From Mayamaea pseudoterrestris (lineage: Eukaryota > Bacillariophyta > Bacillariophyceae > Sellaphorales > Sellaphoraceae), in contig BROI01000023.1 of assembly GCA_027923505.1 (NCBI GenBank), positions 310,001-374,000 on the forward strand: a stretch of 64,000 bases of DNA. The letters are read 5' to 3'. How positions within the stretch are numbered: position 1 is the first letter of the stretch; every line of letters begins with the position of its first letter. The position numbers were made by a program, and so were the translations under genes. A model generated the notes under the pieces. The model ran no database searches. It saw only the letters and a program-made list of their open reading frames with translations, and was not told where the DNA came from. Positions 1 through 64,000 of the stretch are shown one piece after another.

Positions 1-433
1 TGTGAGCCGATCGAGCAAGCTGCCGCCGTTTTGTGATTGAAAATGCGCGTCTGGGACAGGTCGGAAACCGGTCCGTTTCTTTTGTCGGTCGTGTTCGTCG
101 TCCGTTTCTCGAGAGGTGCGGTCGAGTGCGTGGGACTCAACCACTCCCAACTTATCATCTTGATCCAATAGATGATACAGTGATTGATTGTCGTGTTCAT
201 ATATGTCTTTGATGCAGAGATACTCATCTTGTTGGCAAGAAAAAGCTGATTAAAATAATGATCGCAGCGATCTTCTCCATGGTCGACGCTTGCATTACCG
301 ACAAACTTTCAGTACCGCTACGATGACGTTGCGACATTTCCCGTTGCTTTCATCTCGTCCGCGCGGCCATGATGGGTGGCACTCCGCATCCTCTCAGCCA
401 ATTCCTACTATCATAAGTCAAACAACAATAAGT

Positions 434-1255
434 ATGATGTATCTGCTATCCCTTCTATTGCTGTTGGCGACTACTATTCAGCATGTCTCTGCCGCAGCTT
501 ACAATAGCTACCAGTATGACCTCACAGTTCCGCAATTCACGCCGGATGGTCGCTTGCTGCAAGTCGAGTATGCAAGCGCCGCAGCCGATCATTCGTCTCC
601 ACTAGTCATTGCTCGCTTGAATGATGACATGATTGTATTAATGAGCTCAAAATCCGATAACAAGGTTCAGGAGCGTCTCATCATTCTTCCAGAATCGGAC
701 ACAGTCGTTGCCATTTCTGGAATCCTTGCCGACAGCTTGGCGCTCCTACAAACGGCGCAAAAGGAATCGTTGAATCATCGGCGCATGCATGGAAACTCAT
801 TGACGGCGACGCAAATAGCCAATGTCGTTTCCAGCGCCTGTCAGAGTCATGCGTTTGGAGGCGGCTTGCGATGCTACGGATCAACCTTGGTGGTTTGTGG
901 CTGTCAAAGCGACTCTCTTGTCATACTTCAATCAGATCCTTCCGGAGCGCTGCAAGACTTGACGCGACTAAATAAACAGACGACTGTGATTGGAGGGGCA
1001 GCTTATCGAGGAGGATTGGGCATCGTCGTTCAACGAACGTTGGATACGGCAGCCGAACTTGGCGGCTACAAGGATGCAACACCTTTTCAACGCATTGCCA
1101 AGATTATATCCATACTCCAGCAAGAGCATGTCAAGTCATCGAAAAATGCCGAGACGGATGACTTGGTGTTTGAGGTGGCTCTAGTCTCTCGTACAAGAGG
1201 CGCCTACAAGTTGTCGACGGACCAAGTCGAAAAGCTACAATCGTCGTTGTTATGA
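434..1255 (+). CDS. Proteasome alpha-subunit-like protein with N-terminal signal peptide
   Basis: The 273-residue product carries the alpha-type N-terminal signature of 20S proteasome subunits (YDLTVPQFTPDGRLLQVEY) followed by a divergent Ntn-hydrolase-fold domain containing an ILQSDPSG stretch like that of alpha subunits. Alpha subunits form the outer non-catalytic rings. Unusually, the ATG at 434 is followed at once by a hydrophobic segment (YLLSLLLLLATTIQHVSA, about residues 3-20) that looks like a cleavable signal peptide directly before the mature alpha domain. An in-frame ATG at 323 would add 37 residues and bury this segment, so 434 is preferred. The residue after the predicted cleavage site is Ala rather than Phe, which in heterokont algae suggests the ER or the periplastid compartment rather than the stroma (inference). 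No intron. Domain call firm; location and subunit class uncertain. Confidence 0.8.
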   Translation: MMYLLSLLLLLATTIQHVSAAAYNSYQYDLTVPQFTPDGRLLQVEYASAAADHSSPLVIARLNDDMIVLMSSKSDNKVQERLIILPESDTVVAISGILADSLALLQTAQKESLNHRRMHGNSLTATQIANVVSSACQSHAFGGGLRCYGSTLVVCGCQSDSLVILQSDPSGALQDLTRLNKQTTVIGGAAYRGGLGIVVQRTLDTAAELGGYKDATPFQRIAKIISILQQEHVKSSKNAETDDLVFEVALVSRTRGAYKLSTDQVEKLQSSLL

Positions 1256-1690
1256 ATGATGAACTTAAATGTTGATGGACGTTGCTTCATATGATTCGGT
1301 TAGGTTTCTGCACTGCTTGGAGGCTTCATTCTCTGCGCCATTTGTCCATTCTCCACAATCCGACATCCAAAGAGCGACGATGACACGGCAACTGACCATG
1401 AAAGTCGTGCTACCGGTAGAGGTTTCTCCGCGGAAGATGTTTCACTAACAATGGAAGATGGTGGGACTCAAGATGCATAACATATACTGTATAAAGTAGC
1501 AAGCATGTACACGTTAATCTGTAGAAGGTTACTGGTGATCATTGTCGTCTGCGTTGGGCCGTCGCATCGCCGTCGCAACAACGACGAGCATTGGGTTTTC
1601 AAACGGGTCATTAGTGGTCAATTCAGCCAATCAGAGTAATGAATTTGGTTGGGCCCATTTTCACAGAAAGTGGCGTACTCTTTGTACCAC
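1256..1690. other. Intergenic, no gene seen
   Basis: Contains a TACCGGTA octamer at 1411-1418 and leads into the hairpin repeat cluster at 1691. No convincing coding sequence or RNA gene. Confidence 0.5.
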
Positions 1691-1781
1691 AGTGCCAATA
1701 ACTTTGAAAATCAAAGTTTTTGGCACTACTGTTTGGTCGATAGTGCCAATAACTGTGAAATAACTCCAAGTTATTGGCAGT
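1691..1781. repeat. Hairpin repeat cluster 1
   Basis: Two adjacent palindromes. The first (1691-1727) has a 17-nt left arm AGTGCCAATAACTTTGA, a 3-nt AAA loop and a right arm that is its reverse complement with one mismatch. The second (1742-1781) is a looser copy with arms beginning AGTGCCAATAACT. CCACAGT flanks the cluster on both sides (1688-1694, 1792-1798). It lies about 140-230 bp upstream of the carrier gene's ATG. Related copies lie near 12.6 and 51.9 kb. Confidence 0.85.
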
Positions 1782-1919
1782 ACTCATTAAGCCACAGTAA
1801 AACGTGAACCGGAACGACACTTTGTGCGTCAGTCGGCAGCGGTCGATCCATCCATCGTTTTCGTCGCGTGCGTTTCTGGATCACCACCATGAGTATAAAG
1901 AACACAAAGATTGGATGCA

Positions 1920-4900
1920 ATGGTCGGATTCAAGCGAGCGAGGACGTTAATAGGCCTGTTTCTGGCAGGATGGACGGTAAACGCGGCGAAAGGCTTTTGT
2001 TCTTGCTCAATACATCGAGCGCGAGCTCCAACCGGTCTGAGCGCCATTTCGGATGAAAGCTTGTCGTTTTCGCGTCGTAACGCAGCGTTAATCGCCTCTT
2101 CAACGACATGTTCTCGTCGACAAGCTCTAGCAGGAGTAGCAATAACATCAGCTGCGACTGCCGCTTTCTTTGGATCCGAGTCAGCTTCCGCCGGCACTCC
2201 GAAACTTGATTCATCGGGCAACCTCTTTGCTCCCAAGTCGGAAATGCTTCGCGGAGGATCGGAAAGTACACGCGGAATCCCAATCAAGCGGGAGAAGCGG
2301 CTACAAGCTGGCGAGACTCTTCAAACTGTCTACAACACACGCTTCATTGCCTATCTTTCGCGCTTCCTCCTCAACTTTGATCCATCGGCTCGCGCCTGGT
2401 GGGTCAAGCAAGGATTCGGCGATGGATGGGATGAGTTGTCGTTGCAAGAGACTGATCAAGCGGAACGGGTTTTCTCAGAGTTTGCCGAAAGTGTGGAGAT
2501 TGGATTGGCAAACTACTTTGTCGGTCCATACGGCTCCTACGGTTCCGTATCTGCTGCAGTCGCTGGTGTGTCGGCCGCGGCTGCCATTCCATCCAAACGA
2601 CCAGCGAAACAAAAAGGAATCGTCGATAGCTTGCTTCGGAAAGGAGCGACAATGAAGAAAAGCACAACTGCTCCAACAGACGGGTGGGAACTATCCAAGC
2701 AGGGCGTGCTTAACCTATACGCATTGCTCAAGGCACGTTACACAACTGTCACAGCAAAGAAGCAGCTGGCTGTCTTGTTTTCGTTCATTACTCCTCCACT
2801 GCAACCCACTATTGAGATTGCGGCGCTACTTGGAGAAGCAGACAACGCGACAATCAGCAAGATCGACGTGGTTCGTCCAGTGGTTGCCAATGAAGCGGAG
2901 TCGAGGACGAGTAGTCGACGCGGCGGTGGATATTCATTGGAAGACATTCCGCTGCTAACAATTAATTGCCCTCCAGCACTGGGTGACGACTATGCATGCG
3001 CGGAACTAATACCTATTATGAAAGTGACGTCTCGTGTTTTGAAAATAAAGGTGGTTGATGGCGGTGCTGGATACGATTCGCCTCCGTTTGTGAGTGTATC
3101 GCAAAGTGGCATCTCACGCCTTTGCCAAGCGACGGCGCTTTTGGACCGGAATGGATCCATTGAGAGCATTCTAGTACTGGATCCAGGATATGGATATGGT
3201 GGTCGTAACAATGTTCCGCCTATTGTTACCATTGAAGCGCCGCGTGGTAAGCGAGTTGGTCGACGAGCCAAGGCAGTTGCAGAACTGGAGTTTGGAATTG
3301 CCGGTGCCAAACTGTATCGTGGCGGAAATGGATACGTTCAAACAGAGCCGCCAAAGATTCAAGTGACACCGCCAGTGACTGACCCAGATTGGTTTATAGC
3401 CGTGCAAGAGCAACCAGAAATGAGGATGGTTCCATTCGAGCAGACGGAGTTTCTACGTGTCAAGGTGTCGGAAATGCGATCGGCCGACGGCAATACCGTG
3501 TTCTCCATTGCAGGGAACCCCGACCGAAGGCCAGTGGATGATAATTTATTGGAAAGACTTACGAGAGATCCGTTGGAGATGCTACCTTCCTCCGTGCGTC
3601 CGCAGCGGATACGGAATACACTTACCGAAGCGGAGTTTTATTCGATCCCTGCATTAGAGAAAGTACCACAGTTTGTCGCCGTCATGGAAGAAAGATATAG
3701 AGCGTATGATCCAGTGTTCGGGGGTGTTGGTGTTGGCCCTGTACAAATCGGGGCGACGCAGCTGAGTGCCAGCGAGTATGCTCGTTTAGCCTTGAGCGGA
3801 GCCGTATGCACTGTAATTGTCAGGACCGTTTTAAATCCTCTCGAGTTGATCAAAACCAAGCAGCAGCTTGTGAACGACGATGAACTCTTTGAGCATGCGC
3901 GTGCACGAAAGGCCAAGTCAACTGACAATACCGGAATAGAAGCAAGAACAATTGATGCTGCTGCACCCACTGACGCATTGAGCGATAGATCCTCAGGTAA
4001 CGATGGCTTAGGCAGCATTAGACAGCAAACAATGGTTGCTGTGCGAGAAGAAACACAGACGGCAACGGTTGTCAAGCAACCAGAAACAAAAATTGGAACG
4101 ATTGATCTCGTAATGAGTTTGATTGAGCTGCGTGGCCCGCTTGCTTTGTTTCAGAGTGCCGATATTACCTTCCTTGCATCGATTGCGTTTGGGTCGTTTG
4201 GTTTCGGCGCGACAGAGCTATTCCGTCGGTCGTTCACCGCCTTCTTTTTCACAGAAGGTGACTCTGGTGGTGGATCCGAATTAATTCTGCTTCTCGCTGC
4301 TGGCATTGCTACTGTCGTCACTGCTGCGGTTGCGTCTCCATTCGAGTTGCTTCGCGTTCGCAGTATGGGACAACTGGAGCCGCAAAAATGGACTCGAGTT
4401 TTGAAAGAATTTATAGAAAAGGGTTCTGATGAAGATGGTACAAGCGGCGATGCAGATCTTGACTTTACGAAACTGAAACCGCGCGATTTGCTGCCGTTGT
4501 GGGCTGGATTTAATCCGACATTGTCGCGCGAGCTTCCATTCGCTATTGCCAAGTTCTTGACGTTTGATGTTCTTGCCTCTACCATTATCAACTTTTTGAA
4601 CTCGCAGCTAGGTCAAGGTGCAATTCCTGTGCAGGTTGGTGTTGGCCCCATTGGTTTGGGTATTTCAGCATTGTCTGGTGCAGTGGCTGGTGTAGCGGGA
4701 GCTATTGTTTCCCACCCTGCCGATTTGATTTTAACAAAGACGTCAAGCGGCGGCAAGCCTAAGCAGAAAGCAGTGAATGGCGAAAGCATTGACGCTGCCC
4801 GCGATTCCAAAGATTGGAAAGGTGTCGTCAAGGAACTAGTAGGTCGGGATGGAGGAGTAGCAAATCTATTCATTGGCCTTGGAGCTCGATCAACATTCTT

Positions 4901-5036
4901 TTTCCTGGTTATTGGGTTGCAATTTTTTCTGTATGACTACGTGAAAAATTTGTTTCAGGTTGGAAGCGAAGATTTAAATCTGGTTCTCGACGTTTTCTTT
5001 GCCGTGCGTGCCGGATTGGTGACTCCTACCAACTAA
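1920..5036 (+). CDS. Plastid-targeted mitochondrial-carrier-family (SLC25-like) protein
   Basis: The product is 1038 residues, about three times a normal carrier. It starts with a signal-peptide-like segment ending near VNAAKGFC (ASAFAP-like), then a second transit-like segment with a twin-arginine start (SRRQALAGVAI) ending in ASAG, as in thylakoid-targeted proteins. A conserved-looking region follows (about 120-300), then three glycine-rich repeats of the GxGYxxPP type around residues 385-500 (GGAGYDSPPFVSV, GYGYGGRNNVPPIVTI, GGNGYVQTEPPKIQV). The last 400 residues hold three carrier repeats with P-x-[DE]-x-x-[KR]-type signatures: PLELIK, PFELLR and PADLILTK. An acidic loop separates repeats one and two. 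Substrate unknown. ATG 1920 is the first in frame. Plastid location is inferred from the leader. Confidence 0.8.
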   Translation: MVGFKRARTLIGLFLAGWTVNAAKGFCSCSIHRARAPTGLSAISDESLSFSRRNAALIASSTTCSRRQALAGVAITSAATAAFFGSESASAGTPKLDSSGNLFAPKSEMLRGGSESTRGIPIKREKRLQAGETLQTVYNTRFIAYLSRFLLNFDPSARAWWVKQGFGDGWDELSLQETDQAERVFSEFAESVEIGLANYFVGPYGSYGSVSAAVAGVSAAAAIPSKRPAKQKGIVDSLLRKGATMKKSTTAPTDGWELSKQGVLNLYALLKARYTTVTAKKQLAVLFSFITPPLQPTIEIAALLGEADNATISKIDVVRPVVANEAESRTSSRRGGGYSLEDIPLLTINCPPALGDDYACAELIPIMKVTSRVLKIKVVDGGAGYDSPPFVSVSQSGISRLCQATALLDRNGSIESILVLDPGYGYGGRNNVPPIVTIEAPRGKRVGRRAKAVAELEFGIAGAKLYRGGNGYVQTEPPKIQVTPPVTDPDWFIAVQEQPEMRMVPFEQTEFLRVKVSEMRSADGNTVFSIAGNPDRRPVDDNLLERLTRDPLEMLPSSVRPQRIRNTLTEAEFYSIPALEKVPQFVAVMEERYRAYDPVFGGVGVGPVQIGATQLSASEYARLALSGAVCTVIVRTVLNPLELIKTKQQLVNDDELFEHARARKAKSTDNTGIEARTIDAAAPTDALSDRSSGNDGLGSIRQQTMVAVREETQTATVVKQPETKIGTIDLVMSLIELRGPLALFQSADITFLASIAFGSFGFGATELFRRSFTAFFFTEGDSGGGSELILLLAAGIATVVTAAVASPFELLRVRSMGQLEPQKWTRVLKEFIEKGSDEDGTSGDADLDFTKLKPRDLLPLWAGFNPTLSRELPFAIAKFLTFDVLASTIINFLNSQLGQGAIPVQVGVGPIGLGISALSGAVAGVAGAIVSHPADLILTKTSSGGKPKQKAVNGESIDAARDSKDWKGVVKELVGRDGGVANLFIGLGARSTFFFLVIGLQFFLYDYVKNLFQVGSEDLNLVLDVFFAVRAGLVTPTN

Positions 5037-5241
5037 TTTAACTTGCACAAAAGACAACGCACTCTGCGTTGTAAACATAGTGACAATAAAACACAATCAT
5101 TATGTACAAAACGGTAGTCTATGAAGCCTTTTTGCTATACTGGCAATTTACATTACTTTACTTTAAAATGTAGCCTTCATAGCAGCAAAAAAACTTGTCT
5201 TAATCGCATTCTGCGTCTCCCATTCACTTGCGACAAAGCGT

Positions 5242-6849
5242 TTACAAGTCTCGAGGCCCCATGCTCTCCTCTTCGTCGTCATCCGTTTCCAAGTCTTTTG
5301 CCATGGAGTCCATGTCCAACCCATAGGATCCTGCGTACGGCAGCTCACCGTGTCCAACTGCAGTTGACGCGTACCCATCCAAACTGTATCCGTAACTCTC
5401 CATGGAGCTGACACTGGCAGCGTCATTAAATTGGTTCAAGCTATTATTGCGACGGACCGGAAGGCTGCCCGTGTTGGTGCTCGTATTATTGTTTGTGGCT
5501 GGACTACTCGCCGATGCAAAGGCTGCATTACCACTTCCACTTCGATAGTATTGTGACAATGATGTAGAAACGTCAATATTATCAGCGCTCGTAGTGTTTG
5601 CTTCTGGGTGATTGTATGGAATGCGCCGGCCGTACCCACCAATTTCGGAAATGGGAGGGTCCGCCAAGCCGATAACATTCTTGCTGTTGTTACTCGTCGC
5701 GGCGGCGCTCGTCTTTTTCGCTGCTTGCTCCGCCGACAAGTTTGATTCAGCAGAAGTGCTTGGATCGCGTCGCCCCTTGCGTCGCCCACTACCTACTCCT
5801 CCACCCGCCAAGTAAGTTTCGCGGTGTCGCCGATCATATCGCCAAGCCCAAAGGACTGCCAGTAGCAGAAACAAGAATGCAATGACTGCAACACCAACAG
5901 CAATGTAAATAATCATGGTCAATTGTCCATTGTCGTCCGTCGATGACGTATCACTAGAGCCTCCATTGCCAGTGGCATCATTTCCAGCAACCGTATAGGC
6001 TGAAACGTCAACGACAGCCTTGCCCAAACCAACGACTGCACTCTGCTGAAGCAGCATTAGCAATCCCGACTGGTTGCGCATGGTTCCTTGCTGCACGTAC
6101 ATAATGACATCATCTGGTACTGCCATTTGCGTGGCGTTCTTGCTGAAAAAGGCCGCGCCCTTGAGTTCGACTGTCAGCAACGATGAACCAGTGCTAGTTG
6201 TTGCGTTACTTGATGGCGATTCCGTTTGCTCCACTGGGACAGCGTCATCGTCTCCTGTTACATTTTGTTTTTGCAATAGTCGCGGCGCTGCTTGCAGCTG
6301 ACGCTGTTGATTCAGTCGGCCTTGGCGAAGCTGTAGTCGCGTAACGATTGCTGCGTTGTCCTTTTGTTGCGGCTGCTTTTGCAGCAATCGCTGCCCATTG
6401 CTTCCGTCGCTGCTACTGCTACTGGACGGCGGATTGCGCTGAATCAAAATGACGGCATCAAACTGCGCGTAATTGATTGCTGCTGAAGTGGCTGCTTCTG
6501 GTTCCTTGCTCGTTTCGTCTCGATTGTTGTTCGCATCGCCTTTCGTTTTCTCCACTTGCTGATATCCCAATGCTTCCAGCTGCGACCGAAACGAGTCATT
6601 CATCCATTCACTGACAACATCTGAAACGTCATACGAGAGAGACTGCAAGTCGCCTTGAGCGTCCGCCACCCGAGCGACTTGAACGTCAAAATCCATGAGA
6701 TTCACAAGGTCGATATAGTCGGGGTTGCCTGCAGCGGCGGCAGCACCATTGGGAGCACTAGTCGACGACGAGTCTTGCTGCAGCTTGCGACTGCGACGAC
6801 GATTGCCGATTGGCGTCATGTATGACTGGCGGCGAAAGTAGTTGAGCAT
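5242..6849 (-). CDS. Single-pass membrane protein, unknown function
   Basis: The 535-residue product has no family I recognise. It is rich in Ser, Asn, Gln and Ala. One strong transmembrane segment (about 310-335, IIYIAVGVAVIAFLFLLLAV) is followed by WAWRYDRRHR, so the C-terminal 200 residues, low-complexity and Ser/Asn rich with an acidic end, are probably cytosolic. The N-terminal region has a folded-looking stretch (VNLMDFDVQVARVADAQGD). The RRRSRKLQQ near the start resembles the region just after a signal peptide in secreted diatom proteins, but no signal peptide is visible downstream of ATG 6849; an upstream exon may have been missed. It converges on the carrier gene, 205 bp apart. Confidence 0.6.
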   Translation of the reverse strand: MLNYFRRQSYMTPIGNRRRSRKLQQDSSSTSAPNGAAAAAGNPDYIDLVNLMDFDVQVARVADAQGDLQSLSYDVSDVVSEWMNDSFRSQLEALGYQQVEKTKGDANNNRDETSKEPEAATSAAINYAQFDAVILIQRNPPSSSSSSDGSNGQRLLQKQPQQKDNAAIVTRLQLRQGRLNQQRQLQAAPRLLQKQNVTGDDDAVPVEQTESPSSNATTSTGSSLLTVELKGAAFFSKNATQMAVPDDVIMYVQQGTMRNQSGLLMLLQQSAVVGLGKAVVDVSAYTVAGNDATGNGGSSDTSSTDDNGQLTMIIYIAVGVAVIAFLFLLLAVLWAWRYDRRHRETYLAGGGVGSGRRKGRRDPSTSAESNLSAEQAAKKTSAAATSNNSKNVIGLADPPISEIGGYGRRIPYNHPEANTTSADNIDVSTSLSQYYRSGSGNAAFASASSPATNNNTSTNTGSLPVRRNNSLNQFNDAASVSSMESYGYSLDGYASTAVGHGELPYAGSYGLDMDSMAKDLETDDDEEESMGPRDL

Positions 6850-7256
6850 GTTTGAGAAGCGCGTCTGGTTTGATTCGTGGAGTGTGACAATGAGGTGCAG
6901 CGCGGAAGTAGGCGTTCGGCGGATGATGCAGATGAATGGAGTCGAGCAAGGCTGATTCAAATTCAAGAAGTTTTATTGTCTAATGCAATAAATGACTTGC
7001 TAATCAATCGCCTCGTCTGGGGCAGTTACTAGAACCAGCGAAAGACGACGGACGATGAGATGCCTCTTCCTTCACTCGAGGTTTTGGTCAGTGGTGCGCG
7101 CAACAGACACAAAAACGGCAGAAATTTCGGGCGCGGACCAATCAACGGAAAGACTGAGTAACCGTGTGACGTAGTCTGATTCACGCTGCGACATGTCGTC
7201 GAACCGCGCCGTCCCGCGTAACCCTCCACCCATCACAATTGCACCTTTCCACGACC

Positions 7257-8002
7257 ATGAGCAACCGCCGTAGCAACGACCATAGTCAACGAAGTACAAG
7301 TCGCAGTCACAGTCATTATGAAGACGAAGACTACCAAAAGGAGAGCTTTAGACGTGATTCGCGTGTAGAGCCGGAATCACGACGAGGATACAGCCGTCGT
7401 GATGCGTCATCATCTCGATTGGACCACAACAGCAGCGATGAACATTACAGTCAATCTTCCACTCGCCGCAATCACGACAATACCGAGTCTGTTTCAAATG
7501 TAGCTGCTGATTCAGAGAACAGAAAGAAGCTGCAGGCGGAGGAAGAGGAGCGACGTGCTCGAATGAAGCGACTCCGAGAGGAAATTGACGAAGAGGAACA
7601 AGGCGCGGCAGGCGGAGCTTCGTCGAAACGAACTAGAAGACCAAATGACGACAATGACAATGACGAGGACGAGTCGGATGATTATCCGGAGCTTCAAATG
7701 CAAAAACTCTTGGGCTTTTCCGGTTTTGAGTCAACCAAAAACACCAAAGTGGAGGACAATCACACGACGAGTGCAGCGGGTGCGGCGCAAAAGCACAAGG
7801 CCCGCAAGTATCGGCAGTACATGAATCGAAAGGTATGTGCATCGGTAGATTTTGCTTTAAATGCATGTGTTTGGATTGGCTTTCGCAAAGAATTGCATGA
7901 TGCAGATCCGATACTTTTTTGTTTGGCTCCACAAAAGCTTACAGTTTATTGCTTCATGTATCGCAGGGAGGATTCAATCGACCTTTGGATAAGATGGACT
8001 AG
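7257..8002 (+). CDS. SNRNP27: U4/U6.U5 tri-snRNP 27 kDa protein (SNRNP27-like)
   Basis: Two exons, 7257-7832 and 7967-8002, separated by a 134-nt GT-AG intron (GTATGT...GCAG). The 203-residue product has an RS/RD-rich N-terminal half, a coiled Glu/Arg segment, then the diagnostic C-terminal block: QKLLGFSGFESTKNTKVEDN, KARKYRQYMNRK, and across the splice junction GGFNRPLDKMD before the stop. This matches the tri-snRNP 27K family of spliceosomal proteins, whose C-terminus ends in the same RQYMNRKGGFNRPLD block. Reading through the intron would give a longer protein with no family resemblance, so the spliced form is preferred. Acts in the nucleus in pre-mRNA splicing. Confidence 0.92.
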
Positions 8003-8646
8003 AATATTAACTTTGTTTCGTTGTATTATGTGTTTATGGTTTACTCGTCAGCGGTTGGATCGCAGCAAGGCTGAAGGTGGCCCTGGAGCCATGCTTGAAC
8101 CTGCTCTATTTCAGCTGTGCACAGTCTACTGTGGGACCAGCCAGTCATTCTATCATGTAGAACATACTCGTACTCTACAATGGTGCTGGCACCATCCTTG
8201 TGGGATTCGGGTGAATAGATGGCGTACAGTATGCGCGTTTGAAAGTCATGGCTGCAGCTTGCTGGGACTGGTGAGAAGTGCGTTGCAGTCTACTGAGGGA
8301 CCAACTTGGCATTTAGCAAATACATTGGCACCTTTCTTGTGCGATTGGGGTGGATATGTGGCATGGAGTGCAAAGAAACAATTAAGTGTAGACGACGCAA
8401 CCACTATTACTCGCACCGGTAGTAACGTTCCGAATCTGTCCAAGCGAGAACTTGCCGCGAAACGGCCATGGCGCGTCTTGACTTTCGCAATTCGGCAGGT
8501 CCGCGGGAACTAAGGACACTGTCCACCTTTCATTTCCCTGTAGTGCAGTGGAGTATCTGATGATTTAAAGCTCAAAGCAACAATCAGCAATCAGCAACGC
8601 AGCCATTTTTAACCTTTTTCGTCCTCGCTCCGTGGCGCAAACCATC
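8003..8646. repeat. Intergenic with a degraded direct duplication
   Basis: Two segments of this non-coding stretch resemble each other: CAGTCTACTG followed by GGGACCA at 8122 and again, nearly identical, at 8286; and GGCACC...CTTGTG...GGGTG at 8188 and again at 8327. The spacing differs (164 against 139 nt), so this is an old, indel-ridden duplication. No gene is supported. Confidence 0.55.
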
Positions 8647-10563
8647 ATGCTCATCATTGTTCTTTTCATTATTCGCCTCCTCTGTCGAGAAGTTCAAGAC
8701 GCGAATACTCAACCCGCATATCGGCTTGCAAAAGCTCCATCAATCCGGCCATGGCTTGGGACGAGTCGTTGTCCTTTGCACCAATCATCACGGATCATTG
8801 ACAATGACAAACGCAATGTCAAGACAAATCATGTTACACCAGCTACTGCGCCAGCGGTACGTCCCACGAAACTAGATCAACCAACTCTAATTCATGGAGC
8901 TATTGTTGTCAAGACAGTGTCAGTTGCATCCGCGATTCCGCCGTCGACAACGGTTGATGAGAAGCCTTGTGTTGAAGAAAGGCTCCGTCGCTTCCGAACA
9001 TTCACTTTGCCGACCAAACAGCTTGGCAATCTTACTCTTAAAAGTCAGAGTAATGTCTCGACTAACCGTCCAGTCGATTGGGCTGCCTTGGATCCGTTTA
9101 TTGCAAATGCATCCGCAAGTCGGGACGAGCAATCCGCGACGGTTCACGAACATGCGACAAACTTCGCATCTTCTACTTCAGTTTATGACGATCAACAGCT
9201 ATACAACAATCACGGCATCCCTAGTGTCACTATGGATTCTGTTGATAAGCTTTCGGTCAGCGTCCCAGGTAAACTTATTCCGCCATTGTCGGCCCACGAC
9301 GAGGCACCAATGGGACATCAACACAAAGCGCTTGACAGTGACGGCGAGTCCGCAGATGGAACCTTGGCGTCGGAAAGATTTGTATCTGATATAAAACTTC
9401 TGGCAATTGATGAACCGGTACTTGTTGATGCACTAGTTTCGGAGCATGCTAGTGTGATATCTGACGCCATTTCTCGGTGCACCACGGAAGATTGCATTGA
9501 TGAGTTGTTGTTACAAATCCTGGAGCATGTCGTCAAGAAACGCCGACAACTCCGCTTGAGCCTAAAACACAAAATTCGGACTAATGATCTATTGCCGGAG
9601 AATCATCAAGAATTGGGCGACAAAGATTCGGAATTGTGGTCAATGGGAAATGACCAATTCAAGCTGCGAGCGGAGCGGCGCAGCGATCATGCAGCTCATC
9701 AAGACGAGAGATCGAGCACAAGTACCTTGCTTGATGACGTTCGTCTATCAGTTAATGAAACCTCTAATGCGAGTGTTGTTGGACACGCCGCAATGCTTGC
9801 CGCTGGCGACCCTGCACGCGGAGAGCGGTGTTGCTACGGATCCTACGAGGGTGACAAAACATGTGCGCATTCCTTCCCAGATCACTTGGATGACAAAATT
9901 TGCAACAGTGCCAATAATCCACCCGTCGAGCCCATGTTTCTTGACAAACGTCGGGCGATGGAAAGTACCAATCTACAGCCAACGTCCCTGGAGTCGTCTT
10001 CGCTAATAGTCAACGACGAATTCAACGGCGAGATATCCTTTGGGACTAAACTTAAGCTTGATGAAACTTCTTCAATGCGATGTGAGAATGCGTGTCGGCC
10101 CGACACGAAAGTCATGTCGAGTGGCAAAATGGTCATGCTCATTCTTATTGTTTCGGCTTACTGTGCGTTGATCTTTTTTGGTTGGGAAATCCAGTGCACA
10201 GCGGCACGGCTAACCAGTTTCCTTAGATTTCTCGTTGCCCTTCGACTTTTCGTGTTCAAGTTTGTAGCGAGTCTACTCGGCTTTGATCAGGGCAGGGTTA
10301 AGAGGGGCTTTGATTTCGACGAAGGTGATTACACGGAAGAGGAGCTTGCATGGATATGTGCTGACGGCGGCGCCGCTCGCCAAGCTTCATTGGACGAGCA
10401 ACAATTCAAGACTGACAGAGCGACTGACGAAGACCACATTCTCGGGACTGCATCGCAAACCTGTGCAAGCAGACCAACAAGTATTGGTGCAGCCAAGCTT
10501 GCACATTTTCGAGCATGTAAAGAGCACGACAGAATGGTAGAGGCTTCGCGACGTTCAGGTTGA
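8647..10563 (+). CDS. Hypothetical membrane protein
   Basis: The 638-residue product has no recognised family. The ATG at 8647 is followed by a hydrophobic leader (LIIVLFIIRLL) that could be a signal peptide or anchor. A long, hydrophilic, probably disordered region follows, with a short helical segment around residue 280-305 (VKKRRQLRLSLKHKI). Near residues 493-545 lie one or two hydrophobic segments (MVMLILIVSAYCALIFFGW and FLRFLVALRLFVFKFVASLL). The acidic tail contains YTEEELAWICADGG. No intron. The long open frame and transmembrane pattern support a real gene; the function is unknown. Confidence 0.6.
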   Translation: MLIIVLFIIRLLCREVQDANTQPAYRLAKAPSIRPWLGTSRCPLHQSSRIIDNDKRNVKTNHVTPATAPAVRPTKLDQPTLIHGAIVVKTVSVASAIPPSTTVDEKPCVEERLRRFRTFTLPTKQLGNLTLKSQSNVSTNRPVDWAALDPFIANASASRDEQSATVHEHATNFASSTSVYDDQQLYNNHGIPSVTMDSVDKLSVSVPGKLIPPLSAHDEAPMGHQHKALDSDGESADGTLASERFVSDIKLLAIDEPVLVDALVSEHASVISDAISRCTTEDCIDELLLQILEHVVKKRRQLRLSLKHKIRTNDLLPENHQELGDKDSELWSMGNDQFKLRAERRSDHAAHQDERSSTSTLLDDVRLSVNETSNASVVGHAAMLAAGDPARGERCCYGSYEGDKTCAHSFPDHLDDKICNSANNPPVEPMFLDKRRAMESTNLQPTSLESSSLIVNDEFNGEISFGTKLKLDETSSMRCENACRPDTKVMSSGKMVMLILIVSAYCALIFFGWEIQCTAARLTSFLRFLVALRLFVFKFVASLLGFDQGRVKRGFDFDEGDYTEEELAWICADGGAARQASLDEQQFKTDRATDEDHILGTASQTCASRPTSIGAAKLAHFRACKEHDRMVEASRRSG

Positions 10564-10741
10564 AAGTCATTTGGATAGGGCAACGGATGAATTGTGAGAG
10601 CCTGCGATTTATTCGATACGATATTAAAGCTGCCTTACAGGCCTTGATTTGCTCGGCGGCATCTTGAGGCGTGCACACCAACATGTGCCTTAGTCATAAA
10701 ATTAAAACAAGGATTACTGGTGCATGTCTTCGTCAGGTTAC

Positions 10742-12451
10742 CTACTGATAGACACTGGTTGCATTGCCGTTTACATAGTTGCCACTGAGCTGCTCCTTGC
10801 CGTATATTCCTTCCTCGTCATCTTCATCCTCTTCCGGCTCTTGAATGATTTGCGCCAGCGACTGAAGCCAGTCGTCGGCGCCGTCATCTTTGTCCAGGTA
10901 GCTCTTCATGGCATCCTCTGCCACGGCTTTGCGATCAATAGGTGCGACGTCCTGGGTGTCCGCAACTGAACGCCTGGTGGTATTCGAGTCACTTGTGCGT
11001 CTCCGCTCAAATCGAATTGGCCTATCGCTCGAAGTCGAATACAAGGTGGCTTGAGGAGCAGAGATAATGCCCGATTGTTCGTCGTCAGACGGATCATTAC
11101 CGGTCGGGGAGCTTTCGGCGCTGTTGCTTCCAGCTTCAGTGCTTTCCTTTGGCAATCCAATGACAGCTGCAGCTCCAAGAACACCGAGGACACCCGCCGA
11201 AGCAAGTATCGTCTGCGGAGTTGCCTTCCATTGATCTTGTTGTCGTTGCTCATGTATTTGGCGCTGCAAGGCGGCCTTGGCCACTTGCTTGCGCTCATTC
11301 GTTACTCGCTGCAATTCCTGCTGCTTATTAAATTCCGTTTCGATAGCCACTCGCTCCGCTTCATTGCGCTGATCCTTGCGATTAACTACATTTCCAGCTC
11401 GCAATTGCTGAAGTGTTTGCTGACCATGTTCCAATGTTGCCTTGTATTCGAGCGCATATGCACTGTTCGGATCGCGCCTGGCCGCAAATAGTTCGAGTGT
11501 GCGTTCCATGGTTACATCTACTCGAACCTCACCAGGCTTGTATTCCAAAACGTGGCAATCATTGTATGGTATACCAGCCATCATGGCTGAAAGAAGGGCC
11601 GGAGTCGTTCCATCGCGAAAGACAATCAAGATGGTGTCCCCACTGTAGAGCGACTCTAGCACCGACAGTTCCTGTCTCAGCCTGACTGCTTGATCCGCCA
11701 GTGTTTCCGACGGCGTTCCATCCTCGTTTGGTGGCGGCGGTTTTCCATCTTGTCCATGCGGGCCAGCTTCCTTTTGGTCCATGGCAATGATTGCGTCCGC
11801 CGTGTCGGATTGCTTGGTCATGTCCCACAATCCGATCGCTCGTGGATCCAAAAATGTATATTCTGGCATGATTCGATCGCGGCCAAGTTTTAATTGACTA
11901 GCAACAAGATTGGCAGTGTCCATGCTGGAGGCAGCCAAGGAATGAACGATCAAAGTCGGTAGCAGTGATTGCGTAGACGACTCGACGTTTGCATTCGCAA
12001 TGAGCAACTCCTGGCAAGCCTCCAAGACTTGCTCCTGTCCAAGTAGACTCAGTGCATCGTCGTTGCGGTTCGTGAGGAAGAGTGGATTGGTGGATAAAAT
12101 GTCTTGAGATTCCATCATGCTCGTTCCGCTGCGCAGAAAATGATATGTATTGTGCAGTGACCCAGGCTTGCATGGAAACATGACGAGTCCACGAGCAAGA
12201 GCTGGAGCAACAGTCTGTTGCTGAGGCAAGTACAGTGACGAAACTATTGCAAGGGAAGTAATAAAGAAAAGCCGTCGTCGTTTACATGATGCAGGAATGT
12301 TTTCGTCGTCACTCGAACATGCCATTAAGGAGTCCCGATCATTTGCGTTGCTGTTGTCAATGGTGTTTCGTCTCCTCGAAATTGTCACGCTACTCTGGAA
12401 TGCTATTGCAAAATCCACCAGTACAACTAGTAGAAGATAGCTTGCCTTCAT
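10742..12451 (-). CDS. Plastid-targeted degenerate histidine-phosphatase (PGAM-like) domain protein
   Basis: The 569-residue product begins with a signal peptide and ASAFAP-like junction (VDFAIAFQS). A second leader (RRRLFFITSLAIVSSLYLP ending PALARG) suggests sorting to the thylakoid. The central domain aligns with phosphoglycerate-mutase-like histidine phosphatases: strand 1 LVMFPCKPG, then FLRSGTS where active members have RHG, LSLLGQEQ matching LTxxGxxQ, and DTILIVFRDGTTPALLSAMM where active enzymes have a second catalytic His. Both catalytic-His positions appear replaced, so it is probably a pseudoenzyme. The C-terminal part has a coiled coil rich in Gln, Arg and Glu (about 355-405), one transmembrane segment (ILASAGVLGVLGAAAVIGL) and an acidic tail. 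No intron. Confidence 0.7.
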   Translation of the reverse strand: MKASYLLLVVLVDFAIAFQSSVTISRRRNTIDNSNANDRDSLMACSSDDENIPASCKRRRLFFITSLAIVSSLYLPQQQTVAPALARGLVMFPCKPGSLHNTYHFLRSGTSMMESQDILSTNPLFLTNRNDDALSLLGQEQVLEACQELLIANANVESSTQSLLPTLIVHSLAASSMDTANLVASQLKLGRDRIMPEYTFLDPRAIGLWDMTKQSDTADAIIAMDQKEAGPHGQDGKPPPPNEDGTPSETLADQAVRLRQELSVLESLYSGDTILIVFRDGTTPALLSAMMAGIPYNDCHVLEYKPGEVRVDVTMERTLELFAARRDPNSAYALEYKATLEHGQQTLQQLRAGNVVNRKDQRNEAERVAIETEFNKQQELQRVTNERKQVAKAALQRQIHEQRQQDQWKATPQTILASAGVLGVLGAAAVIGLPKESTEAGSNSAESSPTGNDPSDDEQSGIISAPQATLYSTSSDRPIRFERRRTSDSNTTRRSVADTQDVAPIDRKAVAEDAMKSYLDKDDGADDWLQSLAQIIQEPEEDEDDEEGIYGKEQLSGNYVNGNATSVYQ

Positions 12452-12837
12452 GCTGGCACAGACACATCAATCAGACGCATTTAAATTGCCATGGTGATGA
12501 TGGGCAGAAGGATTCCGAAAGATCGACATATCGTATACCGGTACGATCCCAAAATCAAAGTTTTTGGCACTACACTCTACATCACAGTGCCAATAACTTT
12601 GAAAATCAAAGTTTTTGGCAGTACTCTCGGACTCTCAGTACTCGAAAATCAAAGTTTTTGGCACTACTCTCTAGAGGACAGTGCAAGTAAATTGGCTGGC
12701 GCGCACTCGCATCCGCGACTCGCTTGTGACGCGCCGGAAACGGATCGCTAGCGCCGTCACTTTCATTTCGCTTCGCTCCGTGGAACATTTATATCCAAAC
12801 GAAGGAACCATCGCTCGTTTGATTCCATCAGCATAAC
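12452..12837. promoter_or_regulatory. Divergent intergenic region holding hairpin repeat cluster 2
   Basis: This 386-bp region separates the divergent starts of the PGAM-like and chromodomain-RING genes, so it should hold both promoters. It contains a TACCGGTA octamer (12536-12543) and the repeat cluster at 12551-12669, listed separately. Confidence 0.6.
12551..12669. repeat. Hairpin repeat cluster 2
   Basis: One full palindrome (12586-12622, left arm AGTGCCAATAACTTTGA, loop AAA, near-complementary right arm) is flanked on each side by a right half only: AAAATCAAAGTTTTTGGCAC at 12551 and again near 12645. The half units and full unit are nearly identical in sequence to cluster 1. Confidence 0.88.
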
Positions 12838-13386
12838 ATGCCGAAACGACGCAGCAGCAACAATGACAATGAAAGTAGAAGCAAGAACCAGCGTCGCAAA
12901 AAGACTGACAAGGATTCTCGACTAGCACCGGCGGAACATGCAGCAGCACTCGAGGATGAAGAATACGAGATTGAATCCATTCTTGATGTTCGCCTCAAGC
13001 ATGGCCGCCAAGAGTTTTTGATTCAATGGAAGGATTATCCGCCGTCATGCAATTCATGGGAGCCGCGAGCTCATCTGAACAAGGCGGCCTTGCGCAAGTT
13101 TGACGCCAAGCAGAACGACGAGGCAGAATTCAAGCAATCGCAGCAGCAGGAGGAAGAATTGGAGTGCTGCATTTGCTTTGAAGTCTTAAAGGAGCACGAC
13201 AAGGCCAAGATTGATCCATGCAGTCACCAGGATTTTTGCTTTAACTGCATTGTCACGTGGAGCAAAACCAACAAGACATGTCCATTGTGCATGACAGTCG
13301 TCACGCAAGTATTCCGTTGCAACCCTATCGTAGCAAAGACCAAGCGAGAGCGAAAGAAGGTTCTCAACAGTATCAAGATCAAGTAG
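12838..13386 (+). CDS. Chromodomain-RING finger protein
   Basis: A compact 182-residue protein. Residues 1-30 are basic and nuclear-signal-like (KRRSS, NQRRKK). Residues 42-92 form a chromodomain: YEIESILDVR, FLIQWKDYPPSCNSWEP, with the aromatic Tyr, Trp and Trp/Glu positions expected for a methyl-lysine cage. Residues 110-151 form a C3HC4 RING: C110-x2-C113, C128-x-H130, C134-x2-C137, C148-x2-C151. The RING resembles the PHRF1/TOPORS type (FCFNCIVTWS...CPLC). A Lys/Arg-rich tail follows. The architecture suggests an E3 ubiquitin ligase recruited to methylated histone tails; this is inferred from domains. No intron. Confidence 0.88.
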   Translation: MPKRRSSNNDNESRSKNQRRKKTDKDSRLAPAEHAAALEDEEYEIESILDVRLKHGRQEFLIQWKDYPPSCNSWEPRAHLNKAALRKFDAKQNDEAEFKQSQQQEEELECCICFEVLKEHDKAKIDPCSHQDFCFNCIVTWSKTNKTCPLCMTVVTQVFRCNPIVAKTKRERKKVLNSIKIK

Positions 13387-13700
13387 CGCAATGGTTCTAT
13401 GGTTTTGCCGGCGAGTTTTTGCTTCTGGAATCAAGGGACGTGGAAGACGATTGGATGCACGGTTGCACGTCAATATACGAATATAGTCGGCAGGTCGACT
13501 ATAATGCTTTTATTCTTCACTCTTGACACAATTATGCAATTTACAACTTGGACGATATGACGGTCAACGTTAGGTTACTTGTATATTGTGATAACCTTCA
13601 TCATTTTATATTTTATGATCCACTCATTGTACTCTATACAACGTAGTTCCTGATAAGCGCTGAAAGATGATTACAATCACCCTTCTTTTCCATAAACAGA
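13387..13700. other. Convergent 3' intergenic region
   Basis: AT-rich 3' flanks of the chromodomain-RING and ABC genes. No gene or repeat seen. Confidence 0.5.
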
Positions 13701-16136
13701 CTAACGCGTCACCCGCATCGAAGCCAACACGTCTGGAGGCAGCTGCCCTGCCATGGACTGCCGCTTAATAAGGTCTTGGTAGCGGGTGCATCGCGACATC
13801 AACTCACCATGATTACCAATGTCAACGATACTATGATCGTCTACCACGACAATTTGCTGCGCCCGTTGAATAGTGGAAAGGCGATGAGCCACAATCAGAA
13901 CGGTTCGTCCAACGACAGCCTTGTCAATAGCTTCCTGTACGAGGTGCTCCGACTAACGAGCAAAGCAAGCGATGAATAATGTGAGCGACACAAAGGCATG
14001 TTACGACATGAAATGACACGCAAGCGATTAGTTCACTCACCTCTGAATCCAACTGATGCGAAAAGAGTGCAAGTAACAAAGGGGTGAGTTTGACACGTCG
14101 ACGATACAGTACCACATATCGCTGCCATAAACCTACCGCACTAGTCGCCTCATCCAGCAACAAAATTCGGGGATTGACCAGCAAGGCGCGGGCGATTGCC
14201 AATCTTTGCTTTTGACCTCTGTCGTCAATGACAACAATGGAAAGGATAAGCGAAACTTACTTAACGGAGAAATGTGCGCAATCATCCATAGCACTTGTAC
14301 TTACCCGCTCAGCTTGACGCCTCGTTCGCCAACCAGCGTTTCAAATCGTTCGGGGAATGATTCGATAAACTCGTATGCGTTGGCCATTCGACAGACATCC
14401 TCAAGCTCCTTGTCGGTAACACTACGGTCGACTCCATATGTAATGTTTTCTCGACAAGTCAATCCAAATAGCGTCGGCTCCTGCTGGACAAATCCCATGG
14501 ACGAGCGCAGCCACTTCAAGTCGTAGCTACGAATGTCACGTCCGTCAATGCGAATGGATCCAGAATTAACATCGTAAAAGCGCTGCAACAAAGCCACTAC
14601 TGTACTCTTTCCTGTCCCGCTGCTGCCAACCAAGGCGGCTGTTGTATTTGCCGGAATGGTCAGCGAGAAATTTCGCAGCACTGGCGCCGTTGGACGTGAC
14701 GGATAAGAAAAAGTAACATTTTCAAATTCGACCAGTCCATGCATGCTTTCTGGCTTTACTGGCATGAGCGGGACCTCAACGTCAATCGCGGGCGTATCCA
14801 ACTCTGGGCCAGTGTCGCCGCTACAGTCCTTGCCACCGCCTGGCATGAGCATCTTGTCCGACTCTTTTGGAATCTCTGGAGTTCTCTCCAGCAAGTAAAA
14901 AATGCGTCCACTAGCACCTTGCGCTTCAATCAATTGCTGTATATACCGACTCGTCTGTCCCAACGAACCTCCAATCTGAAAAATGTAGCTCTGAAAAGCT
15001 GTCAACGCTCCAAGCGTAATTTGACCCGTCGCCACTTGCTTGAAACCAAACCAAAGCGACAAGTACAAGCTTCCAAAACCAAAACCGAAAATGAGTGTAT
15101 AAAAACCACTTGCGACAATGCTTTTGAAAAAGCCCACACTATATGTTGTCGGCTGCAACTTGTGCCGCACTGGCCACCAGTACTTGTACATGGCTGGATT
15201 GCCAATGTACGTTTGGTAGCGTGTGCGCTCCCGATCTTCCGCGGCAAAGGACTGCACCGTCCGCATAGCCCCAAGCGCCTCGGTGCTATGCGTCTGCGCC
15301 AATCCAAGTACGTCTTGGTATTGCTTGGAGAGACGGCCCATGAGCTTGCCGAATGGCATGGCCAAGCAAAAAATGATGAAAATGAATCCAAGCGTCACTC
15401 CAGCGAGCGACGGCGATATCCAAAACATTAGCGCGAGTGAAACAATTGCCTTGACGACACCAACGACGCATTCCGGAACACTCAAGCTGGTTGCTTGCTG
15501 CAACAGTGTTGTGTCGGACGACAGTCGACTCACTAATTCCCCAGTCTTGTGCGCATCAAAAAAGGCAATGTCCTGTGACAATATGCACGAATACAATTGG
15601 TTTCTGAGCCGCGCCACGACGCGCTCCCCAACGGCATTCATAATGCTGGTTCGCAGAAAGGACGCGACTACACCAGAAAAATGCAAGATCAAGACAAGTC
15701 CCATGACTCGATTAATTTGAGCCATGGTGTTTGTGAGTGCCGGATCAACCAGGAAATTGTATGCTTGCGCAAGAAGCAATGGTGTAATGAGCGTCAATGC
15801 TTCGGCGGCAACCATGAGGATCAAAGCGACAAATAGCATGGGAAACTCAGGACGAGCCAAGTAAAGAATCTTGGAGAGTGGAGGCAACGGAGTCTTGTCG
15901 GAAACGGCTGCTGGAGTCCCTTCCATTTCCTTTTCTGGAGTCGACGAAGATGAATGAGTCGATGCCGCTTTGATTGATTCATCCGAAGGAGCATTGATAT
16001 CGTCATGACCGGACGTGTCAACTGGCGATTCAATGTCTTGATTGCTCTCATTGTCTAGCTTCTTCGCGGCAGGCAATGCATCATTGTATTCTTGTTCAAT
16101 GGTAGTCGCATCTGTCGAGGAAGTTTCATTCATCAT
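13701..16136 (-). CDS. ABC half-transporter (ABCB/TAP type), four exons including a 12-nt microexon
   Basis: Exons on the minus strand: 16136-14305, 14218-14137, 14052-14041 and 13952-13701; introns of 86, 84 and 88 nt. The spliced product is 725 residues. An acidic Ser-rich N-terminal 95 residues precede an ABC type-1 membrane domain with about six helices, then one nucleotide-binding domain: Walker [11 protein letters not shown]-loop [11 protein letters not shown], signature LSGGQKQR (split by intron 1), Walker [12 protein letters not shown]-loop LDSE, H-loop VAHRLST. The D-loop is supplied only by the 12-nt exon TTGGATTCAGAG, flanked by CAG and GTGAGT. Half-transporters of this type dimerise to export peptides, lipids or conjugates. 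No clear organelle leader is seen. Substrate unknown. Confidence 0.93.
14041..14052 (-). other. 12-nt microexon coding LDSE
   Basis: On the minus strand the sequence reads CAG, then TTGGATTCAGAG, then GTGAGT. Including it restores the conserved [17 protein letters not shown] stretch of the ABC nucleotide-binding domain in frame; skipping it keeps the frame but deletes the D-loop. Confidence 0.9.
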
Positions 16137-17331
16137 GGCGGCGGCAATAGTTGCAGCAGCAACAATCAACACTATTGCGTCGCGTCCAGTTCAAAACAAT
16201 TCAGTAGACGTGTGAGTGCAGTTGCGAGCAAGTACAGTATAATAGTACCGTTAGCGTGCTTGCGATGGTTTGTAGTCGGAAGGATGAGCAATGAATGTGT
16301 CAGTCGGGCGAAGGCGAGAATCGACAGGAAGCATGATGAAACGTCGCATCGGTTCACGTTGTAACCAGTGCGACTCGATTTGGCGATACGTACGACTGAT
16401 TACTGTACTGCACCTTTACTGCTCAGGCTCCAAGTGGCTGCCGTTATTCATATAGTGTGCTACGCCTGTCACTAACTTACATGAACATTGATAGCAATAT
16501 AGCAAGCTTTCTCGTAAAGGTCAGGGGAACGCCAAAATACCCGCCAGGAATCAATCGTGGTGCCTCGTGTAGTTTTTGCAGCTTGAACGAGAGTCCCACG
16601 CTAAAGTGACAGCTTTACGAGCAAGATTTTGCAGGCTGCCAACCAACAGATCGATGAGCTCTTGTGCTTGCCGCGTGTTGTAATAATGCGGCGAAAGACT
16701 GGCAAAAGACGGCGGTACCGGTGAATGATCTTTGCACACTCGTTTGTTAGCATAGGTGCCCGCTTTAACGGGACGATACGTTTGGTCGTGCCGTTTTCCA
16801 TCTGCCTGATTGTAAATTCGTCTGCGTGTAGCTCTACATGTTTGGCAAAACGACTGATACGTCACATAGCTCATCGTGGGCTTTCGCTGGACGCTGAAGA
16901 GGCCACCCTAGCAATTTTCTCTTGGAGACGATCGACAAGTTTTGACGCTTCTTGGTCGTGTACGTTTCCGCGTCAACAAGCATGCGGTAAGACGGTCCTG
17001 GTGAGTTTCGTCAGACTCGGCGTTTTCTCTGGGCAGAAAGGGACTGGCCGTTTTGCCCAGACTCCAATTTCCCCCAACTCTCGAGCTGCATTTTAATTTT
17101 CCCATCCGGTCACATGAATTGTCTGCGCGTCCACCAGACACTCGCAACATTCGTCGCCCTACCTTTGGGTCTCATTGGGGGCGACTCTGGCGGTTTATCA
17201 GCAGTCCGGATTGTTGATGCGCAAACCGATAGGAATAGTCACACCGGTACACCGGAGTCGCGCTCCGACAAACGTAGGCGGCTGCCGACGTGCATGGCAA
17301 AACGAAAACGCACACACCACACAAAGTCACC
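16137..17331. other. Intergenic between divergent ABC and GlnRS genes
   Basis: About 1.2 kb with only short open frames that show no family resemblance. It should hold both promoters. I see no repeat array or RNA gene. Confidence 0.5.
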
Positions 17332-19689
17332 ATGGCCTCGACGGAACCTCCTCCCCCTGCGGCTGCTCCGGAAGGGAACGAGTACTCGTCGGTGGCGTTG
17401 AATGCCCGAGAATTGGAATGGGCCATCAATTCGCCTGAACTAGTGGCGGAACACAAGAAGATCAATGGTCCCATCGTTCGAACAAGGTGAGTGTCTCAAG
17501 TCTCAACACGAGAGCTATAGTATTGAGAATTTATAATGCCGTCGAATCGACTACATCTTACATCTTTTAATATTCACGCTCCCATTGTGTCCATTGACCT
17601 TTAGGTAAGTTTTAAGGGAGACAAGATTTCTATGAGCGATCTTGTTTTCCATGTCATTCACTATTCACTCACTGATTGCTGCGCACTCACTCATTACTTC
17701 TCGCTCTTCCCTGTCATCATTTCATTTTGACGCAGATTCCCTCCCGAACCAAATGGTTTCTTACACGTCGGGCATGCCAAGAGCATGAACATGAACTTTT
17801 CACTAGCCTTTGACAAGCTTGGTGTACCGCTTGAACATCGTCGGACCATTTTTCGCTACGACGACACCAATCCAGATGCAGAATCGCCTGAGTACATTGA
17901 CTCGCTTCGCCGGGACGTTGAATACCTTGGATGGACTCCGGAAAGGACTACCTACTCGAGTGACAACTTTCAGCAGCTACATGACTTTGCTGTGCAACTA
18001 ATTCGCACTGGACATGCCTACGTTTGCGACATGACCAAGGCAGAAATGGAGGTGCAGCGCGAATTGGCCATGCGACGAGCCAATGCAAGAAACTCGGGCA
18101 AGGATCCAGACCTTGAACATCCCATTCTAGATTCAAATATCTTACCTGGCCGCAATCGAAATACCAGCGTTCAACGCAACTTGGATTTGTTTGAACGCAT
18201 GCGTCTTGGTTGCTTTGACGAGGGCACGTACACCTTGCGACTAAAGATGGACTTTGAAGCGGCTAATCCAAACATGTACGACTTGGTCGCCTACCGCATC
18301 CGATACACGACTCATCCGCATGCGGGCGATGGCTGGTGCATTTATCCCAATTACGACTTTACGCATGGAATTTGCGATTCGCTCGAGCACATTGACTATA
18401 GTATATGCACCTTGGAATTCGAGTCGAGGCGTGAACCGTACTTTTGGATTTTGCATGTACTCAACTTGTTTCGCCCCAAGGTTTACGAAATGAGTCGACT
18501 CAACTTGCAGTACACGGTCTTGTCCAAGCGCCGGTTGCTCAAGTTGGTAGACGCCAAGCATGTACGAGGATGGGACGATCCTCGCATGCCAACCATTTCC
18601 GGTATGCGGCGACGTGGCTATACAAAGGAAATTATCAACTCATTCTGCAACGACGTGGGAGCGACGCGAGCGAGCAATGTCGTCGAAATGACCAAGCTTA
18701 GTCAAACGGCACGATTGCACTTGGCAATTTCTTGCCCTCGCGCCATGGCGGCGTTGGATCCAATTAAGGTTGTGATCACCAATCATTCGGAGGTTGCCGG
18801 TGGCACAGACACGAGTCTGCGTGTATTCACAGTTGCAAATAGTCCGACGGATGATACCATGGGGTCACATACCATCGAGTTGACGGAAACAATCTACATT
18901 GATGCGAGTGACTTTCGCCTGAAAGATTCGCCGCAATACTATGGACTCGCTCCAAACAAGGCGGTTGGAATCAAGTACCATGGAGGCAACTTGTGCTGCA
19001 ACGATGTCAAGCTTGACGACAGTGGCAAGGTTGTGGAGCTGGTTTGCCACTTGGACGTGGCCGCAGATCGCGTAAAGCCAAAGTCATACATTTCGTGGGT
19101 ACCAAATAACAGCATCAAGGCGGAGGTTCGTCTATACGACAATCTGTTTTCTGTTCCAGAACCATCAGATCTTTGGGAGGATGAGCTTAATCCAGCGTCG
19201 GAAGTCGTTTACGAGAATGCTTTGGTGGATCCGTTTGTTCGACAGTTGATGGCTGGCTGCAAGGTCGACAAGTGGAGGTCCAATACGGCTTTGCAGTTTG
19301 AGCGTCTTGGTTATTTTGTTGTTGATTACGATACAACGTATAACTCTGAAGTGAACGACGGCAAGCTCGTCTTTAATTGCACCGTCAGCTTGAAGGAGGA
19401 GGTCGCCAAGAAGAAGCTTAATGCTGACGAGGAAGCCAAGCTCGAGGCTCGACGCAATCAGGCGCATAAGGATTTGGAAGCCAAGGAGATTCGCATGAAA
19501 ATTGCTCCGGCTGATTTCTTTCGCTTGGCTGAGGAGTTCAAGGGGCGCTTTGGCAAGTACGACGAATCGGGCATGCCGACGCATGACATTGACGGTACGG
19601 AACTGACCAAGAGTATGCTGAAGAAGCTAGAAAAAGAGAAGCAAAAGCACATTAAGCAACTAAGCAAGTGGAACCAGGGCGAGAAGTAG
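17332..19689 (+). CDS. QARS1: Glutaminyl-tRNA synthetase
   Basis: Two exons, 17332-17486 and 17736-19689, with a 249-nt intron whose ends give R-F-P-P across the junction. The 702-residue product has the class I GlnRS signature FPPEPNGFLHVGHAKS (HIGH motif as HVGH), FRYDDTNPDAESPEYIDS, CIYPNYDFTHGICDS, CTLEFESRREPYFWIL, the KMSKS equivalent VLSKRRLL, and GWDDPRMPTISGMRRRGYT. The C-terminal half is the beta-barrel anticodon-binding region, ending in a Lys/Glu-rich tail. The short N-terminal extension lacks the YqeY-like domain of animal enzymes and shows no organelle leader, so a cytosolic role is likely. It charges tRNA-Gln. Confidence 0.96.
17600..17610 (+). promoter_or_regulatory. Possible recursive splice site inside the GlnRS intron
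   Basis: Within the intron, CCTTTAG is followed immediately by GTAAGT: a 3' splice site joined to a strong 5' splice site with a zero-length exon. It would divide the 249-nt intron into pieces of 118 and 131 nt, close to the sizes of other introns here. Confidence 0.4.
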
Positions 19690-19818
19690 TGGTAGACGTG
19701 TTGAAGTCAGTATAGTTGAATAGCCATTTAATGGTGTTCTTTACTCGTCCTTTGCTAACTGTTTCTGCATTTGTACACTAATTTTACAAGGCCATGCTCT
19801 TGCCATAGATGTAGCGTG

Positions 19819-22179
19819 TCATGTTTGGAAAGATTCTTCGTACAACGCAATCTGTGCTCCTCCCTTTATGCACTGCCGCAGTCGGGCGGCGCATCGGTCA
19901 CCAACAACCACTCGCACCTGCTCCATGAGAGATGAAGGCCCACAAGCAAACACTCCAGGCTGCCGCGCATCATCAAGAATGTTGAGGAACGAATGAAGTG
20001 ACGGTCGACCGAGAATCTCCTCGAGCGAAACAGATGGCTCGCCGGCGGTTGTTACTCGCATCACTGCATCAACATTGTCCGTAACATCGCTTACAACCTC
20101 CGACCCCATCTTGCTCAACTCCAATGACTCATCCGCTGAAGTACTCACTGACGTCCACTCTGCAGATGCAGCAGATGGATCGTCGTCCAGTGAAAGTCGT
20201 TGCCCAACGAAATTAGCAGCGACTGCTACGGCCAATGCGAGAACGACGACCAAAACGGGCGCCCAAAATCGAGTTATAATCGCGTCGTCGCTCTGCACAT
20301 TCGTGTAGAAAGACCAGATACATATTAGTCCCAAGCCCGCTATAACTGTAAATGCTGTGAAAGGCAGAACATTATGCCGATGGCGAGTCGCGGACACGGG
20401 AGTAAACTGTAATGGTGTAAATGGAACGCCACCAGAGGCGAGTTCAAGCGGAGCCCGTTCAATGATGTCTCCGTCGCCATTACTGGCTCTTGAATCGTCT
20501 TGTGGATTTTCCACGTCCGAAAAGGAACTTTGGACGAGCTTCAAAGCGTTGCCTGCGCTGACGTTGACGGCGCGGGTGTGGTGGATAACAATTCGGATCG
20601 TCAAGTAGTGGCAGGCAGGCAAGTCTTGCAAATGTTCCCAATATTCCCTCGTGACGTGATCGATTAAACTAGCATCACGACACATCCAATGCAGTACGAT
20701 TTGTCGCAAGGGAAATCTCCTTCTTTTTGAGCTGGACACAACATATTGCAACCGATATAGGAGCGAAAGGTAGGAGGTGATGCCAATGCCACCAGCCACA
20801 ATTACAATGCTATCATGCCTCAGCGCTTGTGCGACACGATTGTCCGACCCAAAGAAACCGTCCAAGTGCAGAATTGGCTTGGCTGACGTCCGAAGATGGT
20901 TGGCAAGGCTCAATGTGAACGGCCCAACGACGCGAAAGATGACTCGTAGTTGATTGTCGACGTTTGGAACGATATTGACGCTGAACGGGTGTGCTTTAGT
21001 TGAAACTTCAGGAATTGCCAGTCGAACATATTGACCCGCCCGATACTGTGCCATGGCAGAGTCCGATGCTTCCACCGTCAAGCTGACACATGATCTACGT
21101 TGCATATTTTCTTCGCCGGGTATGGTATGCACCGATAGTATTTTGACGCCCGGTTGTTGCCTTCGTCGCCACTGCGATTCGACTAGGACTGGAAAGGAAC
21201 TCGCCACGTATAACAAGAGCCCGCCTGCCATGTACAGAATGGCCCGATTGTAGTGCAAAATGATCATGATTAACACCAATGGACCCGCCAGAATGTGGAT
21301 CTTGTAGAAGATTGAGTAAAATCGTCTCCTAATAGTGTTGCAGCTCGAGACGAAAATCACCACCAATCCAACTCCAGCTATCGCACCCGTCAAGTTGCGA
21401 AACAAGTGGTAGCAGGTGCAGTCTGTCTCTGGATTGCGACACGTTGGCATAAATTCAGAGTCACTCCGCATGGTCCAACAGGGAGCGGGTGGCACTAAGA
21501 GTGTCGTCCAATCCTCCCCAAGCAACGTCCATTTCCATCGCATCATGTGCATGCCTCCATGAAGTAAGGAGCACAGCATGACGCAACGGCCGATCCAAAT
21601 GTGCAGTTGAATAGCGCATGCTGGATTCCAATGCATCAGTCGCAGTATTGCCGACCCTCTTGCGACTGGAACCATGAGGAAACAAGACGCAATCAAGGCC
21701 GCCATGCCTTGTGCGTTGGCCGCGTCCATGAGTCGTTCATTCAAATCGCTCCAGTCGATTCCTTGTAAATGTCGATATGTCGAGCAAAGAGCATATGAAA
21801 AACATGGGATAATGATGATTAACGATGCTTTGGTGTAATTCACGTCGCCGCCAGATAGTAGCCGCTGTTGACAGGGAAGCCGGCGAAGAATTTGACTCGT
21901 GCGAGTGATTGATGATCGCTGCTGCACCTCGGGTGCTCTTGTAGCGATGAGATAAATTACGCATGCTGCCAGTAGCATTGGAGCAGCCAGGACAATGATT
22001 GGAATGCCTCCCTTGGTGTCTGAGAATGACAGCCGAGATGCTAATTGTGTATACCAAGCCTTGCCCGAAGCAGTCGCACCTATCGTCGCCCAGATGAGCG
22101 ACCAAAGTAAGCAGATTGCCGCGAATATTCTAGCAAATGAGATCGTCACTGACGAAGACGCAGTCATGATGCTGTCCAT
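19819..22179 (-). CDS. Ferric-chelate reductase (FRO-like flavocytochrome)
   Basis: The 786-residue intronless product has several N-terminal membrane helices with the paired histidines of a ferric-reductase haem domain (CAIQLHIWIGR, LLHGGMHMM; FYKIHILAGP, ILHYNRA). An FAD-binding domain follows, with QYVRLAIPEVSTKAHPFSVN (HPFS motif), then an NAD(P)H domain with IVAGGIGITSYLSLLYRL and the terminal CGPSSLMEQVR. Two extra membrane helices lie inside the NAD(P)H region (TAFTVIAGLGLICIWSFY and APVLVVVLALAVAVAANFV), the arrangement of plant FRO proteins rather than NOX enzymes. It would pass electrons from NADPH through haem to external or vacuolar metal chelates. No EF-hands are seen, so a NOX is less likely. 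Confidence 0.9.
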   Translation of the reverse strand: MDSIMTASSSVTISFARIFAAICLLWSLIWATIGATASGKAWYTQLASRLSFSDTKGGIPIIVLAAPMLLAACVIYLIATRAPEVQQRSSITRTSQILRRLPCQQRLLSGGDVNYTKASLIIIIPCFSYALCSTYRHLQGIDWSDLNERLMDAANAQGMAALIASCFLMVPVARGSAILRLMHWNPACAIQLHIWIGRCVMLCSLLHGGMHMMRWKWTLLGEDWTTLLVPPAPCWTMRSDSEFMPTCRNPETDCTCYHLFRNLTGAIAGVGLVVIFVSSCNTIRRRFYSIFYKIHILAGPLVLIMIILHYNRAILYMAGGLLLYVASSFPVLVESQWRRRQQPGVKILSVHTIPGEENMQRRSCVSLTVEASDSAMAQYRAGQYVRLAIPEVSTKAHPFSVNIVPNVDNQLRVIFRVVGPFTLSLANHLRTSAKPILHLDGFFGSDNRVAQALRHDSIVIVAGGIGITSYLSLLYRLQYVVSSSKRRRFPLRQIVLHWMCRDASLIDHVTREYWEHLQDLPACHYLTIRIVIHHTRAVNVSAGNALKLVQSSFSDVENPQDDSRASNGDGDIIERAPLELASGGVPFTPLQFTPVSATRHRHNVLPFTAFTVIAGLGLICIWSFYTNVQSDDAIITRFWAPVLVVVLALAVAVAANFVGQRLSLDDDPSAASAEWTSVSTSADESLELSKMGSEVVSDVTDNVDAVMRVTTAGEPSVSLEEILGRPSLHSFLNILDDARQPGVFACGPSSLMEQVRVVVGDRCAARLRQCIKGGAQIALYEESFQT

Positions 22180-23331
22180 TGCTAATGTAGCAATCTATAG
22201 CTTGCATAGGAACATGGAAGCGCAAGTGGGATGTGTGATGGCCATGATGGTGCTTGTAATCGCTTGTCCTTCGGTGATTGGCTGCATGCTCAGCACGCGA
22301 CGAGCACGGGCCTGTTTCGAAACAGCTAAAACGAGTTTCATTACTCATTTATATGTTTTAATGGTGTCATTTGTGGACAGCGTTCGCGTGGCACGACTGC
22401 GGCGACGAGTCGAAACATGCATCTATCGGGTGAGCGATTGCAATGAAAGCAATGGCTGCATTGACAAAGGAGTTGTGATATCATGTTTGTCGCAGTTTTA
22501 AGCAACAGAAGTAATGCTCAATCCGCCATGACACAAAAACACCAAGCAACTGATGGAGCAGCAATGCAAGCTTGACAACATGACGCTGCCTTTCGACGAG
22601 CACTTGACAAAACATAAGAAAATTGAATGCATCGGTCCACACAAGTACGAGACCCTGATGCAGCATGATGCAGCAGGCCGGTTCAATCTGCCCCGAGATG
22701 TTGCATGTACAATTCAAGCCATGCATTACCCATCGGGTTGATGCGCGTGACGACTGAGTCAGTGGCGTCCACAAAGATGGTCGCTAGCATTGACGGAAGG
22801 TATTGACGAGCTCTGAAGTGGCGTTAGTTACGTCGAGCACCTTGACAGTTTCGCCGTGGTTGACGATGGGTGGAATGAGGATCTGGATCCGGATCCTGGA
22901 TCGTGCAGCAATGGAGCAATGAGCCTTATGCTCACGGCCATTTCTGTATACGGCCACTCCAGGTGAACCTTCGTATAAACGCCGCAGTTTAGTATGGAAA
23001 CGTCGCCCTCCTTCACGGTGGTTGCTTACTTGCTATTCGTTACTTATGCTTCAACTGCGATTTGAATTAAAATTGTCGGGTGGTTAACGGTGATATACTA
23101 AAGAACTTTAGCCCAATGATAGCAGTATCAATCAACTGGATACAAAGCTCAAGTGTTCCTTGGAGCAGTAGAGCTTTTAAGGAGGAATAACTGATTGATT
23201 GGTTTGGAACGAATAGCTAATTTTGAGCATCGCGGTCGTGTTTCGACGCGGCGCGCGCCTCGACGATCGACCATGACAGAATTCCGTCGTAGCGGAAAGC
23301 TCACCAAGAAGCGATTACAAACTCTCATACA
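22180..23331. other. Intergenic between divergent genes
   Basis: About 1.15 kb with scattered short open frames and no family match. A small GGATC-rich stutter lies near 22873-22900. It should include the promoters of the reductase and SNM1 genes. Confidence 0.5.
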
Positions 23332-24933
23332 ATGAACAATCATTGCTCTGCTCACGAGATCCCCAATGTCCCGAACGTGTTCATTGACGCATTTCGCGGA
23401 CAATATCTGAACAAAACGGCCGACCCTCAATCCACGTTCATTCTGACGCATTACCATGGCGATCATTACGGAAGTCTTCCCCGCGACGAAAGCTACGTCG
23501 GACCAGCCTTGATACATTGTACTCCGATTACGGCTCGACTGCTGAAAAAGATTCATAAGGTTCCGGAAGCTTTTGTCGTCGAGCATGAGTACGGCGAAAC
23601 GTGGACGACAGCAGCCACATTGCTTGACAATCCTTCCTCTGCACCAGTCAAGATCACCTTCTACGACGCCAATCACTGTCCTGGAGCAGCCATTGTCATT
23701 TTTGAACTAGCTAACGAGTCTGTTCATGTTCATACTGGAGACTTTCGATACCATGAGCGCATGCAAACGTATTCCAGATTGCGACAAGCTGCCTTGGCGA
23801 ACCGCATTGAAAGCATTTTACTCGATACAACCTATGCGCATCCGAAACATACCTTTGACGCTCAAGACATTGTCGTTGAATCTATTGCGGCGCATGTCAA
23901 GCAGCATTTGGACGGCGAAACGTTAATATTGCTGGAATGCTATAATATTGGCAAGGAAAAGATTCTCTGGGCGACGGTGAATGCATGCCAGCAATCCATT
24001 CATGTTTCGGAACGCAAATGGAATCTGCTAGAGTGCTTGACGGATGGAAGTAGCGAAGATGATTTTCGCGACGAACACAAGCATTGTCAAGTCATTCGCA
24101 TGTGCACGCGCGATCCTACACAAACTGACATTCACATCGTTCCAATGTCCACCTCTGGCGAAATGTGGCCATTCTTTCAGCCAAACTACGAAAAGATTGC
24201 CAAATATGTGGAACATCAGACGCATAAAACATATTCAAAGGTTGTATCCTTCGTTCCCACTGGATGGGCGGAAGCGACCAACTGGAACAAGAAGCATGCG
24301 TCCACCAAAATGGTCCGACGCGGATTAAACATTCAAATTCATCTCGTGGCATACTCGGAGCACTCGTCGTATTCTGAACTGCAGGAACTTGTCAAGTTTA
24401 CCAAGCCAATGCGAGTCGTTGCGACTGTTTACAAGGACGAACACGACAAACGCAACATTGAGAAGCGTTTTCAGGTGGATCGGACGAGAGCCAAGAAGCG
24501 ATTCCTCGAGCAAATGTCGGCTCGACCACTGCAAAGGAAAGCACCATCTTCATCGGAAACGTTAACGAATCTTGACCGAGATAGTTTGATGTTGTCTTCG
24601 CCCGTCGCAAAGCATTGCCAAGTCATTGTAATTGACGACGAAACCAAGTGCTCCATTCCGGATGATAGTTGCGACGACGGCAAGCTCGTCCAATTGGTTG
24701 CCATGGGCTTTTCGATAGAAGAGTCACGGCGAGCGCTGGTGTCGACACGTCAAGAAATAGAAGCCGCAATCAACATTTTACTACAAAAGGCACCGACAAT
24801 ACGGACCGCAATGTCGCCGCCATTCACAAAAGCGAAGAACAGTAGTCCGAATTCCGAACCATCCAGTTCCAAATCATTCGCCTCAACGCAGCCGTCGAAG
24901 CTAACTGCTTATTTCAAGAAAAGGGAGAAGTGA
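23332..24933 (+). CDS. SNM1/DCLRE1-type DNA cross-link repair nuclease with UBA domain
   Basis: The 533-residue intronless product has a metallo-beta-lactamase fold with LTHYHGDHYGSL (His40, His42, Asp44, His45), then the beta-CASP motifs DANHCPGAAIVIF and VHTGDFRY, ILLDTTYAHP, ETLILLECYNIGKEKI, and a late YSEHSSYSEL. This is the SNM1/Pso2/Artemis family of 5' exonucleases that process interstrand cross-links or break ends. After a Ser-rich linker, residues about 450-490 (LVQLVAMGFSIEESRRALV) form a UBA ubiquitin-binding domain. The C-terminus SKLTAYFKKREK resembles a PCNA-interacting peptide, though the Gln is one place off the consensus. Nuclear repair role inferred from family. Confidence 0.92.
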   Translation: MNNHCSAHEIPNVPNVFIDAFRGQYLNKTADPQSTFILTHYHGDHYGSLPRDESYVGPALIHCTPITARLLKKIHKVPEAFVVEHEYGETWTTAATLLDNPSSAPVKITFYDANHCPGAAIVIFELANESVHVHTGDFRYHERMQTYSRLRQAALANRIESILLDTTYAHPKHTFDAQDIVVESIAAHVKQHLDGETLILLECYNIGKEKILWATVNACQQSIHVSERKWNLLECLTDGSSEDDFRDEHKHCQVIRMCTRDPTQTDIHIVPMSTSGEMWPFFQPNYEKIAKYVEHQTHKTYSKVVSFVPTGWAEATNWNKKHASTKMVRRGLNIQIHLVAYSEHSSYSELQELVKFTKPMRVVATVYKDEHDKRNIEKRFQVDRTRAKKRFLEQMSARPLQRKAPSSSETLTNLDRDSLMLSSPVAKHCQVIVIDDETKCSIPDDSCDDGKLVQLVAMGFSIEESRRALVSTRQEIEAAINILLQKAPTIRTAMSPPFTKAKNSSPNSEPSSSKSFASTQPSKLTAYFKKREK

Positions 24934-25341
24934 CGGTAATTTATTGTTCCTTGTTTATGTTGCGTCGCATGTAGCAACAAGTTTGACGCATCTACCCGAG
25001 CTTACCAAATGGCACAACGAATTTACAAGTACACACGTATTTACACTGGCACGATATCGATATTGGGTACAAGTAATAAGAAAGGAACGTCACGGGCACG
25101 GATCTTGAAGTAATTAATTGATTGACTAATTACACCGAGCATCTGCAACCGGTATACCGGTACCTATGTGTCACGGAAAGGCTATGCAGTAGTTCATTAC
25201 GTATTACGTTTCTTCACCTGCACCAGTTCTTGTAGCAATGGCGACGCTAGAGCGCAAACTGCATGCAAACATTATGTATTGCAATGATGCTGACCGCTAG
25301 CTAGCAGAACTCCCGGTAAAATCGCCCATCAGCATGTCTAC
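24934..25341. other. Convergent 3' intergenic region with a CCGGT palindrome
   Basis: About 400 bp. It contains a 14-bp perfect palindrome ACCGGTATACCGGT at 25148-25161, overlapping a TACCGGTA octamer. No gene seen. Confidence 0.5.
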
Positions 25342-27354
25342 TCATCGTTGCCTATCTCTTCGCCGCTTACTTGCTGGAGCACCTGTACGTTTCAGCTGGG
25401 CAATGAGACGTTGCTTGCGTGCTTCTCTGCCACCTATTCCAGTACCCACTCGCTTTGAAGCCGGTTCATAAGGATTGGATGATGCACTTTTCTTGACAGC
25501 CATGCGTATCTCCATTCCAAACATTTCAAACGTATCTTGAAAGTGACGAGTCAAGTGGCGTAAGTAGCTGTCAGGCAATGTTGCCGTATTACAAAAGAGC
25601 AAGAACGTAGGTGGTCGCCCCTTGGTTTGCATGACATACTTGATGCGCGCCTCTCGGCCAGACACTCGTGGAGGAGGCACTGCTTCAAGAACGTCTGCAA
25701 GCCAGCGATTTAGTCGACCAGTAGAAATTGTTTGCTCCCAGCGTTCACGCGCACGAAATACAACGGGAACAAGATCTTGAACACATTCTCCAGTCAGCGA
25801 GCTCATTGCAACAATGGGAGTCTTCCGAAGCATTGGAAATCGCGCTTCAAGCTGATCGCGCACACCCTTTTCAAAATCAGACTTGTCATAGCCTTGCTCT
25901 AGTATGAGATCCATCTTGTTTGCGGCAACGACGAGTGATCGTCCTTCCTTTAAAACGGCATCTGCAATGGCCAACTCCTGTCGATGCAGCAACCTCGAGT
26001 CAGCGTCAATCACCAAGACTGCCACATCGGCAACCTTCATGGCGCGCATGGCATCATCCACTGCCATGTCTTCAATCTCATCTCCATGTTCTCGTCGAGA
26101 ACGTTTTCGAATACCTGCCGTGTCAACAATTTGAACTGGACGACCCTGCCACGTCCATTCAACGGCAATGGCGTCGCGCGTCAAACCAGCCATGGACCCG
26201 ACAATGACTCGCTCTTCCTGTAACATTGCATTGACAAGAGTTGACTTTCCAACATTTTGGCGGCCAAGAATGGCAAGTTGCAGTGGCTTCTCTTGATGTT
26301 GATGGTCCACTAATGCAATGGCATTGTCACTGTCCATCATGCTAGACTCCAATCGTTGTCGCTTTTGACTTGTCATTTCTTCAATAATAACTGCAATATC
26401 AACCATTCCTTCCCCGTGTTGAGCAGATATTGGTAAGGGTTCGCCAAAGCCTACTCGCGTGGCTTCATGCAAGTGATCCAAAATGGGCGAGTCGTCATCG
26501 TTCCATCTCATACCCTCCAGCTTGTTGGCCAGCAAGACCACCTTGCGATTGCTATCATTTGTATCATGATTTGCATCATGTTTGTTGCCTTGACTGTTGG
26601 AAACCTTTCGAAGCCATCGCACTGTTTCCAAAAGATCCGTCGTGACGCCGACTCTTGCGTCAAACATGAGAAACACGAGCTCGGCCTGCCTTGCCGCGGC
26701 AAGCGTTTGCTTCATCATGTCAGCAATCAGCTCTTGTGCCGCCCGCTTGTGGCTCTGCATTGTTGACAGTGAGACTGATGTTGACGACGATGATGACAAA
26801 GCCGCCATGGATACGGAAACATCCAATCGATCACCATCAACGCCAGCCGTGTCGAGCAATCGAAAGTAAGTGCCTCCAATCCGTCCAATACACTCGCGTC
26901 GATCTCTGGTTGTTCCTGGAACTTGACTCACAATGGCGCCACCAGCAGTGCTAGTGGACGTTGCCGTTCCTTGGAGTCGACCGGTTCGTCGCTTGGTCAC
27001 CTTCTTGTCGGAGGATAGTTTGTAGACCTTGTTGATTCGCTTGTCCAAGAGTCGATTGAACAGCGTGCTCTTTCCCGCGTTTGGTGGTCCCAGCAAGGCT
27101 ACTGTAATGAGTGACGGGTCTCGTTGAATGGATGATGTAGTAGCTAACGACGACGATGCGCTGCTAGAAACGTATCGTTCCACGATGCCATCGTTCCATC
27201 CTGCGGCAGCAGCAACGGACACCCAGTTGGGTGCGATGCGACGGCAGCAGCAGCTCTGACACAATTTACCCCATGATTTAGCAGCAATGGAGTTCATCAA
27301 GCATTCCGAGGAGTTGCAGTCAAATTGAGATGGAGTAAATTGAACGGCCGCCAT
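25342..27354 (-). CDS. der: Double-Era GTPase Der/EngA, ribosome assembly, organellar
   Basis: The 670-residue product has two tandem Era-like GTPase domains. Domain 1: GPPNAGKST (residues about 89-97), DTAGVDGD, ANKLEGM. Domain 2: GRQNVGKSTL, DTAGIRKRSRREHGDEIED, ANKMDLI. A C-terminal KH-like domain follows (PPRVSGREARIKYVMQTKGR, RHFQDTFEMFG). This is bacterial-type Der, needed for large ribosomal subunit maturation, so it serves plastid or mitochondrial ribosomes. The N-terminal 80 residues lack a signal peptide, which favours the mitochondrion. ATG 27354 has a good context (gaccATGG). An in-frame ATG at 27471 lies inside the tandem array and would add 39 residues made largely of repeat sequence; it is not preferred. 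Confidence 0.93.
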   Translation of the reverse strand: MAAVQFTPSQFDCNSSECLMNSIAAKSWGKLCQSCCCRRIAPNWVSVAAAAGWNDGIVERYVSSSASSSLATTSSIQRDPSLITVALLGPPNAGKSTLFNRLLDKRINKVYKLSSDKKVTKRRTGRLQGTATSTSTAGGAIVSQVPGTTRDRRECIGRIGGTYFRLLDTAGVDGDRLDVSVSMAALSSSSSTSVSLSTMQSHKRAAQELIADMMKQTLAAARQAELVFLMFDARVGVTTDLLETVRWLRKVSNSQGNKHDANHDTNDSNRKVVLLANKLEGMRWNDDDSPILDHLHEATRVGFGEPLPISAQHGEGMVDIAVIIEEMTSQKRQRLESSMMDSDNAIALVDHQHQEKPLQLAILGRQNVGKSTLVNAMLQEERVIVGSMAGLTRDAIAVEWTWQGRPVQIVDTAGIRKRSRREHGDEIEDMAVDDAMRAMKVADVAVLVIDADSRLLHRQELAIADAVLKEGRSLVVAANKMDLILEQGYDKSDFEKGVRDQLEARFPMLRKTPIVAMSSLTGECVQDLVPVVFRARERWEQTISTGRLNRWLADVLEAVPPPRVSGREARIKYVMQTKGRPPTFLLFCNTATLPDSYLRHLTRHFQDTFEMFGMEIRMAVKKSASSNPYEPASKRVGTGIGGREARKQRLIAQLKRTGAPASKRRRDRQR

Positions 27355-27388
27355 GGTCGAACGCGACAACTCGCAGCGGCATTCGGGA

Positions 27389-27656
27389 GGCAATAGTATA
27401 AAACGAGTGCCAGTGAAAACTGCGTCATAAAGGCGTAAGTAGGAAACGAGTGCCAGTGAAAACTGCGTCATAAAGACAATTGTGGGAAACGAGTGCCAGT
27501 GAAAAACGAGTCATGAGGCCTTAGTATGAAACAAATGCCAGTGAAAACTGCGTCATAAGGCAATAATATGAAATGAGTGCCAGTGAAAACTGCGTCATAA
27601 AGGCTTAAGTAGGAAACGAGTGCCAGTGAAAACTGCGTCATAAAGGCAATAGTGTG
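27389..27656 (-). repeat. Minisatellite array I, 42-43 bp period, six units, upstream of Der
   Basis: The core GAAACGAGTGCCAGTGAAAA, written on the plus strand, recurs with GTGCCAG (once ATGCCAG) at 27407, 27450, 27493, 27535, 27577 and 27620. Between cores lies a partly conserved TGCGTCATAAAGGC(A/T)... stretch. The gene-proximal edge is GGCAATAGTATAAAAC. The array starts 35 bp upstream of the Der ATG, so it probably covers its promoter or 5' UTR. Units carry ATGs on the Der-sense strand. Confidence 0.93.
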
Positions 27657-27660
27657 ACAT

Positions 27661-28095
27661 CGCTGAGCGATGCGCACTGCCTCATGTTGGGAGCAGAAAA
27701 TGAGTACGACAGCCTTACTGTTAATTTCCTGCAAAGGCTCGGCGTATGTTTTTGCTACTTTTAATGCCTTCGTTTGTCGCTTTTTGTCGCCATGATGGTT
27801 ACACAGTATGCTTGTCGACTCGAAACGTGAAGGCGCTCGTCTTCCGCCGTATCTTTGCACCAATTCTTGCCGAGCAGGCATTATGCTTAACCATTCCGGC
27901 GCACCGTGATGTTTGGAAGTGCTCACGCTCACGTTGAAACAGGTAGCGAATGGATGATGCCAATTTAATACCCATTCATTGCTTTGCGTCCCTCGAGCAA
28001 CGCAAACGCTGCAGGGCATCGCCGTCGCGAGGCAGATAGGAAAGCATCTTTGCTCCGTCGTCGTGCATTCTTGCATCAAAAGCATTCCAGATCCA
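27661..28095. other. Intergenic between array I and methyltransferase gene
   Basis: A minus-strand open frame runs across this region into the array but shows no recognisable domain and is not called. It should hold the promoter of the plus-strand methyltransferase. Confidence 0.45.
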
Positions 28096-29199
28096 ATGTT
28101 GAATAGCGTTAGCTACTGGGACGACCGCTATCGGCAGACTGCGGAGCAGTAAGTTGATTCTCGATTCTTGATGCCATGCAGGAGATTTTGTGTTTTGACG
28201 CTGCGCCTCAAGCCTCAACGACATGACTCACTCATGCACCATTGTCTCTCATACAACGTACATACCGGTAGACCTCCCTACGACTGGTATTTAGGGTACT
28301 CGAGCCTTCGTCATTTGCTCAATCCCATTCATTTCTCGGCTCTTTCCTCGGGCAAGATTTTGGATGGTGCCTTGCTCCAGCCTACTGCGCCACCGTCGCT
28401 ATTAACCTTTCCGTCGCGCGAGAATTGCCGGACGCTGATTCTGGGATGCGGCAATTCAGTGCTTGGAGAGCAGATGCAGCGCGATGGTTGGACCGGCCCG
28501 ATTGTAAACGGTAGGCGAAAAACATGCGAGAGTGTATGGCTCGACACGGCTTGCCTAACACGTTTCATTCCCAGTCGACTTTTCAAACGTTGTTATTGAA
28601 CAATTAAAGAACACTTACAATGATGCGTTCTACCTTACATTTGAGACGAACCAACGTATTCGTCCGCAGCCAATGTCGTTTGTCTGTGCAGATGTCACGG
28701 AACCATTGGAATTTGACGATGGATCGTTTGACTTGATTGTCTGCAAGGCAACGCTGGACGCAGTTCTTTGCGGACCTGGATACAAGGCGACGGCAACGCG
28801 CATGATTCAAGAAGTGGCTCGCTTGTTGGCACCCGAGCATGGAGTCTTCTTCTTGGTGACGAATGGAAAGTCGGACGATCGTATCGAATACTTGGAACAC
28901 AAGACGCGGATTGACCATTACTGGGAGAGCGTTTTTTGTCATTGTATTCCGGGCACCCGAGTGGGAGGGACACGGTGAGTGCTCAATATAAATGATTGGC
29001 ACTTGTACTGCGCTGTTTTTATTCCTGAACGCAACCAATTTGCTTGCATTGTAGAGGCCATGATTACTACGCGTATGTATGCCGTCGTCGGGCTGGTGAA
29101 AGTCCAATCGCCAATACACTGTCTGAAAATGGACCAGATTGCTTTGCAAGTTCGCTGGAAGCTGTAGACGAGGATCAAGAGAATCGAGTGGAAATGTAG
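28096..29199 (+). CDS. METTL13/EFM-like class I methyltransferase, four exons
   Basis: Exons 28096-28148, 28272-28510, 28575-28974 and 29055-29199 (introns 123, 64 and 80 nt, all GT-AG with consistent phase) give 278 residues. It begins with the family's SVSYWDDRYRQ, then PPYDWYLGYSSLR across junction 1, SAM-binding motif I TLILGCGNSVLGEQM, PIVNVDFSNVVIEQL across junction 2, SFDLIVCKATLDAVLCG, and HDYYAYVCRRR across junction 3. YWD...WY, GCGNS and TLDA are hallmarks of the METTL13/METTL12/EFM group of protein lysine methyltransferases acting on eEF1A or citrate synthase. The substrate here is not known. No membrane segment or clear leader is seen. Confidence 0.9.
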
Positions 29200-29708
29200 A
29201 AGTTGGAAAGCTTCTAGCGGCCTCATGGTCGTTTGTCAAAAGTGTGGACCTATGAGCGCCCTTTTCTCACGAGTCTCAAGACAAGAGGGTGAAATAAAAG
29301 TAATCTATAGCAAGACTGCTACTTATCTGTATCTTGTCTAATAGGTTACTGTATGACTGCATCTGCTGGTACATTCGATAATGATGGTAGCTCGAGTGAT
29401 GGGATATGAGTGTGAAACCGATACGACAAGCCTTGGCTGACGCTCATTTTTTCGAAAATTCGCCTCCACCAAAGCCATTCGTTTTCTGGCGGGATCTCGC
29501 TCGTTACAGCTAACCAATAGAGGTTATAACAGATTGAATAGCGTCTCTATGCACTGCGAAATAGTATTGTCCTCTTGAACATCGTTTGTCGAACACTGAC
29601 GAAAATTGGCCATCAATTTTCCCTCATTGGAGCTGAGCGACATTTCCCTCCGATCGCCGCACTCTTGCCTATTTTGCCTGCAACTGAAAGATAAGCAGAC
29701 TCAACGGA
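29200..29708. other. Intergenic
   Basis: About 510 bp, promoter side of the RS/polyQ gene. No gene, array or palindrome seen. Confidence 0.45.
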
Positions 29709-30067
29709 ATGGCTGAAACTGCTGATCTTTCTAATAAGAAGGATGAAGGGCTGGTAGATTCTGTTTTGATCGGAGGATTGAACCACAGTTCACCAGCGCT
29801 TTCGCAGCAACATGAGCCACTGTCGCCGACATCGCCACCTTCAAAAGAATTGGAAGACTTGATTGTTTCCGTCTATAAGAATAACGACGATGAAACCAAT
29901 TCAGAAACCATGGTATGGAAAGAAAAGATGTCCGCCGAAGACAAGCTATTGTGGGAGGAGGCGGTTGAAGCTATTGTCCATGGCGGCTTGATGGTGGCTG
30001 CGCAACGATCTTTTAACACGCTACTAGTACAAAAGCAAGCCGACGAAGAAGCTAGCAAAAGCTCTAC

Positions 30068-30108
<41 letters not shown>

Positions 30109-31421
30109 CTAAAGAGAAGAGTCTGCCTGGTCGTAACAACAACGGAAGTGGTACAGCAGGCCGAAAAGATAAACCTAAACGCGAGAATCGAAATCGTAAT
30201 AGAGAACGAGACAATTCGCGCCGATGGCCCCGAGATGCACATGATGAACATTCATATCACTCTCGCGGCCATTCGCCTTCACATTCTGGCCGATACGGAC
30301 GTCCGCCTCCGCAGTATGATTATCATTACGGACATCATCAACTACATCAGGAGCCGTCGCATCACTTCCGACACGACGGTCCACCTCCAATGAACTATCA
30401 TGATCGACAGCCGTATGACGACCGACGCAATTATGCGCATCTAGAGCACAACAGACGATACGATGACAAACACTACAATCATCGACAAAACCCTTCTCCT
30501 CCACCTTATCTTGACGAGAGATGGACAAGAGCTCGCGATGACGACCGCCATGAACGTCGGCGACGGGACGAGCCTCGTGAAACTGTGAGAGACAGACGCC
30601 GATCAAAGTCACCGGAAAGTGTACCACAGCCTGCGAATTTATCTTCCGTTGACAAGTTCCAAAAACTTGAGAAGCCATTGACAGAGTTGTTGCCAGTTAG
30701 AGGAAAGTGTCAAAGTCCTGCTCGAGCTAACAGTGTTGCTGATGACGGCGACGACCGACGACGAGGCAGTCGATATAGGCGCTCCAAGTCATCGGAGAGA
30801 AGATCAAGATCGCCTTCTGATCGGGACCACCGGCGCAGGCGTCGTCATGCTCGCCGAGAGGACGACGCATCAGAGGAAAGCTTTCAGAAAGGCAATGGCG
30901 ACCTTGGCGCCACTACCCAGCCAAACACGGAAGAGCCAGCGCAAGAAGCACCAGCTAATCATCGGAAAGCTGACGAAACGAGTAGGCACCGCAAGTCGAA
31001 ACGAAAGAAACATAAATCACGACGCGGTCGTAGCAGCAGCACTGAAAGTGACCGACGCGGCCGCCACCGCCACTCTTCGCGATCACGTCGGAGCCACAGA
31101 CACCGACGCAGCAGCAGAGACAGTAACTCTGATCAAAGCAGCAGTGAGGATTCTCGTTCTTCGCGTGGTGATCGACATCGATCACGAAGGCGTCGACATC
31201 GCAGTGATTCGTCAAGCGAAGAAGGAGACGGAGGAAGACACTCGGATCGAAAGCGTCGGCACAAGTCGTCACGTAAGAAGCGTAGGAAGGATCGTGGCAA
31301 GGAGAGCGACGGACATCGCGATATAGATTCTTCTTCTCAGGCTTCTGCTAATTATAAGGGCAACGGAAATAGTATGGCACCCACACATGATGAAGTCGTA
31401 CCGACTGGCAGCGAGTCATAG
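29709..31421 (+). CDS. Arg/Ser/His-rich low-complexity protein with polyglutamine tract
   Basis: The 570-residue product has an ordered-looking N-terminal segment (about 30-110, including SAEDKLLWEEAVEAIVHGG and QRSFNTLLVQKQADEEA). A polyglutamine tract coded by pure CAG follows, then an Arg/Asp/His/Tyr-rich middle region and a long C-terminal stretch of RS, RH and KKHKS repeats. Such RS-like tails are common in nuclear splicing or mRNP proteins, so a role in RNA processing is plausible but not shown. No RNA-recognition motif is visible. No intron seen. Confidence 0.75.
30069..30107 (+). repeat. CAG trinucleotide microsatellite
   Basis: Thirteen uninterrupted CAG codons encode the polyglutamine tract. 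The purity suggests recent expansion and likely length variation between strains. Confidence 0.95.
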
Positions 31422-31565
31422 TTTTCATCCTAAATTGAATCAAATCACTCATAGAATGACATGACTAAAAGCCACTTGAATTATAAACACAAAACAACGT
31501 TTACATTATAGTTAAGAGTGAGCTCGCGAATGATAACTATCTTCGCACCACAATGACGCGCCTTC

Positions 31566-33272
31566 CTACTTGCTTAAGTACTTTGAAGCCATCATGGACA
31601 GTCGACCATCCAACTTGAGCAAAGACGGAAATATTTCAACACGCTCCTCCAGTAAATTTTGCAAAGGCTGCAAGTGCGCCAAACTTTTAACCTTATTCGT
31701 TAGCAGCAGTGTCGACAACCAAGTGCACATGTGATCCGCTCTTCCCGGCTTCATGGCCAAGCGCGTTGTTAATGCTGCCAGCAACATGGCTGCTTGCTCA
31801 GATGACAGTGCCAGACACGACTCCTCAATCACCTGTTTGTCGCGGACGAGCAAGGCAAGCTCCAACATTGGATCGTCGCCCGACTGGAGTGCCTGCTGCA
31901 ACAATTGGCTCAATGATTCGGTTGTTGCTCGCTTTGAATCGAAAGCTGGTTTGCCGTCCTTGCCATCATTATCATAAGCTTCCTCATCGGCAGACTCATC
32001 GTCCAGTGCCTGCTGTAAAAGAGCAAGCCGTTCCGCCACGGTTGGACCGTCGTCATCGTTGTCCTCGGCACCGTTTGCGTCGACGTCCATGCCGTCGTTA
32101 TTCTCATCCAGCTTGAACTTTTTCGCAGCAATGTCTGATACACCACGAGCTTCTCCTCCCTTTTGTCCCGGGCCTAAAATGCTTGGTTGCGGCTTGCGCT
32201 TTGAGCCGGACTTGGTCGTCTCATCATTAGCAGAAGCGTCTAAATCTGATTTCCATTCCAGATCCCAATCCATTGGTGTTTTGATACTCTCGGCAATAAT
32301 TTGGTCAACAGGGCGGGTCAAAACCCGAAATTCGTTCCTATCTTGATGCTTCGTAACAGCAACGAGTTGATCCGATCCCATACAGAGTGACCAATTGTGA
32401 TCATCGGCAGGGGTGCTTATCTTGCACAAAAGCCTCAAGGAAGCTCGATCTGGGTCAATAGCATACAAGCCACGTGAATAATTAAATAAGCAGGTCGCTC
32501 CATCATCAGAATCACTATCCAACGCAATCATTTGAACAGCAGAGTGAGGCGCTGAATCTCCTTCTGGCAAGTCCATCGTTCGATTCGAACCAGTCTGCAG
32601 GTTCATCACCAGCAATCGACCGTTGGATATGGTAACTCCAATGTTTTCCGCAACTGCAAGACCCGCAAAATCACCCAAGTCTTCATACTTTTGCAGCCGA
32701 CTCCCCGTATCGCTCGCCACTAGCTTTACCGCATCATTGCTGCGGACCAAAACGGACCCAAGAGCAGGTGCCACTTGCCGACAAAGCTTGCCCACCTTGA
32801 TTTTGCGAATCAACTTTTGCGTAGTCGTGTCATACAAGTGAACTTGACACTTTTTGGACGACTCGGGCGTTTGTACGAGTAGCAGTAATTGATGTTCCTC
32901 TGAAGCCGGAGCGGCATGCACAAAGGTTTGGTTTTGTTCGGCCACCATGGAGAACGCCACGACGCCTCGCGTCACATCCCAAATCACCAACTCACGACGC
33001 GTCAACAAGCAGAGCGTCGAGTCATTGACAAAAAAGAGGGCTTGAACGTCTTGCTGCTGCGACGATGCATCTTGCTTTTGTCGGTGCGTCAGCGTCATTA
33101 ACAGATTGGAATTTTGCTGCTGCTTTCCAGTGGTCGTTTGAAGTAGCAAGACCCGAAGACTGCCTCCGTTATCAATGCTGCTTGGATCCAGCACTGCCAC
33201 GACGGACTGCGAGGACGGAGTAAGAGCGGTCCAAAGCATGCTGCTGCTAGTACTTGGAGGAGACATGACCAT
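31566..33272 (-). CDS. UTP5: UTP5/WDR43-like small-subunit processome protein
   Basis: The 568-residue product has an N-terminal WD40-like beta-propeller (about 1-330, weak repeats such as STLCLLTRRELVIWDVTRGV and QKLIRKIKVGKLCRQV). A Lys-rich linker and an acidic segment (EDNDDDGPTVAERLALLQQA) follow, then a C-terminal Utp12 domain (about 450-560: SQLLQQALQSGDDPMLELAL, LLAALTTRLAMKPGRADHMC, LEERVEIFPSLLKLDGRLSM). This order fits UTP5/WDR43 of the t-UTP (UtpA) complex, which binds the 5' external transcribed spacer in early 18S rRNA processing in the nucleolus. ATG 33272 is the first in frame and has a good context. The minisatellite array II begins about 80 bp upstream. Confidence 0.85.
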   Translation of the reverse strand: MVMSPPSTSSSMLWTALTPSSQSVVAVLDPSSIDNGGSLRVLLLQTTTGKQQQNSNLLMTLTHRQKQDASSQQQDVQALFFVNDSTLCLLTRRELVIWDVTRGVVAFSMVAEQNQTFVHAAPASEEHQLLLLVQTPESSKKCQVHLYDTTTQKLIRKIKVGKLCRQVAPALGSVLVRSNDAVKLVASDTGSRLQKYEDLGDFAGLAVAENIGVTISNGRLLVMNLQTGSNRTMDLPEGDSAPHSAVQMIALDSDSDDGATCLFNYSRGLYAIDPDRASLRLLCKISTPADDHNWSLCMGSDQLVAVTKHQDRNEFRVLTRPVDQIIAESIKTPMDWDLEWKSDLDASANDETTKSGSKRKPQPSILGPGQKGGEARGVSDIAAKKFKLDENNDGMDVDANGAEDNDDDGPTVAERLALLQQALDDESADEEAYDNDGKDGKPAFDSKRATTESLSQLLQQALQSGDDPMLELALLVRDKQVIEESCLALSSEQAAMLLAALTTRLAMKPGRADHMCTWLSTLLLTNKVKSLAHLQPLQNLLEERVEIFPSLLKLDGRLSMMASKYLSK

Positions 33273-33351
33273 GGTGGTGTTACAATGAATGAAACGAAAG
33301 ATCGAAAATAATGTTGTGCGAAATGGATGGCTCGAGGCACTGTCCTGAGCA

Positions 33352-33728
33352 GGCAATAGTATGAAACAAGTGCCAGTGAAAACGAAGCCTAAGGGGTTAT
33401 GTAAGAAACGAGTGCCAGTGAAAACGAAGCCAAAGGGTTAAGTATAAAACGGGTGCCAGTGAAAACGAAGCCAGAAGGGGTTATGTACAAAACGAGTGCC
33501 AGTGAAGCCGAAGCCGATGGATCATTGGGGTTATGTATAACATTGATTCCAATGGAAACGACTCCTAAGGCTTATGTATGAAACGGGTGCCAGTGAAAAC
33601 GAAGCCCAAGGGGTTATGTACGAAACAAGTGCCAGTGAAAACGAAGCCTAAGGGGTTATGTATGAAACGAGTGCCAGTGAAAACGAAGCCTAAAGGGGTT
33701 ATGTACGAAACGAGTGCCAGTGAAGATT
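33352..33728 (-). repeat. Minisatellite array II, 42 bp period, upstream of UTP5 and of a plastid protease-like gene
   Basis: GTGCCAG recurs on the plus strand at 33370, 33412, 33453, 33496, 33587, 33629, 33671 and 33714, with one decayed unit near 33545. Units share (A)AACGAGTGCCAGTGAAAAC with array I, but the linker is different (GAAGCCTAAGGGGTTATGTA). The UTP5-proximal edge GGCAATAGTATGAAAC matches the Der-proximal edge of array I. Its other end is about 135 bp from the ATG at 33865, so it sits in a divergent promoter. Confidence 0.94.
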
Positions 33729-33864
33729 CCGTCTCGCAGACAATTGTCACGCCGTCGTTCTTCGATCGCCGCAACATCTTCTCTCTTCATTACTCTCTTG
33801 TTTGAATGCTCTGATGCTGATGGAAGCACTAGAGTAGACTCACTGTTTACAACGAGAGAACAAT

Positions 33865-35243
33865 ATGAGGGACTCGATGACGCTGCAAGTTCGTCTTCTG
33901 GCTTTGCTTTTTGCGATGAAGGCATTGCAAGTCAACGCCTTCCTTCCAAGTGAACGACCATCGTTTCGACAGGCTTCACTCGACCGTTCAAATACGAAAC
34001 AATTTAAAGATAAGCCTAGTATACACTGCTCGTCGGTCGTTTGTGGAATTGCTCGCCGCGATGTCATTACGACAGCAGGCAGTGGATCAGTATTCGCAGC
34101 CCTTCTCGCTTCGTCGTCTTCATCGGCACTTGCGGCTTCCATCAGGACGAACAACGGCAACAACAATCACATTCTCGTTGATTCTCCCATGGTTCGACTC
34201 AAACTTCCACAAGCAGGACTTGGTAGAGAGTATGTTGCCGTCAAGCTAACACTACAGGGCAAGGGACCCTTTGATTTCATGGTGGACACTGGCTTGACAA
34301 CGGAACTCATTACTCCACACTTACAGCAGTCTCTTGGCATTTCGAAAGGAAGAAACACGATCCAAGGTCTTGCAGCGGGCGGGCAAACTATTCAGCAACA
34401 GCTTGTCGAACTAAAGGGCGCCGCACTCTGCAGTGAATCTTGTCGCGAGTCTGATTTGCTCAGACTACCAACGTTACATGCAGTAGTTACTGACTTTCCG
34501 CAGGAACATATTGATCCACGACATGATCCAGTGGAAGGAATGCTTGGCATGGAGCTACTGAGCTTGTTTGACGTTGATTTCGACTTTCCGAACAATCGCA
34601 TTCGATTTTGTAAACCAGGAACGGCGGCGAGAGCGGCGAATGCAAAGGGTGCGAAACTTGTGGAAATACCAGCGGTACGTATCGATGCTTTATTGAGAAA
34701 GCTTACGGCATGGTACTTACAATGGTTATGTTATTGCAGGTCGTCATAAATGAAACTGGTTTGATAGGTATTCGCGTCACAATTCAAGGTGCCACGCAAC
34801 CTATTCTTGGTTTCTTGGATTGCGGATCATCCTTTTCGTGCGTCAATTGGGCGTCGGCACCCTATTTAAATATTCCACCGAAGACGGATAAACGGTACCA
34901 AAGTATAGACAAGTATATTCAAGCAGTTGGCGTTGATGGCCGCATGCTGAAACTACCACTGGTGCGCAAGCAAGTTACATTTGCTGGTAATCCAAAAGTT
35001 GATGGGGCGGGTAGGCCCACGGGTTTCGAACCACCATCATCGTCGTTCAAGCCTTGGCAAGCGGTCGACCTTGGTGTCGGCGACGTTCCAGCCTTTGCGA
35101 GCATTCTCGGCGATGGAATACATCCGTTCGATGGACCTGCAGCACTGATAGGACTCGACATTCTATCGCAGCGACGTGTGATTTTTGAAGCAGGCAGCAG
35201 TCCAAATTCGAGAGCGAGACGAGTTTATGTTAGTGCGGCGTAA
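33865..35243 (+). CDS. Plastid-targeted retropepsin-like/aspartyl-protease-fold protein
   Basis: Two exons, 33865-34674 and 34740-35243 (65-nt intron), give 437 residues. A signal peptide is followed by VNAFLPS, a clean ASAFAP motif, so plastid import is likely. A twin-arginine segment (ARRDVITTAG...ALAASI) suggests passage to the thylakoid lumen. The body has two pepsin-like half-domains: the first with VKLTLQGKGPFDFMVDTGLT (Asp-Thr-Gly) and the second with IQGATQPILGFLDCGSSFS, where the usual D[TS]G is DCG. A flap-like GMLGMELLSLFDVDFDFPNN and ALIGLDILSQRRVIFE match the conserved hydrophobic GxxxL motif of the fold. Whether it is active is open. Confidence 0.8.
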
Positions 35244-35406
35244 AGAATGAGAATGTAGCGCACGTCAGCAATCGACTGATAAAGTAGCAATTTCTCTCGC
35301 AAACAAGAGGCTACTGACTTTACACTAAAGAACTTATTCAAGAGCACAGCTAGCACCAGCTAAAATAAGCCTGTGTAATCTTGCGTTGTAATTATTTTAT
35401 TTACTT

Positions 35407-37050
35407 TTAAGTTATTGTTATGCGTACGTGTGTGCGTCTAGCTTTTGCAGCAGCTTTGATGCGCGAGTCCATGCTAGCAGCAACTGGCGTGCTGCGTTTA
35501 CTTTTGCTGGCCTTGCGTATTGAGTTGTCCGACTTGGAAGCAGCAGTGGGCGTGCTGGTCTGGTTCATTTTGGCCTCGTGAAAGCGACTGTCCGTGTTGG
35601 CGGCGACCGGCGTGCCGGGCTTGTTTTGGTTGGCCTTCCGGAAACGATTTAAACGCTGCTGGCGACTTCGTTGCAAGTATCCGGATCTGGCCCATTCCGG
35701 AATGGATGCCGAGTAACCAGTGGTTGGACTCGCGAGCTGCTCGTAACCTTGAGGAGTGGTTTTTGGGGAAGGAGAGCTGAGAATTTCGTTCGGTTGGGGT
35801 GGCTCAAAGACGAGCACCGGATCGTTGGCCATATTCTTCTCGTTGGTTTTTGCGCCGAGACTGTTGGTATCAACTTCGGACTTTTCTTCAGAGTCGGACG
35901 ACGAAACCTTGACGCGCGACCTCAACTTGGCATGCATGTTATCAACTCGTTTCTGTTCCGAGCCTAACTTGCTTATCAGCGCATCGTATCTCTCACCAGG
36001 CGTACTACCCGCACTACTCGCCCTTGCCTCCTTGTTCAATTTAAGGCCGGGGATACGAAAACGACTATGAAGGCGGGGCGATGCTTCCAAACCGTCGTGT
36101 TCTAGCAAGCCATCCGATGATACGCTTGTTCGCTTGTTGGGCGCAAGGAGGCAAACGATATCTTCCTCGCCATTTTCTTTGTCTTTTTGAAGATTGTCAT
36201 CAATCGCAAGCTCCCACGTGGAGGGCTCGTCAAACGAAGCGGTTGCGGATTCCGTAACTAGATGCGCCTCCTTTATCTGACAAGATGGGGTGACAGCTTC
36301 GGTGTGGAATGACCGAGAACTGACCGGTTTGTTGCACGATGGCGGCTTGGTGTCACTGTCTTTGCTATAGTAGTCATCCGGATTGGTAATAATGGTGAGA
36401 GCGGGTCGAACATTTGTGCGTTTAGGTGTTGGTGGAGCTGAATTCATTGGCAACTCTATCGCATCTGCTGCAATTGCAATAGTCGCATCAGTGGTTTCCG
36501 CGATTGTTGTCTCCTCTAGTTCGCCCTCCACTGCTTCACTAAAGCTTTTACTTGGTTCTTTTTCGACTAGTTTTGGTTCCGGTACCGCCATCGATGGAGC
36601 CGCAACAATGGATCGTTCGGCAATATTGGTCAGCGCCAACTCCTCCTTGTTGCAACCGTTCCGTGTCATCGACTGCTCCAAGGCATGATTCTCATCCATT
36701 CTCTTGTTCAGTTCAAACAAAGAATCGAAATCGAACGTTTTTGCTGGACCAAGCAAACTAAAATCGTAGGAAAGTTGTAATGCAGATTCGCGGCGGACAG
36801 AGTCGCTGGACGGATCAAGCCGTTCGTCCGTGTCAATATCGTCGCGAACGTTAAAGAAGAAGGGGACATTCGGACTCCTTGGCGGACTGTCGAGCAAAAA
36901 GTCTGTGTTAATTTCTGGATCAAAGGAGGCCGACGGTGATAGATTGTAGTCGGAATGTTTTGGCGTTAGCAAGGGATGATGCTGATCCGGCTGAGGTGCA
37001 AAGATTCTCGCGAGCCCTGGAGTTTGGCGGACTGCTTTCGTTAAACCCAT
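35407..37050 (-). CDS. Low-complexity basic-tailed protein, unknown function
   Basis: The 547-residue product starts at ATG 37050 with MGLTKAVRQTPGLARIF. It is largely disordered, rich in Ser, Glu, Asp, Pro and Lys. Short motifs recur near the C-terminus: (S/G)TPVAA(S/N)(T/M)DSR twice and a related STPTAASKSD, each in a Lys/Arg-rich setting. A short helical segment (YDALISKLGSEQKRVDNMHAKLRSRV) lies near residue 385-410. It resembles nuclear or cytoskeletal scaffold proteins in composition only. No family recognised. Confidence 0.6.
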   Translation of the reverse strand: MGLTKAVRQTPGLARIFAPQPDQHHPLLTPKHSDYNLSPSASFDPEINTDFLLDSPPRSPNVPFFFNVRDDIDTDERLDPSSDSVRRESALQLSYDFSLLGPAKTFDFDSLFELNKRMDENHALEQSMTRNGCNKEELALTNIAERSIVAAPSMAVPEPKLVEKEPSKSFSEAVEGELEETTIAETTDATIAIAADAIELPMNSAPPTPKRTNVRPALTIITNPDDYYSKDSDTKPPSCNKPVSSRSFHTEAVTPSCQIKEAHLVTESATASFDEPSTWELAIDDNLQKDKENGEEDIVCLLAPNKRTSVSSDGLLEHDGLEASPRLHSRFRIPGLKLNKEARASSAGSTPGERYDALISKLGSEQKRVDNMHAKLRSRVKVSSSDSEEKSEVDTNSLGAKTNEKNMANDPVLVFEPPQPNEILSSPSPKTTPQGYEQLASPTTGYSASIPEWARSGYLQRSRQQRLNRFRKANQNKPGTPVAANTDSRFHEAKMNQTSTPTAASKSDNSIRKASKSKRSTPVAASMDSRIKAAAKARRTHVRITIT

Positions 37051-38446
37051 GTTCAAGGCGAGGAGATTGCTGATGATTGCTTTATCGAATTGAGCGTGTG
37101 TATGTCTTGTCGGCCGTTCCAAGGAAGATGATGTGTGTGTGAGCGAGAAGGTAGACAAGATTCGAGCAGTTTCTTCGACGTGTCCATCGCCTTTCGGCGA
37201 GAAACGTGAGTAACCGACTTGCCGCCCGGCGCGAAGCTAGCCGAAGTGATGCTACGACACAAAAAAGCCAATCAGATTCAAGCCAGCATGATTGCGACCA
37301 TGAGAATCTTGCGCTCGCCTCACAAGTCAACAAGCGTTTCAACCATTACCTCTATTAGAGCTTTAGTCGACTGGCATTGTCACACACAGATCAATACCAT
37401 ATGTAAGCAGTACAAGGTGACACAGGCATGCGTCGTCACCAATGGATCTGCATTTTGCGTCATCAATTTCGAACATCAATCGCCCCATCGACTGCATAGA
37501 AAGCAAGATCGTTCGTCAATATCTTTCCTACCGCGATCCGTTGCTGCAAAAGCGTATATTGATTTTGTTGGTTTTGTACAATGGAATATCATTGACGACT
37601 CTAGCGAGCGAATTGCAATGTATACATGTCGCGATTCGGCAAGCGACTCGAGAGACTCGAGACTCGAGTTGACCATCGCACATCGCACCCTGGATCAAGG
37701 TTAACCGACAAGAAATGTCGGGTACGTTCAGTGTCACGTGATCCGTTCATATATAAGTCAATGGCTCGTCTCTCTGTTAATATTAACGCGACATGCTGCC
37801 TGAGAGACACGGAATCGCCTCGTTACTCATGCCTTTTTTTAAGTACAGTATGCACGACCTCGGCGCCCTATTGCTTGCTCTGATTGCCTGTAAACTCCAC
37901 TTTTAGATTTCCTGACTGGCAGGCTTAACCAACTGGAACAACCATTTACTAGCAGCTTTTGAACTGGGTCCGTCTTAGACCTGTTCTTTGGGACGATGGA
38001 CATTCTTTTACATGACGTGATCGGAGTTTTTCTGTTGGTTCTTTGCACATTCTCGAAACATGACCGGAGCTTTGATATGATCGTTTTATCCGAAGGAACG
38101 CTTTCTATTAATACCATTAATACCATTTGTTTTTGGAAAGAGATTGATCTATGTAAATTGCGACTTTGCAGAGTGCTCGGAGCGGACATGGCCTCGCGCA
38201 GGTTGGCGACACGAGCCTTTCAAGTCGCGATGTCGTCGAGCGAGCGAGAGTTGAGGTTTCTAATGCATTAAATAATAGAGTGAAGGGTAGCGAACATTGA
38301 GGCGAGTACAGTCGTCTACGTGACGCTTGGCTTGTAATGGTGCAGTATGATGACGAACATTGCAAGTGCGACACGGTAGCTCTGTCAGGCATTGCTCACT
38401 AAACAACATTAGAAATCAATTGTTAACTTGAATGTTTCTTTAAATA
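37051..38446. other. Intergenic, about 1.4 kb
   Basis: Short open frames on both strands show no family resemblance. A local stutter of GACTCGAG units lies near 37645-37670, and a CACGTG E-box occurs near 37735. No RNA gene recognised. Confidence 0.45.
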
Positions 38447-39343
38447 TTATTTGCAACCATTGGTTCCGCCAAACTCCTTGACGACTCGAATCATGTCGTC
38501 AAAGTCAGTCACAAACCAATCGGCCAGAGCCTTGACGGGTTCACGCACAACGACGCCTCCAAACCCCACAAACGCCTTGGCCGGCGGCTTGGCTTGAGCA
38601 TCCGTCGCTCCATCTCCTACCATGACTGCCGTATGGTAGTTGTTGGCTTGCAGTATGCTTTGTACAGCCTTTGGCTTGCCCATGTCGCGCGAGGTTGGTT
38701 CGTTGCGATCAAAGTCTTGGTAAGCGCCGTTGGAGTCGAAAATCAGAGTATTTGCGACAATGTTTGCTTTTGAAATGTTCAGTACTTGAGCGACTGGTTC
38801 AATCATGAGTCGAAAGCCCCCGCTGACTAAATAGACGGCCTTGTCTGCATGTTGCAGTGTTTGAATGAGTTCTGCGACTCCAGAAGAAAGCTGCAATGGA
38901 TGAGCCTGTAGACAGTCTTGAATTTGCTGGTGACTCGGCCGCAAAAGCTCCAGACGAGCCTGCAGAGCATCCTGGAACTTCATGCCGCCTTCCATGGCTT
39001 GCTTGGTCAAAGCTGCTACTTGCTCGCCATAGCCGAGATGATCGGCCAAGACGTCAATGCCTTCCTCCTGAATGACGGTCGAGTCGACGTCAAAACAAAC
39101 GCAATCGGCAGTCGCTAAGGCATACATGGCGCTAGCAACGTCATTTCCAGTGAATTGATTACTATTTGACGACATGATTTGATAGATTTCTTCGGCCGTT
39201 TTGGCCGACATGCCGAGTGGAGTGGTGCGCGTCACCATGGAGCGGCGCGAATTTCGCACTAGCTTGAGACTTTGAGTCGAACATCTAACCAAACTACTCG
39301 ATTGATGGTTGAGCAGAGCTGCTCGCACCAGGGAGGTCCTCAT
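38447..39343 (-). CDS. PSPH: Phosphoserine phosphatase
   Basis: The 298-residue product belongs to the HAD superfamily. CFDVDSTVIQEEGID holds the DxDxT nucleophile motif, followed by the SerB-type cap. YLVSGGFRLMIEPVA is motif II with its Ser, the Lys of motif III is in GKPKAVQSIL, and VMVGDGATDAQA is motif IV. It removes phosphate from phosphoserine in the last step of the phosphorylated serine pathway. About 65 extra N-terminal residues (MRTSLVRAALLNHQSSSLVR...), rich in Arg, Ser and Leu without a signal peptide, look like a mitochondrial presequence. ATG 39343 is the first in frame. No intron. Confidence 0.93.
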   Translation of the reverse strand: MRTSLVRAALLNHQSSSLVRCSTQSLKLVRNSRRSMVTRTTPLGMSAKTAEEIYQIMSSNSNQFTGNDVASAMYALATADCVCFDVDSTVIQEEGIDVLADHLGYGEQVAALTKQAMEGGMKFQDALQARLELLRPSHQQIQDCLQAHPLQLSSGVAELIQTLQHADKAVYLVSGGFRLMIEPVAQVLNISKANIVANTLIFDSNGAYQDFDRNEPTSRDMGKPKAVQSILQANNYHTAVMVGDGATDAQAKPPAKAFVGFGGVVVREPVKALADWFVTDFDDMIRVVKEFGGTNGCK

Positions 39344-39859
39344 GGTCAAGCTTGTCTGTGCTCGTCGAAATATCGGATGGAAGATGATGATGTGCGGTGG
39401 CGAAGCAAAACATAATCATGAATACAATGTTCACAGTTCAAGTTGAAGTTGAATTCAAGGTTATGATTGGCTCGCAATACGTATCTAGAGGTGCAGATTA
39501 CTCATACAACCACGTCATAGTTTCCTCCTCCGCACGACTTAACTTTGCCCCTCGTTTTGATCACGCCGTCGTTTATCAAACAAAATGCACTTCATGACGA
39601 AGGCGAAGCTTCCTAATCATTGCGATAATATTGATTCACAGGATCTCGTACCTGCTTGCTGAAAGCTGTCAATATAGTTGACTTGCATCGGCGACAAAGA
39701 GGTTTTGAAACGTTCGTTTGCGGCTCGATCAAGTCGAGAGGTGATAAATTGCGTCGGCCGGAGGGAAAGAGCCTCACCCATCTGCCGATCAAATCGACAA
39801 CAATCCACTGGCGCTGGAGGAATCACTCACAAACACCTTTGTACAATTACCAATCTCGC
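39344..39859. other. Intergenic, divergent promoters
   Basis: About 516 bp between the phosphatase and the first GARP-like gene, both starting here. No repeat or gene seen. Confidence 0.45.
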
Positions 39860-41187
39860 ATGTCGCATGATCCAAGAGCGTATCATGACGGTAATGCTAA
39901 ACGTCAATGGCCTAACGTAGCGTACCCAACCTCGATTCATTCTGATTTTGATGCCGCACCTTATCGTCCAGTCGATTCGCACAGTTCCGCTACCGGTGGC
40001 GGATACGGCGGCTCCAGTGGACATTACCATGGACTATATTCTCGACAAGATGATAGGGAAATGGTGCAAAGTACCTACACGCACCAACATCCTACTGCAT
40101 ATGGAGGGCAGCATTACTATTCCAATCCACCGCATATCCAAAGTCAATGGGCATTCCACAATACGGGAGCAGCAGTGCCGACCATTTTCGAATCATCATT
40201 TCCCAACATCAACTCCGCTCCTTGCTACACGAGCACTACATCGGCAAGCATTGCTAGACTCGAACCTTGCAACGGCTTCTCAACCGTCCGTGAGCCTCGA
40301 CACTTTGAGGCGGACGAACATTCAGGCTCAACATCCACCGAAGCCTCCAAACACATACGAAGCACCAAGCGCAGAGCATCAGCGACAGGCAAACGTTTTG
40401 CCTGGACAGACTGTTTGCACCGGAGCTTTGTCAATGCCATCTTTACGACTGGCTTGAAACAGTGAGTGGGTCCGCGCGATGAGTGTTTATCTTTTAGCTT
40501 CTTTAACTCACTCTTTCCCCTTTACATACTACTAGCTCACTACCAGTGGAGCTAATTCAGTCAAAGCACTTTACATCTCTGAGACATAAAGTCTGTCCCG
40601 ATGACGTTCAAGCTACGTTACAAAAGTACCGGGCGCACGAAGCAGATGTACAAAGCCTTCTGCAAGCAGCGGAAGGCGCCTACAGGACGAAACGAATACG
40701 AATGAGCGAGCAAGCTCTTTCAATCAAATCTAGCGGCGACGTCGATTCGCTGAACGCGGATACACAAACAGCTCATGGCGCGACGCATTGCCATCTGACC
40801 CTACTCGCCTTGACGGAGGACGAAGAAAAATCTTCACTGGGGCTGTCACTAGGCAGCCTCATGGAACTTCTCAAGACACTGGAGGCTAAACTTATCATAC
40901 AAAGAGCTGCTACCAAGGTGCAAACCTCGAACGATTGCGAATCATCTTCATCGAAAAACGAGAGCGCTTTTATTTCCAGCGAGGCCAATGCACAAGGGCC
41001 AATGAACGCGCCCTCAGCACCGGCTCCGTCGCAATCTTCCATCAACGGGCCTGCAAAAGGCTCGCCGCAGTTGGCGAATGTACCACCAATGCCACGAAAA
41101 GGATCAATATCAGAGATTGAGTCCTTTGGCGTCGCCAGTCTGGTAGAAGGTATGCAGAACGATGAACCTTTGTTTAGCTATTTATAA
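39860..41187 (+). CDS. GARP/Myb-like transcription factor paralogue A
   Basis: Exons 39860-40461 and 40536-41187 (74-nt intron) give 417 residues. A Tyr/His/Ser/Gly-rich N-terminal 180 residues precede the DNA-binding domain GKRFAWTDCLHRSFVNAIF, TGLKH across the junction, SLPVELIQSK and ATLQKYR. The pattern W-x3-LH-x2-FV-x-AI-x3-GL...LxKYR matches GARP (ARR-B/G2-like, SHAQKYF-related) domains. A second block shared by all five paralogues follows (LTLLALTEDEEKSSLGLSLG, LMELLKTLEAKLIIQRAAT), probably a helical dimerisation segment. The C-terminus EPLFSYL is an acidic-hydrophobic motif shared with B, C and E. Nuclear regulator by family; targets unknown. Confidence 0.82.
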
Positions 41188-41741
41188 ACTTTATAATTGG
41201 TTTCGCTTTGAGCTAGCGGTATGAAGGGCAATGAAGCTGGTAAGCCTCATTCTGTATACTAAAACAGATAGGAGTCGATACTAATATGAAAGAGAATGAT
41301 GTAAACGTAGATGATGAGTATGTACCATCGTCATAAGCGCGAGACTGCGACAGCAGGGCGCATGCGGAAAAGATCCGTTGCACGATCGATGACGTCAGTT
41401 GTGAGTTGCAGGTTCTTCTTGCAACGTGGTTCCCGATCTCTTGACTCCAGATTCGAAAACCTCCAGCAGCACTTCACACGCGTGCCCTTCTGTGCCCCGG
41501 CATTTGAGACGAATTGCGCATCGCCATCGTGAGTCGATTTATTATCCTTTGCAGCCTCCATAATCGTACCGCCTACCCATACTGCTCAAGCCCCGACTAA
41601 CACGGTCAATCTAGTTCCGCAGTTTGAAGGTAGATACATGATACATGGAAGTTGAAATTTGACAGATTCATCCGTTCGGTCCACTGAATCTTCCCTTAGC
41701 TTGGCGAATCAACCTCAAACGAGTCCGAGCGTCCGAGCAAC
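41188..41741. other. Intergenic between GARP paralogues A and B
   Basis: About 550 bp, holding the 3' flank of A and the promoter of B. No separate gene seen. Confidence 0.45.
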
Positions 41742-43059
41742 ATGTCAGGCTATCAAGCTGGCGACAATAGAGGTGACTGGCCTGCCGATGCATATTCATC
41801 CTCGTATCAAACTTTTGAAAGCATGGCGCATATGACTGACGCCTACGGATACACCTATACAATGAACCCTCGCGGAGGGTATCCAGGAGAATGGGCTGCA
41901 CCACACCAATCGTATCTAAACCACGTCCATGAAAGCAATGCCTTCGGGCAGCAGCAATACAACCAGGCAGGTGCTGGGTGGATGCCATACTATTTGGGTC
42001 GTTCGAATCCGGCCATTTACGAAACTGCGTACGACGACGTGACTCCACAAGGCTATGGGTCATACATGGTGGAAGAACAGCAAGGAAATGCCAGTATAAC
42101 AATCAAAGCCAGGTTAAAAGTATCCGACACCAGTGATCAAATTAGCTCCGTGTCAACCAGTGGCTCGATTTCTATAATGAGAAAGAAGCGGCGTAAAGTG
42201 GGAGCTCGCTTCGCGTGGACAGACCCGCTGCATCGCGATTTCGTTATAGCCATTTTTTCGATGGGTCTGAAAAGGTAAGAACGTGATAGTATCTACTCTT
42301 GCGAGGCTTGCCCGTTCTGGTTTGCTAATGGTCTTTTTCACGACCACCTTCAGCGCGTCACCTGAGGAGCTTGTTCACTCGATTCGCCATCAAACGAATA
42401 GCAAGCTGATAGCAACCGATTCTGTCAAAAATGTTTTGGAGATGTATAAAGATGCATTGCCATCTACGAAGACAAAGCTAGCGACTACACTCGACGCTAA
42501 GACGGATGCAACTGGGAAACGCAAGCTGTCCGATGATCCAGGCGACGAAACAAGTACTTCCCACAGTGCCTGCGCCTCCATGACAAGGCCTGTCAAGACT
42601 CACATCTATCTAGACCTACCAAACCTAACCGAAAATGAAGCAATGTCGAGCTTGGGAGCATCGCTCGGCAACCTTGTCCGCCTGTTGAAATCGTTAGAGA
42701 ACAAGCTTGTCGTGCAACGACGAGAATGTGAATCCGCCGCAGTGAAGCATACTATTACGGTGGCGACGCCGGCGGTGTCACAATTGTCACATGAGTTGAC
42801 TACAGCGGTTGTAAAATTCGACGTTTGCCGCTCAGCAAACGAAGTTGCGGTTTCAAAAGCTGGGCAACAGTTGCCGACTACAATTCATGATGGGGACTTA
42901 CCAAATCGATTCGCGTATCCTTCTCTAGCACCAGCCAGTCGCATGCCTGACAACAGCAGGAATCAAATGCGCCCCGAAAAAGATGCGATAGTGGACGTGG
43001 GTCTAATTGACGGCCGTATGGACGATGAACGAATGTTTAGCTACCTCAAAAGCTTGTAG
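41742..43059 (+). CDS. GARP/Myb-like transcription factor paralogue B
   Basis: Exons 41742-42274 and 42354-43059 (79-nt intron, same position and phase as in A) give 412 residues. The N-terminal half is Tyr/Gly/Gln-rich with no domain. The DNA-binding domain is ARFAWTDPLHRDFVIAIFSM, GLKSASPEELVHS and VLEMYK, where the final helix has drifted from LxKYR. The shared second block reads LDLPNLTENEAMSSLGASLG and LVRLLKSLENKLVVQRRE. The C-terminus DDERMFSYLKSL is the common acidic-hydrophobic tail. KKRRK just before the domain may be a nuclear signal. Confidence 0.82.
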
Positions 43060-43548
43060 GGAAAACACCGCGAAGGCCTCCTCGTTTCTGATACGTCTCG
43101 TAAATACAATCTGCTAGCTGTAATGTTGTTGCATGTTGTTCGTCGCTTTCCATCTTCTTGGCATAAAATATACAAGTAGGGAAACTGTGGCTTCATTTCC
43201 ACTACGTCCATAGTTATATGTCCCACCGCGCGCCCATCGTGTTCTGCGTGGCTTCCCGTTGGCGCTTGAGCAAGGCCTTCGACGCTTCAACCAACGAGAT
43301 TCATACACCGAATCATGTCGACTATCTTGCCTAATGATGTCATGCACCTCGTCAAACTATATGCAAGTATAAAAACATCGTTTTTGGGCATCACATCCCG
43401 GTAGAATTGCTTTGGCTAGGCTCTTTATTTTGTAAGCAAATTTGGATTGATATCTGTACCCGTCCCCACCCGAACCTGTTGAGGTCGCAAGATGCCCAGA
43501 GATTCTCCGGATCAAGCCCAAAAGCCACAAACCATTTCCCGGTAGATA
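43060..43548. other. Intergenic between GARP paralogues B and C
   Basis: About 490 bp. No gene or repeat family recognised. Confidence 0.45.
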
Positions 43549-44987
43549 ATGTCAGAGCTTCCTGATGGCTATCCCCGGGTGAGTAGCCGTGACACGAAGC
43601 AAGTAGTTCAAAATCCCGCCGCAGTCAGCTACCCTAGTGATGCACCGGAGACTCCTCCAGTGCACGGCTTCGAAACCCATCCAATGAGTTCAAACTATCG
43701 CGACTGTTTAGAATTAGAGCGGAAAACGGCATCCTTTACAGAAGTGCCTCGCTTCTCGCAACAAAATAGCCATCATTTTGGTCACAAGCAGCATCCATGG
43801 GTCAATCCGTTCGTTCGTTTACCAATGCAACATCCGCCGATGTCCGCAGGGCATGCAGACTCTAGTGGCTATGCCCTAAGCTATCCATTGACCAACCATT
43901 CGACTGCAAGGAAGCGACATCGAAACGAGCAATTCTTGTCAGAAAACGCAGCGGCGGCCCGATACGACGCGTCAGAGGAGAAGAATAGGCAAAGGTCGAA
44001 GAGATTTAACTGGTCGGATGATCTGCATCGCGACTTTGTTAGTGCTGTATTTATAACAGGTCTTAACATGTAAGTCAAGCGTGTCATCTGTAAAATTTGT
44101 GCCGTTAACTCGCTTTCTCACTATCGAATCGTCATTGTCTTTGCAACAGCGCAACTTCTGGCCAGCTTCAAGAGGACATGAATGCCGAAATTCCTCAAGC
44201 ACCATTCAAAAGCATTAAGCACTACCTGTCCAAGTATAAAACTGAGCAAGAAGTCATTCGAAAGACGCAATTGAGCTTTGCCTCGCCTTCGACGAACGAG
44301 ACGCCTCACAACCGAGCCAAAGCCATCGCTGAGCGCGACAGTCATACTCGGCGTACCTCTGACTCGGGAGTAGAGCAAGTGGGCATACCTGCCTCGAAGC
44401 AGTCGTCAAGAGATATTGAACGAAAGGATGAAAAAGAGCTTATCGTGCCAGCACTCACCAATGACGAAGCTAACTCGCACCTTGGAACGTCGTTAGGCTA
44501 CTTGATTGGTATTCTCAAGTCTTTGGACGAGCAACTGACACGACAGCGCGCTAGGAGTACTAGCAAACACCAGAGTGCCGGTTTAGCACCTCGCCCGACT
44601 AACTTTGGAATTTCCTCGACAGGAATGCATGACTACACACGAGTCTTCTTTGCCGACCTTACTACAGAACTGGGCAGCGACTCTCCGTTTTTTGTCGCAT
44701 TGGATGTCACAGTCAATGAGGACGCTTCATCACCACCAAAAAACGATTTGCCTTTTTCTCGTCCTACTAAACAACCGACTCAGGTTCAAGAGTCGTGTCT
44801 GTCCGACTGCATGGGCAGAATTGACGATGACCATTTAGTGGACGAAAAGCTCTTTGACTTCCTGAGGACCTTACAGCTGCCTAAAAGAGAGGCGGAGATT
44901 TACACTTCGCTGACTATTTTTACGACCTCGACACCGCAAAATATTCCAATAATAAAAATTAACATCGCAAAAAGGCTTAACCTTTAA
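43549..44987 (+). CDS. GARP/Myb-like transcription factor paralogue C
   Basis: Exons 43549-44069 and 44150-44987 (80-nt intron, conserved phase) give 452 residues. The domain reads SKRFNWSDDLHRDFVSAVF, TGLNIATSGQLQEDM and IKHYLSKYK. The second block reads LIVPALTNDEANSHLGTSLG and YLIGILKSLDEQLTRQRA. The common tail motif DEKLFDFLRTL is present but followed by about 40 extra residues (through RLNL), so the stop used by the other paralogues was probably lost. The N-terminal 140 residues are Pro/His/Gln-rich and unlike A or B, showing fast divergence outside the domain. Confidence 0.8.
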
Positions 44988-45853
44988 CCTTAAGTTGGCT
45001 AAAATTGCCAATTATAATTGAATTGGGAGTGATCAACCGCTCGAGGATTGCAGTTTTAATTGGACGGCTTGGAGACTGCCAATCGGATTGCAATAAATTG
45101 TTTCCAGGGTATGCTGACACGGTAGGCAAAAACTTGCGTACAGTAGCACACGGGTCATATGTTTATACTACTTATACTACCAGTTGTGCTTCCCAGATTC
45201 CAGTGTCCATTGCCGGAATAACAGGCGAGGGCGGTCACAGTCCAGTTGCAAGTTGAAGTAGAGCGTCATAATTTTACTCAAATTGCGCGGGAAAAGTGTC
45301 ATTGCACCTCGTGTTCCCATGCGACGTGCACGAGCAGCTTTCTTCTCCTTCCTATCTGCGCATTTTGAACTTCTATCGACCGACTCGATCAGCAGCCCAT
45401 CGGCGAAGTGCGGCTCTCATTAGCCGCTACTGTCTTCAAGAGCAGTATTGGAGCTGCATTGTTACTTTGCAATACGAAGTGTTAAAACGAGCGAATAGCT
45501 AAACAATCCCAGCGCTTGTCGCCAACTCGTCACCGCGTTGTTCAACTAGGTACGAGGCTGTTTTGAAAATGCCGATATTTTACGAGCAATACGAGTATCC
45601 GCTGTCAGAAGAAGCACAAGACATGAAAATCCCCACAAAGCAAATAACAGGATTTATCGCTCAATTAGGCATCTGATCCCAGAGCCGCCAAAAGAATTGC
45701 CAATATTTTGAGCGCCAATAAATTGTTTCCAGGGTATGCTCACGAGTACTCATCAATCATCATGCGCCAACACACCTACCACGCCCTGCTCCTTCCGTTG
45801 CAACATCCGATCCGAATGGCAACTTTTACACTGCGCAACAATAATCGTACTGC
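44988..45853. repeat. Intergenic C-D with a 25-nt perfect direct repeat
   Basis: A 25-nt string starting CAATAAATTGTTTCCAGGG is identical at 45091-45115 and 45716-45740, both preceded by GCC- or TTG-rich sequence, 625 bp apart. This is a trace of local duplication between the paralogues. No gene recognised in the interval. Confidence 0.6.
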
Positions 45854-46709
45854 ATGGCTGGCGGACCATCGATAGCTTCTGGCTTGTCTGATCAACAGTA
45901 TGCATATCCAAGTTACACGCAAAGCATGTACCTGAACCAGCCAGAGAGTTACGGAAGAATCCCAACCGTTGCCGAGACAATGACTCTTGGTACAGAAGAA
46001 AGTTATTATATGACAGATCGCCGGAAAAACGCAACATATTACCAATATGACCAAGAAATGATGAGTTGTCATAATAATCCACCGTTGTTGGTATCGGACG
46101 ATCGATCTGGCCCAACATCGAGAGGAGTGTTGCAGTTGCGACAGCCGACGCGTAATCCACAGAAGCGATTCGTGTGGACTGACGCACTACATGGGCACTT
46201 CGTCCATTCGATCTTTAACATCGGTTTAAAAACGAACGTTTTTGATTGTGCGATGCCAGTCGCTCAAGCAATTCTCTGTGGAATCTCACACCATTCACAC
46301 ATGGTTCCCCTGACACCGTGTCTTGCCAGAAGAGCTCCAGCAGCGTTTATGCGGGTTGACCAACGATAGGTGCGTGGTAGCAACTGAATGCTTGCAGCGC
46401 ATCCTGAGCGAGTATAAAAAGATCGAGCCTGCCATGAAAAGGACATTGCGAGTAGCCCGCCACATCGTTAGTCGGGCCATCAAGAAACAAATGCCAAACG
46501 AACAAGCGCTTGGAGCGCGAAAGAAGCACAACACACGACTAAAGACGAAGTATTACTTTCTTACTTTGCCGACGCTGAACAAGGTTAAACTCGCATCGCC
46601 AATTGGGAAATCTCTCGCTGCGCTAATTGATTTACTCCAGATACTCGAATGGCGAGTGGTAGCCCAAAGAACAAGCATGACCTTGACGGACAATCCTGCA
46701 AGGCGCTAA
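45854..46709 (+). pseudogene. Degenerate GARP-like paralogue D
   Basis: Exon-1-like frame 45854 to about 46230 ends in QKRFVWTDALHGHFVHSIFN, IGLKT, matching the first half of the domain. The second half lies downstream in another frame from about 46333: LPEELQQRLCGL, LQRILSEYKK, then the shared block (FLTLPTLNKVKLASPIGKSL, ALIDLLQILEWRVVAQRTS). No GT-AG pair with the phase used by the paralogues joins the two parts: the donor after GLK is absent, a TGA lies just upstream of LPEEL in that frame, and the nearest AG acceptor gives the wrong phase. The product is short (N-terminal region about 105 residues) and lacks the C-terminal acidic-hydrophobic tail. Conserved HRDF is HGHF. Probably a pseudogene; a shortened functional form cannot be excluded. 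Confidence 0.7.
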
Positions 46710-47702
46710 CCAAAAGCGAACCCAAACTGTCGCTGGAAGCACCATAGGTTACGACCTACATCACAAAGTATCGCCATTGATCTTGCTGCAAGGCCGGAAA
46801 CAGCCACAATAGTCGATAGCTGTATCTGAAAAAGAAATAGAATAGTAAAGGTAGCTAATAATACTTGACGTTAGCAAGGCGAAGTGGGTCTCGATCGTAT
46901 ATGGCCCGAATTACTCCACCCCTTAATCGCGACAAATATCTAAAACTACGTCCATCTATGAAGCGCTGTACATGATGATGACAATATAAAACGAACGCTG
47001 CCATGCCCGATACGAACAAGCCAGACTATACTCAATTTAAACAGATTACCAGTGGTATAATATTACGATACCACCAAATGGCGTGTGACAAGGAGTCAAG
47101 CAAGGCGTCGACACGCTAATTTGCAAGATTCATATTCAAGAAGCATGTGGACCACAGATTCCGGGGCGTATATGAAGTATGCTGGTTCCATGCGCGCCGG
47201 TCCAGCTTTGCACAAGTGCAAAGCTCCTTTTTTGCACAAAATGCGTCATTCAAGATGCTGCTTATGGACCAATGAGACATTTTCGGAAATAAAAGTAACA
47301 ACGAGTCCGCGGACGGCGTCGATGAAGCCGTGGGAAGGATAATGAAGCCAAGCTCGAATATTGCCCGGCTTCATTGCGATCCTTTTGTCATGTTAACACC
47401 GTCGGCAAGCCGCCGATGAATCTCAACTGAATCTTCCGCGCTTAAAGAGACCTTTATACTCGCCCACTGCAACATCAGCGGACATATGGCAGTTCGAATG
47501 AAGTTACAGCAGCCGATCCTGAGATAGTCGTGTCATTGCCAGAGAAAGCGAGACGAATCTTCATCGCCTTTTGACTGAAACAAAGATTCTTCTGTTCCCT
47601 GACTTGTTGAAGCGAAGCCCGAAGTACTGAAAACGCAGCGCCAAGTGTCAACTAAAGCTTGATTGAAGGTGCCATTGAACCGCAATACAGTTAAATCGCA
47701 TA
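46710..47702. other. Intergenic between D and E, about 1 kb
   Basis: Promoter side of paralogue E. Short open frames only. No palindrome or array. Confidence 0.45.
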
Positions 47703-49172
47703 ATGTCCGATGTTGCAAATGGCGTCAAGAAGGAGTTTCCAGACGAGGAAAAGCGTAAGCGATGGCAAACGGAAACTGTACGATCAACGCTGAGCCACTC
47801 GGCGGCAAACGTAAGCACGCTTAGTTCGAGTGCCGCATCCGTTTATTGTGCAATGAATCAGCAACAGCGGCAGCAACATCAGTTTGTAGGACCCCATTCA
47901 CCGCAAGACTTGTATTCGTACCAGAGAGGGCCTTTGCATCCTGATCCATACTACGCAGCCGACGTTGCGCACCATCAATGGGCCGCCAGCACCATGGGAC
48001 TGAGCATTCCGCCAATCCCCGAAGGCGTCTACACGGACATGAGTGGTGGGGGCTTTCCTCCGACGCAAACGTTGCTGATTCGCAAGCGGCGGAGGGCATC
48101 CTCCGACGTTGACTATACAGAGCCATCCTCGGACAATGACGAGCAAACTAGCTCTCTTTCCACGGCTGCCCCGCCTCCAAAGAGCCGACGGAAGAAAAGA
48201 GCGGCTTCAGCTAGCAAGCGGACAGGCAAACGCTTCGCCTGGCCGGATGACTTGCATCGGGATTTTGTCACGGCCATTTTCGCAACGGGGCTCAAGCAGT
48301 AAGTCAATCATGCAGAAGTGGGCAAGGTGTAATCGTACAAGTATTTTGCATTTTAAATTGCCAGCCACTCATCGTCTCTCCTTTGCCTTTCCGTCCTCTT
48401 CAGCGCATCCCCAGGTCAATTGGCCGACATCATGTCCATGAAGACATCAGCCGTGTCGACGGAAGCCGTCAAGAGCTACTTGGTCAAGTACCGAGGCAAG
48501 CAGGCCGATGCACGAAACTCTTTCATGAGCTCCTACGAGGCGGGTCAGCTGGCGGCCGCAGCAGGCAAGCCTACCAGTAGCCAGAGCGATTCTACAAGGC
48601 AAAATGACTCCACCCGTCATGGCAGTAGTGCCTCGTCTACCGACGATGAAAGAACACCTTCCCAAACCATTTCCAAGGAGCAACATGGCATGCTTTCTCT
48701 TCCGAAGCTCACTGAAGATGAAGCCGGTTCGCACTTGGGAGCGTCTCTGGGCTATCTCATGGGTCTCTTGGCTACATTGGAGCAGCAGCTCGTTGCCCAA
48801 CGAGCTGCTACGCAACTCAGCTCCTTTCGAACCGCTAAGAGCAAGTCAGTGGGAGCAACCATGGCGCACATGCATTCGGTCCGCGAGCATGTTCGTCAAG
48901 TAACAGGAGGTGCAGCGGGAGCTGCCACAGTGGTTACTGCGCCATCGACGGTAGCCACGGAAGCAACCAACAGCACAGCAGAGTACCACGAGCAATATCA
49001 AGATCATGATCTATCATCCGAAATAACTACACATCCACCCGAGTCGCCTACGAACCTTCGTAACAAGCTAATGATGCAGCGGCATGGATCGATTGACATT
49101 AGCAGCTTTGACGGGTTGGAACATGACGACGATGACGGAGAAAACATTTTCAGCTTTCTCAACAGTATCTAG
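47703..49172 (+). CDS. GARP/Myb-like transcription factor paralogue E
   Basis: Exons 47703-48298 and 48404-49172 (105-nt intron, conserved phase) give 454 residues. This is the clearest family member: GKRFAWPDDLHRDFVTAIF, ATGLKHASPGQLADIMSM and AVKSYLVKYR, close to the GARP consensus including the proline before helix 2 and the final LxKYR. A basic stretch (KSRRKKRAASASKRTGKR) precedes the domain. The second block is LSLPKLTEDEAGSHLGASLG and LMGLLATLEQQLVAQRAAT. The tail DGENIFSFLNSI closes the protein. It may be the least changed copy. Confidence 0.85.
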
Positions 49173-49713
49173 ATGTGTGAAAGGGATACATGCATTATAC
49201 CGGATGGCGTTAAACATACTATTAACCTATTATTTTCTACTCTGTCACTGGAAACCAAAGTGGAGAGGCATTCTGGCTTGGATATCTTCCTAATTCGTCC
49301 CTCCTTCATTAGTGACAATATTGGCTTCTCTGCCGTAATATACAGTCGATCACAAACCTTTCGTCCCCTTGTATAAAGTTTGTATCGATGCGATGAACAC
49401 GACGCCTCTCATTCCTTGCGTCGGGACACTACCGTACCGTACCTCCAGCGCATAATGATGGATAGCTAAACAACCTTAAGCCAGTGCGACATTTATGGTA
49501 TGCGTGACGCATTCGTTTCGTTCTGGCCCGCCATGGCAAAATGTGGCAACGATTCTCCCAAACCATTCGATAAACTAAAATTGTAATATGCACACTTGCA
49601 GCTTGACAGAGCCAAGCTCTATGTGATCTGGTTGAACCAATATCAGGAGCTGACTGAACTGGCTGTTCGCTTCTTCTATCTCGCCGCAAGCGCCATCGAC
49701 TGCTCCGAAGAAA
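49173..49713. other. Intergenic
   Basis: About 540 bp between paralogue E and the next gene. No repeat or gene recognised. Confidence 0.45.
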
Positions 49714-50580
49714 ATGCGGCGACATGGCTCATTTTTCTTGCTGACAGTTTGGTATTTGACGATGCGGCTCGACCCATGCATGGGTTTAATGCCAAGAAAG
49801 ACTGTAAGAAGATTGATAGTGAATCAGCCAGCAATTGATAATTCAAATGACGATTCGTATCATGAAGTAGAAGTTGCTTCGGGAACGACTGGGCGATTCC
49901 ATTTCCAATCTGATTGTCGAAAGCAACGTGAAGAATTGCCGCTTCTTTCATCAGCAAGACGACACTTCGTTCTCCAGCTGCTATATGCCTCGCTGTTACC
50001 ACAAGTTTCTTTTGCGAGAGAGCCGATTCAGCTCGAGTATTGCCTCGTGTCACTTTTGCGAGCACTCGGCATGTTTCGTGCCATTGCCACGGAGCTTGGC
50101 AACACATCCAATGGTTCCTTCAAGCTGAATACATATCTGGAGGCCAGAGCTGGAGCCAAGGCGCTGCTAACGGGCAAGCTTGGAGGTGGTGGTACCATTA
50201 CAAAGCGAGTATACGCCCTCTCGTCCCTTCGGTTTGTTGAATGCTTGGCCACTTTACAGCAGCAGTACAAGGATTTGCCTATACTGGCTTCGTCATCACC
50301 TACCAGCACAAGGAGTGCACCTACTGCTGACATTACGCGCGACCTTGTCGAAGCCATTGCCGAATTGGTCGAGTTCGACGGTCTTGACTCATTGACGGAT
50401 CCATCCCCTCGATCAGCACTGACTCTTGCCCAATACACGGACCAAAAGGCAGTGTTTGTTCGACGATGCTTGGTTGAAAAGGTCCTGCCCTTGGGTGAAC
50501 GTATATTGCAGTACTATAAGGATATGCCGGCGATGGAAACGGCGAAACGATACATGCAGCAATACTATGCCGACGAATAG
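49714..50580 (+). CDS. Putative organelle-targeted, possibly thylakoid-lumenal, protein
   Basis: The 288-residue intronless product opens with MRRHGSFFLLTVWYLTMRL, a signal-peptide-like start, and has a second leader-like segment at about 80-100 (SSARRHFVLQLLYASLLPQV ending SFAREP), the pattern of a two-step import into thylakoids. The mature part is mainly helical: LEYCLVSLLRALGMFRAIAT, LEARAGAKALLTGKLGGGG and YALSSLRFVECLATLQQQYK, ending in YMQQYYADE. I do not recognise the family. Helical lumenal proteins of photosystem II have this kind of size and layout, but no signature is seen. Confidence 0.6.
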   Translation: MRRHGSFFLLTVWYLTMRLDPCMGLMPRKTVRRLIVNQPAIDNSNDDSYHEVEVASGTTGRFHFQSDCRKQREELPLLSSARRHFVLQLLYASLLPQVSFAREPIQLEYCLVSLLRALGMFRAIATELGNTSNGSFKLNTYLEARAGAKALLTGKLGGGGTITKRVYALSSLRFVECLATLQQQYKDLPILASSSPTSTRSAPTADITRDLVEAIAELVEFDGLDSLTDPSPRSALTLAQYTDQKAVFVRRCLVEKVLPLGERILQYYKDMPAMETAKRYMQQYYADE

Positions 50581-53500
50581 AATGGGAGTGGCGTCGTCCA
50601 GTGACAGGAGACTGATCAATTTACATTGCAAGCTTAACGAACATCATGTACACTAAGAGATTGACAAACTTTCGACTGTTTCTGTTGTCGGCAATGGTGT
50701 CAACAAACGTCGGCACGTTTCGGGGAAGTTTGCGACTTTTAGCAGTGAAACTACCGGTAGACACTACCCTTTCCTGCCGGGCACAGCAGCAAAGGCCATT
50801 CTACTAAATTAAAGTTGTTGATGGCGAAATGTACTGGGAAGGATGCAAATGGGGAAGGATACAAATAAATGGACATGGCGATCATGTACAACAACATTGA
50901 TTGGACGACGATTCGATCCGTTCTGTTTCAGCAACTATTGGCCGAGTATTGGTAGGCCATTGCGACGCATTATGCAACCGCACTTCCTTTTCCGATTCAA
51001 ATAAGGAAAATAGACAAGGCCACTCGGCTAGATTAGCAACGAATGCTTCATGGCCGTCGCCGCATATCGTACATCTCTTAACAACCGCCCAGGACGGCGT
51101 TCATGCTGGAAACTCTACAGAAAAGTAGTTTCAATACACGAGAATAGTAACTTATACAAAGGATAAAGTTGACTTATAGTAAACAGCAAAACGCGGTCTT
51201 CGGCGTTGACGACCTGTCTTCGCATGTACACAATGAAAAAATGGCAGACGCTGATTTTCTACTCCATGGAATTGATAAAAATGTAACGCTGTGGATGAGT
51301 TCTCTATGCTCAACGACGACTACTGCATGACATTTGTTTATAGACAGAGTCGTTGAAAGCCAGCAACCAGCAATGGCGGGCGAGAATTGCGTGAACGTGT
51401 AAAGGAACTCTTTGCTCTCGATTGGCGACGCTTTCGTTTGTGCGGGGAAAACTTTGGAATCGCGAACTCTTTGGTGTTATGCATCATTCGAAGTGCAGCA
51501 GCCGAGCACTTGATGTTGAATTCATTGCTGTGTTTGATCTTGGTCGGCTAAATGATCGACAACTCGGGTATTCCATTACTACGCGAGTACGAGTGCAGGC
51601 ACCGATACAAGCACAAGCAGGCCTGGTTGATGCTCGCTTCCACGGATTTCGCCACCAATGTCGTCAAGCAGCCTAAAGTAGTTGCCATGGCGGGGTTACC
51701 TATGGATGGGACTCGTTACGGAGTAAGGGAGATAGTGCCAGCATGATGGCTCGGCGCCTCGTTCACATTCGCGATGTTGCGTGGCCGAGTCATAGGCGGT
51801 CGTGCCAAAACCGTCACTATCGACTAGACAGTACGCCAATAACTTTGAAATATTTCACAGTTATTGGCACTGTGAGACAAACAGTAAACTTTGAAAATCA
51901 AAGTTATTGGTCACTGTCGTTTAAAGAGTAGTCCAAAAACTTTGAAAAAAGGCCCAAGCAGATACATTGGTATGATTGGCTGCGTCGTACGTCATCTGAT
52001 GACCTTGCGTGACTGACACGAGCCAGCTTTCCTTTCCACCATGAGGATTGCTCGATGATGACCTTATCATTCCAACCCAGTCCTACATGTATGATCATAT
52101 GATTGCACGACATCATGATGAGCAAGAATGCGTCTCGTCAGCATGGTTGATTCATCGTGAGACGCAGCGACACAAAGGACTACTGGTGATCGGTGTTCGC
52201 GCATCTCGTCAGTCGGCATGCTACGCACCGACAGAAACGTCGACCCATCAGCATGAAACAACCAATTTATCTCTCACATATTACTATGCATACAGCTACG
52301 ATGAGATGGATGGATCATAAAGTAACTGATGTCCCTATCATGTTACGTGTCGCGGAGAAGCGGGAAGCGAAGGCCCGAGTAAACAAGAGCCAAATTTCTT
52401 CAAGCGGAAAACGAATGCGAGGGGCGTAGTGAGCATTATTAAGATGATGTAACTTGGCAACCGCGCTCTGACGAAATGTTACTGGCTGTCAGACTCTGGT
52501 TGACTAGTTGAGCTTGACATCGACATTGGAATAATTGGTTTGATTATTGGGCCAAGCCACAAAAGCACGACGACACATATTTGCATAAGCCAGACAAAAC
52601 TGTCATCCTGCGTAAAGCGCTAGAACTATTGACGCACGAACTCAATGCTGTGTTCGGTGATGATTGCCGAAACGAAACCTTGCTCTGGCTTGGCGAACAC
52701 CGACGTTCTGCAATACCCTTGGTGCAATTTCGCTCGTTGTATTGTTTCGACGGCCGCACTCGCCTTGCCGCTGCCATCCAATCGTGGATCAGAACTGAAT
52801 TAATGACCGCCACTTGCTGTCTTGAAGCAAGTCAGTTGACTGCATGCGGTACCGCTGGTGACAAGTCATCTTCGAGCACTGATTGCCCCTGCCGCCAGAT
52901 GTATGGCCCTTTCCATGCACAACTGACATTCACTCGCTCGGAAAGCATGGTTTGACTAACCCTGCATGAACTTATAACTTTGAAAAGTGTTGCAACTCTA
53001 TAGGTCTCGCTTTTGGTGACGACGCGCGTCCAATCCTCGCACGCGCAAGCGCTTGATCCGCTGTGCGACTGCTCGCCAACAAGTTAACAACGGTGCGTTG
53101 CATATGCTACAAATGGCTGACTGTGCTTTCATGCCTATCGACGCCGTTGCTATGTCGAACGACGCGGTGGAGCGCGCCAGGGCATTCACAACATCATTGC
53201 GCATTGGTGCAAGAGCAGGCACATGCAAACGACGATATATCTAGACGTAAACTAGTCTTTTATTTGTGCCCCACTAGCAAATATATTCGCTTCTGAAGCG
53301 CCTTCACTTCCCTTCTGGTCGTAACAATACGAGTAGTGCAAGACAGCGTATGTTAGCAGCGTCGCCGCATGCGACAGAATATCGAGTCGCACCAGTAATC
53401 GTTTTCATTCGCGCGATGAATCGGCTTCACCCAAAAGTGCGCGCAACGCTTGCCGAAAACTCGGAAAATTCGCGAGTCGCGTTAACTCTCACTCAGTTGA

Positions 53501-53600
53501 CTGCACTGGTGCTGCTGCTTCCGTCCCCAGTCGTAGTCCTGTGCACGGTACTCTTGGTGAAGTCGTCACTCTCATCTGTCGCTAGCATTCATAATTAACC
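50581..53600. other. 3 kb stretch without a recognised gene
   Basis: The longest gene-free stretch in the window. It holds a TACCGGTA octamer (50752-50759) and hairpin cluster 3. Short open frames at about 51552-51746 and 52518-52955 have no family match or ATG support. Confidence 0.5.
51826..51951. repeat. Hairpin repeat cluster 3
   Basis: A looser member of the family: GCCAATAACTTTGAAATATT paired with ACAGTTATTGGCACTGTG (about 51829-51872); AAACTTTGAAAATCAAAGTT with TATTGGTCACTGT (51887-51916); and a lone half AGTCCAAAAACTTTGA (51930-51945). It lies inside the 3 kb gene-free region, over 1.6 kb from the nearest gene start. Confidence 0.8.
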
Positions 53601-55399
53601 ATGATGCGACCGCAACGCCGATGGAGCCCCAGCAAGGCGACGAATGGAACAGCAGGCGGCAGTTCGACTGACTTATTGACGGTTGGCGCAGCTTGCGACG
53701 ACAGTCCGACAAGTACCATAGTCGCTTCTTCCTCCTTTACAAATGTCAATCTCAGTCATAATCATAACAATGGTTCGCCAGTCATGAAGCAACGACGACG
53801 GAAGCAAGACTCTCGAATTTACTCGTTCCGACGAATTTCCTTCTTGGCGTCGCGCTTCAAACTGCTACTGACCATGGCAGTACGGCTTGGCGCTGCTTGT
53901 TTACTACTCTCGTATCTGAGACCCTTGCTGCATTACTCGCAGGAGCAAAGAGCGACGGCAAATGTTTCCTCGTCTGTCTTGACGAGTGATGGAGACGAAG
54001 AAGGAAATGGAAACGGCGACGGCATTTTTTCTACAGAACAACATGATCAGTTCTTACAATATTCATCCAATCTACCTACCTGCAATGCAATTTCACCTGA
54101 ACAAGTCTCATATACATTGGTGACGCAGTGCAGCGAGGATCGACTTTGGATGATGGAGCATCACTGCAAACGGTGGAGTGTGACTGCGGCTAGCACGACT
54201 CACGATTCACCTTCACCTATTAGTTTGGTCGTTTACACCAACATGACGATTGACGACGCGAAACGAAAGCTTTCCGACAGATACCATTGTCCGGTAGATG
54301 CTGGATTGACGGTCCAAGTACTGCCAATGGTATATAAAGACGCCGATTATCCTGTCAATATTCTCCGCAACATGGCCTTTGCAGCCGTGGCTACAACGCA
54401 TGCAGCCTACGTTGATATTGACTTTTGGACATCGACGGATCTCCATGACATTCTCATGACTCCCGTGGTGCAACACAAGCTGGCGCAGTCGCATCAGCAT
54501 GCGCTGGTGCTGCCGGCCTTTCAGCTGCATCGACAATGTCACGCTTGGCAGGCTTGTCCGCGCAAGACTATTCCACTCATGCCCAAAACCAAAAATGACA
54601 TGATTCCATTTCTATTGAACAAAACAATCACGGCCTTTGATCCAACCAATTTTGGTGGCCATGGAAGTACGCGCTACGTGGAATGGGTCGATCAGGCGGC
54701 CGACGAACTGCTCCCCATTGAGTGCGTCAAGTCGAACCGTTATGAACCCTATCTGGTAGTGAGAGTGTGCAACGAGCTTCCACCATTGCAGGTAAGAAAG
54801 AGCATGTGTATCATTGCTGTTCTATGTGTGCTTGTTTGTTTGGCCGACTTTGAAATGACAACTCACGCACCACAACTTTCGTCCCACTGCCCATGCTCCG
54901 TCTTCCATCGCATTCCTTCGCTCTGCTACACATTCATACACAGCCTAGTCTTTTTGGATATGGGAAGAACAAAATGACCTGGATCATGCAGTTGCGAAGG
55001 GTCGGTTACACCTTTGATCAATTGGGCGAAGCCTTTGTCACACACTACCCGCACATGGACTCGAAGGCGCGCTTGATCTGGAACGGCGGTCCGCGAGGGG
55101 CTCATTTGCAGAAACCAGCAGACGAGAATTCTTTCCAAACGTATCAGCGAGGAAGGACGGATCAAACTTTTGTCAAGTTTCGTTCATGGCTGGAAACGCT
55201 GCCCGACCGCACCAAAGTGTTTAGGTGCGAGGAGCACTTGGACGATGACGCGAGGCTTTGGGTGGCACACAGTGACAAGCAAAAGGTCAAGGAGATGAAC
55301 ATAAGAAAGGTTGCGATTGCTGATCGAACTCGAGACGAAAGTGACGGTTCGGAAGATGATGAATCGTCATCCGACTCAGCGGATGCGGCAGAGAGCTAG
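53601..55399 (+). CDS. LARGE/GT49-like glycosyltransferase, type II membrane protein
   Basis: Exons 53601-54791 and 54944-55399 (152-nt intron, phase 0) give 548 residues. A cytosolic basic N-terminus (MKQRRRKQDSR), one signal anchor (about 90-112, LLLTMAVRLGAACLLLSYL) and a lumenal catalytic region follow. SYTLVTQCSEDRLWMMEHHC, SLVVYTNM, NILRNMAFAAVATTHAAYVD and VDIDFW (DxD metal site) are present. After the junction come LFGYGKNKMTWIMQLRRVGY and GEAFVTHYPH, matching the GYGxNKxxxI and HxPH features of the GT49/LARGE glucuronyl- and xylosyl-transferase group. It probably works in the Golgi on glycoproteins or polysaccharides. The tail is acidic. Confidence 0.83.
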
Positions 55400-55904
55400 C
55401 ATTTAGCCGTCTCTGCTATACCATACAGTACATGACACATATTCGTGGCTCCGTATATTAGCACTGTATTTCTATGCAAACGCAAAGTAATGTTTTCTTC
55501 GTAAATGCTACTCTGATTGATTGGATGGCAACATATAGAATCCGTGTCAATAATTGGCCCGCGACAAACGAATTGAATCCAGAACAACACTTTGTGTCTG
55601 CACAGTGATCTCCATTTTTAACCTGTGTATATCAAATGTACGTCACGTCCGCCCTTTTCTGTTTAAAAAAGAGCGGTTTGCCACCAATCGATCTTGATGC
55701 AGGAACCAAACGGCGTGACACAACTTCATATGGCTGCAAAAGCGGCTTCTGTATGATCGACTAGTAAAGGCAATTTGTCTTCTTTAACAAATAGCGTACG
55801 ACGTTAGTCTATCAGGTGATCTCGAGCAATATCTTTTTCAATGCGTTCATTGCTTGGCGTTCGACACACTCGAGCACTCCTCATTCTCGCATTCCAATTT
55901 ACTG
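55400..55904. other. Convergent 3' intergenic region
   Basis: About 505 bp. No gene, array or palindrome recognised. Confidence 0.45.
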
Positions 55905-57668
55905 TTAATGCTCCCACTCCATCGTTGTCGGCAGATCGGGTACAGCTCCGAACCGAGACAATGGCCAGAGTCGCAGGATTGGCCGACCAACAATGTCACT
56001 GAAAGGCAACGTGCCCCATACGCGACTGTCGATGGAAACGGAAGCGCAATCGCCCAGCACAACGACTTGATTTGGCGGAACAATGAGTGGATTGACGCCG
56101 TCGTGTGGTTCAATGTATCGCTCAATCAGTCGCAAAGGTTCCGCGACGCAAAGGTCGCGACGATCTTTGGTGACATCCTTTCCATTCACTGACACACTTC
56201 CACTTTTAGTGACTGTCAAAACATCACCCGACTCGGCAGCGACCCGCTTGACAAACAAGTCGCGATCACTAAGAGACCGTCCAGCCGATTGCGCAATGAT
56301 TTCCTGTAACTTGGCGGGCGGATGAAACAAGACGACGCTATCAGGGCGGTGATTGTATTGGGGTAGTATTCGTGGCGTGATCTTGTCAACCAGCAAAACA
56401 TCGCCGACTTGGAGAGTTGGATCCATGGAAAGACTGGGAATGACAAAGAGACTGACGGCTTGCGATATAACAAACGCCGCCACCAATCCAGTAACTGCCG
56501 TAAATAGCGAACCAATGGCCGAGACGGCATTGTACATGGCTGGTGTATAAAGCTTGGGAATGTCTCTTTCGTTAATTTGAATTGGCCATTGTCGCTCCAG
56601 CTCTTGGACGAGTGGGTAGATTGGTTTAAGCTCGTAATTTGCTCCGGGTCGACTTTGGAACAGGTCAGCATCTGTTTGCGGATCGGAAATGCGCATGATG
56701 CGATACTCGACGCCAGGATATGCTCCCTGCTGGAACATCTTTTGTCGCTGCGACAACTTTTGGAGAATTGGAACAACGATACGTCCAACGTGAACGTCAC
56801 GATTGTGCTGATTGGCGGCTGCAGGGTCTTTAATCATTCGAATGTCGTCAAAGTTTAGCCAATCAATGGGGCTACTCTTGGACTGCTCTCGTACGGCGTC
56901 ACTTGTTTTATTTGGTGGGCATTCATGTACGGTAATTCCCATTTGAAGCTGCAATGGAGCATTTCCGTCAGAGCCTCCAGCAAATGTTTGCAATAGCTTG
57001 GTCTGCAGCAAGTGCGCTCCAAAATCGTTGGCCCGACCCTCGGCCAGCTTGGAATGTTCGAGACTAACAAAACGCATCCCCGACCTCCATTCAATGTCAA
57101 ATTTGGGACCGTCTATTTGGTTTCCTTTTAGTCGCAAGCAAAATGTAGCGTCGACAGAATCATTTGTCGAGTCTGGCAAGTACTGAAGGAAGATTCCGGC
57201 GCGTTCCTCCACCTGCTTGGCAAAAAGTGGAAGAATGCGATAGGACATGCCGAAACCATCAGTATTCTTTTTCTTGTTGTGGCATGTGGAAGTCGAGTGA
57301 CTGTCACTGATAAAGCCGCGTGGATAGAGCTTGATGCGAAACCTGCTTTGCGCCATTCCATTCGATTCCACCTTCAAAACTTTGCTCTCCACAAAGTCAC
57401 CAGGTCGGAGTAGCAAGAGATCATTGCAAGATGGAAACAATAGAGTAGCATTCAGATGAACTGTTGCAGGCCTAGCGAGAGGAACATTAAGATTTGAAGC
57501 TGTTAAACCTTCCTCGTGATTTTTAACGAAAGCGGATGTTGGCCAAATTGATTCTTGCACCGTACAGCGACTTGATGGCGTCATAAAAGCAGCAGCGATG
57601 AAACCATATGATGAGAAAACAAGAAACAAAGATATTATTGTTCGTGATGATTGACAGTGAGTGGACAT
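55905..57668 (-). CDS. Plastid type I signal peptidase with long N-terminal domain
   Basis: The 587-residue product starts (ATG 57668) with a signal peptide and IAAAFMTPS, an ASAFAP-like plastid motif. The C-terminal 190 residues form a type I signal peptidase: IPSLSMDPTLQVGDVLLVDK holds the catalytic Ser (usual PSGSM is PSLSM), DLFVKRVAAESGD the catalytic Lys, and VVVLGDCASVSIDSRVWG the box E region. A membrane segment precedes it. The enzyme would remove thylakoid-transfer or envelope leaders. The 350-residue N-terminal region has MATH/TRAF-like features (RFRIKLYPRGF, AGIFLQYLPDSTNDS, ATFCLRLKG, WRSGMRFVSLEH), an unusual partner (inference). No intron. Confidence 0.88.
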   Translation of the reverse strand: MSTHCQSSRTIISLFLVFSSYGFIAAAFMTPSSRCTVQESIWPTSAFVKNHEEGLTASNLNVPLARPATVHLNATLLFPSCNDLLLLRPGDFVESKVLKVESNGMAQSRFRIKLYPRGFISDSHSTSTCHNKKKNTDGFGMSYRILPLFAKQVEERAGIFLQYLPDSTNDSVDATFCLRLKGNQIDGPKFDIEWRSGMRFVSLEHSKLAEGRANDFGAHLLQTKLLQTFAGGSDGNAPLQLQMGITVHECPPNKTSDAVREQSKSSPIDWLNFDDIRMIKDPAAANQHNRDVHVGRIVVPILQKLSQRQKMFQQGAYPGVEYRIMRISDPQTDADLFQSRPGANYELKPIYPLVQELERQWPIQINERDIPKLYTPAMYNAVSAIGSLFTAVTGLVAAFVISQAVSLFVIPSLSMDPTLQVGDVLLVDKITPRILPQYNHRPDSVVLFHPPAKLQEIIAQSAGRSLSDRDLFVKRVAAESGDVLTVTKSGSVSVNGKDVTKDRRDLCVAEPLRLIERYIEPHDGVNPLIVPPNQVVVLGDCASVSIDSRVWGTLPFSDIVGRPILRLWPLSRFGAVPDLPTTMEWEH

Positions 57669-58168
57669 AATCTTTAGCGTCAGTTGCACACTCGTTTCGA
57701 AGCGAACGATTGGTTGCTTGCCGGACAGGATATAGATTCAAATCGTTGTGTCAAAGTCAAAAAGTCAGCCACCATCAAAACATCATCATCATCTTGTCAA
57801 ATCACAATGATAAAGTATAGAACTGAATTGGCTGTTGGAGGGTCGAGAAGGTTTGGTTGCTTCGTGCTTCACCGCGCATGCCGAAAGAAAAGGTGAGTCA
57901 TGCAGCCATTGGCAGATATGATATGTCGCACCGTTTTTATGGCTCATAAACGGCTGCCACGAATATTGACAATGTCATTTCAGAACATTTGATCGTGTCA
58001 GGTCGCATTTTCAAGCCATTTCTGTACTGTGAAAAAGAAAGTACCGACGCACTACCTCGCGTCGCTGACGACGACGGGAACCGCAAAGGGCTCCGTCACA
58101 AGATCCTTGGAAGTTCGACGGCCCTCTCATATTCACTTCAAAAGCTGCAAAAAGGACTTAAAGTGGCC
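57669..58168. promoter_or_regulatory. Divergent promoter region with a probable 5' UTR intron of the phytyltransferase gene
   Basis: GTGAGT at 57893 and TTTCAG ending at 57983 bound a 91-nt candidate intron. None of the reading frames upstream of it connects an ATG in frame to the coding start at 58169, so it would be a leader intron. Confidence 0.45.
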
Positions 58169-59419
58169 ATGGCGACAGCTCGATGCCTTTTAAAGGCAGC
58201 AGTGCTGCTCTCTATCTGCTTAGAGCATGGTGCAGCCTTCTCGACTCGATCGCTGGAGTTTCAGATGCAGCAGAAGCAGCAGCATCGGCATTTGACTCGA
58301 CAAAGTGTGATCTTCCGATCTCTTCCTCGCTCTTCTCTCGAAAGCCAAACGGAACTATCCGTTTCCATACAACAACAAGAAGCAGCAACGTCTGCTGCTG
58401 AACCAATCTTCTTAATCGAAGAACTTGATGTTGCTCAGCCGCCAAAGACCGAGCAAATTACTGTCGGAGCAACTGACAGCAAGAGCATCAAGAAACCTCC
58501 GTTTCCAATCGTTGTCTGGCGATTCACTCGACCTCATACTCTTATTGGATCGGCACTGGCCATTCCTGCCCTTCATTTGTTGGCGGCTCCTTCACTATCC
58601 GTCTTGGCACAGTCATCATTTTGGTCTTCGACACTGTTTTGTGTTGTTCCGTCCCTACTCATGAACTTGTACATTACCGGACTCAATCAAATTACCGACG
58701 TTGAGATTGACAAAATCAACAAGCCCAACTTACCAATTGCCGCTGGCATTCTATCCAAGAAGGACGCTACAATCATTGTCATAACCAGTCTCATTGCGTC
58801 ACTTTCCATGGGCATGCTGCCTGGTTCATCCCAAGGTTTGCGCGTTGCACTCTGGGGATCGGCCATCCTTGGCACCATGTATTCGCTTCCACCATTCCGC
58901 CTCAAGAGATTTCCCCTTTGGGCCGCCTTTTGCATTGTGGCTGTTCGTGGGACCATTATCAACGCGTCGTTCTATGCGCATGCCAAGCAGCTTGGTGTCA
59001 TGGCATGCTTGAAGCAAGATCCTGCTTGTTTACTGTCGAGTCTCTTTTACTGCGTCTTTGGAGTGGTGATTGCCTTGATGAAGGACGTTCCCGATGTGGC
59101 GGGCGATGTCCGTTCCAACGTGCGAACCTTTTCCGTCCGTCTTGGACAAAAGCGAATCTTTCAAGTCGGCAAGAACATATTGATTGGACTCTTTGGAGCC
59201 TTTGCTGGTGGCTTTGTCCGAGGCGCAGTCAATGCCCCAACAACGGCACTGACTGTCTGTCGAAGCATCATGGGAGCATCATGCGTCGCCGCCATGGTTT
59301 CCGTGCAAGGAGCTGCTCGAAACGTGGATCCAATGGACAGCAAGCAAGTGTACAAATACTACATGCACCTGTGGAAGTGGTTCTACCTGAGCTACTTGTC
59401 ACTGCCGTTTGCGCGATAA
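58169..59419 (+). CDS. VTE2: Homogentisate phytyltransferase (UbiA family), tocopherol synthesis
   Basis: The 416-residue product starts at ATG 58169 with a signal peptide and HGAAFSTRS, an ASAFAP motif. The mature region is a UbiA-type prenyltransferase with about nine membrane helices. The first Asp-rich motif, GLNQITDVEIDKINKPNLPI, is the NQxxDxxxDxxNKPxLPIA form specific to homogentisate prenyltransferases; the second is MKDVPDVAGD. It ends with the family's HLWKWFYLSYL. It joins phytyl diphosphate to homogentisate in the plastid envelope, committing to tocopherol. A solanesyl-using homologue for plastoquinone is possible. EngB starts 212 bp downstream, and a phytol-kinase-like gene follows on the same strand. 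No coding intron. Confidence 0.9.
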   Translation: MATARCLLKAAVLLSICLEHGAAFSTRSLEFQMQQKQQHRHLTRQSVIFRSLPRSSLESQTELSVSIQQQEAATSAAEPIFLIEELDVAQPPKTEQITVGATDSKSIKKPPFPIVVWRFTRPHTLIGSALAIPALHLLAAPSLSVLAQSSFWSSTLFCVVPSLLMNLYITGLNQITDVEIDKINKPNLPIAAGILSKKDATIIVITSLIASLSMGMLPGSSQGLRVALWGSAILGTMYSLPPFRLKRFPLWAAFCIVAVRGTIINASFYAHAKQLGVMACLKQDPACLLSSLFYCVFGVVIALMKDVPDVAGDVRSNVRTFSVRLGQKRIFQVGKNILIGLFGAFAGGFVRGAVNAPTTALTVCRSIMGASCVAAMVSVQGAARNVDPMDSKQVYKYYMHLWKWFYLSYLSLPFAR

Positions 59420-59630
59420 CCTCAGCGATCATATACGTTTTATGGTATATAGTTGTGCTTGTCTTTATATGATGTATGATTTGTACCGGCTTGATGGTTG
59501 TCGATGCGATGAATATAGTTGGGAACAAAAGCAACCCAAAAGTCGATCGAAGAATTTGGAGCCGTTAAGTACCGGAGCGATATCAAATGAAAATGCGCGC
59601 CATCGGCGCCGCACAATCTCGTTCCATGCC

Positions 59631-60740
59631 ATGACCATGGCATCTACTGCTAGCTGCACTTTTCGTTGCCTCATCGGTCCATCTCGACTACGAGCTGCTT
59701 CGAGTGCTACAATAAATAGTCGAAACTTTGGGTTCGGAACAAATTGGCCGCAGACGTCCAAGCGAAAGAAGAATGCGAACAAGAATGCGACACAAAAGGC
59801 AGGCAAGAGGCGCGAGCCTTCTTCGCCTCAGCCTCGTTCAACGACTAAGTTTGACAAAGCGCACATTCCTCCGGCATGTTTGCTGGCAACTGCGTCTCCG
59901 TATGCATACATTGCTCGATCCGCCGCTGTCCAAAATGATTTGGATCCGAAACAAATATACGCTCACGTTTCGACGGATCCGTTGATGCAAGCCAATGGAC
60001 GTCACTTTTGCTACCACGATGAACAAACAAATGCTTCCGTAACTACAAACGACGATACTACATTATTGATAAATGAAGTTGCCTTTCTCGGTCGATCCAA
60101 TGTTGGAAAGTCTAGTCTCATTAACGCAGTCATGCAAAAGAAACTGGCGAGGACCAGCAAGCGACCTGGCCGCACGCAGCAGGCTCACTACTTTGCGCTA
60201 CAAGACATGATAAACGCCACAAAAAGTCAAGGCGATGCACGAATTCAGCAAAAACCTCGTATACATGGTCACCTTGTTGATTTGCCAGGCTATGGCTACG
60301 CCGTCGGTCCAGACGCGGCAGTGGACGCTTGGCAAGACGACACGCAAAACTTGCTTCTGGCGCGGCGCGACTCGCACCACTTGCGTCGCGTCTATTTGCT
60401 GGTCGACGCTCGTCACGGCTGTTTGACGTTTGATTTTTCCATCATGCGGTGGCTCGACGAAGCTGGTATATCTTACTCCATTGTCTTGACCAAGGCGGAT
60501 GCCGTCACGCTGCCAATGCGCGTCAAATGGGTCAACCAAATCTGCATGAGATATGAACACTTGGTTGGATCAGCTTCGGAGGAGGAGCGACTTGACGATG
60601 ATGCGTGTCGCATGCATCCCATTGTTCACCTGACGAGTGCCAATAGTGAACTTGGTTTACTGGAATTGAAACTGAGCATTCAGGAGGAGTTTCTTGGTGG
60701 CTGCAACGATGATGAACATGGCAAGTGGTTAGTATCATAA
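59631..60740 (+). CDS. engB: EngB/YihA GTP-binding protein, organellar ribosome assembly
   Basis: The 369-residue product has a C-terminal TrmE-Era-EngA-EngB-Septin-type GTPase: G1 GRSNVGKSSLINA, switch I RTSKRPGRTQQ, G3 DLPGYGYA, G4 LTKADAV, G5 SANSELG. EngB helps assemble the large subunit of bacterial-type ribosomes. The first 130 residues are basic and Ser/Asn-rich (TMASTASCTFRCLIGPSRLR at the start), lacking a signal peptide, so mitochondrial import is more likely. ATG 59637 (accATGG) is an equally good start. An insertion lies between switch I and G3 (about 25 residues). Confidence 0.9.
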   Translation: MTMASTASCTFRCLIGPSRLRAASSATINSRNFGFGTNWPQTSKRKKNANKNATQKAGKRREPSSPQPRSTTKFDKAHIPPACLLATASPYAYIARSAAVQNDLDPKQIYAHVSTDPLMQANGRHFCYHDEQTNASVTTNDDTTLLINEVAFLGRSNVGKSSLINAVMQKKLARTSKRPGRTQQAHYFALQDMINATKSQGDARIQQKPRIHGHLVDLPGYGYAVGPDAAVDAWQDDTQNLLLARRDSHHLRRVYLLVDARHGCLTFDFSIMRWLDEAGISYSIVLTKADAVTLPMRVKWVNQICMRYEHLVGSASEEERLDDDACRMHPIVHLTSANSELGLLELKLSIQEEFLGGCNDDEHGKWLVS

Positions 60741-61169
60741 AAGCTCCTTTGGAATTGGATCTATTCATGCTCGTGTTTACTGTATGGGACGAGTCTTATA
60801 TTGGCTCGTAATATTATACGTTGCAGCGCTAGACGACTGCGTGGAGCGTTGAAGCGAGAGTGTGACAGCTGTCAGTCTGACCGGCACTCGAAGTGACAGA
60901 AATTCTTCCGTCCGCGAGAATGGAGCTCACCGCTCACCCATGATGGGGCTTCTACTTTGCTTGTCGCTACGGTGTGTCGCGACCGGTAGTATTGACTTTC
61001 ACGGCCATTTGAAGTCATCGTGTTGACGCGGCTGCCGAATCTGAATCACTTATTCTATTGGCTGCCATTTATTTCGTTTGCCGTCATTCATCGATCTTGT
61101 CGGCATCGCGCATCGCAGCATCAACCAAGAACATCCTATCTTCCATTCTAGCCCATATCAACAGCTACA
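60741..61169. other. Intergenic upstream of phytol-kinase-like gene
   Basis: About 430 bp, presumably the promoter of the next gene. No repeat unit recognised. Confidence 0.45.
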
Positions 61170-61874
61170 ATGAGAGTTCATGTTCCATTATACAATCTCC
61201 TGCTTTCGATCACAACATTGGTCTACGTCGATCGTGTCGTTGAGCTAGTCACGTCCATTCAAAAGCGAGGCAAACTTTCCATTCTGCAGTCACGCAAGTT
61301 GATCCACTTGGCAGCAACATCAACAGTCATTGGATGGCCGTTCTTTGACGAGTCGCACTGGACGTGGCGATTAGCAGGTCTCACGTGCGGTTTATACAGC
61401 GTCAAGTTGCTCCTGCATGGACTTGGATTGGTGAAACCAACGGACGCAAACTTTTTTCGCACCATGAAAAGGCAGGGTCAACCATCGGAACTGCTACAGG
61501 GTCCCCTGCTGTTTGCTGGCATTATATTCTTGGTATGCAACTATGAATTCAAAACAGAACTCGGGACGTATCTGATTGCTGCCATGGGGATTGGAGACGG
61601 ACTTGCTCCGCTTGTGGGAACCTTGTTTCCTTGGAGACCTTATCCATCGTTTGATGGCGAACGCAAGACTCTCTCGGGCTCTCTGGCCATGCTGACGAGC
61701 ACTTTGGTTGGTATCCTGCTGATGAACCGCTTGCTGGGGGCGCCGTCTCGTTTTGAAATTGGATCCGCTGTTCAAGTAGCCTTGGTGGCGACGCTGGCAG
61801 AAGCTGCTTCCGGAGCATGGGACAATCTTGCCATTCCAATGGCCATTGTTGCTTATACGAAGATTATGTCGTAG
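61170..61874 (+). CDS. VTE5: Phytol kinase-like CTP-dependent polyprenol kinase
   Basis: The 234-residue membrane protein has six or seven helices and matches the phytol/dolichol kinase family: LQSRKLIHLAATSTVIGWPF near the N-terminus, MGIGDGLAPLVGTLFPWRPY, and FDGERKTLSGSLAMLTSTLV (the conserved K-T-x-x-GS motif), then ATLAEAASGAWDNLAIP. Phytol kinase phosphorylates phytol released from chlorophyll with CTP, the first step of recycling to phytyl diphosphate. MRVHVPLYNLLLSITTLVY can act as an N-terminal helix or signal. It lies two genes downstream of VTE2 on the same strand, with only EngB between. A farnesol or dolichol kinase is an alternative. Confidence 0.82.
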   Translation: MRVHVPLYNLLLSITTLVYVDRVVELVTSIQKRGKLSILQSRKLIHLAATSTVIGWPFFDESHWTWRLAGLTCGLYSVKLLLHGLGLVKPTDANFFRTMKRQGQPSELLQGPLLFAGIIFLVCNYEFKTELGTYLIAAMGIGDGLAPLVGTLFPWRPYPSFDGERKTLSGSLAMLTSTLVGILLMNRLLGAPSRFEIGSAVQVALVATLAEAASGAWDNLAIPMAIVAYTKIMS

Positions 61875-62269
61875 CAACAGCAGCAAACGAGTCGTTTGTC
61901 GCGACCAAGTAAAACGACTGATATCATTGTGGTGGACGGTGGACGAGCCAGGCCTTGATTCATTAGCGACGATGGTCATCTGCAACGATACCATAGATGG
62001 GACCATGTCAACTGTCTCTACGCTATTGATATACTTGACTATTCAACCATACTTGATAACAACTATTGGTAGCTTGTTTACAAGTCTATAATTGTCATTT
62101 GCTACGGTAGTCCGATACCTACTCGCCGGTTCAACATGAATGAGTTGACGGTAGATATTAGCAAAGGCCAGCCATGATTGATCTACCGGTAGTTGCGCCG
62201 TATCAAGATAGTGCGCTGCCACGCAACATGATGTCAACTTGTTCTCGGCCATCTATAATGTATATACTC
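61875..62269. other. Convergent 3' intergenic region
   Basis: About 395 bp with a TACCGGTA octamer at 62184-62191. No gene seen. Confidence 0.45.
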
Positions 62270-63982
62270 TTACTTGCGTTTCGAAAAGCCAAGGTTCGGA
62301 TCGTCCCAAAAGCTTCCATTGGGACGACTCGCAGCAACACTTTCGAGACGGCGCTTGCTGGAGTTGGCGACGCATGTTTTGCCGCTGGTCGAGGCCTTGC
62401 GTTTCTTAGTAGGCGACGAGGGTGCCTTGGCCGTCATCTTTGACTCCTGTGAAAGCTGGGAATTCTTATAGAGGCCCGTTGGCGTTACAACCAACGTGGA
62501 CGATGAAGGGTGCTTGCCATTCTTGTCATTCAACGGACTAGCGCCATCATTTGTCGAAGAGCGCCGGATCTTGACGACAATATCGAGAGGATTGGGGTGC
62601 GGGGGCGACGATTTCCTCGAAGACAGTGAAGGTGACTTGACTTCGTGACGTTTCTCCTTTCGTCCGGAGCCGACGCACTTATCTGGCTCGTTTGCCTTAA
62701 TCTTGGAGCGCAATGTGGAAGTGCCCCTCGGATTGGATGCAAGTGCATGGGCGTTAGCATGGTGCTGCATGACTATATCACGAAGCATATTAGCCGTCGG
62801 AGCACTGAGACGCGAAAGGACCGACTGTATGAGGTCAGCTTTGGTAGCTTTAAACTTATCGCGCGCCTCCCGAGCTGTCTGCAATACATCCCCGCCAACC
62901 TTTTTGATTCTGCCAATTAGTTCGTTGCCGACATTGGTGATATGTGCAGCCTTGGCATCCAGCAACTTGTCGTGCGTTTTGAACTTGGACTCGGATGCAG
63001 ACATTTTGGAATCAAAAGCACTCGCCATGTTCGTCTCCAACGCCTGCGCTTTCTTGTCTAATGCACTTGCCACTGTTTCCTCCTTTTGCGCCAGCTTGGA
63101 CTCAGCTTCGGCAGCCATGTTTTCGAAAGCGTGTTCTTTTTCCGTCATCTTGCTTTCTAAAGCGCGTCCCTCCTTGGCCAGCGCGTCCTTCAACTGCTCC
63201 TTGGTTTCCAACATTTCGCGCAATACCGACTCCAAGGCGGATTTCGTCTTTTCGTCAACAGCGTCGAAGATTTCCTTGGTAAACTGTGCAATTTGGCTGC
63301 TATCAATGGTACCCTGCGAATGAGTTTGATTGTTGTTGTTGCATCCGCTCAACATGGATTGGAGCGTACTCATTGGACCAGCATTCGATAGCAACGTGGT
63401 ATTTCCAGTCGCGTTGGTGTTCCGGGTTCGGTCTTGCACGCTGTTATCTGGCGCGGACATGGAGGAATGGTGCGTCTGCTGAGTTTGGGTGGGCATGAAG
63501 GATTCGTTGGCGACGGACGGCTGGCTTGAATGATGCATCATTGAAGCTGATGCACCGGAGAAAACGGAAGACGGCTGGTTTGGTTGATGATGGGAATGCA
63601 TCGTAAATTCATAGTTCATAAACTGGTGCTCGGCTGGCTTCTCGTTCTGCATGAATGGTGGCTTGTAGTTTGGACCGACGGAGGAATGCTCGAGCGGCAA
63701 GAAAGATAGATTCATCGCTGCATTACCAAACGCAGCATTACGAGCGCTTCCGTAGTAGTTCCGGCTTCCAGTCACAAACGGCGGCGCCATGGACAAGGGA
63801 GGAACAGGTGGAGGCCCTTGGCGTCGTGAAACGGCGGCGCTGACTTGACTTGTGGCGGCGAATCCAGTGCGATTCATATTTCCGTGCAGCTTGGACGATC
63901 GTCCATCTCCAGCAAATTGGTTCAAAGTGGAAGCATGGCCTGGAATATACGGTTGAGAGAATATTGAGTTAATGGCTACCAT
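62270..63982 (-). CDS. Coiled-coil protein with basic tail, unknown function
   Basis: The 570-residue product starts at ATG 63982. The N-terminal 215 residues are low-complexity (Pro, Ser, Gln, Met, His, Asn). Residues about 230-395 are a long helical region rich in Glu, Lys and Ala with heptad-like repeats (KSALESVLREMLETKEQLKD, ALDKKAQALETNMASAFDSK). The C-terminal 150 residues are basic and Ser/Pro-rich (KKRKASTSGK, SSKRR), nuclear-signal-like. I recognise no family. A scaffold or chromatin-linked role is possible but unproven. The gene appears complete, 18 bp from the window edge. Confidence 0.65.
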   Translation of the reverse strand: MVAINSIFSQPYIPGHASTLNQFAGDGRSSKLHGNMNRTGFAATSQVSAAVSRRQGPPPVPPLSMAPPFVTGSRNYYGSARNAAFGNAAMNLSFLPLEHSSVGPNYKPPFMQNEKPAEHQFMNYEFTMHSHHQPNQPSSVFSGASASMMHHSSQPSVANESFMPTQTQQTHHSSMSAPDNSVQDRTRNTNATGNTTLLSNAGPMSTLQSMLSGCNNNNQTHSQGTIDSSQIAQFTKEIFDAVDEKTKSALESVLREMLETKEQLKDALAKEGRALESKMTEKEHAFENMAAEAESKLAQKEETVASALDKKAQALETNMASAFDSKMSASESKFKTHDKLLDAKAAHITNVGNELIGRIKKVGGDVLQTAREARDKFKATKADLIQSVLSRLSAPTANMLRDIVMQHHANAHALASNPRGTSTLRSKIKANEPDKCVGSGRKEKRHEVKSPSLSSRKSSPPHPNPLDIVVKIRRSSTNDGASPLNDKNGKHPSSSTLVVTPTGLYKNSQLSQESKMTAKAPSSPTKKRKASTSGKTCVANSSKRRLESVAASRPNGSFWDDPNLGFSKRK

Positions 63983-64000
63983 TGTCTAGCAGGCGTCGCG

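Follow-up and report, generated by a model that had tools for sequence, protein, structure and literature searches.

Minisatellites at promoters, such as the human insulin VNTR, are VNTRs near gene starts. Repeat arrays are also found within transposable elements, and one study describes Helentron elements carrying satellite-like arrays in the Pacific oyster (PMC7492417). For diatoms, two papers each mention a bidirectional promoter once (PMC6779911, PMC7445176). Excerpts of a further diatom study describe CO2/cAMP-responsive elements as several TGACGT/C motifs at most ~300 bp from the start codon and give TGACGT/C as the reported target of bZIP11 (PMC11142338), whilst TGACGT is given as the target of aureochrome 1a in an excerpt of PMC4721966. 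No comparable array family was found among the matches listed (titles and abstract openings) for literature dealing with minisatellites in diatoms, with bidirectional or repeat-containing promoters or with start sites, and the matches listed for the two 11-mers of the core included no diatom paper, as judged by title.

Two minisatellite arrays adjoin gene starts in the window

The window (i.e. the whole stretch of 64,000 nucleotides that was analysed) contains two related arrays, both read on the plus strand. Array I (27389..27656) consists of six units of 42-43 bp and was detected by Tandem Repeats Finder at 27388-27653 with a period of 43 and 6.2 copies; array II (33352..33728) has eight units and one decayed unit, and was detected at 33359-33724 with a period of 42 and 8.5 copies. 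In array I the cores follow one another at steps of 43, 43, 42, 42 and 43; the steps of array II are 42, 41, 43, 91, 42, 42 and 43, with the decayed unit lying inside the 91 step. Both arrays open with the same letters, GGCAATAGTAT(A/G)AAAC. The pentamer CGTCA follows the core on its 3' side in 5/6 units of array I and in 0/8 units of array II, where CGAAGCC and GGGGTTAT-like letters replace CGTCA and GGCAATA in the inner units. Array II thus has a linker of its own, a local variant that departs from the genome-wide one.

Repeat detection and core spacings thus confirmed the existence and position of the two arrays reported in an earlier note on this DNA, and their placement close to genes was also upheld. 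A distance of 34 bp separates array I from the ATG (27354) of a minus-strand gene for the GTPase Der (EngA; 25342..27354), which lies downstream of the array and was identified by TIGR03594 (370 bits versus a cut-off of 306.7); an alternative in-frame ATG at 27471 falls within the array itself. Array II begins ~80 bp upstream of the ATG (33272) of a minus-strand UTP5-like gene (31566..33272), likewise downstream of its array, which matched the Utp12 domain and solved Utp5 chains (E 3e-9) in its C-terminal part only. To the right of array II, a plus-strand aspartyl-protease-like gene (33865..34749), with a plastid-type leader as judged by eye, begins after ~130 bp, so that array II lies between divergent genes. 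The plus-strand side of array I has only a weaker coding segment (28577..28936) ~0.9 kb to the right, a candidate for a possible divergent partner. Neither tRNA nor Rfam matches were found within the window.

The arrays belong to a dispersed family with a strict 42-bp step

The 15-mer of the core occurs in 454 exact copies in the 30.6-Mb genome, which is assigned to a diatom by its PsbO, and the reversed control in none, indicating that its abundance is not due to chance. A 28-bp unit pattern gave 632 matches, again with none for the reversed control. Compilation by hand of match listings yielded at least 141 array places, duplicated loci included, bearing out the expectation of a family distributed genome-wide. 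As a tandem unit within the ~10-100 bp range present at many loci, the family is a dispersed minisatellite. Forty-nine arrays, comprising 328 units, had a median of 7 units (range 3-12), and a recount of contig C9 gave at least 23 units. No arrays were present in the first 2.24 Mb of contig C1 and those elsewhere were clustered, with 24 of 46 arrays on C1-C6 lying at most 30 kb from another as compared to 9.9 expected; many promoters must therefore manage without an array. Three gaps (L026, L031 and L056) each hold two arrays in inverted orientation. A search of viral contigs with one 21-base unit pattern produced 0 matches.

A typical 42-bp unit contains three conserved modules, GGCAATA, GAAAC-gAGTGCCAGTG and CGTCA, and the letters conserved in the unit are GAAAC, TGCCAGTG and CGTCA. 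The strict step proposed for the window arrays held across the family, being exactly 42 in 202/249 spacings (a set from which L042 and L048 were excluded and in which L039 was retained). Conservation was uneven along the unit, with columns 20 and 27 varying in 0/42 arrays and columns 11 and 40 in 39/42, and the per-column variance reached 134, whereas permutations gave at most 15.7. Hence the conserved core of the earlier note, being far more conserved than other columns in these 42 arrays, was substantiated, whereas its free linker was not, as GGCAATA is kept genome-wide. In one pair of diverged duplicate loci the linker had changed at 29/180 positions and the core at 7/198; in a second pair the values were 4/160 and 2/176, with no clear difference. 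Shuffling of units alone could yield the faster linker change of the first pair.

Array ends mostly coincide with module borders. CGTCA is kept after the last core in 39/49 arrays, the sequence continues into the next GGCAATA in 4/49, and an extra CGTCA precedes the first unit in 23/49. Overall, CGTCA stands 3' of the core in 264/328 units and at least once in 48/49 arrays. Reversed, CGTCA reads TGACG, a half-site of diatom bZIP factors, and 260/328 units contain TGACGT or TGACGC on the reverse strand, i.e. sites of the bZIP (CCRE/CRE) type. The genome has 19 bZIP_1 matches, 14 of them above the Pfam cut-off. Since none of the 8 units of array II contains CGTCA, the bZIP site cannot be required everywhere.

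Arrays track gene starts irrespective of orientation

Neighbouring genes, modelled as codon-score segments rather than annotation, were inspected at 42 of the at least 141 places (window, 2; C1-C3, 20; C4-C6, 18; C9, 2), covering all 18 listed places on C4-C6 and leaving out another 8 listed ones on C1-C3. Before merging, the array rows comprised 28 divergent, 9 tandem, 0 convergent and 4 undetermined cases. Gaps were then counted by hand, merging the paired arrays at L031 and L026 and omitting duplicates (L039, L042 and L048), undetermined cases (L017, L034, L035 and the second array of L047) and L023, which has one intact unit between divergent genes. The resulting 35 classifiable gaps were divergent in 27 cases, tandem in 8 and convergent in none. 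Amongst 89 gaps without arrays, 38 were convergent and 25 divergent; the difference in convergent share was highly significant (P=2e-7) against this background, which includes gaps beside arrays and so leans towards convergent, and the verdict was the same with a window-only background (9/25 convergent, P=1.4e-4). Thus, the arrays track gene starts, as expected of a promoter element, and a spread regardless of gene starts is contradicted.

The divergent share also exceeded the background (27/35 versus 25/89, P=8e-7) but not the 66% expected from promoter number (P=0.21), so that a preference for divergent gaps as such was rejected and a specifically bidirectional promoter is not supported. The samples differed, with 13/20 divergent on C1-C3 plus the window and 13/14 on C4-C6. 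In divergent gaps, the nearest in-frame ATG was at a median of 135 bp (n=28 arrays). In tandem gaps, the array was at most 125 bp from the downstream start in 5/8 cases (L015, L022, L024, L028 and L043); at L009 and L014 the nearest start was 399 and 1542 bp away, and at L026 it was not found. The two window arrays had been noted to share one orientation relative to their genes; across the family orientation was random (14/25, P=0.69), and a fixed orientation was rejected.

A special link to ribosome biogenesis had also been proposed, i.e. a phased promoter peculiar to such genes. Four array neighbours are of this type (Der, the UTP5-like protein, bL19 and uL1), whereas others encode tubulin, guanylate kinase, aconitase, ATG13, Snf7, light-harvesting and FTHFS proteins, and many have no assigned family. 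No significant enrichment was detected, ribosome-related proteins accounting for 4/60 neighbours and 0/40 controls (Fisher P=0.15, a comparison of low power). Family scans used E 0.001 for neighbours and 1e-5 for controls, and every counted ribosome or RNA match passes 1e-5. A ribosome-specific promoter is therefore very unlikely; lying at the starts of genes, mostly divergent ones, the arrays inspected look like a shared, repeat-built promoter.

Discussion

Comparison of 98 array flanks, excluding near-identical duplicates, found no conserved flank between different loci, and the only matches were to the partner array at the inverted-array loci and one overlapping stretch within L047. The longest matches at array ends were of 0-10 bases, the long ones being the array's own CGTCA/GGCAATA (a comparison made without a shuffled control). 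A transposon with common flanks was rejected, as neither shared termini of a Helitron/Helentron or other type nor a target-site duplication was apparent. A coding repeat was rejected by eye, since in units with ACGTCA (about half) the third codon of the frame beginning ATGACG is a stop, and a CRISPR-like array because this is a diatom chromosome and the linker is conserved as well.

A neutral dispersed minisatellite could have entered promoters where their chromatin is open, copies being taken up at nucleosome-free gene starts; the core would then be kept either through the youth of the copies or through its recognition by the copying machinery. Random array orientation, the shuffling of units between duplicate loci, regional clustering and a divergent share compatible with the promoter share all suit this possible, if unlikely, explanation, and a neutral repeat that inserts preferentially at promoters would likewise produce the divergent share observed. 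Against it stand the two invariant columns beside columns that vary in almost every array, the edges placed mostly at module borders and the lack of a common flank. Alternatively, a mobile cassette with a 37-bp body flanked by CGTCA might insert at CGTCA and build arrays by repeated self-insertion. The far-right pentamer in 39/49 arrays, the far-left one in 23/49 and flanks with nothing in common would fit; n bodies should then be accompanied by n+1 pentamers, but the left pentamer is missing in 26/49 arrays and TGACG also makes sense as a binding site. No eukaryotic element of comparable size that works in this way is known to us, and the cassette is regarded as improbable. The inverted array pairs in three gaps could point to a source of small or structured RNA, which is the least credible alternative given the lack of Rfam matches in the window and inconsistent folding of array II, the one array folded (z of -1.6 and +3.7 for its two strands).

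On balance, the arrays are likely to be multi-site upstream regulatory elements, i.e. minisatellite promoters, of this diatom, and are probably bound by a bZIP and a second unnamed factor in the service of one flanking gene or of both; their location and conservation are observed directly, whereas binding and transcription are inferred. Each unit would be bound by both factors, which the 42-bp step, close to four helical turns, would place on one face of the helix, and the array would drive one or both flanking genes irrespective of its own orientation. Units may expand and shuffle through recombination, and arrays may spread from promoter to promoter by copying without flanks. Counting against a promoter function are the lack of CGTCA in array II, a divergent share not significantly above that predicted by promoter number, the difference in this share between the two samples, the distant starts at L009 and L014, the failure to find a start at L026 and the array-free first 2.24 Mb of C1. 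A tentative and rather unlikely extension is that the arrays form a self-spreading promoter cassette, in which copies of a 42-bp multi-module unit, free of flanks, have reached more than a hundred promoters of unrelated genes. As many as a few hundred genes would thereby come under one factor pair, their response tuned by array length, and the minisatellite would be an emerging genome-wide regulatory network.

Should the arrays prove to be promoters, many unrelated genes would owe regulatory sequence to a single repeat family, and compact, possibly two-way promoters would be available for diatom work. Copy number, spacing and module content vary naturally among loci, which would make helical phasing and site number directly testable in a diatom.

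Amongst known systems, bidirectional promoters resemble the arrays in that 27/35 array gaps lie between head-to-head genes, but the divergent share here is no more than promoter number predicts. The oyster Helentron arrays are likewise short and belong to one family with members dispersed in the genome; the diatom arrays differ in having no conserved flank beyond the array between different loci. The TGACGT or TGACGC motif, reversed, of 260/328 units is shared with the diatom CO2/cAMP-responsive elements, which the excerpts assign to carbon-concentrating genes, whereas the sites described here form part of a 42-bp unit, together with two other modules, and lie beside mixed genes. Promoter VNTRs are similar in that their tandem units, located at a gene start, may carry factor-binding sites and change in copy number. 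Those known consist of a single array at a single gene; in the diatom, a unit family whose arrays keep a 42-bp step and end at module borders is found at many unrelated gene starts.

Array structure and genomic distribution of the repeat family

Both window arrays were confirmed as the earlier note had described them. Array I (27389-27656) consists of six units with a step of 42-43 bp and array II (33352-33728) of eight units and one decayed unit, with minus-strand genes, encoding Der and a UTP5-like protein respectively, lying directly to the left. On the other side, a plus-strand gene at 33865, absent from the earlier note, starts ~130 bp beyond array II and has a leader that was of plastid type when judged by eye; the only plus-strand candidate at array I is a weak coding segment ~0.9 kb away. 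The genome (30.6 Mb in 41 contigs, with the window at C23:310001-374000) is that of a diatom, as indicated by this leader and by its PsbO protein, whose best matches were PsbO chains 8j5k, 7vd5, 6jlu, 6j3y and 8iwh, which we take to be from diatom photosystems. Between the arrays, 13 CAG repeats (30069-30107) encode a polyglutamine stretch within a protein rich in arginine and serine.

The 42-bp repeat family is real, large and promoter-associated. Genome searches yielded 454 matches for GAGTGCCAGTGAAAA (252 plus, 202 minus) and 632 for GAAACNAGTGCCAGTGNNAANTNCGTCA (341 and 291 by strand), with none for either pattern reversed, and 207 for the variant AACGAGTGCCAGTGTCAATTACGTCA. Among the matches listed, there were at least 141 array places, duplicated loci included. 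Arrays were clustered on contigs C1-C6, where 24 of 46 lay within 30 kb of another as compared to 9.9 expected (0/5000 simulations as high). Among the matches listed, no unit occurred in C1:1-2240000 (P = 2e-4) or on contig C7, which was reached by five unit-pattern lists, and viral contigs gave no match to the one 21-base unit pattern used. A long and very uniform array of 23 consecutive exact TCAATTACGTCA units at 42-43 bp was present at C9:37778-38736. At another array locus (L023:4987-5028), a single intact unit sits amid decayed-looking ones between divergent genes.

Position relative to genes

Arrays are tied to gene starts. Using coding segments called by codon log-odds and strands checked by Pfam, array rows were classed as 28 divergent, 9 tandem, 0 convergent and 4 unassigned, and array-bearing gaps as 27 divergent, 8 tandem and 0 convergent (divergent/tandem: window plus C1-C3, 13/7; C4-C6, 13/1; C9, 1/0). 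Divergent loci with Pfam hits in both flanking proteins were array II, L012, L013, L027, L030, L032 and L037. Background gaps without arrays (n = 89) comprised 25 divergent, 26 tandem and 38 convergent, such that convergent gaps were significantly depleted (0/35 versus 38/89, P = 2e-7), also against a window-only background (9/25, P = 1.4e-4). As a divergent gap contains two promoters, 66% of array gaps would be divergent if arrays merely followed promoters; the observed share was 77% (P = 0.21), indicating an association with gene starts without proving two-way promoters. In tandem gaps, the array was ≤125 bp from the downstream start in 5/8; the nearest starts were 399 and 1542 bp away at L009 and L014, and no start was found near the array at L026. 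Some gaps are mostly array (e.g. a 210-bp array with 48 and 60 bp either side at L021). The shared orientation of the two window arrays towards their genes did not extend to the family, being random relative to the nearer gene (14/25 arrays).

The arrays had been proposed to be promoters of ribosome-biogenesis genes. Ribosome-related genes accounted for 4 of 60 neighbouring proteins searched (Der, UTP5-like, bL19 and uL1) and for 0 of 40 control genes, taken from 62 found (P = 0.15), and a broader RNA-related class of our own sorting for 10/60 and 4/40, respectively (P = 0.39). This link was not supported; genes beside arrays are a mixed housekeeping set.

Unit conservation, array edges and duplicated loci

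Unit statistics were obtained for 42 arrays (291 units). The step was 42 bp in 202, 43 bp in 32 and 41 bp in 6 of 249 spacings, with a consensus of GGCAATAGTACGAAACGAGTGCCAGTGAAAACTACGTCATAA. Among 328 units of 49 arrays, two unit forms are mixed within arrays, GTGAAAA (218/328) and GTGTCAA (107/328; 3 tied). Columns 13-16, 20-27, 30-31 and 35-39 were strongly conserved and columns 8, 11, 28, 29, 32, 34, 40 and 41 variable, with arrays containing any change ranging from 0/42 (columns 20 and 27) to 39/42 (columns 11 and 40). The variance of per-column change counts was 134 as compared to ≤15.7 in 2000 permutations, far beyond random placement. As equal rates in one genealogy predict even variation, we read this pattern in the sequences as selection on modules, but uneven columns could also arise if the machinery that copies the units requires the core.

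Near-identical duplicates were left out of the edge analysis (49 arrays), in which modules were matched with one mismatch and one base shift (chance rates: CGTCA, 0.058; GGCAATA, 0.005; GAAAC, 0.056). CGTCA followed the last core in 39/49 arrays and the next GGCAATA in only 4/49; before the first core, GAAAC was kept in 47/49, GGCAATA in 33/49 and, further upstream, CGTCA in 23/49. Beyond the outermost modules, identity was at background level. Among 98 flanks, matches were confined to L026, L031 and L056 (partner array) and one L047 stretch, counted in two flanks. End-to-end matches, compared without a shuffled control, were at longest 0-10 bases, the long ones being the array's own modules. 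At L026, L031 and L056, two oppositely oriented arrays share one gap as a large inverted repeat.

Several loci are duplicated, with L041/L042 99.9% identical and L047/L048 identical across 2120 bp. Five further pairs were picked for equal layout: L051/L052 (99.7%), L057/L058 (735/1000 bp identical) and L059/L060 (97%) were duplicates, whilst L053/L054 and L055/L056 were not. At L038/L039, an aconitase B locus with 94% identity and array units shuffled between copies, core columns differed less than linkers (differences: core columns, 7/198; linkers, 29/180; flanks, 39/900), for which unit shuffling by itself could account; L059/L060 showed no clear core effect (2/176, 4/160 and 26/615, respectively). 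On C9, one breakpoint of a tandem duplication of 10.09 kb (~782.0 to 802.2 kb) coincides with an array edge (L050:829 = L047:2119), indicating that an array participated in at least one rearrangement. In one copy, this duplication cuts a gene that matched HMA below threshold.

Proposed mechanism

A regulatory function for the repeat family is likely, judging from these sequence patterns. A bZIP factor would bind CGTCA and a second factor GAAAC-AGTGCCAGTG in each unit; these sites would recur every four helical turns and the array may act on one or both flanking genes. Array II counts against this proposal, as it is a locally homogenised variant in which CGAAGCC and GGGGTTAT-like letters replace CGTCA and GGCAATA, and is the sole array among 49 with CGTCA absent from all 8 units. 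The genome contains 19 bZIP_1 matches, of which 14 were above cut-off. Reversed, CGTCA reads TGACG, and TGACGT or TGACGC is present in 260/328 units; TGACGT/C is named as the bZIP11 target in Phaeodactylum in PMC11142338, and aureochrome 1a is reported on TGACGT in PMC4721966.
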